Shown piece by piece: positions 1 through 54,111 of a stretch of DNA of 54,111 nucleotides (position 1 is the first letter of the stretch; the number at the start of each line of letters is the position of its first letter). Source of the DNA: Phycisphaerales bacterium UBA2421 (lineage in GTDB: Bacteria > Planctomycetota > Phycisphaerae > Tepidisphaerales > Tepidisphaeraceae). The stretch spans positions 141,863 through 195,973 of the forward strand of contig DDRH01000062.1 of the NCBI GenBank assembly GCA_002343075.1, written 5' to 3'. A program made the translations under genes and the position numbers. The notes below the pieces were generated by a model. It saw only the letters and a program-made list of their open reading frames with translations. It did not search any database and was not told where the DNA came from.

Positions 1-659
1 TCAGCCACGAACTGCGCACGCCCCTCGCCAGTATTCGGGCGTATGTTGAGATGCTGGTAGACGGCGAAGCGACCGACGAGAAGACCCGACGCGATTTCTA
101 CGAGATTATTCAGTCGGAGTCGAATCGCCTGGGGCGATTGATTGACAACATTTTGAGCATCAGCCGGATCGAGTCAGGGCTGGTGAAGGTGAACAAGCAG
201 CCGATCAGCCTTAGTGTCGTGATGAAGGATGCAATTGAAGTCATCGCACCGCAAGCCAAGACCAAGAATATCAGCATCGAAGAGCGTGTTCCTCCGGCGT
301 TCTATCAGACGCTTGCCGATCGGGACATGCTCTATCAGGCGTTACTAAATCTCATGAGCAACTCGGTGAAGTACACGCCCGAGGGCGGCCGGCTCATCAT
401 TGAGACCGTCGTGGATGAATCAGCGAAGAAGGTGGTTGCCAAGATAACTGACAATGGGGTTGGCATTCCGGCAAAGGATCTGCCCATGCTGTTTGGCAAG
501 TTCTTTAGAGTGGAGTCCAACAACAAGATGGCCAGCGGCACCGGCCTTGGCCTTTCGCTCGTAAAGCACATCGTAGAAGGCGTGCATCAGGGAAGAGTGT
601 TTGTGACCAGTGAAGAAGGAAAAGGTAGCACGTTCGGCTTCGAACTGCCGCTTGTTTAG
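1..659 (+). CDS. Sensor histidine kinase, C-terminal part (5' end outside window)
   Basis: The reading frame is open from base 3 and starts inside the HisKA H-box (SHELRTPLASIRAY), so the phospho-accepting histidine is at about base 6 and every sensory domain lies upstream of the window. The HATPase core follows: N-box LLNLMSNSVKYTPEGG, G1 box DNGVGIP, F-box and G2 box GTGLGLSLVKHIVEG. All expected ATP-binding motifs are present, so the visible part looks active. It ends 20 bp before a stand-alone receiver protein, its probable phosphotransfer partner. The first ATG visible (base 51) is internal and is not a start. Input signal and localisation cannot be read from here. Confidence 0.95.
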   Translation, partial: SHELRTPLASIRAYVEMLVDGEATDEKTRRDFYEIIQSESNRLGRLIDNILSISRIESGLVKVNKQPISLSVVMKDAIEVIAPQAKTKNISIEERVPPAFYQTLADRDMLYQALLNLMSNSVKYTPEGGRLIIETVVDESAKKVVAKITDNGVGIPAKDLPMLFGKFFRVESNNKMASGTGLGLSLVKHIVEGVHQGRVFVTSEEGKGSTFGFELPLV

Positions 660-679
660 AGATCAGATGGGAGAAAGCT

Positions 680-1057
680 ATGTCGCAGCGAACCATACTC
701 GTCGCAGATGATGAGTCACACATTCTAAACGTCGTATCGTTGAAACTACGCAACGCGGGTTTCAAGGTGCTGACGGCGAACAATGGCCAGGAGGCATATG
801 ACATTGCCACCGCCGAACATCCCGACTTGTTGATTACGGATTTTCATATGCCTCAGTTGTCTGGGATTGAGCTGTGCAAGAAGTTGAAGGAGTCAGCGGC
901 AACTGCAGGCATTCCGGCCATCATGCTTACGGCAAGAGGCTACAACCTTGAGCCGGGTGATACCGAGCAATCAGGGATTAACCAGCTAATCAGCAAACCC
1001 TTTAGCCCGCGGCAGTTGTTGACTGCGGTGAATGACGTGCTTGGGATTGCAGCCTGA
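680..1057 (+). CDS. Single-domain response regulator (CheY-like receiver)
   Basis: This 125-residue protein is a complete receiver domain and nothing else. It shows the acidic pair (VADDE, residues 9-11), the phospho-acceptor Asp54 in LLITDFHMP, Thr84 in MLTARG and Lys106 in ISKPF. It has no DNA-binding output, so it must act by protein contact. The start ATG at 680 has a GGGAGAAAG ribosome site upstream. It sits 20 bp after the histidine kinase and about 35 bp before a GAF/HD-GYP protein. By position it probably relays the kinase signal to that phosphodiesterase or to the secretion ATPase further down. The partner is inferred from gene order only. Confidence 0.93.
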   Translation: MSQRTILVADDESHILNVVSLKLRNAGFKVLTANNGQEAYDIATAEHPDLLITDFHMPQLSGIELCKKLKESAATAGIPAIMLTARGYNLEPGDTEQSGINQLISKPFSPRQLLTAVNDVLGIAA

Positions 1058-1092
1058 TTAATCGCAAGGAAGGCGATTCGGAGTCATTGACG

Positions 1093-2781
1093 ATGTCCAG
1101 TGCGCGGGTCAACAACAGGATCGAGCCGATTGCGGGTAGCCAGCTGGCACCAGAGGTGCTTGCGCGGCTGGCCGAGCGAGCACGTGCGAGCGGGATCATG
1201 TTCGCCGCCGCATTGCCCGACGGCACGGTGTACTATGCTGACGACTGTTGCGCGGAACTCTTCAAGGGGTATGCTGCAGGGTTGATGCAATCTGTCGGAA
1301 AGCAGGCATCGGAGCAGCACGCGGAAAACGTGTCCGTTGACCGACCGAGTGCTGAGCGAGCGTGCGAGATCGTCCCGGGAGTGCTCACGGCGGCCGAGCC
1401 GTACTCAGATCGGAAGGGTATCGATGGCTTTATCCTCGCGGCGGCGAAATCGGTCGACTTTTCGTTGAATGACCCTGTCATACGCCATGCGGCTCAATTC
1501 GGGCTTGAACTGAATTGGCTGAATCGCCATGCGCAGGTGTTGCCTGGCTATGGCCCCGAGGCATTGTCGTGCCAAGTGCAGGTTCTGCGGCAATCCATCG
1601 AAGACTGCGCCTTGATCAACCGGCAGAAGCGGGAACTGGAGTCGCTTTCGACGCAGTTGTCAAACACCTATGAAGAGTTGTCGCTGATCTATCAACTCTC
1701 CAGCGGGATGAAAGTCAATCGCGCGCCCGCGGACTTCTTCAGGCAGGCCTGCTCCGACGTGATGGGGGTGCTGGACGTGCGCGGGATGGGTGTGGCGCTC
1801 CGAGGCGAAGGTGCGTTGAATCAGCCTCCGACCATCTTCGGCGAGATTAATCCGCAGCCCGGTGAACTCGACCGGCTTACGCAGTATGTGATGGACTGGT
1901 TCGAGAGTGGGAAAAGCGTACTTCTGGTCAATCATCTCCATCGCGACCCGGCACTGAGCTTCTTCGCAGCCTCGGCACGACAGTTGCTTGCTGTGCCCCT
2001 CACGCGCGGCCGACAGCTACTCGGATGCCTCTTCGCGATGGATAAGCGCGTGGATGAATTCAATAGCGTCGATAGCAAGCTTCTGGGAAGCATCGGCGAC
2101 GAGTCGGCGGTCTATCTCGAAAACACCAGTCTGTTTGAAGATGTGCATGAACTTGTAATGGGACTGCTGCACAGCCTCACCTCTGCCGTTGATGCCAAGG
2201 ATGCTTATACCTGTGGCCATAGCGAGCGCGTGGCATTGATCAGCAGGCACCTTGCGCTTGCTGCAGGCATGTCTGAACAGCAAGCCGACCGAATTTATAT
2301 GGCGGGTCTGTTGCATGACGTCGGCAAAATCGGTGTACCCGAAGGTGTGTTGCAGAAAACGGGCAAGCTGACAGCCGAAGAGTTTGAACAGATTAAGCGT
2401 CATCCAGACGTCGGCGCGCGCATTTTGCGAGATATCAAACAAATTGAAGACCTGATTCCCGGTGTGCTTCGCCATCATGAGAGATACGACGGAAAAGGCT
2501 ATCCCGGCGGTCTGGCAGGGGATGCCATTCCTCTAATGGGAAGGATCATCTGTCTTGCCGATTGCTTCGATGCGATGACCTCAAGCCGGACCTATCGCAA
2601 GGCGTTGCCCGTAGAAGTCGCCCTGATGGAGATCCGCCGTTGCGCGGGCACGCAGTTTGATCCGATGCTGGCTGATGCGTTCGTTAAGTTTGAACCTGAT
2701 GAACTTAGGGACCTTCTAAAGAACCATTCGGTATCGCCCCGCCGGATGTTGGCGCAACAGCCTGCACTTCGTGCCGCTTGA
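1093..2781 (+). CDS. GAF / HD-GYP domain protein (probable cyclic-di-GMP phosphodiesterase)
   Basis: HD-GYP proteins hydrolyse cyclic di-GMP. The domain is clear: the HD pair at His408-Asp409 (GLLHDVGKIGVP) and the diagnostic HHERYDGKGYP at residues 461-471. Ahead of it is a GAF-like region (about residues 205-345) preceded by a short heptad-like stretch. The first ~190 residues are not recognised. A TTG at 1087 is in frame, but the ATG at 1093 is preferred because a GGAG lies 9 bases before it. The gene overlaps the longest reading frame of the next gene, while the preferred start of that gene lies 19 bp after this stop. No transmembrane segment is seen, so a cytoplasmic protein is likely. 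Catalysis is inferred from intact motifs. Confidence 0.92.
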   Translation: MSSARVNNRIEPIAGSQLAPEVLARLAERARASGIMFAAALPDGTVYYADDCCAELFKGYAAGLMQSVGKQASEQHAENVSVDRPSAERACEIVPGVLTAAEPYSDRKGIDGFILAAAKSVDFSLNDPVIRHAAQFGLELNWLNRHAQVLPGYGPEALSCQVQVLRQSIEDCALINRQKRELESLSTQLSNTYEELSLIYQLSSGMKVNRAPADFFRQACSDVMGVLDVRGMGVALRGEGALNQPPTIFGEINPQPGELDRLTQYVMDWFESGKSVLLVNHLHRDPALSFFAASARQLLAVPLTRGRQLLGCLFAMDKRVDEFNSVDSKLLGSIGDESAVYLENTSLFEDVHELVMGLLHSLTSAVDAKDAYTCGHSERVALISRHLALAAGMSEQQADRIYMAGLLHDVGKIGVPEGVLQKTGKLTAEEFEQIKRHPDVGARILRDIKQIEDLIPGVLRHHERYDGKGYPGGLAGDAIPLMGRIICLADCFDAMTSSRTYRKALPVEVALMEIRRCAGTQFDPMLADAFVKFEPDELRDLLKNHSVSPRRMLAQQPALRAA

Positions 2782-2800
2782 ACGACTGCGAGAGACTGTT

Positions 2801-3139
2801 ATGGCAGTAAAATGTGATGAATATAACAAAGTGTGCGTTCTGACACTCGCAGGTGATCTGGCGGGCGACGAGAACACGCTCGTGCAGAACCAGATGGAAG
2901 CGATGATCGAGACGCGCCACCTTGCCGATTTTGTCGTTGATTTTGAGAAATGCCATTTTATCGACAGCAAGGGCCTTTCCACCCTGCTCTGGGCCAAGCG
3001 GCGGTGTGAAGACCTCTTTGGCCAATTCAAGCTCGCCAATCTTGACGACAACTGCCGCAAAATCCTTGAAATCACACGACTTAGCCATCGTTTTGAGTCG
3101 CACAACGGCCTCGAGAGCGCGCTGAAAACGATGTCATAA
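2801..3139 (+). CDS. STAS-domain protein (anti-sigma factor antagonist-like)
   Basis: This 112-residue protein is a lone STAS domain of the SpoIIAA/RsbV type. The phosphorylatable-serine motif is present as FIDSKGLSTLLW, in the usual place after the third strand, and the C-terminal helix region (LANLDDNCRKILEITRL) fits. A GTG at 2771 would add ten residues and overlap the HD-GYP gene; the ATG at 2801 is preferred because GAGAG lies 6 bases upstream and the STAS core begins straight after. No RsbW-like kinase or sigma factor is adjacent, so in this operon it more likely works in partner switching with the signalling proteins upstream. That role is inference. Confidence 0.88.
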   Translation: MAVKCDEYNKVCVLTLAGDLAGDENTLVQNQMEAMIETRHLADFVVDFEKCHFIDSKGLSTLLWAKRRCEDLFGQFKLANLDDNCRKILEITRLSHRFESHNGLESALKTMS

Positions 3140-3180
3140 GTAAACGCCCGCGGGTGACACGCATTCGCGGCAAGATAACC

Positions 3181-4887
3181 ATGGTCGCCACTACAACAGC
3201 ACGAAAACCTCTTGGCCAGCTCCTGCTCGACAGCGGGCTCGTCACCGCTGAGCAGCTTGAACTCGTGCTGCAGGAGCAGAAGAAGCACAACCATCAAAAG
3301 TTGCTTGGTGAGCTGCTGGTTGAATTGCAGATTTGTAGCGATGACCAGATCACCGAAGCGCTGGCGAGCGCCTACGGTGTACCTTACGCGCGCATCAGCC
3401 CTAAACTGGCAGATGCACAAACGATCGCACTTCTTCCAAAGGAGTTTCTTGAGAAGCATCAGGTACTTCCGCTGTTTCTCGTCGAGAACGTGCTGACGGT
3501 TGCCGTCAGCGAGCCGGCCAATCTCTTTCTTCTCGAAGAAATCGAACGAATCAGCGGGTTCTCGGTGCAACTCGTTGCGGCGACAGCGCGTGATATCAAG
3601 AGCACCTTGCAAACCTATCTTCCCAATGACAAGGTCTTTGTCATTGATGAGATCATGGACGATGCCAAGCTCGAAGAGTTCACGCTCATCGAGGAGAAGA
3701 TTGAAGACATTGGCGATCTGAAAGAGGCGGCCGGCGATTCGCCCGTCATTAAGCTGGTGAACTACATTGTGTACACCGCTGTTCGGGAGGGTGCCAGCGA
3801 CGTTCACATCGAGCCCAACGAGAGCGCGCTTCGAATTCGCCTTCGAGTTGACGGCCGACTAGTCGAGAAAATGCGACCGCCGGCGATGATGGCGTCGGCG
3901 GTCGCCAGCCGAATCAAGATCATGGCCGGCCTGGACATCTCCGAACGCCGCCTGCCCCAGGACGGCGGCATTCATGTGATGATGGATAAACGCCCGGTCG
4001 ACCTTCGTGTGAGCACGATGCCGGGGCGCCACGGCGAGAAAGTCGTCATTCGTATCATCGATAACGATAAGGCGAGCGTAAATCTGGAGAAGCTCGGCTT
4101 CGGCGTCGATACGCTCAAGGAATGGCGGCGACTCATCAACCTCCCACACGGCATCTTGCTCGTCACCGGGCCCACCGGCAGCGGCAAGACGACGTCGCTC
4201 TATGCGGCGCTCAAAGAGATAAATGTTGATGATGTCAACATTTGCACGATCGAAGACCCGGTTGAATACAACCTTGCAGGTGTGAATCAGTTTCAGGTAA
4301 ACGAGCGAGCCGGCTTTACTTTTGCCAGCGCGCTCCGCTCGCTATTGCGGCAAGACCCCGATGTCATCATGGTGGGCGAGATTCGCGATGGCGAGACCGC
4401 TAGGCTGGCGACGCAGGGCGCGCTCACCGGGCACATGGTGCTCAGTACACTGCACACCAACGACGCGCCCGGCGCGATCACCCGGCTGATTAACCTTGGC
4501 ATCGAACCCTATCTCGTGGCAGCGAGCGTTACAGGCGTTCTAGCGCAGCGGCTGGTGCGCAAGCTATGCCCGCAGTGCCGTCAGCCGTATACACCGGCGC
4601 CGAATGAATTGCGCATTCTCGAAAGAACCGTCGGTGCCGTAGAAAAGCTCTACAAGCCTGTCGGCTGCTCTGCTTGCAGAAATCTTGGCTTTGTTGGCCG
4701 AATTGGCATCTATGAACTTTTTGCGCCGACCGACGAGATGTATGAGATGATTGCCAATGGCGCTACGCTTCACAATCTAAAAGTCATGGCCAAGAAGGGT
4801 GGAATGCTTTCGCTACGCGATGATGGCATGGAAAAAGTGCGCTCTGGAATCACCACCCTTGAAGAGGTGTATCGGGCGACCGCGTAG
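3181..4887 (+). CDS. Type II secretion / type IV pilus assembly ATPase (GspE/PilB family)
   Basis: The motor ATPase that powers pseudopilus or pilus polymerisation, and a cytoplasmic hexamer in this family. Counted from 3181, the N-terminal MshEN-type domain (GQLLLDSGLVTAEQLE) covers roughly residues 10-150. The Walker A motif GPTGSGKT is at 330-337, Walker B DVIMVGE at 394-400, and the two zinc-binding CxxC pairs at Cys463/466 and Cys496/499. MshEN domains in this family can bind cyclic di-GMP, which fits the HD-GYP gene two places upstream. A GTG at 3154 would give 9 more residues, but the ATG at 3181 leads directly into the family-typical N-terminus. The gspF-type gene follows after 42 bp. 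Confidence 0.95.
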   Translation: MVATTTARKPLGQLLLDSGLVTAEQLELVLQEQKKHNHQKLLGELLVELQICSDDQITEALASAYGVPYARISPKLADAQTIALLPKEFLEKHQVLPLFLVENVLTVAVSEPANLFLLEEIERISGFSVQLVAATARDIKSTLQTYLPNDKVFVIDEIMDDAKLEEFTLIEEKIEDIGDLKEAAGDSPVIKLVNYIVYTAVREGASDVHIEPNESALRIRLRVDGRLVEKMRPPAMMASAVASRIKIMAGLDISERRLPQDGGIHVMMDKRPVDLRVSTMPGRHGEKVVIRIIDNDKASVNLEKLGFGVDTLKEWRRLINLPHGILLVTGPTGSGKTTSLYAALKEINVDDVNICTIEDPVEYNLAGVNQFQVNERAGFTFASALRSLLRQDPDVIMVGEIRDGETARLATQGALTGHMVLSTLHTNDAPGAITRLINLGIEPYLVAASVTGVLAQRLVRKLCPQCRQPYTPAPNELRILERTVGAVEKLYKPVGCSACRNLGFVGRIGIYELFAPTDEMYEMIANGATLHNLKVMAKKGGMLSLRDDGMEKVRSGITTLEEVYRATA

Positions 4888-4929
4888 GCGGCGTTGGCCG
4901 CGAGTTGTATGAAGTACTGATGTAGGACG

Positions 4930-6150
4930 ATGCCGAACTATTCCTTTACCGCTCGCGACGAATCCGGCAGCATGACTACCGGTGCGATGACCGCGGCATC
5001 ACGCGAAGATGTGCAGAAGGCGCTGCGCAGTGAAGGGAAGTATCCAATCACCATCAGGGAAGCCGGTGAAGCAGGCGTCACGACGACGATGGCGCGGGCG
5101 GCAGGGGGGATCAAGGTCACGCGCAAGGAACTGATCCATCTATCGACACAAATGTCGATCATGCTGGAAACCGGCGTCACCCTCAGCGAAGCGCTCGACA
5201 CGATTGGCAGGCAAGCAAAGAACCCAAAGTACAAGGCCCTTACCTCGGAACTAAGCCAGGCCATTCAAGGCGGCGGCGACTTCTCGGCGGCGATCAGTCG
5301 ACACCCTCGGTCGTTCCCCCGGTTATACATCTCACTCATGCGGGCGGCGGAGCGCAGCGGGATGATGTCGAAGATGCTCCAGCGCGCGACCGCATACCTT
5401 CGCGATGAGCAGGAGATCATCCGCCGCGTAAAGGGTGCCGTGACCTATCCGGCGATCATGCTCGGATTTGCGGTCTTGACTACTACATTTCTGCTCGCAT
5501 TTGTACTGCCACGCTTTGCCACCATCTATTCCAACAAGGGTGCCTCGCTTCCTGTACCCACGCGCATTCTCATGGCGATGAGTAACTTTCTCGTCCACCA
5601 CTGGCTGCCGATACTCCTCGGCCTCGCGGCGGCGACATTTGGCATTTGGATGCTCATGCGATCAGAGGCGGGACGGCGCGGCTGGCACGTTGCTCAACTT
5701 AGGCTCCCGGTCTTTGGTTCGGTCTTCCGCCAGCTAAATGTCTCACGTGGGTTGCGCATGATGGGCACGCTTAGCGGGTCGGGTGTAAACCTCCTCGATT
5801 GCGTGGAGAACACCATCGACGCCACCACCAACGCCTGCTACCGCGACATGTGGACGCGGGTCTCCCAGCGGATTAAGCAGGGGAAGCCGATGAGCGAAGA
5901 ACTGGGATCGACCGCTCTTGTGCCTCCCGATGTCGCGCAGATGCTGCATAGCGGTGAACATAGCGGGAAGCTCGCTATTGTGATGGAGCAAGTCGCCGTC
6001 TACTCCGAGGCCGAGCTAAAAGAAAAGATCACCGAACTCACCCGCTACATTGAGCCAGCCATGATCATCATCATGGGTCTGATCATCGGCGGGGTGGCGC
6101 TGGCGTTGATGTTGCCGGTATTCACCATGGGCAAGGTCATCGCCAGCTAA
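4930..6150 (+). CDS. Type II secretion / type IV pilus inner-membrane platform protein (GspF/PilC family)
   Basis: A 406-residue integral membrane protein with the family plan: an N-terminal leader (MPNYSFTARDESG), two repeated T2SF domains (about 70-195 and 275-395), and hydrophobic segments near residues 170-195, 220-240 and at the C-terminus (MIIIMGLIIGGVALALMLPVF). Length and domain order are normal. It forms the platform on which the preceding ATPase acts. No pseudopilin, secretin or other gsp gene is next to it; the gene downstream is convergent. The operon therefore carries only the motor half of the machine, and the rest must be elsewhere. The stop overlaps the convergent gene by 4 bp. 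Confidence 0.95.
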   Translation: MPNYSFTARDESGSMTTGAMTAASREDVQKALRSEGKYPITIREAGEAGVTTTMARAAGGIKVTRKELIHLSTQMSIMLETGVTLSEALDTIGRQAKNPKYKALTSELSQAIQGGGDFSAAISRHPRSFPRLYISLMRAAERSGMMSKMLQRATAYLRDEQEIIRRVKGAVTYPAIMLGFAVLTTTFLLAFVLPRFATIYSNKGASLPVPTRILMAMSNFLVHHWLPILLGLAAATFGIWMLMRSEAGRRGWHVAQLRLPVFGSVFRQLNVSRGLRMMGTLSGSGVNLLDCVENTIDATTNACYRDMWTRVSQRIKQGKPMSEELGSTALVPPDVAQMLHSGEHSGKLAIVMEQVAVYSEAELKEKITELTRYIEPAMIIIMGLIIGGVALALMLPVFTMGKVIAS

Positions 6151-7016
6151 ATCAACTTGCGCAAGTACTCCAGCCCTAGTCGAATCGCCATTGTCGGCTC
6201 TTCCATCCCTTCAAACTCAAGGCTCAGCCACTGGTCATAGCCCGCTGCCTTTAACAGCTTGATCTGGGCCGGAATGTCGATCGTGCCATGCCCCACAATC
6301 GCCCCGCGGAGGGCAATTGCTGTCGGTGTGGCGAACCAACCGGTTGGCGGCATGCGATCCTTCGGCCGCACATGGAAGTCCTTCACATGCGCCATCTGCG
6401 CAAACTTTGCCAGGCGCTTAACCGCTTTCACCGGGTCATCGTTTACGCAAAGAAAGTTCCCCATGTCGATTGTCAGGCCAAAATTCGCGTGCTTTGCCGC
6501 CTTAAGCAGCGCCTCCACGCGCACTGCGGCCTGCATGAAGAACCCATGATTTTCCAGGCTTGTGCGGATTCGTTTCGTCGCGGCATAGTCCGCGACCTCA
6601 CGGATCGCCGGAACGACGTGCTTCACCGCATTCTCAAACGTTTTGGCGCCGCCAACCCCAGCACTATGCTCGCCATACCCGCGGGTCACATCGTGACGCA
6701 TCGTCGTCACGCCCAATTCTGCGGCGATGTCGACGTGCTCCTTCAGCTTCGAAATCTCGTGCCGTTGTGTCTCGGCCCCCACCAGTAGTTCCGCGCCCAC
6801 GCAATAGCTCACCACCGTTAAGCCTGCCTTTTGGGCCACCTTGACCAGCTTGGCGGCTCGTCGAATCGGTGATGCGTCGGGCTTGTAAGGATCAAATCCG
6901 GCAAACTCAACCCCCGAAACACCGAAGTCGGCGATCTGCTCGACCGCTGCTTCGAGGCTTTTGTTTCCTTCCCGCATCCATCGCCAAAGTGAGTATGTAC
7001 TGACTGCGAGTTGCAT
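6147..7016 (-). CDS. Sugar phosphate isomerase/epimerase family protein (xylose-isomerase-like TIM barrel)
   Basis: A 289-residue AP-endonuclease-2/xylose-isomerase-like barrel. Conserved metal-site segments are visible: VSGVEFAGF near the N-terminus, SLENHGFFM, LTIDMGNFL, HVKDFHVRP and LSLEFEGMEEP near the end, which supply the Glu, Asp, His and Glu ligands of this fold. The start at 7016 is chosen over one 18 codons upstream because a GGAGG lies 4 bases before it and the protein then begins MQLAVSTYSLWRW as the family does. There is no Tat or Sec signal. It is convergent with the gspF-like gene and follows the tsf terminator, so it is a separate unit. The substrate cannot be told from sequence. 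Confidence 0.85.
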   Translation of the reverse strand: MQLAVSTYSLWRWMREGNKSLEAAVEQIADFGVSGVEFAGFDPYKPDASPIRRAAKLVKVAQKAGLTVVSYCVGAELLVGAETQRHEISKLKEHVDIAAELGVTTMRHDVTRGYGEHSAGVGGAKTFENAVKHVVPAIREVADYAATKRIRTSLENHGFFMQAAVRVEALLKAAKHANFGLTIDMGNFLCVNDDPVKAVKRLAKFAQMAHVKDFHVRPKDRMPPTGWFATPTAIALRGAIVGHGTIDIPAQIKLLKAAGYDQWLSLEFEGMEEPTMAIRLGLEYLRKLI

Positions 7017-7063
7017 CAATCCTCCAGAAACCGTGGCGCACGAGTGGTGCTGCAAAAAAGGGA

Positions 7064-7093
7064 AAGGCACGAACTGTTTTCACTTCGTGCCTT
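7064..7093 (-). terminator. Rho-independent terminator after tsf
   Basis: A perfect 10-bp inverted repeat (AAGGCACGAA / TTCGTGCCTT) with a 10-nt loop lies 29 bp past the tsf stop. Read on the minus strand it is followed by a T-rich tract at about 7053-7063, the layout of an intrinsic terminator. Confidence 0.8.
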
Positions 7094-7121
7094 CGTACCC
7101 AGATGCTGTCGTGCCTCAGTG

Positions 7122-7934
7122 TTAACGACCCACTTCAACCAGTTCATACTTAACCAGTTCCGCGCCGCTGTTCTTCAGCATGGCGCTGACGCTACCCTTA
7201 AATGCCTGGGCGTTGAAGAACTCCTGGTCGAGCAGAACGCGCTCTGCGAAGAACGCGTTGAGCTTTCCTTCGGCGATTTTCTCGGCGATCTGCTGCGGCT
7301 TGCCGGTTGCCTTGGCCTGTTCAACCGCAAGCTCGCGTTCCTTCGCCACGAGGTCCGCAGGGACGGCGTCGCGAGTCATGCCCAGTGGCTTGGCAAATGC
7401 GATGTGCCCACCCAGGCTCTTGATCAGGTCGTCGTTCACCTTGCCGTTGAGGCTCAGAAGAACGGCAATCTTGTTTGTGATGCTGTAGATGTACGCCCCG
7501 GCCGCGCCGCCGGGGTTGTTCACCGCGACTGCCTTGCCGAGTTGGACATTCTCCCCGGTCGTCTGCGCGACGGCGGTGAGATTAGCCTTGATTTCGGCGT
7601 CTTCCATCAGATTCGCCGTCGGGTCTTTCAGCAGCTTGGCGACTGCGGCGTCGAGAATCTTCAACACCGGGTCGCTCTTAGCGGTGAAATCGGTATTGCA
7701 ATGCACGCTTACCGCTGCGGCGGTTTTGCCATCGTTGGAGACACCCACTTGCACGCGGCCTTCGCTCGTGGCTCGCTCTGTGATGCTCGACTTCACACCC
7801 TTTTTGCGAAACTCTTCAATGGCCTTACCCAGGTCGCCGCCTGTTTCGACCAGCATCTTCTTGCACTCCATCATGCCTTGGCCGGTCTTGGCACGAAGCT
7901 CATTTACCTGCGAGGCAGTAATCGTAGCGGACAT
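7122..7934 (-). CDS. tsf: Elongation factor Ts
   Basis: The nucleotide-exchange factor for EF-Tu. The N-terminal UBA-like domain (residues 4-50: VNELRAKTGQGMMECKKML) and the TDF signature in HCNTDFTAKSDP are clear, and the rest matches the EF-Ts core in length and order. Two ATGs are adjacent (7937 and 7934). The AGGAG is only 3 bases from the first and 6 from the second, so 7934 is the likelier start, giving 270 residues. It follows rpsB on the same strand, the classical order, with a structured 143-bp spacer between them, and it ends at a clear terminator. Confidence 0.97.
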   Translation of the reverse strand: MSATITASQVNELRAKTGQGMMECKKMLVETGGDLGKAIEEFRKKGVKSSITERATSEGRVQVGVSNDGKTAAAVSVHCNTDFTAKSDPVLKILDAAVAKLLKDPTANLMEDAEIKANLTAVAQTTGENVQLGKAVAVNNPGGAAGAYIYSITNKIAVLLSLNGKVNDDLIKSLGGHIAFAKPLGMTRDAVPADLVAKERELAVEQAKATGKPQQIAEKIAEGKLNAFFAERVLLDQEFFNAQAFKGSVSAMLKNSGAELVKYELVEVGR

Positions 7935-7967
7935 CATTATCTCCTATAGCTTTCAGTTGATACAAAC

Positions 7968-8061
7968 CGCGGAGGCCCAGAGGAAGGACTGTGCTGTCCT
8001 TGGACTCTGGATGAGTCTCCGCGACCTCTGCACCGCTCGCAGTACGAATCTCTGCGGTGCA
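7968..8061 (-). other. Strongly structured spacer between rpsB and tsf
   Basis: Two hairpins fill this spacer. The larger spans 7968-8023 and has three stacked stems: CGCGGAG/CTCCGCG, CCAGAG/CTCTGG and AAGGAC/GTCCTT, closed by a 6-nt loop. The smaller pairs 8029-8036 (TGCACCGC) with 8054-8061. Neither has a T-tract on the transcribed strand, so they may be attenuation or RNA-processing elements, or a degenerate palindromic repeat of the CGCAGAG kind. No open reading frame is supported here. Confidence 0.55.
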
Positions 8062-8077
8062 AAAACTGGAATGTTGG

Positions 8078-8920
8078 TTACGCCGTTGCCGCCGCCACGG
8101 TTTCCGACGGGGGCTCGATCGTGCCTGCGGTTTCGGGGGCTTCTTTGTCGCTCTCGGCTGCAAACTGCGAGCGCGAGCTGCGCTTCTTCGGCTTTTGAAC
8201 CTCTTCGCCCTTTAGCTCATTGGCGCCGCGACCCTGCTTTCCTTCGATTGCCGCTTCGGCCAGTTCGCGAACGATCACTTCAACGGCGCGCATCGCGTCA
8301 TCGTTGCCCGGAATGGGAAGGTCGATCAAGTCGGGATCGCTATCAGTATCGATCAGCGCGATCGTCTTCACGCCCAGCTTCTTGGCTTCCTTTACCGCAA
8401 TGTGTTCGCGGCGGGTGTCGATGATGAACATCAGCCCGGGCATCTTTTCCATTTTGCGGATGCCTTCGAGGTTGGCCTTGATCTTGTCCTTCTCGCGGCC
8501 GAGCGTGCTCTTCATCTTCTTGCTGTAGTTCTCAATCGCACCGGTCTCCCAGAGCTTTTCCAACTCCTCGAGTCGCTTCAGGCGTTTGCGGATGGTGGTG
8601 AAGTTGGTGAGCGTTCCGCCGAGCCATCGTTCGCACACGAAGTGCATGCCGCACCGCGCGGCTTCTTCCTGCACGGCGTGGCGGGCCTGTCGCTTGGTGC
8701 CGACAAACAGCACGTCTTTCCCGCTGGCAACGGTGTTTTGAATGAGCTTCTTGGCGCGAAGCAGGCCTTTGACCGTTTCGCGCACGTCGATAATGTGAAT
8801 GTTATTCCGCTTGCCGTGGATGTAGGGCTGCATCTTCGGATTCCACCGGCTTACGCGGTGACCAAAGTGTACGCCAGCATCCACCAATGCCTTCACCAAT
8901 TCTGCCTGAGACAACGCCAT
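8078..8920 (-). CDS. rpsB: 30S ribosomal protein S2
   Basis: An S2 protein of 280 residues. The signature segments are intact: HFGHRVSRWNPKM near residue 20, the coiled-coil region LKRLEELEKLWETG, MEKMPGLMFIIDTRREHIAVKEA, and the IPGNDDAMRAVEVIV segment near the end of the conserved core. After about residue 235 comes a low-complexity tail rich in Lys, Glu, Ser and Ala, about 40 residues beyond the usual end. The start at 8920 has AAAGGAC upstream. It is the first gene of the rpsB-tsf pair. Confidence 0.97.
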   Translation of the reverse strand: MALSQAELVKALVDAGVHFGHRVSRWNPKMQPYIHGKRNNIHIIDVRETVKGLLRAKKLIQNTVASGKDVLFVGTKRQARHAVQEEAARCGMHFVCERWLGGTLTNFTTIRKRLKRLEELEKLWETGAIENYSKKMKSTLGREKDKIKANLEGIRKMEKMPGLMFIIDTRREHIAVKEAKKLGVKTIALIDTDSDPDLIDLPIPGNDDAMRAVEVIVRELAEAAIEGKQGRGANELKGEEVQKPKKRSSRSQFAAESDKEAPETAGTIEPPSETVAAATA

Positions 8921-9454
8921 AACTGTCCTTTCAACGACTTAACAATTGAAGTCGGCAGCCCGAGCGACGGCACAACGGCCAAGACGGTTCGTCGCCTTGA
9001 GGCTTAAACAAGGTCCATGAAAAGAAGATGTAAAATGCCCGCGGCGAAGAAACCCACCCTCATGCCCGACGCAGGCCCTGTTTCTTGGCAAAACAGGAAG
9101 GTCAAAGATATCGAATCTGTCCAGTTCATGCAAGCATCTCGGTAGAATTCGTTCAGGTAAGAGTTCGAGGAGGAGCCTCGCTAGGCATCGCCGTAAGTGT
9201 ATTTTTGACAGATATTTATGATCGTTCCCAGCTGAGGGCTGCCCGGACCAGCGAAACAGCCTTTGTAGCCAGAATGGTCAGGGTCATTGCGTCCCACGGA
9301 CCACCCGTGCGTGCTCAACGAGCGGAACTGCGTCGAGAGAGACAAAAATCTTACCGCAATAGGGATTTTACTTGAGGCTGCGCGCCGCTCCGCGTACAAA
9401 ATACGGGTCGTTCACTTCGTTTCGGGCACCACATCTTTGTTTGGGAGAAAAACT
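8921..9454. other. Divergent intergenic region with no supported gene
   Basis: This 534-bp stretch separates rpsB (minus) from the secreted-protein gene at 9455 (plus) and must hold both promoters. Short frames at 8939-9133 (minus) and 9085-9375 (plus) have no recognisable domain and atypical composition, and I do not support them. A TTGACA at about 9207 has no good partner -10 box at the right spacing. Nothing else is recognised. Confidence 0.5.
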
Positions 9455-10741
9455 ATGCGTTGCAGCGTCTTACTCGCCGGGCTTCCGCTGGCATTTGCCA
9501 CGTCGTCGGTATTGGCACAAGTACAGGTCGATCTTGTTGCGCTCGTTGGCGCGCCGCTCACTGGCTGGGATGGCGGGGTGGTTACCTCACTCAACACGCC
9601 GTCGGTGAACCAACTGGGCCAACCGGGGTTTACCGGTGCGGTCGTCAACGGTGCTGGAACAACTAACTTTGTCTACACGCGCGACAAGATCGTCCATGTG
9701 AACGCCAACGTCGTTTCTCCAGTCCTCACAGGTGCCGAATCGCAGGTGGGAATCAGCAATACGGGTGGCTTTAACTTTAGCCCAAGTGCCGATGGTGGCG
9801 ATTCGGTCTACACGCAGAATGGACTGCTGCTTCGCGCGGGCGATCTTGCGCCGGGCTTGCCGGGGCAGAACTCGGTGTTCAACAGCCGCCCGCTGATGGC
9901 CGCCGACGGTTCGCCCTTCTGGATCGGTGGGGTGGGGCCTGCTGCCAGCACCACGACGCGCGTCCTTTACAGCGCAACGCCCGCAGGGGTCATTACGCCA
10001 CGTCTGGTAGGCGGGGCCGCGGTCGGCGGTACCAACATCACCGCGACCGGACTCGATTTCGGCTACAACGTTTCTACCGATGGCAACCATTTTATCAACC
10101 GCGTGATTTTCACGGGCCCCACGGCGACCGACCAGGGAGTGGTTGTCGATGGCACGACCATCGTCGCGCGTGAAGGGAGCATTCCCGGCGGTGGGTCTGC
10201 GGCCTGGCAGGCGTTTCGCTCTGTCGATATCAACAACGCTGGCAACCACATCGTCTACGGTGACGACGCCGGCCCGACCGCAACCGATGACATCCTCGTC
10301 TACAACGGCAATGTGATCGTTCGGCAGGGTGATACCCTCGCCGGGCTGACACTGGGCACCACGATTGATGCTGCAGCAATCAACAATCTTAACCAGATTG
10401 TCCAGCTATGGGACTTACCCGGGACGTCTCAGGAAGGACTGTTCTTTGGCCATGCCGACAGCATTGGTGATTCAATTTTGCTCGGCCGCACTGGCGACCT
10501 GCTCGACGTGAATGGCGATACCGTCGCCGACTACACGCTCACGGATTTCAACGGATCGTCAACCATCAGCAACCCGATCGATTTGGGAGATGGTCCGAAG
10601 ATCTACGTAGACGTAGACCTGATTCCCATCGGCGGGACTGCGGCAGTAGAAGCGATCATCGCGTTTACTGTCCCCGAACCGGGGTCGGTTGCATTGGCGG
10701 GCATCGCGGCGCTGCAATTGCTTCGTCGCCGACGGGCGTAA
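9455..10741 (+). CDS. Secreted PEP-CTERM protein of unknown function
   Basis: A 428-residue exported protein. It has a Sec signal peptide (MRCSVLLAGLPLAFATSSVLA, cleavage before QVQVD) and a classical C-terminal sorting tail: VPEPGS, a hydrophobic stretch and RRRRA at the very end. The middle is beta-rich with recurring short phrases (for example APGLPG, DINNAGNHIVYGDD, INNLNQIV), suggesting a beta-propeller-like repeat common in planctomycete secreted proteins; no catalytic motif is seen. The start at 9455 has GGGAG 7 bases upstream, whereas the longer frame from 9287 would bury the signal peptide. No exosortase is encoded in the window. Confidence 0.85.
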   Translation: MRCSVLLAGLPLAFATSSVLAQVQVDLVALVGAPLTGWDGGVVTSLNTPSVNQLGQPGFTGAVVNGAGTTNFVYTRDKIVHVNANVVSPVLTGAESQVGISNTGGFNFSPSADGGDSVYTQNGLLLRAGDLAPGLPGQNSVFNSRPLMAADGSPFWIGGVGPAASTTTRVLYSATPAGVITPRLVGGAAVGGTNITATGLDFGYNVSTDGNHFINRVIFTGPTATDQGVVVDGTTIVAREGSIPGGGSAAWQAFRSVDINNAGNHIVYGDDAGPTATDDILVYNGNVIVRQGDTLAGLTLGTTIDAAAINNLNQIVQLWDLPGTSQEGLFFGHADSIGDSILLGRTGDLLDVNGDTVADYTLTDFNGSSTISNPIDLGDGPKIYVDVDLIPIGGTAAVEAIIAFTVPEPGSVALAGIAALQLLRRRRA

Positions 10742-10768
10742 CCGGCAACCACTGACACCAGAAGTAAT

Positions 10769-10804
10769 AAATCTCCCCTCCTGAAAACTCGGGAGGGGAG
10801 ATTT
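10769..10804. terminator. Bidirectional terminator between convergent genes
   Basis: A perfect 13-bp inverted repeat, AAATCTCCCCTCC (10769-10781) and GGAGGGGAGATTT (10792-10804), encloses a 10-nt loop. It begins 27 bp after the PEP-CTERM gene stop and abuts the stop of the convergent gene on the minus strand. T residues at both ends of the stem allow termination in both directions. Confidence 0.85.
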
Positions 10805-11416
10805 CTACCAGCCGAACCGTTCTTCTTTCCACGGGTCGCCATGCATGTGGTAGCCATTTTGCTCCCAGAAACCGGGAGCGTCGGTGGCGCGCAACTCAAT
10901 TCCACGCAACCACTTAGCACTTTTCCAAAGGTAGAGTTGCGGCACCAGCCCGCGCAGCGGCCAGCCGTGGTCGGGTTCGAGGTCTTTGCCTTCCCACTGG
11001 TATGCGAGAATGCAATCTTCGCGGGTGAATTCATCTAGCGGCACGTTGACTGTAAACCCGGCCTCGCTGTGGCACATGACGAACTTTGCTTCGGGCTTTG
11101 GGCGGGCGCGCTCGATGATCGCCTTGGTGGGCACGCCTGTGAAGGTGTTGTCCAAACGACTCCAGTGTGTGACGCAGTGCATATCGCAAAAGACATCGAC
11201 CGCAGGCAGGCCGCGGATGTCAGCGTAGCTTAGCTCGTATGGCCCATCGCACAGCCCAAAGACGCGCAGCCTCCAGTCGGCACGCGTCGGATCGACCTTG
11301 GGCACGTCGCCATAGTGCAAGACAGGCCATTTCGCCGTGAGTGTCTGCGCCGGCGGGGTGCGAGCAGCGGGGGTGCCTCTTTGTGTGTCGGGGCTGATGA
11401 TTCGGGGTCTGCTCAT
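10805..11416 (-). CDS. Sulfite oxidase-like molybdopterin oxidoreductase
   Basis: A 203-residue protein containing only the oxidoreductase molybdopterin-binding domain. Cys81 in FCDMHCVTHWS is the expected molybdenum ligand, and GWPLRGLVPQLYLWKSAKW matches the cofactor-contacting region of small sulfite-oxidase-like proteins (YuiH type). There is no signal peptide, heme domain or dimerisation domain, so it is a minimal cytoplasmic member with unknown substrate. It starts 26 bp after the speA stop on the same strand. A TATAAT hexamer on the minus strand at 11425-11430 ends 8 bases before the ATG, so it may also have its own leaderless transcript. No molybdopterin biosynthesis gene is nearby. 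Confidence 0.88.
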   Translation of the reverse strand: MSRPRIISPDTQRGTPAARTPPAQTLTAKWPVLHYGDVPKVDPTRADWRLRVFGLCDGPYELSYADIRGLPAVDVFCDMHCVTHWSRLDNTFTGVPTKAIIERARPKPEAKFVMCHSEAGFTVNVPLDEFTREDCILAYQWEGKDLEPDHGWPLRGLVPQLYLWKSAKWLRGIELRATDAPGFWEQNGYHMHGDPWKEERFGW

Positions 11417-11424
11417 AACCGGCC

Positions 11425-11430
11425 ATTATA
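11425..11430 (-). promoter_or_regulatory. Possible -10 box of a leaderless transcript
   Basis: A perfect TATAAT on the minus strand ends 8 bases before the ATG of the sulfite-oxidase-like gene, where no Shine-Dalgarno sequence is visible. A transcript from it would begin at or next to the start codon. The -35 region is poor. Confidence 0.4.
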
Positions 11431-11442
11431 GGCGCGGAACAG

Positions 11443-13422
11443 CTACTCGAGGTAGGTGTACCCTTCAAGTCCGTTTTCATAGAACTTCAACAGCAACCGG
11501 GCTTCCTCAGTGCTGAGCTTCTGATCCTTCAAAGCCCGCTCGACTGTCTTGAACATGGCGCGCTTGAGGTCGTCGGCGTCGAACTGTACATAATTCAACA
11601 CCTCGCGCACTGTGTCCCCTTCAATAACTTCATCAATGCTGAACGAGCCGGTGTCGTCAATAGTCACATGCACAGCGTTTGTATCGCCGAGAAGGTTATG
11701 AAGGTCCCCTAGGATCTCCTGATAAGCCCCCACCAGAAACACACCAAGCAGGTAATCGGTGTTGTCATAGGGATGAAGTTCGAGAACGCTCTTCACATCG
11801 CGCTGGTCGATAAACCGATCCACCTTTCCGTCGCTGTCGCAGGTGATGTCGGCAAGGATGCCCCGGCAGGTAGGTTCCTGCTTGAGCTTGTGAATCGGCA
11901 TGATCGGGAACAACTGATCGATCGCCCAACTGTCGGGCATCGATTGAAAGATGCTCATATTGCAGAAATAAGTATCCGAAAGCTGCGCCTCCAGCCCGCA
12001 GAACTCTTCGGGAACGTAATCCATCCTGCGGACGATGTTGAGGATTTTCGCTGCCAGACCAAAGTAGAGCTTCTCCGCCAGGCTTCGCTGCTCAAGATTG
12101 CAATAGCCGAGGTTAAACAGGCTGAGCATGCTCTCTTTGGCGAGCTGCGCGTCGTGATAATACTCGGTGAAATTCGTCTCATTTACGCCGACAAACGCGT
12201 CAAAAAGGTTAATCACTGGCTGAGGCATGGTCTTTCGCTGCTCTGCCGTGAGTTCGACCGGGAGATCAAAGCGGTTGAACCCGCTCCAGCCGATGACGTT
12301 GAAGACCAGCACGCTGTGATATGCCACCATCGCCCGGCCCGATTCGCTGAGAATGGTGGGGTGTTCTACGCCGGCACCATCGCAGATTTCCTTGATGTGA
12401 AAAACCACGTCGTTGGCGTATTCCTGCAGGCCATAGTTAATGCTCGATTCGTAGCTGCTCTTCGACCCGTCATAATCGACGCCCAAGCCGCCGCCGACGT
12501 CGATCATCTTTAAGCCGGCACCGAGATTCTGTAACTCGGTGTAAACCCTTCCCAGTTCAATGATTGCAGCTTTGATGTTGTGAATGTTGTTGATCTGGCT
12601 GCCCAGATGAAAATGCAGCATATTGAGACAATCGCCCATGCCATGGGCGCGGAGATATACCAGTGCGTCCATCACCTCGCTGATAAACAGTCCAAACTTG
12701 GATCGAACTCCGCCGGACTCCTGCCATCGCCCGGCACCCCGGGCCGAAAGCTTCACGCGCACCCCGATACTTGGGGTGACGTTATGCAGCTTGGCGTATT
12801 TCACCAGCAGTTCCAGCTCGCTGAACTTTTCAACGACGGGGATGATGTTTTTGCCGATCTTGGTCGCGAGAATGACGGCTTCGATGAATTCATCATCCTT
12901 AAAACCATTACAGACGATCGGCGTTTCGTTGTCTTGCACGACCGCCATCACTGCCAGCAGTTCGGGTTTGCTGCCTGCTTCAAGACCGAACTTGTAGGCT
13001 TTGCCAAACCCGTGAATCTCCTCCACCACATGCCGCTGTTGGTTGACCTTGATCGGGTAGAGGCAGCGGTAGGTTCCCTTGTAATCATGCTCCCGGATGG
13101 CGTTGGCGAACGCATCGTGGAGTTTTTGCACACGGTGCTGCAAAATGTCTGTAAATCGAAGCAGGACAGGCAGTTGGATATCTCGCTCGCGGAGTTCGTC
13201 CACGAGCTTTTTCAAATCAATATTGAGTGCCGGGTTCTGAGTCGGATGAACCGCGACATGCCCGTGGTCGTTCACGGAAAAGTAGCCCTGGCCCCAGTTT
13301 CGGATGCCATATAGCCGAGCGGCGTCTTCGATCGTCCAGGTCTTAGGTTGCATGGGGCTAGCAAGGCCATTGCGGTTGCCGGCGGGAACCGAAGGAAGAA
13401 CCGGCTGCGCGTGCGTGGTCAT
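11443..13422 (-). CDS. speA: Biosynthetic arginine decarboxylase (PLP-dependent)
   Basis: Converts arginine to agmatine and CO2, the first step of putrescine synthesis by the agmatine route. The protein has 659 residues from the chosen start, the normal size for SpeA. The PLP lysine is Lys125 in CLYPIKVNQQ. Further SpeA hallmarks are GLEAGSKPELLAVMA, HFHLGSQINNIHNIK, IDVGGGLGVDYDGS and SESGRAMVAYHSVLVFNV. The frame is open to 13581, but that would overlap aguA; the ATG at 13422 is upstream of a typical SpeA N-terminus (TIEDAARLYGIRNWGQGYFSV). The next step, aguA, lies 118 bp upstream on the same strand, which makes a pathway cluster. Confidence 0.96.
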   Translation of the reverse strand: MTTHAQPVLPSVPAGNRNGLASPMQPKTWTIEDAARLYGIRNWGQGYFSVNDHGHVAVHPTQNPALNIDLKKLVDELRERDIQLPVLLRFTDILQHRVQKLHDAFANAIREHDYKGTYRCLYPIKVNQQRHVVEEIHGFGKAYKFGLEAGSKPELLAVMAVVQDNETPIVCNGFKDDEFIEAVILATKIGKNIIPVVEKFSELELLVKYAKLHNVTPSIGVRVKLSARGAGRWQESGGVRSKFGLFISEVMDALVYLRAHGMGDCLNMLHFHLGSQINNIHNIKAAIIELGRVYTELQNLGAGLKMIDVGGGLGVDYDGSKSSYESSINYGLQEYANDVVFHIKEICDGAGVEHPTILSESGRAMVAYHSVLVFNVIGWSGFNRFDLPVELTAEQRKTMPQPVINLFDAFVGVNETNFTEYYHDAQLAKESMLSLFNLGYCNLEQRSLAEKLYFGLAAKILNIVRRMDYVPEEFCGLEAQLSDTYFCNMSIFQSMPDSWAIDQLFPIMPIHKLKQEPTCRGILADITCDSDGKVDRFIDQRDVKSVLELHPYDNTDYLLGVFLVGAYQEILGDLHNLLGDTNAVHVTIDDTGSFSIDEVIEGDTVREVLNYVQFDADDLKRAMFKTVERALKDQKLSTEEARLLLKFYENGLEGYTYLE

Positions 13423-13540
13423 CTTTGTTTCAAACTCCAAAACGCCGGATTCCCGCCCGGCATGTGTGAATGGTATCAGGTTTGCGCACAAGTCAAGTAA
13501 ATCAAAAATTTTTTGGCCCAGCGAGCACGTGCCCGCCGCC

Positions 13541-14626
13541 CTAAAACTTTGGCTGTTGCTGCGTGAAGCAGTGAATCGCACCGAGGCCCCAGATCAGGTC
13601 GGTGCAATCCACGCCGATCACTTCGTGCTTTGGACAAAGCGATTGGAGAATGTCGATTGCCTTCTTATCCGTCTTCTTCTTGCGAAATGTCGGCATCAGG
13701 ATAGCGCCGTTCACAAAGTAAAAATTCGCATAACTCGCCGGCAACCGCTGGCGATCCACTTCTACGATGCCCGGCGTCGGGAGTTCGACGATATGAAACG
13801 GCTTTCCGTCCTGATCCCGCGCGCCGTTTAGCCGCTTGAGGTTCTCCTGCAGCGGCTCAAAATTGGCGTCGGATTTGTCGTGTTCGACGATTGTGACGAT
13901 TGTGTTGTCGTTGACAAACCGCGACAGGTCGTCCACATGCCCGTCTGTGTCATCGCCTTGAATGCCGTCGTCCAGCCACACCACATGCTTCTGCCCGTAA
14001 TACTCCTTCAAGTAGCGCTCCACTTCCCACTCTTTCAGCAGTGGGTTGCGATTACTGTTGAGCAGCACTGACTCCGTCGTGAGCACTGTGCCTTTACCAT
14101 TGAAATCAACGGCGCCGCCTTCCATGACGATCTTGGGATAAAAGACGGGGAGATCAAGCAATTCAGCGATTTCAGTCGGCACAGCGTCGTCGTCGTCCCA
14201 ACCGTCATACTTCTGGCCCCATGCGTTGAAAACCCAATCAACCACCGCCGCCTCAGTTTTGCCGCGGAGGCCCTTGCGCAGGACAAACGCCGGGCCATGA
14301 TCCCGGCACCAGCTTTCGTTGGTCTTGATGTGGTAGCACTGCACGTTGTTGGTTGGGACTTTGTGCTCCTTCAAAGTCCGGAGCACGATTACCTCGTAGT
14401 TATAGTTCTCCACGAGGATGTTGACCGTCTCCCGCTTGGAGATCTCCTTGATGATGCGGCAGATGTTGGGAACGACGTGCTCGTACCGATCTGGAAACGA
14501 CGCTGCCTCCGGCCGGGGCCAACTCATCCATGTCGCGGCGTGCGGATACCACTCCGGCGGAAAGCTGTACCCCAACTGATTGGGCGTCCCGCGGGTGATG
14601 ACTTTTAAGGTGGCTACTTTTTCCAT
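13541..14626 (-). CDS. aguA: Agmatine deiminase
   Basis: Hydrolyses agmatine to N-carbamoylputrescine and ammonia. The 361-residue protein has the guanidino-group hydrolase fold, with the substrate-binding segment ESWCRDHGPAFVL, the catalytic histidine in DDTDGHVDDLSRF, and the nucleophile Cys353 in GAIHCFTQQQP at the C-terminus. Length is normal for the family. It lies between speA and aguB on the same strand. Translation begins at 14626, just 16 bp past the inverted repeat that bounds the GxxExxY unit. All catalytic residues are present, so it should be active. Confidence 0.96.
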   Translation of the reverse strand: MEKVATLKVITRGTPNQLGYSFPPEWYPHAATWMSWPRPEAASFPDRYEHVVPNICRIIKEISKRETVNILVENYNYEVIVLRTLKEHKVPTNNVQCYHIKTNESWCRDHGPAFVLRKGLRGKTEAAVVDWVFNAWGQKYDGWDDDDAVPTEIAELLDLPVFYPKIVMEGGAVDFNGKGTVLTTESVLLNSNRNPLLKEWEVERYLKEYYGQKHVVWLDDGIQGDDTDGHVDDLSRFVNDNTIVTIVEHDKSDANFEPLQENLKRLNGARDQDGKPFHIVELPTPGIVEVDRQRLPASYANFYFVNGAILMPTFRKKKTDKKAIDILQSLCPKHEVIGVDCTDLIWGLGAIHCFTQQQPKF

Positions 14627-14642
14627 GCGATTACCAAAGACT

Positions 14643-15106
14643 GCCCACGAATGGACACGAATAAGACACGAATGAAGAGATCAGAGTACAAGGCGCTGCC
14701 AGTCTAGCCGACCCGGGTCACCGAAGTTGATGAGCACGCCTACTTTCATTCTTGTTGCGGCCATGTAGTTGAGTATCTGAGCTTCTTCCTTGCTCGTAAG
14801 CCGCTCCATTACCTTGATTTCAACCACGACCTTCTCATAGCACAGCAGATCCGCCTTGTAACGACATTTCAGTTCACGGCCCTTGTAAAAGACCGGCAGC
14901 AACACCTGCGGTAAAAATGGAATCGACCGAAGGCCAAGTTCGATCTCCATCGCCTCCTGATAAACCGCTTCAAGAAAATTCGCCTTCAGTTCATTCTGCA
15001 CCGCCATCGCCGCCCCCACAATCTCATAGACTTCCCGTGCAAGAATCAGCTCCGGCACGCGCAACTCCTTTCCCCATTCGTGTTTCATTGGTGAAGATTC
15101 GTGGGC
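14643..15106. mobile_element. GxxExxY cassette bounded by inverted CACGAAT repeats (candidate mobile unit)
   Basis: A 464-bp segment begins with GCCCACGAAT (14643-14652) and ends with its exact inverse ATTCGTGGGC (15097-15106). At the left end CACGAAT occurs three times at 14646, 14656 and 14667 (steps of 10 and 11 nt); at the right end ATTCGTG occurs at 15076 and 15097. The unit contains only the GxxExxY gene and fills the aguB-aguA gap, starting 6 bp from the aguB stop and ending 16 bp from the aguA start. The repeats are seen directly; mobility is inference, as no transposase or target duplication is evident. Confidence 0.5.
14681..15088 (-). CDS. GxxExxY family protein
   Basis: A 135-residue protein of the GxxExxY family, small nuclease-like proteins of unknown role. 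The namesake motif is FLEAVYQEAMEIEL near residue 39, with Asn where the first Gly is usual. A PDDEXK-like core follows: YKADLLCYEKVVVEIKV (Asp, then Glu-x-Lys). It interrupts the putrescine genes but has no evident part in that pathway. Its first codons (MKHEWG) are themselves encoded by one copy of the flanking CACGAATGG repeat, so gene and repeat are physically joined. No ribosome site stands out before the ATG. Confidence 0.85.
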   Translation of the reverse strand: MKHEWGKELRVPELILAREVYEIVGAAMAVQNELKANFLEAVYQEAMEIELGLRSIPFLPQVLLPVFYKGRELKCRYKADLLCYEKVVVEIKVMERLTSKEEAQILNYMAATRMKVGVLINFGDPGRLDWQRLVL

Positions 15107-15112
15107 AAATCT

Positions 15113-16033
15113 CTACCCGATGAACCGTTTCGTCAAATCCCCATAAGCATCCACCCGTCGGTCGCGGAGGAACGGCCAGTGGGTGCGATGGTAATCCACC
15201 AAGTCCAGGTCGCATTCGGTGATCAACACCTCCTCTTCTGCCACGGAAGCCTTCGCCAAGATTCGCCCGCCGGGGGCGGCGACGAAGCTTTGGCCCCAGA
15301 ACTCGATGCCGTCGGTACTAACCGGCTTACCGTCCGGGCCGAGCACATGCTCATGGCCGATTCGATTGGGAACGGCCACAAAACAGCCATTGGCGACCGC
15401 GTGGCTTCGCTGGATGACTTCCCAGCTTTCATGCTGCCACCGGCCATGCTCGGCCTTTTCCGCGGGGTGCCAGCCGATCGCGGTGGGGTAGAACAGGATC
15501 GCCGCGCCTTGTAACGCGGTCAGCCGTGCTGCTTCGGGGTACCATTGATCCCAGCAGATCAGCACGCCGATTTTGGCATACTTCGTCTGAAATGCCTTGA
15601 AGCCCAGATCGCCAGGGGTGAAGTAAAACTTCTCGTAGTAAAGTGGGTCGTCAGGGATATGCATCTTTCGATACATCCCGGCTACCGAACCGTCGGCGTC
15701 AAACACTATCGCGGTGTTGTGATACAGCCCGGAGGCGCGCTTCTCGAAGAGCGACGCGACGATGACCACCTTATGCTTCTTCGCGAGCGTGGCGAATGCT
15801 TTGCTGCTGGGTCCGGGAATTGTCTCGGCGAGCTTGAAGCAATTGTAATCCTCTGACTGGCAAAAATACTGCGAACAGAAAAGCTCCTGCGTACAGATGA
15901 TCTGTGCGCCCGACCGGGCAGCGCGTTCGACGAGCGCCATCTGCTTCTTCCGATTGGCCGACACGTTTGCGGTGCAGGCCATTTGCGTCACGCCGATCTG
16001 AATCCGTCGGCGCGTACTGATTTTCTTTGCCAT
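15113..16033 (-). CDS. aguB: N-carbamoylputrescine amidase
   Basis: Hydrolyses N-carbamoylputrescine to putrescine, CO2 and ammonia, the last step of the agmatine route. This 306-residue nitrilase-superfamily protein has the full catalytic triad: Glu50 in ICTQELFCSQYFC, Lys123 in YRKMHIPDDP and Cys160 in GVLICWDQWYPEAARL. The long loop HPAEKAEHGRWQHESW is typical of AguB rather than of other nitrilases. AAAGGAA stands about 8 bases before the ATG. With aguA and speA it completes the pathway, although a GxxExxY unit now separates it from aguA. The 182 bp upstream contain GC-rich inverted repeats and no gene. Confidence 0.96.
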   Translation of the reverse strand: MAKKISTRRRIQIGVTQMACTANVSANRKKQMALVERAARSGAQIICTQELFCSQYFCQSEDYNCFKLAETIPGPSSKAFATLAKKHKVVIVASLFEKRASGLYHNTAIVFDADGSVAGMYRKMHIPDDPLYYEKFYFTPGDLGFKAFQTKYAKIGVLICWDQWYPEAARLTALQGAAILFYPTAIGWHPAEKAEHGRWQHESWEVIQRSHAVANGCFVAVPNRIGHEHVLGPDGKPVSTDGIEFWGQSFVAAPGGRILAKASVAEEEVLITECDLDLVDYHRTHWPFLRDRRVDAYGDLTKRFIG

Positions 16034-16215
16034 CGATCGTTCCTTTCCGCGGGCGAGTTTCGCCGACCGCGGGAGTTGTCACAAGTCCCGGACTGCCCGC
16101 GGTCAAGAAATACGTCGGAACTTGGGATGTGTTCGTCACTGGCAATCCGATCGGTCGGTATGGGCGTCCAGTTGCGCCGCGGCGAGCAGGGTCGATCCGT
16201 CGTCAGGAAGGGACG

Positions 16216-17169
16216 TTATCTCAGTGATAGCAGGAACCCCTCGATATTCGCCGCAAAATCGCCAAGCCCCGATTTGCTTCGCATGTCGGCGTCGGCGAGG
16301 CGCGTGACTGCGGCGCGGATGCCGGGCTCTCCCAGCCTTTGTGCCATCCGAATCAGCGAATCAGTTTGTGATGCAGGCCAGATGCGCAGATCCCTGGCGA
16401 TGACAAATGCGGGGATTTTCTGCGCGTGTTTCAGTCGCACCCGGGTGAGTCGCTCGACCCAGATGGTCAGCCATGTCGAGGCGCGAAACTCCGTTGCGGG
16501 GTCGGTCTGGAGTAATTGCCGCCAGAGTTTGAGCGTATCGATGATGTTCCCTTCCGAGACCTTTTCGGTGAGCGCACGCATTTCCTGTTCGCGCTGAAAT
16601 GCGACCGTTGTGCGGATGGCGTCCGCGGTGATCTTTCCGTTCTCGGCGATGAGTGCGAGCGTGCCCAGTTCGGTATCCAGCTTACCCAGATCCACGCCGA
16701 TAAGATCGGCCAGTTGAGCCGCAGCGTCGGCCGGCACGGCGAGTTGATGCGCCTCCCGCGCGTGCCGAATGATCCACGCCGCCAATTCGGACTGCTTGGG
16801 CGGCTCACATTTGATAACCGTGCCAACTTTTGCGATGAGCTTGGCAATCCGATGGGTGGACGGCAGCGACTTACAGCGAAGCACCAAGATCGAACTGTCG
16901 ACCGGGTTGGCGGCATAGTCTTCCATCTGATCGCGAAATCTGGTGATAAACCCGTCCGCGTCTCGCAGAACAACAAGTTTTCCCCCGCCAAACATGCTGA
17001 ATGAGCGCAATTCGTCGAAAACGTCACCCAATTCCGCGGTCTCCCCGTCCAGGGTCACACGGTTAGTATCCTTCGGCAGTGCGGCCAGCAGGGACTTCAG
17101 GGCGAGAATCTGGAGAAATGGTTCATCTCCAACAAGCGCGTAAATGCTTTTCTGATCAGACTTTGCCAT
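16216..17169 (-). CDS. holA: DNA polymerase III subunit delta
   Basis: The clamp-loader delta subunit, which opens the sliding clamp during replication. The 317-residue protein begins with the family N-terminal region (IYALVGDEPFLQILALKSLL) and has FDELRSFSMFGGGKLVVLRDAD, the segment that contacts the clamp, followed by LDTELGTLALIAENGKIT and the C-terminal collar region. Sequence identity to well-known HolA is modest, as is normal for this subunit. It is transcribed away from rplU and has no obvious operon partner. Confidence 0.9.
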   Translation of the reverse strand: MAKSDQKSIYALVGDEPFLQILALKSLLAALPKDTNRVTLDGETAELGDVFDELRSFSMFGGGKLVVLRDADGFITRFRDQMEDYAANPVDSSILVLRCKSLPSTHRIAKLIAKVGTVIKCEPPKQSELAAWIIRHAREAHQLAVPADAAAQLADLIGVDLGKLDTELGTLALIAENGKITADAIRTTVAFQREQEMRALTEKVSEGNIIDTLKLWRQLLQTDPATEFRASTWLTIWVERLTRVRLKHAQKIPAFVIARDLRIWPASQTDSLIRMAQRLGEPGIRAAVTRLADADMRSKSGLGDFAANIEGFLLSLR

Positions 17170-17279
17170 TAGCTTGCCTTATCCGGCCCGGGGAAGGATA
17201 CCGTATCAAAGCCGAGTGAAAAAGCCTTGGGCACCGAGTTCATTGAATCAACCCCAAAAGAGCGGAAATGCCCGCAGTC

Positions 17280-17308
17280 TTGAAAACCGGTGGTCGGTCA
17301 GGTACATT
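17280..17308 (+). promoter_or_regulatory. Sigma70-type promoter of rplU
   Basis: TTGAAA at 17280-17285 and TACATT at 17303-17308 are separated by exactly 17 bp. The transcript would start near 17315 and give a leader of about 32 nt before the rplU ATG. The match is read by eye. Confidence 0.6.
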
Positions 17309-17346
17309 TCCCGGCTCGAATTTTGGGACTGTTATCAGAGGAAGTC

Positions 17347-17661
17347 ATGTACGCCATTATTGAAGACAGCGGGACGCAGTTCAAAGTGACCACCGGCGAC
17401 CGCTTGCGGATTGACCGCCCACTTGCCGACGAACTGCCGGAGAAGATCACATTTGACCGCGTTTTGATGGTCGGCGGTGATGGCGCGGCCAAAGTAGGTG
17501 CTCCGCTCGTCGCAGGTGCGAAAGTGGAAGCCGAAGTGATCGACCGCGTGAAGGGGAAGAAGATCGACATTCAAAAGTATAAGCGCCGCAAAGGCTACCA
17601 CCGTAAAATGGGCCATCGGCAGAATTATGTTGAAGTGGTCGTTACGGGAATCACTGCTTGA
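17347..17661 (+). CDS. rplU: 50S ribosomal protein L21
   Basis: A 104-residue L21 protein: MYAIIEDSGTQFKV at the start, FDRVLMVGGDG and the signature KIDIQKYKRRKGYHRKMGHRQ near the end. The start at 17347 is preceded by AGAGGAAG and fits the universal N-terminus; the longer frame from 17290 is rejected. Promoter and terminator candidates flank it, so it appears to be monocistronic. In most bacteria rpmA (L27) follows directly, but here the next gene is a diguanylate cyclase on the other strand. Confidence 0.97.
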   Translation: MYAIIEDSGTQFKVTTGDRLRIDRPLADELPEKITFDRVLMVGGDGAAKVGAPLVAGAKVEAEVIDRVKGKKIDIQKYKRRKGYHRKMGHRQNYVEVVVTGITA

Positions 17662-17713
17662 TAGAAAGTGTTCTGTAATCAGGGGTTGAGGGGCCAGTAA
17701 AGCAACGGATTTC

Positions 17714-17742
17714 AATGGGCACGCGCTTGGCGCGTGCCCATT
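17714..17742 (+). terminator. Terminator after rplU
   Basis: A perfect 13-bp inverted repeat, AATGGGCACGCGC and GCGCGTGCCCATT, with a 3-nt loop, 52 bp past the rplU stop. The T-tract is short. It lies between convergent genes and could serve both. Confidence 0.7.
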
Positions 17743-17829
17743 TCCACGACCTCATCGGTGTGATCCACCCTCAGTGTTTCGTACGGTCGTCCGGCTTGCC
17801 CCTCTCCCCTCGAATGCTGATTACTTTCC

Positions 17830-19212
17830 CTACGCCACATCGCCGCCCACCAGATGAATGCTATTTTTGCCCCGGCGCTTGGCGTTGAACATCAGCGCAT
17901 GATCGGCCGCGGCGACGAGTGCTTCGGGGGTGCTCGCATGATGAGGAAAAATTGCCAAGCCGCCGCTGATCGTGAGTGTGCCCCGGCCAGTTGCACCAAG
18001 CATGGCAAAATCGGGGCTGGAGATGCCTCGTTGAAAGCGTTCAAGGATCGGGCGAATGCCGATCGGTGTGCGGCCCGCGCTCGAAGCGCCAGGGTCGATC
18101 GGCTGTCGCGGCGGTTCCTTCTCCATGAATATGACCGCAAACTCATCCCCGGCAATGCGAAACACCATATCCCTCGGCCTGCAGCATCGGCGGATCAGCG
18201 ATGCGGTTTGACGCAGAATGTCATCGCCGAGTGCATGCCCATACTCGTCGTTGTATTTCTTGAAGTTGTCGATGTCGAACAACAACAGCGGCACAAGCGA
18301 AATGTTCTGCTTCGCGTCGTTGCACACCTTGCTGAGGATGTGCCGGAAATAACGGCCATTATACAGCCCCGTGAGATCATCGGTGATTGCCAGATGCTGC
18401 AGTGTAGACTGCCGCTCCTGAATGGAGATAACGCGCGTCGCCAGGTGCGAAAGCTGCGCGAGAAAGTGGCGAGCAGTTGTCTGATCATCATCCCGCGGCA
18501 GAGTGAGATGAAGACTGGACTTTTCTTCGTTGTCGGCCCAGATGGCGTGCGACAGGACGATCGATGACTCCGAAGCCGCCGGAATGGGTGAGCCAGCTTC
18601 GAGCAGATCAAGCCGCATCTTGGGGGCGATCATGGCATCGATGGCTTGCACCGCCTGCTGCATTGCGGGAGCGCGCTTGGCGCTTTGCAGCGCGTCCAGA
18701 AGCAACTCGGCCAACGGAAGTTGCAGAAGCGTTACCGCACCGGGTTGGTGCGTCGATTTCGACTTGGACTTTGACGCAGTCTGGCTGGGGGACGCGGATG
18801 GCGTGTTTGCGGTGGAATCATCGGGGGAATCATCCTTCGCGAGACGCAAGGTCGGCACGCCGAAGACCTGCTGCAGTTCGCCGGGGCTGGCGGGCGTGAC
18901 GACGTAATCATCCACGCCAAACTCAAGCATTTTCCGTGATAACGGTTCGAGCGTCGGGTGACCGAACAAAAGTAGCCGGCCCCGGCCGACCAACTCGCGC
19001 AGCGTGCGAACGGCAGCCTCCGGGCGGCGCTCGATCGGCTCGGCGGCGGCCATCACGGCGCTGAAATCGGTGCCGGAAAGCTCATGAATACCTTCAAAAA
19101 TCCCGGCGACGCTCTTCACCTGCGCCGTTGGGACACCCACGGAAAGGGCAGCGTGCAGTTGGCGATCCGTGTCGCCAATCAGAAGAATTTTTTCACGCAC
19201 AGCAACAGCCAC
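17830..19212 (-). CDS. Diguanylate cyclase (GGDEF) with N-terminal receiver-like domain
   Basis: Makes cyclic di-GMP from two GTP. The GGDEF domain occupies the C-terminal ~190 residues: LYNGRYFRHILSK, the metal-binding DIDNFKKYND, and the active loop as AGDEF (FRIAGDEFAVIF), with Ala for the first Gly, a substitution often compatible with activity. The product-inhibition I-site RxxD (RPRD) is present exactly five residues before it. The first ~115 residues look like a receiver fold (KILLIGDTDR start, EFGVDDYVVTP near the end) but the phospho-Asp is not evident. A Pro/Ser/Thr-rich linker follows. The start is GTG. It and the next upstream gene share the receiver-like character. Confidence 0.9.
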   Translation of the reverse strand: MAVAVREKILLIGDTDRQLHAALSVGVPTAQVKSVAGIFEGIHELSGTDFSAVMAAAEPIERRPEAAVRTLRELVGRGRLLLFGHPTLEPLSRKMLEFGVDDYVVTPASPGELQQVFGVPTLRLAKDDSPDDSTANTPSASPSQTASKSKSKSTHQPGAVTLLQLPLAELLLDALQSAKRAPAMQQAVQAIDAMIAPKMRLDLLEAGSPIPAASESSIVLSHAIWADNEEKSSLHLTLPRDDDQTTARHFLAQLSHLATRVISIQERQSTLQHLAITDDLTGLYNGRYFRHILSKVCNDAKQNISLVPLLLFDIDNFKKYNDEYGHALGDDILRQTASLIRRCCRPRDMVFRIAGDEFAVIFMEKEPPRQPIDPGASSAGRTPIGIRPILERFQRGISSPDFAMLGATGRGTLTISGGLAIFPHHASTPEALVAAADHALMFNAKRRGKNSIHLVGGDVA

Positions 19213-19415
19213 GAGCCCACTTCCTTACTGCTACTTCCACTTTCCAGGCAGAGAGCCCCTCGATCATAGGAACCCTGGCCAATAACGAATCGTATCAAAA
19301 GCAACTTTGAGCGATCAAAATGGGACCTACAGCATTATACGCCCCAACAGGGCGTAGCCGTATAGAGAAAACTCTGGCTCGCGAGTTTTCCGAACGAATA
19401 TCCGGCTTGGGACAG

Positions 19416-19991
19416 CTATTCCGACCCGGGGGGTAAACTGGGCTGTTCTTGCAGCAATGCTCGAAGCTCCTCCGCGGTGAGGACTGCGTCGCCGGTGAGG
19501 CCATCATTGTAGCGGTCGGCGTCGTCGGTGCGCATGTGGGTCACCGTTTCGACCGGAGTGCCGGTCTCGGTGCCTTCATCTGGCACCTCGCTACCCGTCC
19601 CGCGCAACTCGGAAGGAGTTGCCTGCGGAGGAACATCTCGCGCCGGATCGTCAAAGCGGAACAAGCCTTCATCGCCCAGAATGCCATCGGCACCGCGTCG
19701 CGTCGCATCGACGATGGCGGCCTGACGGCCATCAGTCTGCGACAGGAACACGTCAAGGTGGCGCATTTGCAGCTTGATCAGGCTGATTAGCCCCAATTCC
19801 TCACGGAAAACGCTGTTCAGGCAGAGCACGACGGCCCGGTATGCCAACGGTCGCCGTGAAAGCTCCATCGCTGCCGCATAGGGGTCATCCACCGCGGCAA
19901 ACTCAAACGGAAGGCGCGACAATGCCGTCTTGGCATGCGCGCGGCACGCCGGAGATCCGACTACGAGCACTCGTCCGTTGGGCAAAGACAT
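19416..19991 (-). CDS. Receiver-like protein of unknown function
   Basis: A 191-residue protein starting MSLPNGRVLVVGSPACRAHAK. The first ~130 residues have alternating strands and helices resembling a receiver (VLVVG, then AAVDDPYAAAMELSRRP, then VVLCLNS, then ADGILGDEGLFRFDD), but the acidic phospho-acceptor site is missing. The remaining ~60 residues are acidic and probably disordered, ending in a short helix (LTAEELRALLQEQ). The frame is open for 72 codons upstream, but the ATG at 19991 begins the conserved part. It lies 203 bp upstream of the diguanylate cyclase on the same strand and may be its partner. I do not recognise a named family. Confidence 0.65.
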   Translation of the reverse strand: MSLPNGRVLVVGSPACRAHAKTALSRLPFEFAAVDDPYAAAMELSRRPLAYRAVVLCLNSVFREELGLISLIKLQMRHLDVFLSQTDGRQAAIVDATRRGADGILGDEGLFRFDDPARDVPPQATPSELRGTGSEVPDEGTETGTPVETVTHMRTDDADRYNDGLTGDAVLTAEELRALLQEQPSLPPGSE

Positions 19992-20160
19992 GCAAACTAT
20001 TGGTACACGACTCGAACAAGAGTTGGTCAATCGATGATAGCCCTCCGGCGCGCGGACGCAATCGATAAATCGTGAATCGGTGCCCCCAATCCAAAATGTC
20101 TTGAAACCCCAACCGGATAAGCGGCGTTTGCGTCGGAATAGAAGGCCATTTTGCCGCATC

Positions 20161-20189
20161 TTGACACGAAATGGCAGCACTCCTATTCT
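20161..20189 (+). promoter_or_regulatory. Sigma70-type promoter of gap
   Basis: TTGACA (20161-20166, perfect -35) is followed after exactly 17 bp by TATTCT (20184-20189). The predicted transcript starts near 20196, giving a ~60-nt leader that ends with AAGGAG 8 bases before the gap ATG. Confidence 0.7.
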
Positions 20190-20240
20190 CAAATTCCGCC
20201 TATTCATCAGCGGCGAGCCGGCGTTTTCCCGGCGGGTTGA

Positions 20241-21332
<1,092 letters not shown>

Positions 21333-21377
21333 CCCGCCTGCAAACATCCCGCGGGTCAGGCAGTTGACATGCGCATG

Positions 21378-21417
21378 CCCCGAAGCGGTTGAAGCCGACG
21401 CTTCTACTGCTTCGGGG
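21378..21417 (+). terminator. Nested-hairpin terminator after gap
   Basis: The outer stem CCCCGAAGC (21378-21386) pairs with GCTTCGGGG (21409-21417), and an inner stem GAAGC/GCTTC (21391-21395 and 21400-21404) sits inside. It begins 45 bp past the gap stop. There is no strong T-tract. Confidence 0.6.
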
Positions 21418-21492
21418 CTGAAGTTTGCATCGGATGGTTCGTGTGGACGAGGTGAACCGTTTTAGCGCCAGGATACCTCTTCGGGAGCATTG

Positions 21493-23097
21493 ATGCAGTT
21501 AAGATTATTCGGTGTCGTGCTCGCCATCGCTGTGGGGGGATGTGCGTCGCGCGAGGCGGAGCTGTCCCCGGGCGCTTCCGCCACGCCGCGGGACCGCGCG
21601 CTGGCTGCGAACATCGACCGCCGGGCCGCCGATTGGCGCAACGGGGCGATTGTTTACCAGGTGATCGTCGATCGGTTTGCGCCTTCAAACAAGCTGGATG
21701 CCAAGCGCGATCTCTATCCCGCTCCGCGCACGTTGCATGCATGGAGCGAGCTTCCCAAGCCCGGCGTCAAACTCGACGAGTACGGCTGCTGGAGCCACGA
21801 GCTGGCTTTCTGGGGTGGTGATCTGCCAAGTCTGCGTGACAAGCTCGATTACATTGACTCGCTTGGCGCCGATGTGCTTTATCTCAACCCGATCCATGCC
21901 GCGTTCACCAATCATAAGTATGACGCCCAGGATTTCGCCGCCGTGTCGCCGGAGTATGGCACACGCGATGATGTGATTGACCTTGCAAAGGCCTGCCACG
22001 CCCGCGGGATGAAGATCATGCTTGACGGCGTGTTTAATCACATGGGCCGCACGGCCCCGATTTTTGTCGATGTGCTGCAGAACCCCGATAGCAAGTATCG
22101 CGATTGGTTCGTGGTCGATCCTGCCTTCAAAGACGGCTACCGCGGCTGGTACAATGTCAAGAATCTGCCGGAGTTGAACCTGGAGAATCCGAACGTCCGC
22201 AAACACCTCTGGGCGGGCAAGAACTCGGTCGTTCAGCAATACCTGCGCGACGGCATCGACGGGTGGCGGCTGGATGTGGCTTACGACATCGGCTTTAACT
22301 ACCTCGACGAGTTGACGCACGCCGCGCATGCCGCCAGGCGCGGCTCGTGGGTTGTGGGAGAAATATGGTGTTACCCCGAACAATGGACACCCGCGGTCGA
22401 TGGCGTGATGAACTTCTTTGTCCGCCAGATTGTCATCGACATGCTCGAAGGCAAAACCACCGGCGCGCATGCGGGCACCATCATTGGCCGGATGATCGAT
22501 GATGCCGGCATCGAACCGATCCTTAAGAGTTGGTTTCAGCTTGACAACCACGATACACCCCGTCTGCGGCATGTGATTCCCGATCCAAAACTGCGAAAGA
22601 TCGCGCAAGTGCTCCAGTTCACTCTTCCCGGCTCGCCCGTCATCTACTACGGCAGCGAACTGGGCATGGACGGCGGCGGCGATCCCGCGAACCGCGCACC
22701 TATGCGATGGGATTTGGTCAAGGACGGCAACGCCGATCTGCTCTGGATGAGAAAACTCATCGCCCTTCGCAAGCAGAATCGCGCGCTTCGCATTGGCGAG
22801 TATCGAACGGTCGATACCCAGAAACTCCTCGCATTCAGTCGGCAGACCGACCGCGTGGCCGAGCATGTGTTGGTGGTGGTCAATCCGACTGACAAACCCA
22901 TCCGCGAACTGTTTACGCCGCGCGACAGCAAGCTCATGAGCTACGCCAGGTTGCGCGATCAGCTTGATGAAGCCGTCGAAGAAATCATGGTGGCCGGGCG
23001 CATCGAAATGGAAGTCCCTGCAAAGACAGTGCGCGTTCTAATGCCTGTCATTCCAGATGGGGCAAGTGAGTATAGTGCCTTCAAGCGCGTCCATTAG
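21493..23097 (+). CDS. Alpha-amylase family (GH13) lipoprotein
   Basis: A 534-residue glycoside hydrolase exported as a lipoprotein: the signal peptide ends in the lipobox AVGGC, with the lipidated Cys at about residue 17. The GH13 barrel begins at DWRNGAIVYQVIVDRF. Catalytic residues are in place: nucleophile Asp261 (DGWRLDVAYD), acid/base Glu290 (VGEIWCY) and Asp354 (LDNHDTPRL). It should cleave or transfer alpha-1,4-linked glucans; neopullulanase/cyclomaltodextrinase-type activity is possible. A TTG lies directly before the ATG; the ATG at 21493 is chosen because GGGAG stands 5 bases upstream. A PHP-domain gene follows after 20 bp. Confidence 0.93.
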   Translation: MQLRLFGVVLAIAVGGCASREAELSPGASATPRDRALAANIDRRAADWRNGAIVYQVIVDRFAPSNKLDAKRDLYPAPRTLHAWSELPKPGVKLDEYGCWSHELAFWGGDLPSLRDKLDYIDSLGADVLYLNPIHAAFTNHKYDAQDFAAVSPEYGTRDDVIDLAKACHARGMKIMLDGVFNHMGRTAPIFVDVLQNPDSKYRDWFVVDPAFKDGYRGWYNVKNLPELNLENPNVRKHLWAGKNSVVQQYLRDGIDGWRLDVAYDIGFNYLDELTHAAHAARRGSWVVGEIWCYPEQWTPAVDGVMNFFVRQIVIDMLEGKTTGAHAGTIIGRMIDDAGIEPILKSWFQLDNHDTPRLRHVIPDPKLRKIAQVLQFTLPGSPVIYYGSELGMDGGGDPANRAPMRWDLVKDGNADLLWMRKLIALRKQNRALRIGEYRTVDTQKLLAFSRQTDRVAEHVLVVVNPTDKPIRELFTPRDSKLMSYARLRDQLDEAVEEIMVAGRIEMEVPAKTVRVLMPVIPDGASEYSAFKRVH

Positions 23098-23117
23098 CAC
23101 CAGGTGGAGAGGTTTGC

Positions 23118-23969
23118 ATGTCGTTTATCGATTTACATTGTCATTCCACCGCGTCTGATGGCACGCTGCCGCCCGCCGAGGTCGTTCGGCTGGCCTCCAA
23201 GTCAGGCCTGACCGCGATGTCGCTCACTGATCACGACACCGTCGCTGGGCAGGCGCAAGCCGCGGCCGAGGCCACGGCGCTGGGCATCGATTTTGTAACC
23301 GGAATCGAAATCAGTGCCGAACACCCGCGGCCGGGAACGCTCCACATGCTCGGCTATGGTGTGGATCCCTCCTCGACCGTTCTCACCAGCCTCACCGAGA
23401 AACTCATCGACGCCCGCGGCGACCGCAACCCCCGAATTGTGGAAAGGCTCAACGAAGTTGGCGTCGCAGTGACCATGGACGAATGGAAAACCCAAGCTGA
23501 CGGCGGGGTGCTTGGTCGGCCACAACTGGCGGCGATTCTACTTCGCAAGGGATATGTCAGCTCAATCAAGAATGCGTTTGAAAAATACCTGGGCGAAGGG
23601 GGCCTGGCCTACTTTGATAAAGAGCGGCTCACCAGTCGGCGGGCGATCGAGATGATCCGACAATCCGGCGGGGTTGCCGTGCTGGCCCATCCGGTGCAGC
23701 TGCGCAAGGAGAACTTCGCTCAGCTCGAAACGACGATCAAGCAGTTGGTCGACGAAGGTCTGGCAGGCGTTGAGGTCATTCACAGCGACCACGACGAACT
23801 CACCGTCCGCGAACTCACCCGGATGGCCGAGAAATATCGCCTGCTCAAAACCGGTGGCAGCGATTTTCACGGCGGGAACAAACCGACCATCGGATTGGGT
23901 ATCGCAAATGGCAGGCGCGTTCCTCGCGAATGGTTTGATCTCCTGCTTGAGAAAGTTCGCTCAGCTTGA
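23118..23969 (+). CDS. PHP-domain phosphoesterase
   Basis: A 283-residue member of the PHP family closest in layout to the YciV/RNase AM group. The metal-binding segments are all visible: IDLHCHSTASDGT at the N-terminus, LTDHDTVAGQ, GIEISAEH, VAVLAHPVQL, GVEVIHSDHD and GGSDFHGGNKP at the C-terminus. Homologues remove phosphate from 3',5'-bisphosphonucleosides or trim 5' ends of RNA. The start has GGAGAGG about 6 bases upstream. It lies 20 bp after the GH13 gene and is probably co-transcribed, although no functional link is obvious. Its last 9 bp overlap the convergent GH1 gene. Confidence 0.88.
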   Translation: MSFIDLHCHSTASDGTLPPAEVVRLASKSGLTAMSLTDHDTVAGQAQAAAEATALGIDFVTGIEISAEHPRPGTLHMLGYGVDPSSTVLTSLTEKLIDARGDRNPRIVERLNEVGVAVTMDEWKTQADGGVLGRPQLAAILLRKGYVSSIKNAFEKYLGEGGLAYFDKERLTSRRAIEMIRQSGGVAVLAHPVQLRKENFAQLETTIKQLVDEGLAGVEVIHSDHDELTVRELTRMAEKYRLLKTGGSDFHGGNKPTIGLGIANGRRVPREWFDLLLEKVRSA

Positions 23970-25337
23970 TGCGCCGCCGACCGCATTGCGACGAATCACG
24001 CCGGCGTAGAACTCAGCACTGAGCTTGGGCGTCCGCTGCATTGTCTCGTAATTGACATAGTGAATGCCAAACCGCCTGGTGTAGCCGTGCGCCCACTCAA
24101 AGTTGTCCATCAGGCTCCAGAGAAAGTACCCTTTCACGGGAACGCCTTCACCAATCGCACGATGTAGCTGCGCGAGATGCTGCTGCAGATACATGATGCG
24201 GCCCACGTCATTCACTTTCCCTTCGGCAGTGGGCCGGTCGTTCTCCGCGCAGCCGTTTTCAGTGATGTAGATCGCTGGGACGTTCCACAACTCGGAAACA
24301 AATTTCGGCGTCCAGTACATCACCGCAGGGCCGATGTTTAGCCAGGGCATGTACATACGCGGATAGTCAGGCCCGCAGATAACCTGCGACCACCCCTTGG
24401 CAGCCTCCGGATCGGCACGCACATACACTGGCGTATAGAGATTCAGCCCAACGAAGTCGAGCGGCGACGCGATGACCTTCATCTCCTCTTCGGTAAACCT
24501 CGGCGCGTCGTCTCCGGCGGCGTGCAGATAACGATCCTGATACTTCCCGGTCATGATCGGCACGAGATACATCCCGGTGAGGTCCTGGTATGCCTGCTTC
24601 GCCGCTGCGATGTGCTCGGCCGATTCATACACCGGCACCGCGGCGGGGCTGTTTTCTGCAAGTCCGATCGGCGGGGCGTTTTTGCAAGCGGCGCGGATGG
24701 ATCGCACCGCCAGCCCGTGACCGAGGACGGCGTGGTGTCTGGCTTGATTGCGGAGTTTGGGCGAGACAAATTTGCCGGGCGCAAACAGCTCGGTTTCCGT
24801 GCGATAGGCCATGTCAATGAAGCAGGCAAACTCGTTGATGGTGAAGATGCCCGCCGTCTTCTCGCCGACTGCTCTGGCAACCACGGCAGCATAATCGGCG
24901 AAGTCTCGAGCGCAGTCGGCCGACTCCCACCCGCGATACCGATCTTCGCACCATTGCGGCAGATCCCAGTGAAAGAGCGTCATCCACGGCGCGATGTCGG
25001 CGTCATGTAGGCAATCGATCAATCGGCTGTAGAAATCCAGACCCTTCTGATTCACTTCACCACGGGCGTTAGGGACGATGCGCGGCCACGCCACGCTGAA
25101 CCGATACGCCTTCACGCCCAGCGATTTCATCAGCCCGATGTCTTCCTTAAAACGGTGATAGTGGTCCGTCCCACGATCGCCAGTGTGATCCATCGCGATT
25201 GCGCCGGGCCGGCGGCAGAAGGTGTCCCACACGCTCGGCCCGCGGCCATCGACGGCGGTGGCACCTTCCACTTGATATGCCGCGGTCGCGGTTCCCCATG
25301 CAAAGCCGGGGGGAAACTTGCAGAATTCGTGAGCCAT
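23961..25337 (-). CDS. Glycoside hydrolase family 1 beta-glucosidase
   Basis: A 458-residue GH1 enzyme that releases glucose or related sugars from beta-glycosides. It opens with the family start FPPGFAWGTATAAYQVEGA and shows DTYHRFKED-like and SVAWPRIVP signatures. The nucleophile is Glu360 in IYITENGC. The acid/base is Glu169 in FTINEFACF, where the usual NEP reads NEF, a Pro-to-Phe change next to the catalytic residue. There is no signal peptide, so it is cytoplasmic. The ATG at 25337 is preferred over the longer frame because the family N-terminus begins there. It is divergent from ligA and overlaps the PHP gene tail. Confidence 0.93.
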   Translation of the reverse strand: MAHEFCKFPPGFAWGTATAAYQVEGATAVDGRGPSVWDTFCRRPGAIAMDHTGDRGTDHYHRFKEDIGLMKSLGVKAYRFSVAWPRIVPNARGEVNQKGLDFYSRLIDCLHDADIAPWMTLFHWDLPQWCEDRYRGWESADCARDFADYAAVVARAVGEKTAGIFTINEFACFIDMAYRTETELFAPGKFVSPKLRNQARHHAVLGHGLAVRSIRAACKNAPPIGLAENSPAAVPVYESAEHIAAAKQAYQDLTGMYLVPIMTGKYQDRYLHAAGDDAPRFTEEEMKVIASPLDFVGLNLYTPVYVRADPEAAKGWSQVICGPDYPRMYMPWLNIGPAVMYWTPKFVSELWNVPAIYITENGCAENDRPTAEGKVNDVGRIMYLQQHLAQLHRAIGEGVPVKGYFLWSLMDNFEWAHGYTRRFGIHYVNYETMQRTPKLSAEFYAGVIRRNAVGGASS

Positions 25338-25339
25338 AA

Positions 25340-27655
<2,316 letters not shown>

Positions 27656-27829
27656 CGCCCGCTGTTAAGCCCGGCGGTCCCGGCAGGCCGGGGGAGCGGC
27701 CATCTTAACATAATGTTAGGGTCGAATTAATTTGTGCCGCGCCGTAAGTATTTATCAATAATGATGTTATGGCGATTTTGTGCAATTGTTCCGCGCGGAA
27801 CAATTTGCAGAATTGCCAGTACGCAAGTG
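27656..27829. other. AT-rich intergenic region with palindromes between convergent genes
   Basis: This spacer between the ligA and DinB-like stops is far more AT-rich than its surroundings. It holds TAACAT-A-ATGTTA (27706-27718) and a perfect 22-bp palindrome at 27784-27805 (AATTGTTCCGC and its exact inverse). Flanking TGCA on both sides extends the symmetry with one extra T. No T-tract follows, so it may be a protein-binding site as well as, or instead of, a terminator. Confidence 0.55.
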
Positions 27830-28354
27830 TCAGGCGAAGATCGAACCGAGCTTCACAACGCGGCGAAGATCGGCTAGCTGCCCGGCATGGTTGCCGTTGT
27901 GGAAGACCATCCGCATGCCGAGCGTCCATGTCGGGACTTCGGTCTGGCCGTATGGTGAGGGCGCGTCTAGTTGTGCGTCGGTTGCACACTCAAATGCAAG
28001 TGCGCAACGATCGACCGCAACGGAGAAAATCTCTACGCAACGCGCAAAGCCAGGATAAAGCCTGGCATCGGGTTTCGGCGAGGAGTTTATGCTCACCGAC
28101 TCGGAATCAAACTTTCCATTTCCCCCGCCGGTGCCGTCGGCCTTGATGAAGTCGCTCTCGGGCAATGGCTTCCCGTCGAGTCGCTCAGCGGCCCGGTTGA
28201 GAACCAGCGCGAGATGGCCCATCGTCCACGCAAAATGATTCGGCACATGCTCGGCCTGAATGACGAGATTAGAGTCGTCAAAACCCTTTGCGTATCGCAT
28301 GAGAAGCATGCGGCTTTGACGAAGCGATTCTGCGATCAGCTGCTGACGAGTCAT
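27830..28354 (-). CDS. DinB-like four-helix protein
   Basis: A 174-residue protein with the DinB/YfiT-like layout: a long first helix (QQLIAESLRQSRMLLMRYAKGF), the metal-ligand segment NHFAWTMGHLALVLNRAAE, and a C-terminal FHNGNHAGQLADLRRVV whose histidines complete the usual His triad. Members are metal-dependent transferases or detoxifying enzymes, often thiol-linked; the substrate is unknown. The ATG at 28354 has GGAG about 8 bases upstream. It lies 43 bp after the amidohydrolase stop on the same strand, so it may be the last gene of that unit. Confidence 0.85.
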   Translation of the reverse strand: MTRQQLIAESLRQSRMLLMRYAKGFDDSNLVIQAEHVPNHFAWTMGHLALVLNRAAERLDGKPLPESDFIKADGTGGGNGKFDSESVSINSSPKPDARLYPGFARCVEIFSVAVDRCALAFECATDAQLDAPSPYGQTEVPTWTLGMRMVFHNGNHAGQLADLRRVVKLGSIFA

Positions 28355-28397
28355 TGACTTTCTCCAGGAACGAATGTGCCGTTGATACGTTGTGCGG

Positions 28398-29717
28398 TCA
28401 TCGTTTGCCGTCAAACACAATCTTGCCGGCAATGACGGTGCCGATGCAGTGTGTCGTGTACTCGAAAGGGTCGCCGTCGTAGAGCGCGAGGTCGGCGTCT
28501 TTGCCCGCTTCGATCGAGCCAACCCGATCCGCGACCCCGAGCATCGTCGCGGCATCGATGGTGAGCGACGCGAGCGCGTTTTCAAACTTCATCCCGTTAG
28601 CCACTGCAATCGCCGCCTCGAAAAGCACGATCCGCGTCTTGGGAACATACGCCTCGTAACCACTTTGAAACGACACCGGAATGCCCGCAGCGCGAAGTTT
28701 GCCGGCGGTTTCCATGCTCACGTTTTCACTATCGCCAAACGCCCGCTTCATCGTCGGATGAATGATGACCGGCACGCCCGCCGCCTTGATCTCGTTAATA
28801 AGCAGGTATGCCTCATCGGCGAGGTCGAGCACGATGCTAATATTAAACTCATCTTTGAGCTTCAGCGCTAAGAGAATGTCTTGCGCGCGCTCTGCGGTGA
28901 TGAGCAGGGGCTTTTCATTGTTGAGTACCGTCACAAGCACATCGAGCCGGAGATCCCGTGCGGGGGTTTTGTCTTCGGCCCGATCGCTGCTCGCATCGGC
29001 TGCAGGCTGCGGTTTGGCGGTGCGCTTGCGTGCGTACTCCTGCGCCTTCACAAGTTCGGCACGCAGCATCGCTATCTGCTTGGCGCGGGTGCCCGGTGAT
29101 TTGCCGGCGTCTTTCAGCAGGCTTGCCGGGCCGAGGGTGATGCTCACCATCGCATCGGCTTTAAGCAGATAATCGTCAATGGTCGGCCCGATGGTCTTGA
29201 TGATCATCGTCTGCCCGCTGCTCAAGGCTTCGGGAGAGGGGCCGGTATGGATCGTGGTAATGCCAAAACCGCGGATCCATTCGAGCAGTCTCTCCTGGCC
29301 ATTGAACGCATCGATCGCGCGAAGTTCCGGCTGAAACGGACCAGATTTGTCGAGCAGGTCGTTGTCGCGCGGTTCGTTCTCAAAGCCCTGCAGGCCGACG
29401 ATGGTATGAGCGTCGATCAGCCCGGGGGTGACGACCTTTGCAGCGATCGTTCTCACGTCATCCGGGATCGGCGTACTCGCTTCGCCGACCTGCTTGATCT
29501 TCCCTGCTTCAATGAGAATCACGCCGTCTCTGATCGGCTCGCCGGCCATGGTGTAGACGGTCTCTGCGCGGATGGCGAGATCGACCGCAAACGCTCGCGC
29601 CGTCATCGCACAGCCGAGGGCAACACAGAGCAATGGGATAAGAGCGTGATGTCCGGCTCGAAGAAGTTGAACAAGCTGGAGACGCCGCGCGAGTAGTTTC
29701 CGTTTGAGCAATCTCAT
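28398..29717 (-). CDS. Exported amidohydrolase-like protein lacking metal ligands (probable pseudoenzyme)
   Basis: A 439-residue protein with a hydrophobic N-terminus (ALIPLLCVALGCAMTARAFA) and the amidohydrolase fold (VDLAIRAETVYTMAGEP start, ADLALYDGDPFE end). It pairs with the gene upstream, but the catalytic sites have decayed. The HxH motif reads PGLIDAHTIVG, the barrel histidine segment reads IVLDLADEAY where the paralogue has VVLHHVSEAW, and the metal Asp segment reads SFQSGYEAY where the paralogue has GFHTDDP. Its ATG overlaps the upstream TGA by 4 bp (29714-29717), which proves the start and implies coupled translation. It may be a structural or regulatory partner of the active paralogue. 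Confidence 0.88.
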   Translation of the reverse strand: MRLLKRKLLARRLQLVQLLRAGHHALIPLLCVALGCAMTARAFAVDLAIRAETVYTMAGEPIRDGVILIEAGKIKQVGEASTPIPDDVRTIAAKVVTPGLIDAHTIVGLQGFENEPRDNDLLDKSGPFQPELRAIDAFNGQERLLEWIRGFGITTIHTGPSPEALSSGQTMIIKTIGPTIDDYLLKADAMVSITLGPASLLKDAGKSPGTRAKQIAMLRAELVKAQEYARKRTAKPQPAADASSDRAEDKTPARDLRLDVLVTVLNNEKPLLITAERAQDILLALKLKDEFNISIVLDLADEAYLLINEIKAAGVPVIIHPTMKRAFGDSENVSMETAGKLRAAGIPVSFQSGYEAYVPKTRIVLFEAAIAVANGMKFENALASLTIDAATMLGVADRVGSIEAGKDADLALYDGDPFEYTTHCIGTVIAGKIVFDGKR

Positions 29718-31024
29718 TGTCCGCCTCCCAGACAGCACTCGGTAAAGAGCATCTGATCACGCCCCGCCCCATAGCCGCCGGTAGCCATCAGGCGGTCTTC
29801 TTCATTCGACCGATCGAACACGCGCGTGCCATCAACATACGTTTCCTGTACATGCGTGTAAACGCTCAGAGGGTCGCCCGTGAGGATGATCAGGTCGGCA
29901 TCTTTTCCAACTTCGATCGAGCCAACTTGCTTATCCATGTCAAGCATGATCGCGCCGGCCATGGTCATTGCATAGAGCGCTCTATCGCGCTTCATGCCCG
30001 CCCGCACGCTCAATGCCGCACTCCGAAGAAACAGACGCGAATCGGTGATCGGGTCATCTGTATGAAACCCAACCAGCACGCCGGCTTCGTCGAGCACCTT
30101 GCCGGTTTCCAGTGAGAGGTCCTTTGCTTCGGGCTTTCCGCCGGGAGAATCGATGACGATTACGCTGCACGGCGCTTTGGCCTCGGCAATTTGCGGTGCG
30201 ACTTTCCACGCTTCGCTCACATGATGGAGCACAACTTTGAAGCCGAACTCTTTGCTCAACCGCAGCACGGTGAGGATGTCGTCGTGACGGTGCGTGTGAT
30301 GATGAACGACGCGCTTGCCGGCCATGATGTCAACAAGCACTTCAAGCCCCCGATCGCGCGACGGGAGTTTGCTTTCGTCTCCCTTGGCGCGATCGATCTT
30401 ATCACGGTATTCGATCGCCTTGGTAAACTGCTCCCGCACTAGTGCCGCCGACTTGGCGCGCGTCCCCGGGAATGGTCCTGCGGCGGCCTGCCGGATGGAG
30501 TTGGTCCCGTTGGCCATCTTCACGCCCCCGGCGATCGATCCATCCGGGTTCTTAATCGCCAGATCGTCAATCGTCTTGCCGTCGCGCAGTTTGACGTAAA
30601 CGGTTTGCCCGGAGAGCAGGTGCCCGCTTCCCGACATGATGTTAGCCGTGGTGATTCCGCCGGCCTGCGCTTTCTGGTAGCCGGCGTCGCGGACATTCAA
30701 GCTGTCGATGACGTGAACGTCGGGCTGAATCGGGGCCGACCCGTCGGCGGCCCAAGGCCCACCGAGATGACTGTGGGTATCGACGAGTCCGGGCATGATC
30801 GTCTTGCCGGTACAGTCGCGTTGCTCGGCACCGGTCGGGATGGTGACTTCCCCCGAGGCACCGACTGCGACGATCTTGCCCTGATGAATCACCACCGTCC
30901 CGCGGGCAATCTCGTCTCCGTTGATTGGAATCACGTGCGCATTGGTAAACGCAATCGGGACATCCTGCCCCAGTGCAAACCTGGCGACCGCGGTCACGAG
31001 CAATCCGATGGTGATGAAGCGCAT
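29714..31024 (-). CDS. Exported metal-dependent amidohydrolase
   Basis: A 436-residue amidohydrolase-superfamily protein (imidazolonepropionase-like group). It has a signal peptide (MRFITIGLLVTAVARFALG) and intact catalytic features: HSH in PGLVDTHSHLGG, VVLHHVSEAW, a second HHHTHRHDD stretch and the Asp in GFHTDDPITDS. The fold ends with IEVGKDADLIILTGDPLSV. The substrate is not evident; relatives act on cyclic amides or dipeptides. The frame continues to 31159, but the ATG at 31024 places the signal peptide at the N-terminus; neither start has a good ribosome site, so this is uncertain. It is translationally coupled to the degenerate paralogue downstream. Confidence 0.88.
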   Translation of the reverse strand: MRFITIGLLVTAVARFALGQDVPIAFTNAHVIPINGDEIARGTVVIHQGKIVAVGASGEVTIPTGAEQRDCTGKTIMPGLVDTHSHLGGPWAADGSAPIQPDVHVIDSLNVRDAGYQKAQAGGITTANIMSGSGHLLSGQTVYVKLRDGKTIDDLAIKNPDGSIAGGVKMANGTNSIRQAAAGPFPGTRAKSAALVREQFTKAIEYRDKIDRAKGDESKLPSRDRGLEVLVDIMAGKRVVHHHTHRHDDILTVLRLSKEFGFKVVLHHVSEAWKVAPQIAEAKAPCSVIVIDSPGGKPEAKDLSLETGKVLDEAGVLVGFHTDDPITDSRLFLRSAALSVRAGMKRDRALYAMTMAGAIMLDMDKQVGSIEVGKDADLIILTGDPLSVYTHVQETYVDGTRVFDRSNEEDRLMATGGYGAGRDQMLFTECCLGGGQ

Positions 31025-31144
31025 GCCGAGAGTGATACCCAAAGCCCGGGTCGGCGAGCAAGTCTGGCGTTGTCGACCGCTGATCACCTCCTTCGCGCCG
31101 CCGGCCCCCGTCCATTTTCCGAACATTTCTGCTTTTGATACAGC

Positions 31145-31172
31145 TTGCATATCGGGCAAAATTAACTATGAT
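31145..31172 (+). promoter_or_regulatory. Probable promoter of the rpsP operon
   Basis: TATGAT at 31167-31172 (5 of 6 consensus bases) is preceded after 16 bp by a weak TTGCAT at 31145-31150. The rpsP ATG is 43 bp downstream with AGGAG in between. The divergent amidohydrolase shares this spacer. Confidence 0.5.
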
Positions 31173-31214
31173 TGTCGATTCGATTAACGGAAGAGCAGCA
31201 GGAGACGGTTTGTC

Positions 31215-31595
31215 ATGGCAGTGAAGCTGAGATTAAAGCGATTGGGCCGGTCTCACCGGGCATTTTACCGGTTGCACGCGGTTGACGCGCGTTCGCCGGT
31301 GGATGGGCGCGTGATTGAAGAATTGGGCTTTTATGACCCGATTAGCAAGGATGCCGCCAAGCAGTTCGTGGTCAACTTGGACCGCTGCAAGTATTGGATG
31401 GACCATGGCGCGATTCCTTCTGAAACCGTGTCATCGCTCCTGAAAAAGAACGGTCTTGAGCATCGCATGCTTCGGATTCCGAAGCCCGGTAAGCCCAAGG
31501 TCGACCCTGCTGCCGTGAAAGCCGCCGCGGACGCCGAAGCTGCTGCTAAGGAAGCCGCAGCACCGGCCGCCGCGCCGGAAGCGGCGACAGCTTAG
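31215..31595 (+). CDS. rpsP: 30S ribosomal protein S16
   Basis: An S16 protein of 126 residues. The conserved core is complete: [38 protein letters not shown] and [18 protein letters not shown]. After about residue 95 comes an alanine-rich tail of some 30 residues ([19 protein letters not shown]), a common kind of lineage-specific extension. AGGAG precedes the ATG by about 10 bases. It is the first gene of rpsP-trmD-rplS. Confidence 0.97.
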
Positions 31596-31604
31596 TGCGT
31601 AGCA

Positions 31605-31651
31605 GGCGGTGGGCAGTCGGGCGGACTACAACCCGCCGACTGCCCACCGCC
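31605..31651 (+). other. 16-bp hairpin between rpsP and trmD
   Basis: Perfect inverted repeat of 16 bp (31605-31620 and 31636-31651) with a 15-nt loop, starting 9 bp past the rpsP stop and ending 13 bp before the trmD ATG. No T-tract follows, so it may protect the rpsP message, attenuate downstream expression, or hinder trmD translation. Confidence 0.6.
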
Positions 31652-31664
31652 GTCTGCACACTGT

Positions 31665-32384
31665 ATGGCTTTACGAATCGACATTCTCACGCTTTTTCCC
31701 GAGATGTTCGGGCCGTTTTTGGGAACCAGTATTCCTAAGCGGGCTGCGGAGAAAGGGTTAGTCAGCTACCAACTGACCAATTTTCGAGACTTCGCCACCG
31801 ATGCCCACAAGAGTGTGGACGGCAAACCCTTCGGCGGCGGGCCTGGAATGGTCATGATGTGTCAGACGGTGTTCGACGCCGTGGCGCACGCAGAACAACA
31901 AGACCCCCGACCGGCGCGCCGAGTGTTGCTGTCGCCGCAGGGGAAGAAGCTGGAACAATCGCTGGTGACTGAACTCGCTCGGGACGAGCGGCTTCTGCTC
32001 ATCAGCGGACGGTATGAAGGGTTTGACGAGCGGATTATCGACGGCCTGAAGCCGCTGGAAGTGAGCATTGGTGACTATGTGCTCTCCGGTGGCGAGCTGG
32101 CGGCGATGGTCCTGATCGATGCAGTCGTGCGGCTGATTCCGGGCGTGCTCGGTGCCGCCGACGGCCCGGTCGATGAGACGTTTGCCGACGGTCTGCTCGA
32201 GCACCCGCAATACACGCAGCCTCGGGAATTTGCAGGCATGCAAGTTCCCGATGTGCTGCTTTCGGGCAATCACCAGTTGATTGCCAGATGGCGCTTGGAG
32301 CAGCGCAAGCAACGCACGCAGCAGCGCCGGCCAGATCTGTGGCAGCGTTTTCAAAGCAGGCTCGCGAACGAGCCTTGCGAGTGA
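31665..32384 (+). CDS. trmD: tRNA (guanine37-N1)-methyltransferase
   Basis: Methylates G37 next to the anticodon using S-adenosylmethionine, preventing +1 frameshifts. The 239-residue SPOUT protein begins RIDILTLFPEMF and has KPFGGGPGMVM, LISGRYEGFDERI and the knot SIGDYVLSGGELAAMVLIDAVVRLIPGVLG. Length and motifs are normal. It lies between rpsP and rplS, the classical place; rimM, usually between rpsP and trmD, is absent. No clear ribosome site is seen, and a strong hairpin sits immediately upstream. Confidence 0.97.
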   Translation: MALRIDILTLFPEMFGPFLGTSIPKRAAEKGLVSYQLTNFRDFATDAHKSVDGKPFGGGPGMVMMCQTVFDAVAHAEQQDPRPARRVLLSPQGKKLEQSLVTELARDERLLLISGRYEGFDERIIDGLKPLEVSIGDYVLSGGELAAMVLIDAVVRLIPGVLGAADGPVDETFADGLLEHPQYTQPREFAGMQVPDVLLSGNHQLIARWRLEQRKQRTQQRRPDLWQRFQSRLANEPCE

Positions 32385-32432
32385 GTGCGAGAGGTAGCGT
32401 TAGAAGAAGCGTAACGAAGAAGCAGGTGCAGC

Positions 32433-32843
32433 ATGATTAACCAATTCATCAAACTCGTCGAAGCATCCAGCCTGAAAACCGAAGGCATCCCTCAGTTCGA
32501 GGTCGGCGACTCCGTCGATGTGCACTGCAAGATCGTCGAAGGCGAAAAGGAACGTGTGCAGGTTTTCTCGGGCACGGTGATCATGAAGAAGGGTCACGGC
32601 GTGAATGAGACCTTTACGGTTCGGCGCATCGTCAACAACGAAGGCGTTGAGCGCATCTTCCCGCTGCACAGCCCGTACATCACCAAGGTTGTCGCCAAGC
32701 GTTCGGGTCAAACCCGCCGGGCCAAGCTCTACTACCTGCGCGACCGCGTGGGCAAGGCAACCCGCCTCGCGGAAGTGCGCAAGCCGGTTAAGAAGGAACA
32801 TCGGGAAGCCCGCCAGCCGGAACTTGCCGGCGCCGGGGCCTGA
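32433..32843 (+). CDS. rplS: 50S ribosomal protein L19
   Basis: A 136-residue L19 protein. The signature is clear: FEVGDSVDVHCKIVEGEKER, RRIVNNEGVERIFPLHSP and RRAKLYYLRDRVGKATRLAE. It ends with a short charged and Ala-rich tail. It follows trmD by 48 bp and closes the operon; a terminator hairpin lies 26 bp downstream. Confidence 0.97.
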   Translation: MINQFIKLVEASSLKTEGIPQFEVGDSVDVHCKIVEGEKERVQVFSGTVIMKKGHGVNETFTVRRIVNNEGVERIFPLHSPYITKVVAKRSGQTRRAKLYYLRDRVGKATRLAEVRKPVKKEHREARQPELAGAGA

Positions 32844-32869
32844 GGGACTGTGTTTTTGTCAAACTTCAG

Positions 32870-32899
32870 ACGCCACGAGCATTGCAAAGCTCGTGGCGT
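32870..32899 (+). terminator. Terminator after rplS
   Basis: ACGCCACGAGC (32870-32880) pairs perfectly with GCTCGTGGCGT (32889-32899) across an 8-nt loop and is followed by TTTTGCTT. It closes the rpsP-trmD-rplS operon. Confidence 0.85.
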
Positions 32900-32995
32900 T
32901 TTGCTTGAGTTGCGTCCACGATCTGCGTCGCCATCGTGACCGACTGAACCGGCGGTGGGGTGCGGGTTCGAGTTTCTTCTGCTTGAGATCGCACC

Positions 32996-33829
32996 ATGCT
33001 TCAAGAATCAATCGAATCGCTGATACAATCTGCAAAATCTGAGTTCACCGACAACGACTACGCGGTGCTCGAGATGTTCAAGGGCGCGCTCAATGCAGGC
33101 ACCGTTCGTGCAGCCGAGCGGCGCGATGACGGCACCTGGCATGTCAATGCGTGGGTGAAACGCGGCATCCTGCTCGGCTTCAAGATGGGCCGGTTGACCG
33201 ATATGTCGCCCCCGGTGCCGGGGCTGCCTTTTTTTGACCGGCATACCTGGCCGGTCCAGCGGTTTGCTCTGGCTCGCAACGTGCGGATCGTTCCCGGCGG
33301 GACCAGCATCCGCGATGGGGCGTTCGTTGCCGCAGGCGTGGTCGTGATGCCGCCGAGCTATATTAATGTTGGCGCGTATGTCGATGCGGGAACGATGGTG
33401 GATAGCCATGCACTCGTCGGGTCGTGTGCGCAAGTCGGCCAACGCGTGCACCTGTCTGCGGCGGTGCAGGTGGGGGGCGTGCTGGAGCCCGCGGGCGCGC
33501 TGCCTGTCATTATTGAAGACGACGCATTTCTGGGAGGCGGTTGCGGCGTCTATGAAGGCACGATCGTCCGCCGACGCGCTGTGCTCTCTAGTGGGGTGAT
33601 TCTGAGCGGCTCGACGGCGATTTACGACCTGGTCCGAGGCATGATCTATCGCCGCACCGCCGATCGCCCCTTAGAGGTGCCCGAGGGTGCCGTGGTGGTG
33701 CCGGGTTCACGGCCAGCCGACAACGAGCAGGCCCGCAAGTGGGGCGTCTCGCTCTACGCTCCAGTCATCGTCAAGTACCGCGATGAAAAGACCGACGCCG
33801 GGACAATGCTCGAAGACGCCCTTCGGTAG
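32996..33829 (+). CDS. dapD: Tetrahydrodipicolinate N-succinyltransferase
   Basis: Transfers succinyl from succinyl-CoA to tetrahydrodipicolinate in lysine and meso-diaminopimelate synthesis (succinylase branch). The 277-residue length matches the proteobacterial-type trimer. The N-terminal helical domain ([13 protein letters not shown]) is followed by the left-handed beta-helix of hexapeptide repeats ([66 protein letters not shown]). No ribosome site is obvious. It is monocistronic between two terminators. A succinylase pathway fits a peptidoglycan-making planctomycete. Confidence 0.95.
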
Positions 33830-33903
33830 CTTAAACCCGGTGCCATCAACCCGCGCGCCAACCATCAGGTAGCGAAACTCACTCCAGTCACTTCACAAAA
33901 AAG

Positions 33904-33936
33904 CCCCGCCCGCAGGAAAGGTTCCTGCGGGCGGGG
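33904..33936. terminator. Strong bidirectional terminator between dapD and the next convergent gene
   Basis: A perfect 14-bp stem (CCCCGCCCGCAGGA / TCCTGCGGGCGGGG) with a 5-nt loop. A run of A residues on its left becomes a T-tract for the minus strand, so it ends the secreted-protein gene at 34032 best and can also stop dapD transcription. Confidence 0.85.
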
Positions 33937-34031
33937 AGTTGGTGCGAAGAATTCGCTTGATCGCCGATGTGCCAAGGCCGAAGCGATGCCGATACGGCGC
34001 TGACGACCCGCGATCTTAGACTACCGTCAAC

Positions 34032-35732
34032 TTACCGACGCCGACGAGCGACAAGGCCTGCCGCCAGCGCGATCACGCCGAAGGAGGCCGGTTCCGGCAC
34101 GGCACCGCGAGCGACGTCGCCAGCACTCAGGCCGAAGTTGGCGGCGAGCTCGGTGAAGTCATTCAGATCGACCGCACCGGAGTAGTTGAAGTCGCCCTGA
34201 TCCCAGGTGCCGCTGCTGCCGAACTGGGCCGCGAGCGCGGTGAAGTCGTTCAAGTTAACAGCGCCGTCGAGGTTTGCATCGCCGTTGCGGGTAAGCCGGA
34301 CTAGCACATGCAAGTCGCCCCGGGCATCGATCGCCTGATCGGTCACGCCCACACTGAATGACGGACCGGGGTCGGCACTGGAGTAGATGCCGTCGCGACC
34401 GCTGCCCGATGCGATGGCGGCCTTGATATCGGCGATGATCGCCGCTTCTTCCGCGGCGCGGTTGGCGGGGTAGACCCGAACCAGCGCGGTGCCGACATCG
34501 ATTTCCTGATCGCCAGCATTGGCCGTCACGGCATCAAGGCCGCGCAGGTTCTGGTTGGCGTTGATCACGGCCTTTGAGCCGGTTACTTGAAGCGACGTAT
34601 TGGCAACGGCGGCAGCGCTCGGAGTTGCAGCATCCCCAATGCCGTAGTTGAGCACGGTCGTTCCGCCCGCCACGACGATCGAACCGGGTGCGGTGCTGCG
34701 AACCGGGGCTTCGATGAGCGTCGTCCCGGCTCCAGCGGGGGTAAATGTGCGGCCATTGAGGTTGAGCGGATCAGCAATGACCAGGGTAGCGCCCGCGGCG
34801 ACGGTGGCGGTTGTGTTGCTGCCGAGGAAAGTCGGGATGTTAATCTTTTGCGTGCCCGCGCCGACGTTGATCGCTGCATTACCGCTGCTGGCCTGCAGGG
34901 TAAGCGAACCGGCACCTGCGATGACGTAGGTATTGGCGTTGGTCATGGTGATCGTGCCCGCCGTGATGGCGGTGTCGGAGTAGACGGTCCGCCCGGCGGT
35001 AATAGCGCCGAGTAGGTTTACACCCACGCCCACGCCGTCGGGAACCGAACCGTTGGACCAGTTGCCGCCGACGTTCCAGTTGCCCGAGGTATCAAGAATC
35101 CATTGATTGTCCGGAGGGGGGGTGCCCGGGCCGTCGAGAATCAGATCATCCCAGAAAGCCGACTGAGGCTGCACCGACGAAATGCCGCCGCCGTCAAAGC
35201 CTGCGAAGACTTCGACATTCACCGCGCCCACGGGCGCGTTAGCGGTGAGGGTGTACTGCGCGAAAACGAGGGGGGTGATGCCACTCTGCGGGGTGAGATC
35301 GAGTGTTGCCGGGGTGCCGACCGGACTGTTGCCCGCATCGAGCCACCGAAGCTGCAACCGCAGGGCGACGGGGTCTTCGATCGCGGAGAAGCCGTTTTCG
35401 ACGTTGAGCCAGCCACTGAAGTTGTACTCTGCACCGCCAGTGATTCCGGTAACGAGTTGCGTAGCCCCACCGCCGATGGGCTGGAACGTTCGCAGCCAGA
35501 GGCCGTAAAGCCCGCCGGGGGTGTTGTTGGCCACGCCAAAGCTGGCTCGGGGAGTGGCGTTGACAGGGGTCCACCCTGCAATGTTGGTGTTGGTTTGCGT
35601 GGTTTCCGGTGGGGCTTCAAAGCCGGGGTTGACCAGCAGGTTGACCGCCATCGCAGAAGATGCGGTGCCGAAAAGTGTGGTCAGTGCCGCCGCGCGAAGC
35701 GCGTTTGCCCGAATTGCTGTGGTGTACTTCAT
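34032..35732 (-). CDS. Secreted protein with carbohydrate-binding-like, beta-strand repeat, dockerin-like and PEP-CTERM regions
   Basis: A 566-residue exported protein. Order: signal peptide (MKYTTAIRANALRAAALTTL, ending SSAMA); a jelly-roll-like N-terminal region (NLLVNPGFEAPP, FWDDLILDGPG) resembling CBM4/9-type binding modules; a region of short beta repeats (WNVGGNWSNGSVPDG onward); a duplicated dockerin-like unit (GDANLDGAVNLNDFTALAAQFG and DFNYSGAVDLNDFTELAANFG); and a PEP-CTERM tail (VPEPASFGVIALAAGLVARRRR). The ATG at 35732 has GGAGG 5 bases upstream. Function is unknown; the layout suggests a surface carbohydrate-associated protein anchored by an exosortase system. Confidence 0.85.
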   Translation of the reverse strand: MKYTTAIRANALRAAALTTLFGTASSAMAVNLLVNPGFEAPPETTQTNTNIAGWTPVNATPRASFGVANNTPGGLYGLWLRTFQPIGGGATQLVTGITGGAEYNFSGWLNVENGFSAIEDPVALRLQLRWLDAGNSPVGTPATLDLTPQSGITPLVFAQYTLTANAPVGAVNVEVFAGFDGGGISSVQPQSAFWDDLILDGPGTPPPDNQWILDTSGNWNVGGNWSNGSVPDGVGVGVNLLGAITAGRTVYSDTAITAGTITMTNANTYVIAGAGSLTLQASSGNAAINVGAGTQKINIPTFLGSNTTATVAAGATLVIADPLNLNGRTFTPAGAGTTLIEAPVRSTAPGSIVVAGGTTVLNYGIGDAATPSAAAVANTSLQVTGSKAVINANQNLRGLDAVTANAGDQEIDVGTALVRVYPANRAAEEAAIIADIKAAIASGSGRDGIYSSADPGPSFSVGVTDQAIDARGDLHVLVRLTRNGDANLDGAVNLNDFTALAAQFGSSGTWDQGDFNYSGAVDLNDFTELAANFGLSAGDVARGAVPEPASFGVIALAAGLVARRRR

Positions 35733-36014
35733 CTCGTCCTCCAAACGTCCGCCAATACTCGTCCGTGGGCGTCGAGCGACCAATCGCTCGGCTGGCCCCG
35801 GTGCAAAAGGTAGGTATGTAACCGCTTTCATGATAAATGGTGCGCGTCTAGAGTCAAGATAATTCTTCGATAAAGGTCGATTTTCGTCTCCACGCGCGCC
35901 ACGCCTCCTTACCGCGGGGGAAATGGCGGTTGACGGAGGTCGTTTCAGGCGCGATTCAGACCCCCGCCGACGGCTTTACGGCGCTGGGGACGCAATGATG
36001 CCTGTCACTTGGAA

Positions 36015-39000
36015 TTACACAGACAGCAGATCGAACAGAATTCGCTGTCGGTCTGAAAACGAGCTTGTCCCGGTCACGGACATCGACGCCCAGCCCGGCA
36101 GCGGCGGGGCGGTCCGCGAGATATCCAAGTCGGCGGGGAGCGTCGCGCCGAATTGCGCGGCGAGGATGGTGAAGTCATCCAGATTGACCGCGCCCGCTGC
36201 ATCGTAGTTAAAATTGCCCTGGCTGAATACCCGGCCGGCCTGGCCGAAACTGGAGGCGAGGATTGTGAAATCGTCCAGGTTGACGCTTCGGTTGCGCGTT
36301 GCGTCGCCGGCCAGAACGAAGAAATTCACGCTCTGGGTCACCGCCAGTGGGTTTCCAAAGAAGTCGGAGACGTTGCTAGAAACGATGGCCTGGTAATCGC
36401 CGTCGGGGAGCACGCCGTTGGCATAACCGGGGAATGTAAACCGCGCCGTGTTGCCCGCGGGCAGGTATTCGACGGCGACATTTCCCGCCGGCACGTTGGT
36501 TTCCGTTTGGAGGTTTAAGACGGAGATCGATGAATTGTTCAACGACGCGCCGACGTTGTCATTGAAGGAGACATCGACCAGCATTCGCAATGCGCCGCCG
36601 CCGCTGGGTGGCGCGCCGTTGTTGTTAAACACTCCGCCGGTTGTCGATGGTGCAACGCTGTCGACCGTCGGGCCGGTCTCGAAGAATGAATAATCGACGC
36701 GGGCCAAGTTGTTGCTGGTGAGGTTGCCGTTGGCGGCGTTGCCGGCGAACACTGGGTTAACCACCCCGGCGGTGGCGAAATTGAGCCGGTCGCCAGGGGC
36801 GGTGGTAGGGTTGCCGCCGCGGATATTCAGTGCGGCGGTGGTGTTAGGTCGGACGTAGACCGTATCGGCACCCGATCCGAGGGTGAGAAGGACGCTGTTC
36901 ATGTTGCTGAACACAACCGATCCGCCGACACCGAAAAAATTGTCACCGGCGAACGCGCCGATGCTGTTCGGGCCGACGTGCAGCGTAGTGGCTGCGGTGG
37001 AGTTGTTGGTGGATTGGCTGATCGCATTCCCCGGCCCGGCACCGCCATCGAGGGTAATTGGCCCGCGTATGGCCGTCGAAACATTGACTGGCAGGAAGAC
37101 GGAATCGGCTCCTGGGCCGCCGTTGAACGCAAACGATTCACCCACCGCGACGGCGGTGATGACCATGTTCTCGTTGCCGGAATTGCCGTTGAACGTCGAT
37201 TGTTCGACGTTCTGTTTCGGAAGTACCAGGTTGTACACCCCGCCGACTACGCGCGAGGCCGACAGTCCCGGGCCGTCAACCCCGTAATTCCACCCTTCGC
37301 TCGAAGGGGCCAGCGCGTTCTCAATGACGAATTTGTCGGCGGAACCGCCTTGCCCGTCGAAGTTGAACGTCCCGATGGCGATATTGGCCGCGAGGTTGCC
37401 ATTGCCGAAGTAGAGTTCGTCGTTTCCGTTGCCGCCGAAAACGGACAAGTTGTTGCCGCTCTTGAACTTATTGACGAAGAATCGATCCGCACCGCTGCCG
37501 CCGGTGAGCGTGATGCCGGTGGTGTCATTGTGTTTCCAACTGATTGTTGCAGGCGCTAGCCCGGTAAGCTGCCCATACGGAAAGCCGCCAATGGTGACGT
37601 CGTCGAGTATCGCGGTGCGGGCGGAGGTGTCGCCGAGGTTGTCTACATGAAAGTTGTTATGGCTCGGCGGATTCTGGAGCGTGAGGTTGCCCAGGACGGA
37701 TTGGGCACCGTTGGACGCCCCGCCGATCGCGTATGCGTCGATTCCGCCGGTGGTGGTGAGATTCAGATCCCGCTCGGTCGCGCGGATCAGGACGCTGTCT
37801 GCGCCGGAGCCGAACGTCACGTTGGCGGAGATCTGGTCCCTATACCGGATCGGCGCGGGCGCCAGGCCGGTCCACTCCGAATATGGGTTCCCGCTGAATG
37901 TGGTGGATTGTAGCATCGCCGTGCGCCCGACGGTGTCTGGGCCGTTGTTGATGGTCACAAGGACCGGGCTGAACGGACTGCTGATCGAAACCGGCGCGGT
38001 GATGCTCTGCACGCCGTTGGTGATGTTGCCGACGGTCACGCCGTCCAACCCGCCGAAGTTGACGATGTTCAGAGTTTCGTCGGTGCGCGGAACAGTGACC
38101 GTGTCGTTGTTGCTTCCGGTGATGATGGTAACCGACGAGACGTCGTTGCTGTCGAACCGGACAAGCCCCGGTGCCATTCCGCTGACGGTGTTGTATCCGC
38201 CGGATTCGTCGATGACGATGTTTCGGATGATGTTGTTGCCGTTGTCGTCGAGCGTGAGCGTTGTGAACGCCGGCGTGTTGTCGATCGTTATCTGACCGCT
38301 GATAAGTTGCAGCCCCTGCGCCGCGGGCACGCCGATGCGGATGAAGTCGTTGGAACCGGCGTTGTTGACATTGAACGTCTCGGTCGAGATGACGAACTGG
38401 CCGTTGTCGACCCCTGCGCCGCAGGTGAGATTGATCGAGGCTACGTCCTCGTTGTCCCAGAGAATTCGGGCCGGCGCCATGCCGATGAGGTAGCCGAAGT
38501 TGTTGACGCGATCAACGTTCCAGGTCCGCGCGCCGGTGTCCGGGCCGTTGTTGATGTTCAGCGTCGTTAACGAAGGATTGTTCTCAATAGTAACATCCGC
38601 GTCAATGCTGCGGATGCCGTTGGTGCCGTTGCCGATATTGACCGTATCCGCGCCAGCGGCGCTGAAGAGAAAGATCGGCTGATTCATAAAGGTGCTCTGC
38701 ACGTTAACCGTGTCAGCGCCGGTGCCGGTGGTGAGGTTCAAGAACTCGATGTCGCCAGCGTAAGAGAACCCGCCCCAGCCGGGTCGATCGAAGCGGCCGG
38801 ACGTAATCGTGTGCGTTTGCGCCGTGGCCTGGTTGTTGTCGTAGGCGAAGAGCTGATCGCTATCGTTGCCGCCGGTGACATGTGTGTTGCCGCTAATGAA
38901 GTTCAGATTGCGGCTGGCGAAGCTGAAATCCAGAAAGTCATTACCTCCTTCACCATTGAGCGTGGTGGGAATGCCCTCGTTGCTTTCCATTCGGATTGTG

Positions 39001-40262
39001 TCATTGCCGTCGCCTGCATTAACGACGATGCTCGTCACGTCGGTACGCTGATAGGTGCTGGTGAACAGGCCATCCATGTTGGTGCCGGGGACATCACGGC
39101 CAATATCAATCGAGATGATGGCGGCAGTGCTGATGGCCTGGACGATGATCAGGTCGTGGCTGACGGGAAACGTGGTGGCACCCCCGCGGATGGTTAGAAC
39201 CTTCGTCGCCGGGTTGACGACCCCATAGAACGTGCCAAAGCTCTCCGGCGCGACGACGTTGTAGTTATACATATCCCCTAACGCCATCGTGCTCACCCGG
39301 CTGGGAATGTAACGCTGGCCGGTAGGGTAGCGGGCGGCGCCGGTGTCGGCCTGCCCGGAGTAGGTCACGCCACCGGTCGTGTAACTCTGGCTCGCGGGGG
39401 CGGTGTGTACGGCATAGCCACGGTCTTCTCCGCCGTTGCCGGAGTTGAAACTCGTAAACAATGCCTGAGCCCTGGGCGAGTTGAGATAGTAAAGCTTTCC
39501 AACGCTCTCCGAGGTGTCGTTGGCCGCATTCGTGTGGTCGGCTCCGGCGGGGCGGAGGTAGTCATTCGGATCGGTACGCCATCGCAGATTAGTATAGCGG
39601 TCCTCAATGCCCAGCGCGTGCTGAAGCTCGATTGTGACAAGGCTGAAGAAGTCGGATTTTCCCTCGGCGACGCCGCCTACCTGCGCCCGGCTGGTAAAGG
39701 CATTCACGATGAAACCCTGAAACTCCGTGTGTTCGTACGGCGTCGGGTCGATGAAATAGCCTTCGGCGTCCTCGACGGTGCCATTGCCGTTGCGATCGGC
39801 TCCCCCGCCGAGGCTGATTGAGCTTGTTCGTGGTTTGTCGCCCAGCAGCGTGTCGACGCCCGCGCTGCCGCCGGTGCCGTCGACTCCACGCCCAGCCGCG
39901 GTCACGGTCACGTCGAGTTGGTTGTTGCCGCCGGATTGATTGAAGCCCACAATCACCCGCCGCCACGCATCAAATGCCGCTTGCACGACATTTCGCGCGT
40001 TCTCCGCCTGCGTGCCGTACGTGGCGTTAAAGTTGTCGGTGTCGTTAAGAGAGGTTCCACGGTTTGCCCACCGCAGCCCGAGTGAATCAACCTCCGGCCC
40101 GCCTTCGCCGCCCGGGGGCACATATTGCGGGGCGATCCTGTCGCCGGAGTCGCCCGCATCAGGCATGTGCGACATACACAGCAACTGTCGGCTTTCGAGC
40201 GTTTCGCATGCGGCACGACGGAGACAGGTTTTTCGTGAGCGGTTGTGGGTTGCAGTTTGCAT
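36015..40262 (-). CDS. Giant LEPR-XLL secreted protein with metzincin-like domain and dockerin-like end
   Basis: A 1415-residue protein. Residues 20-28 (ETLESRQLL) match the planctomycete LEPR-XLL export motif. Next is a matrixin-like domain (about residues 60-330) in which the zinc site reads IELQH (211-215) instead of HExxH, so it is probably catalytically dead. The long middle (about 450-1250) consists of beta-helix-like repeats such as TLTLDDNGNN and TGSGADTVNV. It ends with a degenerate pair of dockerin-like units and a short tail without PEP-CTERM. The ATG at 40262 has GGAG 4 bases upstream and aligns with the start of the next LEPR-XLL gene. Role unknown, probably cell surface. Confidence 0.82.
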   Translation of the reverse strand: MQTATHNRSRKTCLRRAACETLESRQLLCMSHMPDAGDSGDRIAPQYVPPGGEGGPEVDSLGLRWANRGTSLNDTDNFNATYGTQAENARNVVQAAFDAWRRVIVGFNQSGGNNQLDVTVTAAGRGVDGTGGSAGVDTLLGDKPRTSSISLGGGADRNGNGTVEDAEGYFIDPTPYEHTEFQGFIVNAFTSRAQVGGVAEGKSDFFSLVTIELQHALGIEDRYTNLRWRTDPNDYLRPAGADHTNAANDTSESVGKLYYLNSPRAQALFTSFNSGNGGEDRGYAVHTAPASQSYTTGGVTYSGQADTGAARYPTGQRYIPSRVSTMALGDMYNYNVVAPESFGTFYGVVNPATKVLTIRGGATTFPVSHDLIIVQAISTAAIISIDIGRDVPGTNMDGLFTSTYQRTDVTSIVVNAGDGNDTIRMESNEGIPTTLNGEGGNDFLDFSFASRNLNFISGNTHVTGGNDSDQLFAYDNNQATAQTHTITSGRFDRPGWGGFSYAGDIEFLNLTTGTGADTVNVQSTFMNQPIFLFSAAGADTVNIGNGTNGIRSIDADVTIENNPSLTTLNINNGPDTGARTWNVDRVNNFGYLIGMAPARILWDNEDVASINLTCGAGVDNGQFVISTETFNVNNAGSNDFIRIGVPAAQGLQLISGQITIDNTPAFTTLTLDDNGNNIIRNIVIDESGGYNTVSGMAPGLVRFDSNDVSSVTIITGSNNDTVTVPRTDETLNIVNFGGLDGVTVGNITNGVQSITAPVSISSPFSPVLVTINNGPDTVGRTAMLQSTTFSGNPYSEWTGLAPAPIRYRDQISANVTFGSGADSVLIRATERDLNLTTTGGIDAYAIGGASNGAQSVLGNLTLQNPPSHNNFHVDNLGDTSARTAILDDVTIGGFPYGQLTGLAPATISWKHNDTTGITLTGGSGADRFFVNKFKSGNNLSVFGGNGNDELYFGNGNLAANIAIGTFNFDGQGGSADKFVIENALAPSSEGWNYGVDGPGLSASRVVGGVYNLVLPKQNVEQSTFNGNSGNENMVITAVAVGESFAFNGGPGADSVFLPVNVSTAIRGPITLDGGAGPGNAISQSTNNSTAATTLHVGPNSIGAFAGDNFFGVGGSVVFSNMNSVLLTLGSGADTVYVRPNTTAALNIRGGNPTTAPGDRLNFATAGVVNPVFAGNAANGNLTSNNLARVDYSFFETGPTVDSVAPSTTGGVFNNNGAPPSGGGALRMLVDVSFNDNVGASLNNSSISVLNLQTETNVPAGNVAVEYLPAGNTARFTFPGYANGVLPDGDYQAIVSSNVSDFFGNPLAVTQSVNFFVLAGDATRNRSVNLDDFTILASSFGQAGRVFSQGNFNYDAAGAVNLDDFTILAAQFGATLPADLDISRTAPPLPGWASMSVTGTSSFSDRQRILFDLLSV

Positions 40263-40358
40263 ATGGCTCCAATCGGGCGTTGAGTAGACAATTCCAGGCA
40301 AACAATTTGCCTCGGCACACAGAGGCGCCAACGGCGCACACCGGGGCCACAATTCAGC
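40263..40358 (-). promoter_or_regulatory. Conserved leader of the first LEPR-XLL gene
   Basis: About 95 nt just upstream of the start are closely similar to those before the second LEPR-XLL gene (44055-44145). Conserved blocks are GGCGCCTCTGTGTGCCG, TTGTTTGCC and TCAACGCCCGAT. The core contains the perfect palindrome AGGCAAA-CAA-TTTGCCT (40296-40312, plus-strand reading). It could be an operator or a structured leader. Confidence 0.6.
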
Positions 40359-40424
40359 AGAAATGACCGGATGCCCATCTGTCGGTGGCTGAAAGAAACG
40401 TCCTCCGTCGGCAGGATCAGATCT

Positions 40425-43400
40425 CTACGCAACCAATTCGTCTGCCAGGCCCAAGTCCTTCCTTGCGTCAATCTTTGATCCGTCAGATGGCAGCTTCACA
40501 GGGATCGGCGGCGAAGGAAGAGGGGCGGCGGGCTGGCCGGGCACTTCAGCCGGTGTTTGGCGGTGCGGCAGGGCTTCGGTTGTTCGGGGGAGTTCCGTCG
40601 CGAGCGATTGGCCGAAATTGACCGCCAAGTCGGTGAAATCAGTCAGCGTCACGTTTCCATCGTAATTGTAATCGCCGGTTGACCAGATACCCGAAAAGCC
40701 AAAGCCCGCAGCGAGGCGGGTGAAATCGGGGAGCGATACCGCGCCATCGAGGTTGCTATCGCCGCGCAGGGTGTGGCGGATCAACACGCTGGTGCCGTCG
40801 ACGCTCACGCCGGAGAACAGACCACCGGCACCACTTAACACATCGGATGCCTCGGCGTAACCGACCCCCGTCCCCTGCGCCAAGGCGGCGGCGGTGGAGT
40901 TGACCCCGGGGCCGTTCCATGCGCCGCTGGCATAGCCGCTGATGACGTCGGCCTTTACCTGGGCGAACGGCGAGTTGGCCGCGCCGGTGTAATCGAGAAC
41001 GAATCGGCCGCTGGCATCGAAGTTCGCGGCCTTGGTGGGCACGCCTCCGAAGAAGACCATGCCTCGATTGGTGGTGGAAGCCGCCTGATTGATGGTGTAG
41101 GTCCCGCCTGGGATGCTCAGCACGCTGCCCAGTCCATCGGCGCGAACCTGCCCGGTATTGCCGCCAATGTTGGAACTGACGACGAGCTTGGAACCGGCGG
41201 AGGCCGACAGGATACCGTTGTTCGTAAATGCCGTGTTCTGGATCAGGATCTGCTGACCCGCACCGCCGGTCGCTTCGGCGGTGATCAGGCCGTTGTTGAT
41301 GAGCGTCGCAACTTGGCTGTTGGAGATGATCATTTGACCGACAGATCCCGCCGCCGTACGCACCACGCCGCTCGGGCCGATTGTCACAGTTCCCGCCGAG
41401 CCGGTCGCGAGGCTGAGGGTGCGATTTCCACCGGCCGTGCCTTCGGAAACCACCATCGAATTGAGGGTGTAACCCGGAGCGATTTGCAGAATTGTGTTGC
41501 TCCCGGAAAGTCGCGCGGCCGAGAACGATGTGGTCCCGGTGATCAGCACTCGCGCGTCGGTGACATTCAGGACCAGATCGCCAGTGATCGCGACGCTGTT
41601 GAGCGTTCCGCCGCTGGTCGTCGTCACCAGATTCGCGCCCGCCGTTTCGACGAGCACGCCATTGTTGATCGTTCCCCCCGCGAGTCGCCACGGGCCGGTT
41701 GTGCCATTAAGTGTGAGCGTGTTGCCCGTGTTCGTGATGGTGCCGATCACGTTTACCGTCGACGCAGAAGTAGAGAACGTTCCAATTCCCGCCGTGGCAT
41801 TGAAGCTTCCACTGATATTAAACGTCCCGCCGGTGCCGGTGATGGTGCCGGGATTGGTCCAGGTTGAGGAACCAACGGTCATTGCGCCGGTTCCAGTCGT
41901 CTGCAAAGTGCCGTTGTTGGTCAGTGTGCTGGGCGTGATCGAAATGTGTTGACCGGCCGCATCGGAACTGATCAGGCCATTGTTGATCAGGGTCGAAACC
42001 TGGCTTTGGCCGATGAGAATCTGGCCGACCGATCCCGCGCCGGTGCGCACCACCGCCGACGGACCAAAAGTGATCGTTCCACCGCCGCCGAAACCGAGAT
42101 CAAGGCTGCGATTTCCACCGGCCGCTCCTTCCGAGATGACAAGTGAGTTGAGCGTGTAACCCGCCGCCATGTGCAATCGCGTGTTGCTCCCCGAAAGTCG
42201 CGCGGCGGTGAAGCTGGTGTTGCCTGTGAGTAACACGCGCGCGTCGGTTGTATTCAGAATCAGATCGCCGGTGATCGCCACGCTGCCGAGCGCGCCGCCG
42301 CTGCTGGTGGTCTTAAGGTTTGCGCCAGCCGCCGAAATGATCGAACCGTTGTTGATCGTACCACCGGCGAGTTGCCACGAGCCGGTTGCCGCGTTAAGCG
42401 TGAGCGTGTTGCCGGTGTTGGTGATCGTGCCGGTCACGTTCACCGTGACGGCCGAAGTTGCAAATGTACCGATTCCCGCCGTCGCATTAAGCGTTCCACC
42501 AAGGTTGAACGTTCCGCCGGTGCCCGTGATCGTGCCGGGATTGGTCCAAGTTGACGAACTGACGCTCATCGCGCCGGTGCCCGCCGTTTGCAATGTTCCG
42601 TTGTTGACCAGCGTAGTGGGCATAATCGAAATGTGCTGACCTGCAGCGTCGGAACTGATGAGCCCGTTGTTGATCAGTGTTGAAATCTGGCTTTGCGAGA
42701 CGAGTAGTTGTCCGACGCTTCCCGCCGCCGTTCGCAGGACTGCCGACGGGCCGAAGGTGATCGTCCCACCGCCGCCGAAACCGAGGTCGACGGCGCGATT
42801 TCCACCGCCGGCTCCTTCAGAAACCACCAGTGAATTGAGCGTGTATCCTGCCGCCAGCTGCAAACGCGTGTTGCTGCCAGACAACCGCGCGGCGGTGAAA
42901 CTGGTGTTGCCTGTGAGCACTACTCGCGCGTCGGTGGTATTCAGGATCAAGTCACCGTTGACCGCCACGCTTCCGAGTGTGCCGCCGGAGCTGGTCATCA
43001 CAAGGTTCGCACCGGTTTCGTTAATCGCGCCATTGTTGATCGTTCCGCCGATTAGATTCCATGAACCGGTTGTGCTGTTCAGATTGATCGTGTTGCCGGC
43101 GTTGGTGATTGTTCCGAAGGCGTTCACCGCCACGGCCGACGTGGTGAATGATCCAATCCCTGCCGTCGCGTTGAAGGTTCCGCCGAGGTTAAAAGTGCCC
43201 GCTGTTCCCGTGACCGTGCCGGCGTTGGTCCAGTTGCTTGGTTGCGCGGTCATCGTGCCAGCGGTGATTTGCAGCGTTCCGTTGTTGGTGAGCGCGCTGT
43301 TTTGAATCGAGAGATGCTGGCCGCTCCCTTCAGCGCTGATTAGCCCATTGTTCACCAGCGTTGTGACCTGAGTTTGCCCAATAAGCATCTGCCCGACCGA

Positions 43401-44054
43401 ACCCGCCGCCAGGCGCACGACCGCCGACGGGCCGAACGTCACCGTTCCACCGCCGCCGAAACCGAGGTTGACAGTACGGTTCCCTCCGGCTGAGCCTTCC
43501 GAAACGACCAACGAGTTGAGTGTGTAACCAGCGCGCATGTGCAGGTTTGTGTTGCTGGCCGACAATCGCGCGGCGGTGAAGCTGGTAGTGCCATTGAGGA
43601 CCACATTGGAATCCAGGGAATTGAGCAGCACGTCGCCGGTGATTGCGATGTTCGAAAGCGTTCCGCTGGAGTTCGACGCCAGCAGTGCCGCGCCACCGCT
43701 GAATGCAAGCGTTCCGCCCGACAGCGTGCCGCCGGTCATTCGCAGATTGCGCGAAGAAGTAATCGTCTGCACCGCCGGCGTGCCGGAAATGGTAATGGTT
43801 GGGCTGCTCCCGGTCGCACCAATGACGGCGGTATCGGCGGTCAGCGGCAGGGCATCGCCGGCCCAGTTGAACGGATCTAGAAAGTTCGTTCCGTCACCAC
43901 TCGGCCCGCCGTCCCAATTGACCATTGCCAACATCCGGCGTGCTTCGAGCGGCTCGCACAGGCTTCGCGCTGAGGTCTGCTTTACGGCCTGGCGGACGTA
44001 CTGGTGGCGTTTGACAAGGTCGTGGCCACGGCGGTGGTGGATTACGGTTCGCAC
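40425..44054 (-). CDS. Giant LEPR-XLL secreted protein with four long tandem repeats
   Basis: A 1209-residue protein. The export motif is CEPLEARRML at residues 33-42. Four copies of a ~229-residue beta-rich repeat follow, each with NTSFTAARLSGSNT, GYTLNSLVVSEG, GGGTITFGPSAVVRT, STLINNGLISSDAAGQH and GTFNLGGTFNATAGIGTF. Then come a pre-dockerin segment (DYTGAANSPFAQVKADVISG) and two dockerin-like units (GDSNLDGAVSLPDFTRLAAGFG and DYNYDGNVTLTDFTDLAVNFG), and a Pro-rich tail without PEP-CTERM. The GTG at 44054 is chosen because it lines up with the ATG of the other LEPR-XLL gene after a GGAG; the frame is open to 44105. Probably a surface fibre or adhesin. Confidence 0.82.
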   Translation of the reverse strand: MRTVIHHRRGHDLVKRHQYVRQAVKQTSARSLCEPLEARRMLAMVNWDGGPSGDGTNFLDPFNWAGDALPLTADTAVIGATGSSPTITISGTPAVQTITSSRNLRMTGGTLSGGTLAFSGGAALLASNSSGTLSNIAITGDVLLNSLDSNVVLNGTTSFTAARLSASNTNLHMRAGYTLNSLVVSEGSAGGNRTVNLGFGGGGTVTFGPSAVVRLAAGSVGQMLIGQTQVTTLVNNGLISAEGSGQHLSIQNSALTNNGTLQITAGTMTAQPSNWTNAGTVTGTAGTFNLGGTFNATAGIGSFTTSAVAVNAFGTITNAGNTINLNSTTGSWNLIGGTINNGAINETGANLVMTSSGGTLGSVAVNGDLILNTTDARVVLTGNTSFTAARLSGSNTRLQLAAGYTLNSLVVSEGAGGGNRAVDLGFGGGGTITFGPSAVLRTAAGSVGQLLVSQSQISTLINNGLISSDAAGQHISIMPTTLVNNGTLQTAGTGAMSVSSSTWTNPGTITGTGGTFNLGGTLNATAGIGTFATSAVTVNVTGTITNTGNTLTLNAATGSWQLAGGTINNGSIISAAGANLKTTSSGGALGSVAITGDLILNTTDARVLLTGNTSFTAARLSGSNTRLHMAAGYTLNSLVISEGAAGGNRSLDLGFGGGGTITFGPSAVVRTGAGSVGQILIGQSQVSTLINNGLISSDAAGQHISITPSTLTNNGTLQTTGTGAMTVGSSTWTNPGTITGTGGTFNISGSFNATAGIGTFSTSASTVNVIGTITNTGNTLTLNGTTGPWRLAGGTINNGVLVETAGANLVTTTSGGTLNSVAITGDLVLNVTDARVLITGTTSFSAARLSGSNTILQIAPGYTLNSMVVSEGTAGGNRTLSLATGSAGTVTIGPSGVVRTAAGSVGQMIISNSQVATLINNGLITAEATGGAGQQILIQNTAFTNNGILSASAGSKLVVSSNIGGNTGQVRADGLGSVLSIPGGTYTINQAASTTNRGMVFFGGVPTKAANFDASGRFVLDYTGAANSPFAQVKADVISGYASGAWNGPGVNSTAAALAQGTGVGYAEASDVLSGAGGLFSGVSVDGTSVLIRHTLRGDSNLDGAVSLPDFTRLAAGFGFSGIWSTGDYNYDGNVTLTDFTDLAVNFGQSLATELPRTTEALPHRQTPAEVPGQPAAPLPSPPIPVKLPSDGSKIDARKDLGLADELVA
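41215..43770 (-). repeat. Four tandem coding repeats of ~687 bp
   Basis: Corresponding bases at 41284, 41971, 42658 and 43339 (ATCAGGCC-type anchor) show steps of 687, 687 and 681 bp, all multiples of 3 (229, 229 and 227 codons). Units two and three from the C-terminal side are the most alike; the N-terminal unit is the most diverged and the last is cut short. Confidence 0.85.
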
Positions 44055-44145
44055 GGTTCTCCGATCGGGCGTTGAATAGACAGCTCCGGGCAAACAACTT
44101 GCCACGGCACACAGAGGCGCCGTACGCCAAATCGAGGGCCAACAA
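44055..44145 (-). promoter_or_regulatory. Conserved leader of the second LEPR-XLL gene
   Basis: Copy of the element at 40263-40358. Shared blocks in transcript order are GAATTGT.GGCC, GGCGCCTCTGTGTGCCG, TTGTTTGCC, TCAACGCCCGAT and GGAG. The palindrome here carries one mismatch (GGCAAG-TTG-TTTGCC, 44089-44103). Because the two coding regions are otherwise unlike, this points to shared control. Confidence 0.6.
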
Positions 44146-44541
44146 TTCTGAAAATTTTTTCGCTTGATTCGACCGGGGGGTGCTGTGATACGGGCGCTTC
44201 AGACATGGCCTAACTTTTGGGTCGAAACCACACCCGCTTACGAAGCAACGCAGGGATTGGGAGGCGAGTGTCGATCCCAAACGCCGCCCAGCGCCGGCAG
44301 AGATGATCGGTGCACGAAGTTGCACGAGGAGGACACGAACGCATCTTGTTCCTCAATCGGTGCTCAACTCGAGCGCATTCTTGGGGGTGCGTGGGTCATC
44401 GAATTGCCGGGGCGACTCATCGCACCTTCAACAGTGGCATCGGCGGGCAGCGAAATGGCCTGCGGACCACCGCGGGCCACAACCGACTCTTGCGGTGGAT
44501 CATCCCGGCGGATGAATCCTAGCGGCTAAATCGTCAATGGT
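44146..44541. other. Intergenic region without a supported gene; contains a CACGAA repeat cluster
   Basis: The only sizeable frame (44164-44529, plus) has no domain and unnatural composition. The notable content is CACGA at 44313, 44323 and 44334, with the same 10 and 11 nt steps as at the end of the GxxExxY cassette. Confidence 0.5.
44312..44340. repeat. Solo CACGAA triple repeat
   Basis: GCACGAAGTT, GCACGAGGAGG and ACACGAAC occur in a row, spaced like the left end of the GxxExxY unit at 14646-14673. No GxxExxY gene accompanies it. Confidence 0.4.
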
Positions 44542-47265
44542 TCATTCCGGCGCGGCGGTTTGAGGAAGGGTTGTGCGCAATTCGAGCAGGCTCTCCGAAA
44601 ACTCGGGGTTGATGGAGGCAGCCGAGGCGCGAGCAATGCAATCGTCGAGAATCGAAGCCGCCTCTACCTCGCGGTTTAGCGCGACGAGGCTGATGGCCAC
44701 ATCGCGCATGCTGCTCAGTGTGTCGGGATGATCCGGGCCAAGCTGGGCGGTTCGGGTTGCAAGCGTTTCCCGGCGAAGCAACAGTGCGTCGGCGTGTCGG
44801 CTGAGGTCGTGATAGGTCTCAGCCAGAGCCTTCATGCTTCGCAGCGTGTCGGGGTGGTCTGAGCCGAGCAATGCTCTGCGTTTCAGCAGCGTCGTTTCCC
44901 TTACCTTGAGCGCATCAGCGTGGCGGTCGTGAGCGGTATAGCTGTAGGCGAGATTGTGAGAGGCGTCGAGCGTGTCGGGGTGGTCGGCACCGAGCAGAGT
45001 GGTGCGGCGGGCGAGCACCTCTTCTCGAATCGCAAGGGCCTCCTGCGGCCGCCCGGCATGGGTGTAACTGATCGCAAGGTTGTTCATCGCCCACAGCGTC
45101 ATCGGATGATCGGTGCCGAGCTTGAATTTCGCGAGTGTCAGGGTCTCTTCGCGGATCTTGAGGGCGTCTTCGTTTCTTCCCACTTCGTCGTAGCTTAGAC
45201 CGAGTCCATTCATCAAAGGAATCGCGCCGGCGTACTCGGCTCCGAACTTGCGCCGCATGATTGCGAGCGATTCCTCGCGCAGATTGAGTGCGTCGGTTTG
45301 CCGGCCGGCGTTTTGATAGCCCATCGCCAGATTGGTCATGCCCGTGACCGTCAGCGCATCGTCAGGGCCGAGCGTCTTGCGCATCAGCGGAAGCGCCTCT
45401 TCCCAAAGCGCGACGGCTTCCGAGAAGCGGCCCTGATCATCGTAGCTGTTGGCGAGATTGTTCATGCTGACCAGGGTCGCCCGATGTTCCGGGCCGAGTT
45501 TGGCCCTTTGCTGTTCCAGCGTTTTTTCCCGTAACCCGATTGCATCGGTCAATCGACCGGAAGCGGCGTACTGGTTTGCGAGGTTTGACATGCACGCTAG
45601 CGTGTCGGGGTGATCCGGCCCTTTGTGCTTCGTGCTCAGTGCCAGCGCCGCCTCAAACTGCTCGGTGGCGGTTCTTGAATCGCCGAGGTACCAGAATGAC
45701 AAACCCATCGTCTGCCGCAATCGTGTTTCAACCGACGGCTGATCCTTGAAGCTGCTTTGGACAAACGGCAGAGCCGCTTCAACGGCTTTGCGGAGCGTGA
45801 CATCGTGCCCAAGCCCGCCTTCCTGCCCCAATGGCCGGGCCGCAGCCAGAATTCGGGACTGTACGAAGTCAAGCACCGCCCGTGATTCGGCGTCGCGCGC
45901 TTCGGCGGTCTTCTTAGCGGAATGCTCTGCTTCGGCGGCGGTGGTTGCGAGCATTCTGGCGCGGCGTTCACCGAGAAGGCCCCATGTTGTACCGATAACA
46001 CCCGATATCAGAAGGAGCAGAATGGCCGCCGTTGCCAGCACTGGCCCTTTGTTTCGCAGGATGAACTTCTTCACGCGATATCGGGCTGATGGCGCGCCAG
46101 CCGTCACAGGCTCGTCGGCTAGATATCGCTGTACGTCCATCGCCAGGCCGTTGGCGGTTTCGTATCGGCGCGCGCGGTCCTTTTCGAGGCACTTCATCAC
46201 GATCCAGTCCAGTTCCCCACGCAACTGCCGGTGGAGCGCCGGGAGCTGGGTGCCCCGGCGGGCCGCAACCTGCGCCGCGGTGTTACCTACCGCCGCCGAG
46301 AGCCGCGTACTCGGCCGAGGCGGGTCAACGTCGCGAATGATTGACTGAATCCGGGCGTATCCCGCCGATCGCAGCGTGGTCGAGTCGAATGGCAATGTGC
46401 CGGCGAGCAATTCGTACAAGATGACGCCCAGCGAATAGATGTCGGTACGTGTGTCGATGTCAACAGCATTGAGGTCGGCCTGCTCGGGCGACATGTACTC
46501 GGGCGTGCCGATCAACTGGCCGGTTTCAGTGAACGCCGTGTGCTCGGAGATGCAGTGCTGGGTGGCCTTGGCGACGCCGAAATCGATCACTTTCACTGTG
46601 GGTTTGCCGTCGAAGATTGCGACGAGGATGTTTTCCGGCTTGAGATCGCGATGGATGATCGCTTTCTGATGGGCATGCTGGATCGCCTGGCACGCCTCGG
46701 AAAACAGCGAAAGCCTTTGACGGACCGTGAACTGATGTTCGTCGCAAAACCTCGTGATGGGAGTGCCGTCGATGTATTCCATCACGAAGTAGGGGCGGCC
46801 CGAAACGGTCGTGCCGACGTCGTAAACTGCGGCGACATTCGGATGGTTCATCGCAGCCAGCGCCTGTCGCTCAGACTCAAATCGTGCAACCACCTGCTGG
46901 GTGTCCATTCCGAGCTTGATCAACTTTAGCGCGATGACGCGCGCGATATCCTGCCGCTGAGCCTTGTAGACGATGCCCATGCCCCCTTTTCCGATTACCT
47001 CCAGCAGTTTGTATGGACCGATGACAGCACCGGGCTGTTCGCCCGGGAGTTCGTCGGGTGGGGCGGCTGGCGAAAAGAGCGAGACGGGGGCGAGGGTTTC
47101 GCCCGACTCGCACGCATGCTGCGCTAGCAGTTCCCGCACTTCCAGAGCAAGGGGCTGATCATCGCCGCATTCCGACTTTAGAAAGGCATCACGCTCCCCT
47201 GGTGCCAAATCCAGCGCCCGCTGGAAGAGTTGCTTTGCAGGCCAGTAAGAATCGCGCGTGGACAT
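44542..47265 (-). CDS. Membrane Ser/Thr protein kinase with C-terminal TPR repeats
   Basis: A 907-residue Hanks-type kinase. An N-terminal helical region (about 1-60) precedes the kinase domain: GKGGMGIVYKA glycine loop, lysine in VIALKLI, HRDLKPENIL near residue 205, DFGVAK near 227 and GTPEYMSPEQ. One transmembrane helix follows at about 405-428 (LATAAILLLLISGVIGTTWGLL). The outer part is an array of ~42-residue kinesin-light-chain-like TPRs (TLACMSNLANQYAASGR, TLVSMNNLANSYDDQGR and so on). It starts 23 bp after the ECF sigma gene, an arrangement typical of planctomycetes, so it probably senses an outside or partner signal and controls that sigma factor. Confidence 0.95.
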   Translation of the reverse strand: MSTRDSYWPAKQLFQRALDLAPGERDAFLKSECGDDQPLALEVRELLAQHACESGETLAPVSLFSPAAPPDELPGEQPGAVIGPYKLLEVIGKGGMGIVYKAQRQDIARVIALKLIKLGMDTQQVVARFESERQALAAMNHPNVAAVYDVGTTVSGRPYFVMEYIDGTPITRFCDEHQFTVRQRLSLFSEACQAIQHAHQKAIIHRDLKPENILVAIFDGKPTVKVIDFGVAKATQHCISEHTAFTETGQLIGTPEYMSPEQADLNAVDIDTRTDIYSLGVILYELLAGTLPFDSTTLRSAGYARIQSIIRDVDPPRPSTRLSAAVGNTAAQVAARRGTQLPALHRQLRGELDWIVMKCLEKDRARRYETANGLAMDVQRYLADEPVTAGAPSARYRVKKFILRNKGPVLATAAILLLLISGVIGTTWGLLGERRARMLATTAAEAEHSAKKTAEARDAESRAVLDFVQSRILAAARPLGQEGGLGHDVTLRKAVEAALPFVQSSFKDQPSVETRLRQTMGLSFWYLGDSRTATEQFEAALALSTKHKGPDHPDTLACMSNLANQYAASGRLTDAIGLREKTLEQQRAKLGPEHRATLVSMNNLANSYDDQGRFSEAVALWEEALPLMRKTLGPDDALTVTGMTNLAMGYQNAGRQTDALNLREESLAIMRRKFGAEYAGAIPLMNGLGLSYDEVGRNEDALKIREETLTLAKFKLGTDHPMTLWAMNNLAISYTHAGRPQEALAIREEVLARRTTLLGADHPDTLDASHNLAYSYTAHDRHADALKVRETTLLKRRALLGSDHPDTLRSMKALAETYHDLSRHADALLLRRETLATRTAQLGPDHPDTLSSMRDVAISLVALNREVEAASILDDCIARASAASINPEFSESLLELRTTLPQTAAPE

Positions 47266-47288
47266 GTTGTGCCGAAGGGCTTGCGGGG

Positions 47289-47882
47289 TCAGTGAATTCG
47301 ACGGCGCAACCAGGCGCGGGCGAACTCCCACTCGCGTTTGATGGTGCGCGGCGAAAGGTTCATTACTTCGCCCGTCTGCTCGACCGTCAAACCGGCAAAA
47401 AAGCGCAGGCGAATCACGTCGGCGGCGCGCGGATCCTTTCGCTCCAGAAGCAGTAACGCTTCGTCAAGTGCCAGCAACTGCTCTGTATCATCGATCAGCG
47501 AAGGAGAATCGGCCGCGATGCCGGTCAGGGTCAAACTCACGCGTTGCCTGTCACCGCCTCGCTTGAGGCGTCCGCGGCGGCGCGCGTGCTCGATGAGCGT
47601 CCGACGCATCGCTTCGGCAGCGGCATGTACAAACTGCCGCTCGCCCGCCCAGTCGATCTGAGCTTGCCCGTAGAGTCGAAGATAAACCTGATGCACAAGC
47701 TCTGTGGCGTGCAACGTATGGCCGGCGCGCTCTTCGTGCATCAACTCCTGTGCCATCGCACGCAGTTGCTTGTATACGCTGTTAAATAGCGACCCAAATG
47801 CGACCTGGGATTCACCCCGCGTCCGAACGCCCGGCGGCGCGGGTTCAGCTTCAGAAGAGGCGAACGGTCGATCCGGGTGCAT
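47289..47882 (-). CDS. ECF-type RNA polymerase sigma factor
   Basis: A 197-residue sigma factor of the planctomycete ECF group usually found with Ser/Thr kinases. Region 2 reads LHATELVHQVYLRLYGQ followed by FVHAAAEAMRRTLIEHARRRGRLKRGG, and region 4 reads LTVEQTGEVMNLSPRTIKREWEFARAWLRRR, the helix-turn-helix that contacts the -35 element. The ATG at 47882 gives a normal length; the longer frame to 47963 adds unrelated residues. No anti-sigma factor is seen, so control by the co-encoded kinase is the likely mode (inference). Confidence 0.93.
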   Translation of the reverse strand: MHPDRPFASSEAEPAPPGVRTRGESQVAFGSLFNSVYKQLRAMAQELMHEERAGHTLHATELVHQVYLRLYGQAQIDWAGERQFVHAAAEAMRRTLIEHARRRGRLKRGGDRQRVSLTLTGIAADSPSLIDDTEQLLALDEALLLLERKDPRAADVIRLRFFAGLTVEQTGEVMNLSPRTIKREWEFARAWLRRRIH

Positions 47883-48122
47883 GCCCGCATCATACCCGAG
47901 TTTCGGCCCGCCGGGGCGGCGAATCAGGCGATAGCAGTGGCAGCCAAACCCCGCGGCAAACACCCAACGATGTCGCCCAGCCGGCTTCTAAGTTGCTATC
48001 AATAAGGGGGTTATGAAGTTATCACGGCATTTCCCGCGCGACACCCCGCCCGCCAACTGCCACACTGCCCGAAGCGGCGCGACCGTCGCTTCTCCCTATT
48101 GCCGCATGCCCAACGAGGAAAG

Positions 48123-48195
48123 TAGCACCGACAGGACTCGAACCTGTGACCCGGGGCTTATGAATCCCCTGCTCTACCAACTGAGCTACGGTGCC
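48123..48195 (-). tRNA. tRNA-Met (anticodon CAT)
   Basis: A 73-nt cloverleaf on the minus strand: acceptor GGCACCG/CGGTGCT with a G1-U72 wobble, D arm GCTC-AGTTGGTA-GAGC, anticodon loop TTCATAA, variable loop GGGTC, T arm ACAGG-TTCGAGT-CCTGT, discriminator A and no encoded CCA. The anticodon stem has four G-C pairs and an A31-G39 mismatch. The first pair and stem do not fit an initiator, so elongator Met is likely; a lysidine-type Ile tRNA cannot be fully excluded. Confidence 0.93.
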
Positions 48196-48233
48196 GAAAC
48201 AGGCGTATTACTTTACATGCACAGCGGGCAGAT

Positions 48234-51200
48234 TCAACTGCGGGACCGCCGGCGGGAACTCACGAGCGCCATTGCAGGCAAGATCACTGTAATGCTCGGT
48301 TCGGGCACTGGAGCGGCGGAGGTGGCGGTGCGTGCAGCGGGCAGCGACTCACCGAAACTGCTCGCCAGGATCGTAAAGTCGTTGAGTGAGACGACTCCGT
48401 CGTAGTTAAAGTCACCCGCGGCCCACGCGGCGTTTGTGCCAAAGCCGGCGGCAAGGCGGGTGAAGTCGTCCAGGTTCACATCGCCGCTCAGGTCGGCGTC
48501 GCCGGAGATGGTGAATCGGACGAGCAGGCTGGTTGCATCCACCTCCTCGCCCAGAAACGATGCCGGCAAACCTAACTCACTTGCTTCGGCAAACCCCAGC
48601 GCCCTATTGGGAGTGACCGCGGCAAAGGCGCTGGTGATGCCGATGCCATTCCAACTTCCAGAGTTGAATCCGCTCGCAATCGCGTCGCGCACCGCCACAA
48701 TCGGGGATGCTCCGCTGTAGTCAATGACCAGCGCGTTGTCTGTGAGTTCCAGGTGCCCGTTGATCACGATCGACTCAGCCCGAATGACGCGAGGCTCTGC
48801 GGCATCCATCAGCACGACTTGTCCCCCGGGTGCTACTGAAATCGACGACAAGTGTTGGGAAGCATCGAGCATAACGAGCCCGCCGTTGACCTGCAGCCCC
48901 GCGCCGCGCAGGTCTGCCGTGGTTCTAAGCGCGCCGCCGTTGACGCGCACAATGGAGCTCGGTGACGAAAGCACCTCGCCATTGATCTCAGTAGTGCCTG
49001 CCCCGGCGATGGTCAGCATCGATCCATTCGCGATTACAAGCCCACCATTGAGCGTGAGCTTTGTGCCGAGCGCCGTGCTTGCAGTCGTATGGTTACTGAG
49101 AGTCGTTAAGATATTTATGACGTGCGCACCCTGATTCACGTTGATCGCTGCATTCCCGCCGGAGACGTCAAAGGTAACCGATCCAGCCCCGCCGATGGTG
49201 TAGGAGATGGCACTGTCGAAAGTGATCTGGCCAACCGTCACGGCGGTTGCAGTGGAGATGATGGTGGGTGTCTCGATGTATCCCAGCAACCGAGCGTGCG
49301 CACCGGTTGCGTTGGGAATGGCTCCGTCGAACCAGTTGGCCGCGGTGCCCCAGTTGTTGCCTGCTGCGCCGTTCCAACCCTGACCGAGTTGCAGGAGTGC
49401 GAATTCGTTCGCGTTAAGATTTGCGTTGCCGTCGAGGCTCGCGGGAACCTGATAGACCATGGCGCCCCCGTCGGGGTTGGCGAATGCGCCGACTGCAAGG
49501 TAGATCTGAGCGGGAATGAACCCAAACTCGCCGAGCAGGTCGAGCGTTCCTTCGAGTACTCCGCCGTTCGGGCCGGTGCCAGCTTCAGTGGCACCGGTGG
49601 TGTCGAACCAGCCTTCCCAGTCGTTGCTGTTCTCGTCCGCGAGGTATGCGTCCCACTGAGCAACCTGCCCGGATTTGGCCCAGTTGGCATTGACCATTGC
49701 TCCAGGGTTTCTGGCTAGATAGATGAAGTGGTCATTGCCTTCGCCGGCGTCCTGCGTGGCGAGATAGATTTTGCCGCCCTTTCGGGCATAGTGAATCTGC
49801 ATTCCGCCGTTGGCAGCGATCTGGGTTGCGCCGGCATCGAGCACGCCGTCCATGACAAAGCCGCCTGGGTTGGGCTGCGGTGCACCGGTTCCGGCTCCAA
49901 CCCACACATGTTGGATATCGGTGCGGGTGAGATTTCCTTTGGTGTCGGTCGCTTCGACGTAGTAGTCAAGCAGTTTGTTGGTAATGCCCGCGATCATGGC
50001 TGAGTATTCGTCCGCCCTCACTGTTGGCGCCAGGATGTTGCCCGGCGAGGTGAGCGAGCGGACGGTCATGGGCAGGCTGATCCAACTCCCCACCTCGGCA
50101 CCACCGGCGTACGTTTCGTTCTGTATCGAAGCGAGAGAATTGTCCCCGTCGACGTCAACGCGATACTTCAGTGTCACGCTGCTGAGGCCGCTAACGTCAT
50201 AGGCGTAAGTCCACACCTTAAAATCGCTGCTCTCGCGGGTGGAGCCGAATTCGTACTCTCCCGGGTTGTAGGCGTCGCGCTGTGGGATGAACACGCTCGG
50301 CGGTGTGGTTTCGTTGGACAGATTGCCTGCGGTCAAAGTGGAACTGACAGCTGCGACAGCCAAGTTGCTTCCGCGGGTAACATTGCTATCCCAAATCTCG
50401 GTGCCGTCCCAGTACCAATGGTCGCTGGCCATTGCCTGAGTCAGATAATGCCAGCCGCGTTCGGCATTGCTACCTGTATTGTTGATGACATTACTCGCGA
50501 TGGCAGGGCCGAGGATGTCCTCCGCGGTGTAAACGCGGTTTTTGGCGGCGGTCAGCACGGCCCAACTGTTGCGGTCGGGCGACCACCCGGCGGCGTTAGG
50601 GTCGCCGAGCCATTTCTTAAACTCGGCATCACCATTATCAGCGCCGGCCCAACTTCCACTTTCAACATGAATCACCGCGTTTTGCGGGACGGGAAAGCGC
50701 GAGAGATAATCCTGAACCGTTGTGACGTTGTAATTCGGGTTTCCATTAGCCCAGTTGACCATGTTCTGGAAATTAGAGTGGTAGTACGCGTCGCTGCCGC
50801 CGCCAAAGTTATCGCCGTCGTGATGCAGCATGACGTACATGGGGCGGGAATTGTCGGTGTTGAGGTGACGGTATTGATCCATCACGGTTTGATAAAGGAA
50901 TGCTCCATATCCGCCGCGACCGTCTTCATTACCCTCGTAACGTGCCGCAGGGACGGCGACGATCTTGCTCACCAGCCCTGTGTTTGGATTAACGTGCTGT
51001 ACCCAGGCGGGCTTGTAGCCATCGGGCGCGCCGACTTTGCTTGGTGCCCACAGGTTATTGAGTTGCACCCACGCTGCCGGAGCGGGGTTGATCTGATCGG
51101 CCTTGTTGGGCGCAAACAACCCCGAGGCGTTTGTGTGGGGGTAGGTCTTGCTGGCGCGGTCAATGTGGATGTTGTCGACCAGTGTCCATTCGATGCCCTC

Positions 51201-51785
51201 GGCCTGTAACCACGGGACCATTCGCTGGCTGAATGCGGTTTCGGCGGGGAAGAACCCCTTGGAATACGCGCCGCCGAACGTGCTGGCCATCGATTGTTTG
51301 TGCATGCGAATCTGCATGCGGATATCGCGTTCATCGAGCAGCGGGGCGAGCGCGTGGTGATACGTGAAGCCGATCATGTCCATGCGCGTGTTGCCCTGCG
51401 CCGTGGTCATCGCCTTAGCTTGTTGGTAGCCCGCCTGCCAGTTGTTCCACATTCCGCCGTTGATGCCGAGTTGTTGAAGCTTGTTCAGGTTCTCGACGAG
51501 CGAACCGGAAAATGAGACTTGAGCGCCGGCGTTCGGGAGCACCGCGGCGGTTTGGACGGCATTTCTGGGCCAGGTGGTGTAGGGACCGAATCGCTGATTA
51601 TGCACATCGTACAGGCTGAAAGAGTAGCGGCTGGCGTTCTGAGTCTGCTGGATGTTCTCGCCGGGGAAATAGATCGGTTGATGCATGTGCCAGAGGAAGC
51701 CCACCTGCATTTTCTCGGCCAACGCAGATGAGGTGAGTGACAGAACGACAGGCAGGACGGCAGTGCCGAGCACGAGACTTTTCAT
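48234..51785 (-). CDS. Secreted GH57 glycoside hydrolase with dockerin-like and PEP-CTERM ends
   Basis: An 1183-residue exported enzyme. The signal peptide ends at SSALA (about residue 23). The GH57 domain (about 24-430) shows motif 1 WHMHQP, motif 2 GFTYHHALAPLL, the nucleophile Glu182 in GFFPAETAFS and the acid/base Asp323 in MLHHDGDNFGG, so alpha-glucan cleavage or transfer is expected. Beta-sandwich and short beta-repeat regions follow, then the pre-dockerin segment (IDYSGASPIVAVRDAIASG), a dockerin-like pair (GDADLSGDVNLDDFTRLAAGFG) and the PEP-CTERM tail VPEPSITVILPAMALVSSRRR. The ATG at 51785 has AAGGAA upstream and a strong promoter further up. GH57 enzymes are mostly cytoplasmic, so this secreted, anchored form is notable. 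Confidence 0.88.
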   Translation of the reverse strand: MKSLVLGTAVLPVVLSLTSSALAEKMQVGFLWHMHQPIYFPGENIQQTQNASRYSFSLYDVHNQRFGPYTTWPRNAVQTAAVLPNAGAQVSFSGSLVENLNKLQQLGINGGMWNNWQAGYQQAKAMTTAQGNTRMDMIGFTYHHALAPLLDERDIRMQIRMHKQSMASTFGGAYSKGFFPAETAFSQRMVPWLQAEGIEWTLVDNIHIDRASKTYPHTNASGLFAPNKADQINPAPAAWVQLNNLWAPSKVGAPDGYKPAWVQHVNPNTGLVSKIVAVPAARYEGNEDGRGGYGAFLYQTVMDQYRHLNTDNSRPMYVMLHHDGDNFGGGSDAYYHSNFQNMVNWANGNPNYNVTTVQDYLSRFPVPQNAVIHVESGSWAGADNGDAEFKKWLGDPNAAGWSPDRNSWAVLTAAKNRVYTAEDILGPAIASNVINNTGSNAERGWHYLTQAMASDHWYWDGTEIWDSNVTRGSNLAVAAVSSTLTAGNLSNETTPPSVFIPQRDAYNPGEYEFGSTRESSDFKVWTYAYDVSGLSSVTLKYRVDVDGDNSLASIQNETYAGGAEVGSWISLPMTVRSLTSPGNILAPTVRADEYSAMIAGITNKLLDYYVEATDTKGNLTRTDIQHVWVGAGTGAPQPNPGGFVMDGVLDAGATQIAANGGMQIHYARKGGKIYLATQDAGEGNDHFIYLARNPGAMVNANWAKSGQVAQWDAYLADENSNDWEGWFDTTGATEAGTGPNGGVLEGTLDLLGEFGFIPAQIYLAVGAFANPDGGAMVYQVPASLDGNANLNANEFALLQLGQGWNGAAGNNWGTAANWFDGAIPNATGAHARLLGYIETPTIISTATAVTVGQITFDSAISYTIGGAGSVTFDVSGGNAAINVNQGAHVINILTTLSNHTTASTALGTKLTLNGGLVIANGSMLTIAGAGTTEINGEVLSSPSSIVRVNGGALRTTADLRGAGLQVNGGLVMLDASQHLSSISVAPGGQVVLMDAAEPRVIRAESIVINGHLELTDNALVIDYSGASPIVAVRDAIASGFNSGSWNGIGITSAFAAVTPNRALGFAEASELGLPASFLGEEVDATSLLVRFTISGDADLSGDVNLDDFTRLAAGFGTNAAWAAGDFNYDGVVSLNDFTILASSFGESLPAARTATSAAPVPEPSITVILPAMALVSSRRRSRS

Positions 51786-51841
51786 CGCTGTTTCCTTCTG
51801 CGCAGAGCAGCAGTTGAAACGGTTAACCCTAGTCTTTCGCG

Positions 51842-51869
51842 ATGATAAGACGCCCTTAAGGGATGTCAA
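51842..51869 (-). promoter_or_regulatory. Promoter of the GH57 gene with palindromic spacer
   Basis: On the minus strand TTGACA (51864-51869) and TATCAT (51842-51847) are 16 bp apart. The spacer contains the perfect palindrome CCCTTAAGGG (51853-51862), and a second palindrome GGTTAACC (51821-51828) lies just past the predicted start. Repressor binding is plausible. Confidence 0.65.
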
Positions 51870-52034
51870 GATTGATGATGCCGACAAAGCCCCAGCTCAA
51901 TCGTGCTGGTCGCTGGGCCGAAGGAGCGCAAACGCGACGTTGCAGGCGACGATTCGGCGGCCGGGGGGGCGCGGGTCGGCCGAGCGCGGTCAGATGGAAG
52001 GGATCAATTTGGAGCAGCGTGCAGAGGTCGCCTG

Positions 52035-52388
52035 CTAGGGCCCGATTGCCGGGCTGCCACGTTCACCGGTTCGTAGGCGGATGCAATCTTCCAGGTTGAG
52101 GACGAAGATCTTGCCATCGCCGATCGAGCCGGTGTCGCCGCTTCGGGCGGCATGAACGATTGCTTCAATTGCAGGTTCGACATAGGCGTCGTTCACCGCT
52201 ATCTCAAGTTTCACTTTCTGCACCAGGCGGATCTGCACCTCCGCGCCGCGATAGACTTCGGTGTGCCCGCGCTGCCGGCCGCACCCGCGGACATCGGTGA
52301 CGGTCATCAGGTAGACTTCACGTTCGTTGAGTGCTGCCTGCACGGCTTCCAGCTTTTCGGGGCGTATAACTGCGACGATTAGTTTCAT
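52035..52388 (-). CDS. Nitrogen regulatory P-II family protein (Tyr51 replaced by Val)
   Basis: A 117-residue P-II protein, the trimeric sensor of 2-oxoglutarate and ATP/ADP that controls ammonium transport. It starts MKLIVAVIRPEKLEAV and has the T-loop GRQRGHTEVYRGAEV and the nucleotide-binding IGDGKIFVLNLEDCIR. Position 51, the usual uridylylated tyrosine, is Val, although Tyr46 is kept, and the TGKIG loop reads TGSIG. Control by GlnD uridylylation is therefore unlikely. The ATG at 52388 has AGGA upstream. It lies 118 bp after the ammonium transporter on the same strand and surely acts on it. Confidence 0.93.
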   Translation of the reverse strand: MKLIVAVIRPEKLEAVQAALNEREVYLMTVTDVRGCGRQRGHTEVYRGAEVQIRLVQKVKLEIAVNDAYVEPAIEAIVHAARSGDTGSIGDGKIFVLNLEDCIRLRTGERGSPAIGP

Positions 52389-52506
52389 TTGGGGTTCCTG
52401 TCTCAGAGCTCGTTTCTCAAATCCTTCCGGTGTCGACACCGATCGACCCGCACCGCACGCCGGAAGCTGATCTCCGACGGCGGTGGGGTCACTTGGGTTT
52501 GGTGGA

Positions 52507-54111
52507 TTACGTTTCGACGCGCGCTGTCACGGGCGTGCCTTTCGATGCAGTGGAGAAAATCTTCTTCAGTCCATCGACCATGGTGCTGGGGTCGCCGCCG
52601 CGGAAGCGAAACTTGTTTCCTTGAACGGTGGTGACATAGGGGTAAATGCTCTTAAACTCCGCCGCCGCCGCTGGCTTGCCGCAGAGGTCGGACCAGACGG
52701 TGATGAGGTCCTTGGTGGCCGGGCCTTCGACGACGACGCTGAAACGCTGCGCGCCATCGGATTTATAGGCAGGCGCAACGCCGATCTGGGCTGCCGCCGA
52801 GCCGACGCCTACATCGCCGCCCATGGTGAAGCCTGCATAGGCTTCCATTCCGTGTTCGCCGATGTCGAGGCCCTCAAGCTCTTCTTCCTTGCTCACGCGA
52901 ATGCCGACGGTGAATTTGAGTGCCGCCCAGAGAATTGCACTCAGCACGACCACGGTTGCGCCGATCGCCGCAACGCCGATGAGCTGGCTGGCAAACTGAG
53001 CGCCGCCGGCCTTATCGCCGAAGATCCCGACTGCCAGCGTGCCCCAAACCCCGCACACCAAGTGGACCGAAAGCGCCCCGACGGGGTCATCAATCTTGAG
53101 CTTGTCGAACGAGACGACCGAAAGCACCACCAGCACACCGGCGATCGCACCAATCAGGACGGCGCTCAGGGGTGCCATGAGATCTGCCCCCGCGGTGATG
53201 CCGACGAGGCCGGCGAGGGCGCCGTTGAGGGCCATCGAAAGATCGGGCTTGCCGCCGACGATTTGCGATGTAATCAGGGCGGTGATGGTTCCCGCTGCAC
53301 CGGCGAGGGTGGTTGTGACGAGTACGAGTGAGACGAGGCCCGGATCGGCCGATAGCACCGATCCGCCGTTAAACCCATACCAGCCCAGGAACAGCATGAA
53401 CACGCCCGCGGTGACCATCGGCATGTTGTGGCCGGGGATCGGCCGCACCGAGCCGTCTGCGGCGTATTTGCCGATCCGTGGGCCGAGGAAGAGAATGCCG
53501 ATCAGTGCCGCAAATCCACCGGCAGCATGAACAATTGTCGAACCGGCGAAGTCATAGAATGGGGTTTCCATGGCCTGCAACCAGCCGGCGCCCCACTTCC
53601 AACTGCCGATCACAGGGTAGACGAATGAGGTGAAAAGAATCGCGAAGATAAAAAACGGAATGAGCTTGATGCGCTCGGCCACCGCACCGGACACAATTGT
53701 GCACGCGGTCGCGCAGAACATCGCCTGGAAGAGAAAATCGGTCCAGTAGGTGTAGCCGGCGTTGTAGCCGGGGGTCAGCCCGTTTTCGGGAATCGCCAGG
53801 CCAGGCGTGAAGGAGCCGATCCAGTTGGTCACCGACCAGCCCTCACCGGGATACATTAGGTTGAAGCCGATGGCGCAATAAGTAATCACGCCGATCATCG
53901 GAATAACCGTGTTCTTGGTTAGGATGTTGACGCAGTTTTTCGCGCGACAAAGCCCCGCTTCCAGGGTCGCAAAGCCGAGGTGCATCAGGAAAACCAACCC
54001 GATGCAGAGCATCATCCATACGTTGTTAACGGTGAAGGTCGGCGTCACTTCGGGTAATGCTTCGGCCGCCTCCGCGGCGACGGTTGCGGTTGCAGTGGCG
54101 GCATCGGCGGG
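52507..54111 (-). CDS. amt: Ammonium transporter with C-terminal extension (N-terminus outside window)
   Basis: An Amt-family channel. The frame stays open to the window edge (PADAATATATVAAEAAEALPEV before the conserved part), so the start, probably with a signal peptide, lies outside; the GTG at 54048 is not needed. Family segments are clear: FLMHLGFATLEAGLCRAKN, DFAGSTIVHAAGGFAALIG, GWYGFNGGS and HLVCGVWGTLAVGIF, the paired His residues included. After the usual cytoplasmic end (GLDIGEHGMEAYAGF) there are about 105 more residues (RFSVVVEGPATKDLITVWSD...) not typical of Amt proteins. The P-II gene follows on the same strand. Confidence 0.93.
   Translation of the reverse strand, partial: PADAATATATVAAEAAEALPEVTPTFTVNNVWMMLCIGLVFLMHLGFATLEAGLCRAKNCVNILTKNTVIPMIGVITYCAIGFNLMYPGEGWSVTNWIGSFTPGLAIPENGLTPGYNAGYTYWTDFLFQAMFCATACTIVSGAVAERIKLIPFFIFAILFTSFVYPVIGSWKWGAGWLQAMETPFYDFAGSTIVHAAGGFAALIGILFLGPRIGKYAADGSVRPIPGHNMPMVTAGVFMLFLGWYGFNGGSVLSADPGLVSLVLVTTTLAGAAGTITALITSQIVGGKPDLSMALNGALAGLVGITAGADLMAPLSAVLIGAIAGVLVVLSVVSFDKLKIDDPVGALSVHLVCGVWGTLAVGIFGDKAGGAQFASQLIGVAAIGATVVVLSAILWAALKFTVGIRVSKEEELEGLDIGEHGMEAYAGFTMGGDVGVGSAAAQIGVAPAYKSDGAQRFSVVVEGPATKDLITVWSDLCGKPAAAAEFKSIYPYVTTVQGNKFRFRGGDPSTMVDGLKKIFSTASKGTPVTARVET

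Follow-up and report, generated by a model that had tools for sequence, protein, structure and literature searches.

A GxxExxY gene between matched inverted arrays of seven-nucleotide units: a candidate REPtron-like element with a predicted PD-(D/E)XK nuclease

The window analysed here is a 54-kb stretch of DNA (54,111 nucleotides) from Phycisphaerales bacterium UBA2421. On its minus strand a small gene of the GxxExxY family, to our knowledge a widespread protein family without known function, is transcribed in the order aguB, GxxExxY, aguA, speA. The features of the locus are listed below; the unit bounds in the arm upstream of the gene were taken by reading the sequence.

11443..13581, minus strand: speA, arginine decarboxylase (TIGR01273, E 5e-233, the match beginning at residue 82; the real start is probably further in than that of the listed frame)
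13541..14626, minus strand: aguA, agmatine deiminase (PF04371, E 5.6e-118; TIGR03380, 267 bits, under the cut-off of 382)
14642..15107, no strand assigned: the whole unit, 466 bp, a GxxExxY gene between two inverted arrays
14642..14674, plus strand: arm 3' of the gene, TGCC and three CACGAAT units (14646-14652, 14656-14662, 14667-14673)
14681..15058, minus strand: GxxExxY/PDDEXK_3 protein (TIGR04256, PF13366), 125 aa from a GTG, the preferred start
14681..15088, minus strand: alternative 135-aa frame from an upstream ATG, its first residues overlapping the arm
15075..15107, minus strand: arm 5' of the gene, TGCC and the units CACGAAT (15103-15097), CACCAAT (15093-15087) and CACGAAT (15082-15076)
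15113..16033, minus strand: aguB, N-carbamoylputrescine amidase (PF00795; TIGR03381, 308.8 bits, under the cut-off of 410)

As an initial annotation of this DNA had it, the unit takes up the space between aguB, whose stop is at 15113, and aguA, which starts at 14626; aguB lies 5 nt and aguA 15 nt outside it. The GCCCACGAAT...ATTCGTGGGC ends that this annotation placed at 14643-15106 are present, and the match proved to be wider. The arms at 14642-14674 and 15075-15107 form a 33-nt inverted repeat, 82% complementary with 400 nt between, and their tip is perfect over 11 nt (TGCCCACGAAT/ATTCGTGGGCA). Each arm holds three seven-nucleotide units, with starts 10 and 11 nt apart; five of the six are spelled CACGAAT and one CACCAAT. 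The CACGAAT copies reported at both ends were found as described; five of the seven copies in the window lie inside the unit.

One possibility is that these are short repeats that happen to lie near a small gene, an artefact of chance or composition. Taken singly, the 7-mer shows no enrichment, with 7 copies in the window against 9.7 expected. On the other hand, the sole run in the window of three identical 7-mers at 8-11-nt spacing is the one at 14646, and none of 20 simulated sequences has such a run. The two arms align with a score of 36, compared to a maximum of 30 across 2000 random intervals. A strict scan that required three CRCNRAK units separated by 1-3 nt found nothing within the window because the spacings there (10 and 11 nt) are slightly wide for the family. 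A known RNA was rejected, as no Rfam model matched at its gathering score in six loci. The unit lies between aguB and aguA and not inside an rRNA, unlike a 23S rRNA intervening sequence.

The protein was assigned to its family by searches run on the 135-aa frame, which matched TIGR04256 (E 1.1e-36, 125.7 bits, cut-off 35) and PF13366 (E 3.8e-36, 124.4 bits, cut-off 22). At E <= 0.001 only the PDDEXK_3 (Pfam) and GxxExxY (NCBIfam) models matched, and an HUH (Y1) transposase domain was absent. The motif glycine is replaced by N (residue 37); it is G in 158 of 161 aligned proteins, a count that leans upward since most aligned rows come from loci with arms and the in-house HMM that located the genes was trained on proteins selected by a GxxExxY-plus-ExK expression. 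Membership by model stands despite the missing glycine. The catalytic residues are all kept in the window protein (E40, D80, E90, K92, Q104 and Y108, forming E, D, ExK and QxxxY), and its predicted structure (pLDDT 91.8) gave 4ic1 as the top entry in both match lists; a search of the PDB by sequence gave no match at E 10. This is in line with the PDDEXK-like core proposed initially, and the protein is a predicted RecB/Cas4-like PD-(D/E)XK nuclease with putative chemistry. Cas4 has a four-cysteine cluster, whereas the window protein has just two cysteines and no such cluster, and its neighbours are polyamine genes. Among the matches to the window protein was, weakly, 3r3p, which we take to be the I-Bth0305I domain. 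Plasmid or phage cargo was ruled out: as a single query, in a search where distant members could be missed, the protein matched 8 of 72,556 plasmid and 0 of 50,697 phage records at E 1e-5.

It had also been suggested that one repeat copy encodes the first residues of the protein (KHEW). These residues can be read from the upstream ATG, but the array is probably untranslated and KHEW is likely an effect of gene calling. This is because record P0001, 99% identical to the window protein, is 125 aa long, the 10 N-terminal residues of the ATG frame are unconserved and have a mean pLDDT of 47, and the GTG at 15058 has AAAGGAG (15071-15065) 6 nt upstream.

Matched inverted arrays (score >=31) were found at 193 of 222 GxxExxY loci, which are interdependent and include some orthologues; 29 miss the threshold. 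This total joins 157 of 182 on a common criterion (the first three locus sets) to 36 of 40 in a further set. Compared to these, 1 of 295 random intervals and none of 23 aguB genes had matched arrays (aguB maximum 25; 4 of 27 aguB loci were left out). The family was found in 43 of 61 related genomes, as 92 matches in all. There, 91 loci were examined and 87 had adequate flanks. For the null, left and right flanks were taken from different loci; 74 of the 87 attained its 95% level and 64 its 99% level (left out were L018, in the same place as L001; L027, L047, L064 and L091, with short flanks; and the match G050:C13). In 29 loci from genomes of several phyla the mean arm score was 49.0 against a null of 21.0, and 22 of the 29 exceeded the 95% level; only 4 exceeded the 99% level, which is high (74) because orthologous Flavobacterium pairs inflate this null. 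L282 was dropped from this set as its coordinates are those of L023, and G105 appears to be G014. Two further sets, hand-picked from multi-copy and Flavobacterium genomes, gave 60 of 64 and the 36 of 40 just mentioned at score >=31. Together with the reversed array pattern, found 0 times in 121 genomes, the random intervals, the aguB genes and the simulations rule out chance or composition, to which we give a negligible probability. That the unit is real and family-wide is virtually certain.

Most of 50 genomes had 2-12 GxxExxY matches each. The window's genome has four GxxExxY loci, all with inverted end arrays, and their units differ (CACGAAG, CACGAAT, CGCCAAG and ACACGACG-like). In the same genome, L004 (G000:C42:160375-160719) is a GxxExxY copy with an internal stop (TAA) and with its arms kept. 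Loci judged armless by eye in the related-genome set were L093-L095, the short or fragment matches L096-L098, and L074, L075 and L056. L093, L094 and L095, from three genomes of the same genus, share a conserved site and belong to a distant subfamily that may have become established there as an ordinary gene.

The statement that similar repeats flank GxxExxY genes in other phyla held up, with CACGAAT arrays at L172 (Nitrosomonas), L387/L388 (Terriglobia) and L294 (Chloracidobacterium). The initial annotation had staked its reading on two points, namely that relatives do not all carry the gene at this site and that other GxxExxY genes have CACGAAT repeats. No GxxExxY gene lies at the aguB-aguA junction in 18 of 20 aguB loci where aguA was found. 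As for the second point, CACGAAT itself is missing around most other GxxExxY genes, which have matched arrays built from different units; both points were for this reason framed too narrowly.

The same array architecture was observed around an unrelated protein, the four-helix bundle 23S_rRNA_IVP (PF05635). In the same genomes as the GxxExxY set, loci L099-L128 (L102 left out for short flanks) had matched inverted arrays, 22 of 29 above the 99% level of the cross-locus null, and a mean arm score of 48.0 against 19.2. The units are different, at 7-8 nt and with other spellings (for example GTCAGAA, TAGCCTT and GGGTATC), and the correlation between protein and array is weak (Spearman 0.14, with 0.033 of permutations as high; 27 loci).

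For the analysis of units and of the protein tree we used arm pairs with a score >=28 (104 of 116 usable loci). The commonest unit in these 104 pairs was C[AG]C[ACGT][AG]A[GT] (C-R-C-N-R-A-K). Spacings of 8, 9 and 10 nt accounted for 262 of the 297 counted, and exactly three units were present in 104 of 208 arms, with none or one in 39. The outer tip before the first unit had a weak tendency to TTAAC, not GTAG (T-T-A-A/G-C in a profile of 268 arms). Other clades have units outside the expression (ACAGGAT, CATGAAG, CATTAAG). CACGAAT as the repeat of the whole family was thus ruled out, each clade having its own unit.

Both arms of a locus have the same spelling, which varies from locus to locus and tracks the protein tree much more closely than it does the host. 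On a 102-protein tree that is only roughly resolved (41 of 99 inner branches open; 8 unclassed rows uncounted), the last-letter class (66 AG, 28 AT) required 4 changes compared to 24.4 when shuffled, and 0 of 500 shuffles were as low. Between different genomes, arm similarity in successive bins of protein identity was 14.6 (30-40%), 17.2, 22.5, 32.9 and 58.2 (>70%). Pairs within one genome gave 15.2, 18.2, 20.7, 27.2 and 50.7 for the corresponding bins (from 149 of the 157 armed loci, with 3-74 same-genome pairs per bin); the host therefore adds little to arm similarity, as these values resemble those from different genomes. For pairs below 60% identity from different genomes, the Spearman correlation was 0.275, whereas 300 permutations gave at most 0.055. 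Identical spelling also occurs in distant clades, where some proteins with CACGAAT arms are just 32-45% identical. Arms that track the protein tree are what one would predict for a protein acting on its own repeats, and from this pattern it seems fairly probable that the putative nuclease recognises its own arrays. Alternatively, the co-divergence could reflect joint inheritance without binding.

Genome G015 has a unit at the same aguB-aguA site as the window, with 67% homology over 2332 bp, proteins 60% identical and identical tips TTGCCCACGAA. The window has CACGAAT (one CACCAAT) and G015 has CACGAAG (one CACGAAA), so that the last letter differs in all six units, five being T versus G. To account for this difference, either the units and arms must have been homogenised with one another or the site must have received a second insertion. 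Such concerted rewriting of all units in one element is a puzzle beyond simple point mutation. In G025 a single arm-like array lies downstream of aguB and is followed by the contig end.

Arrays were also found without the gene. When the genomes of 84,980 species were scanned for stretches with three CACGAAT units, at least 117 were found; 80 of these were examined, some of them at tile edges. Among the matches listed, a GxxExxY gene lay within about 1 kb of the array at 3 of the 80 loci (L172, L188, L213), and an exact two-unit inverse array lay within 1.5 kb at 20, of which 18 were at 28-154 bp; others among 30 displayed loci had degenerate second arms by eye. Of 50 genomes in which a CACGAAT array was present, 45 had the gene among the matches listed, these 50 being the analyst's choice among the genomes behind the 80 loci. 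One of the five array genomes without it is that of a Streptomyces, in which the array consists of a long simple run.

In Flavobacterium the same arrays occur as gene-less hairpins, with up to 55 array matches per genome. A second arm could be aligned in all 20 units studied (three scoring <28); 19 are 61-269 bp long and 15 overlap no stop-to-stop frame of 80 codons. Their loops are unrelated, and interior matches occur only with an CACAGATT-type inner hairpin or half of one. Gene-bearing units exist for this nested class too (L458), and for the CACGAATT class in four genomes (L451, L479, L496 and L504, of which L479, L496 and L504 are orthologues at one site). Intrinsic terminators were rejected, as the hairpins have a T-run before and an A-run after the stem, the wrong way round. 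Among 121 Flavobacterium genomes, arrays occur in 29, all 29 with the gene, which is also present in 69 of the other 92 (P 0.00085); this association is weak because it is confounded with genome size, arrays being concentrated in large genomes. One gene-less unit was found in the window's genome (C55:118080-118250); it is 171 bp long and has the window's 11-nt tips.

These last observations could also be explained by a homing endonuclease. The protein would cut those gene-less arrays whose spelling matches its own, and break repair would copy the gene into them, the arrays themselves being spread by other means. This is consistent with the 171-bp unit and with gene-less and gene-bearing arrays that have the same arm in one genus (arm GCCACGAATTTCACGAATTTTCACGAATT of L496 and the G152 hairpins). 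PD-(D/E)XK homing endonucleases exist, although homing endonucleases usually occur in introns or inteins. The dispersal of hairpins and the concerted spelling of units would be left unexplained, and the flanks of the copied pair L387/L388, described next, are unrelated; we consider homing unlikely.

L387 and L388, in the Terriglobia genome G080, share 87.6% of their DNA over 428 bp, and the match runs from one outer tip, GAACCACGAAT, to the other, ATTCGTGGTTC, with unrelated flanks. This is the single direct indication that a copied unit is delimited by the arm tips. L388 lies in the centre of a 12-bp palindrome (oriented 1441-1452 and its mirror). Units nested in the middle of a palindrome or of an array hairpin were seen at L388, L191, L215, L218 and L347, hinting at a preference for hairpin centres.

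The earlier proposal of a small mobile unit is thus upheld in part, by this tip-to-tip pair and by the junctions without the gene. Visual inspection of the window and of L387/L388, where there was no clean empty site for comparison, showed no target-site duplication, nor was a clean empty site found at the Flavobacterium alaS-ABC site or at the L340 hairpin, and two cases lie in larger repeats. With mobility resting on one pair, it is conceivable, at somewhat less than even odds, that the putative nuclease moves or copies arrays.

At the alaS-ABC site, GxxExxY units and gene-less NNCTAAG arrays alternate between Flavobacterium species. In eight species the gap there measures 266-347 bp and is occupied by array-like NNCTAAG hairpins, some of them nearly eroded (gene-less loci L307, L308, L310, L312-L315 and L318). 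In the right flank of L302, at the same site, the right arm region appears by eye to be tandem-duplicated with a period of about 130 bp. The hairpin at the L340 site has been inherited through about 26 of the 29 loci readable across it, with loops that vary by eye; its arms drift without compensation, and it is old.

In two cases the duplicated repeats exceed the unit. Three copies of a GxxExxY unit in Singulisphaera (L406-L408), 92-93% identical where compared, lie in a larger MITE-like repeat with ends near GGCTCCTC...GAAGAGCC (GGCTC/GAGCC-like). In G080, 20 matches comprise 4 full-length copies, one 47-position fragment and 15 C-terminal remnants of 42-43 positions (L391-L405), the latter dispersed in larger repeats with GAGCC/GGCTC-like ends and with matches of 735-1293 bp between some. 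Both arms are kept in 5 of 7 displayed remnants. The unit might then be a passenger, carried by DDE transposons or MITEs or settling in existing host hairpins, as the position of L388 would also suggest. However, this would explain neither the arms at 193 of 222 loci nor their co-divergence with the protein, and we consider it quite improbable.

Alternatively, the arms could be control elements of the gene, an operator or an mRNA stem, with the protein a chromosomal nuclease and the gene-less hairpins look-alikes. Folding of the unit's strand, in which the arms pair, is 2.5 sd better than that of shuffled sequences, the gene begins immediately inside an arm, and the available text of a 2009 annotation names such paired arrays regulator binding sites (PMC2700814). 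On the other hand, the arms are matched at both ends, gene-less units have identical tips, the L387/L388 match ends at the arm tips, and the gene is missing from 18 of 20 junctions. A purely regulatory role is therefore very improbable.

The closest working analogue, going by the available text of PMC8266576, is the REPtron. REPtrons combine TnpA-REP/RAYT with REP/BIME palindromes, and the repeats far outnumber the gene. REP/BIMEs are two inverse repeats around a variable linker, mostly intergenic, that co-evolve with the protein; TnpA-REP is an HUH enzyme, mostly single-copy, that acts on a GTAG-tagged palindrome (PMC8266576). Like the REPtrons of that text, the GxxExxY unit places a nuclease-type protein beside apparently cognate inverted repeats, and gene-less repeats are many in Flavobacterium, compared to just one unit in the window's genome. 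In a further parallel, its two inverse repeats enclose a variable linker, lie mostly between genes and co-diverge with the protein. In contrast to them, it has a PD-(D/E)XK protein, arrays of about three 7-nt units and several copies per genome, and it lacks the HUH domain and the GTAG tag.

We propose, at a probability of roughly 0.5, that the unit may be a REPtron-like element in which a small PD-(D/E)XK nuclease gene lies between inverted arrays that the nuclease would recognise. The nuclease, perhaps a dimer or oligomer as suggested by the approximately three units per arm, would bind the array, probably as a cruciform or single-stranded hairpin, and would introduce a nick or a cut close to or at the outer tip, where TTAAC is a weak consensus ahead of CRC. 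The arms, alone or together with the gene, would then be copied into new sites, and gene-less hairpins would be the non-autonomous products. We infer binding, cutting and copying by the protein from the patterns described above. Counted against this reading are the few several-phyla loci above the 99% null level, the unrelated loops, which are unlike a simple MITE, the gene in 69 of 92 Flavobacterium genomes without CACGAAT arrays, the duplicated repeats in Singulisphaera and G080, and the drift and age of the L340 hairpin.

The repeats alone have been seen before. According to the available text of PMC2700814, gene-less paired arrays were described in 2009 in Geobacter metallireducens as "predicted global regulator binding sites" of classes 1-3, with 3-5 tandem units of 7-9 nt on opposite strands and a variable distance between them in classes 1 and 2. 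Class 2 consists of three TCTCCGTS and class 1 of four GTTGCTYN (PMC2700814). On its other strand the class 2 unit reads SACGGAGA, a CRCNRAG-type unit like those of GxxExxY arrays, and GTTGCTYN resembles the four-helix-bundle arm at L106. Those sites were described in that text as regulator sites in one genome, without a link to GxxExxY or four-helix-bundle genes. TAACTGA heptamers of Beggiatoaceae, cyanobacteria and Bacteroidetes are read as possible translational signals in the available text of PMC4679880. The MITE BrickBuilt, as described in the available text of PMC4596501, is likewise short and intergenic with inverted ends and tandem repeats. Here, however, the tandem repeats are the ends themselves and the loops are unconserved, and the 20 Flavobacterium units lack the common interior sequence of a MITE. 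No literature linking GxxExxY to such repeats was found in a search mostly outside subscription journals, and exact-string searches with six array sequences returned nothing related. No element described in the literature searched has this enzyme type or such array-type ends, although the proposed way of working is that of a REPtron.

More broadly, we tentatively raise the possibility that inverted arrays of short tandem units constitute an unrecognised and very widespread class of mobile or repeat-generating elements in bacteria. At least two unrelated proteins, GxxExxY and 23S-IVP, would be its autonomous partners, each protein clade would have its own unit, and the units within one element would be rewritten together. 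Heptamer and octamer repeats long noted in bacterial genomes, such as the Geobacter sites and possibly the STRRs, would be gene-less products. We take the cyanobacterial STRRs to be a possible further case of such repeats. The co-diverging repeats give GxxExxY a candidate substrate, and they give short-repeat hairpins a candidate maker. We know of no REP-like system in which the PD-(D/E)XK nuclease fold works; if the proposed reading is true, the GxxExxY unit would be a REP-like system built on that fold.
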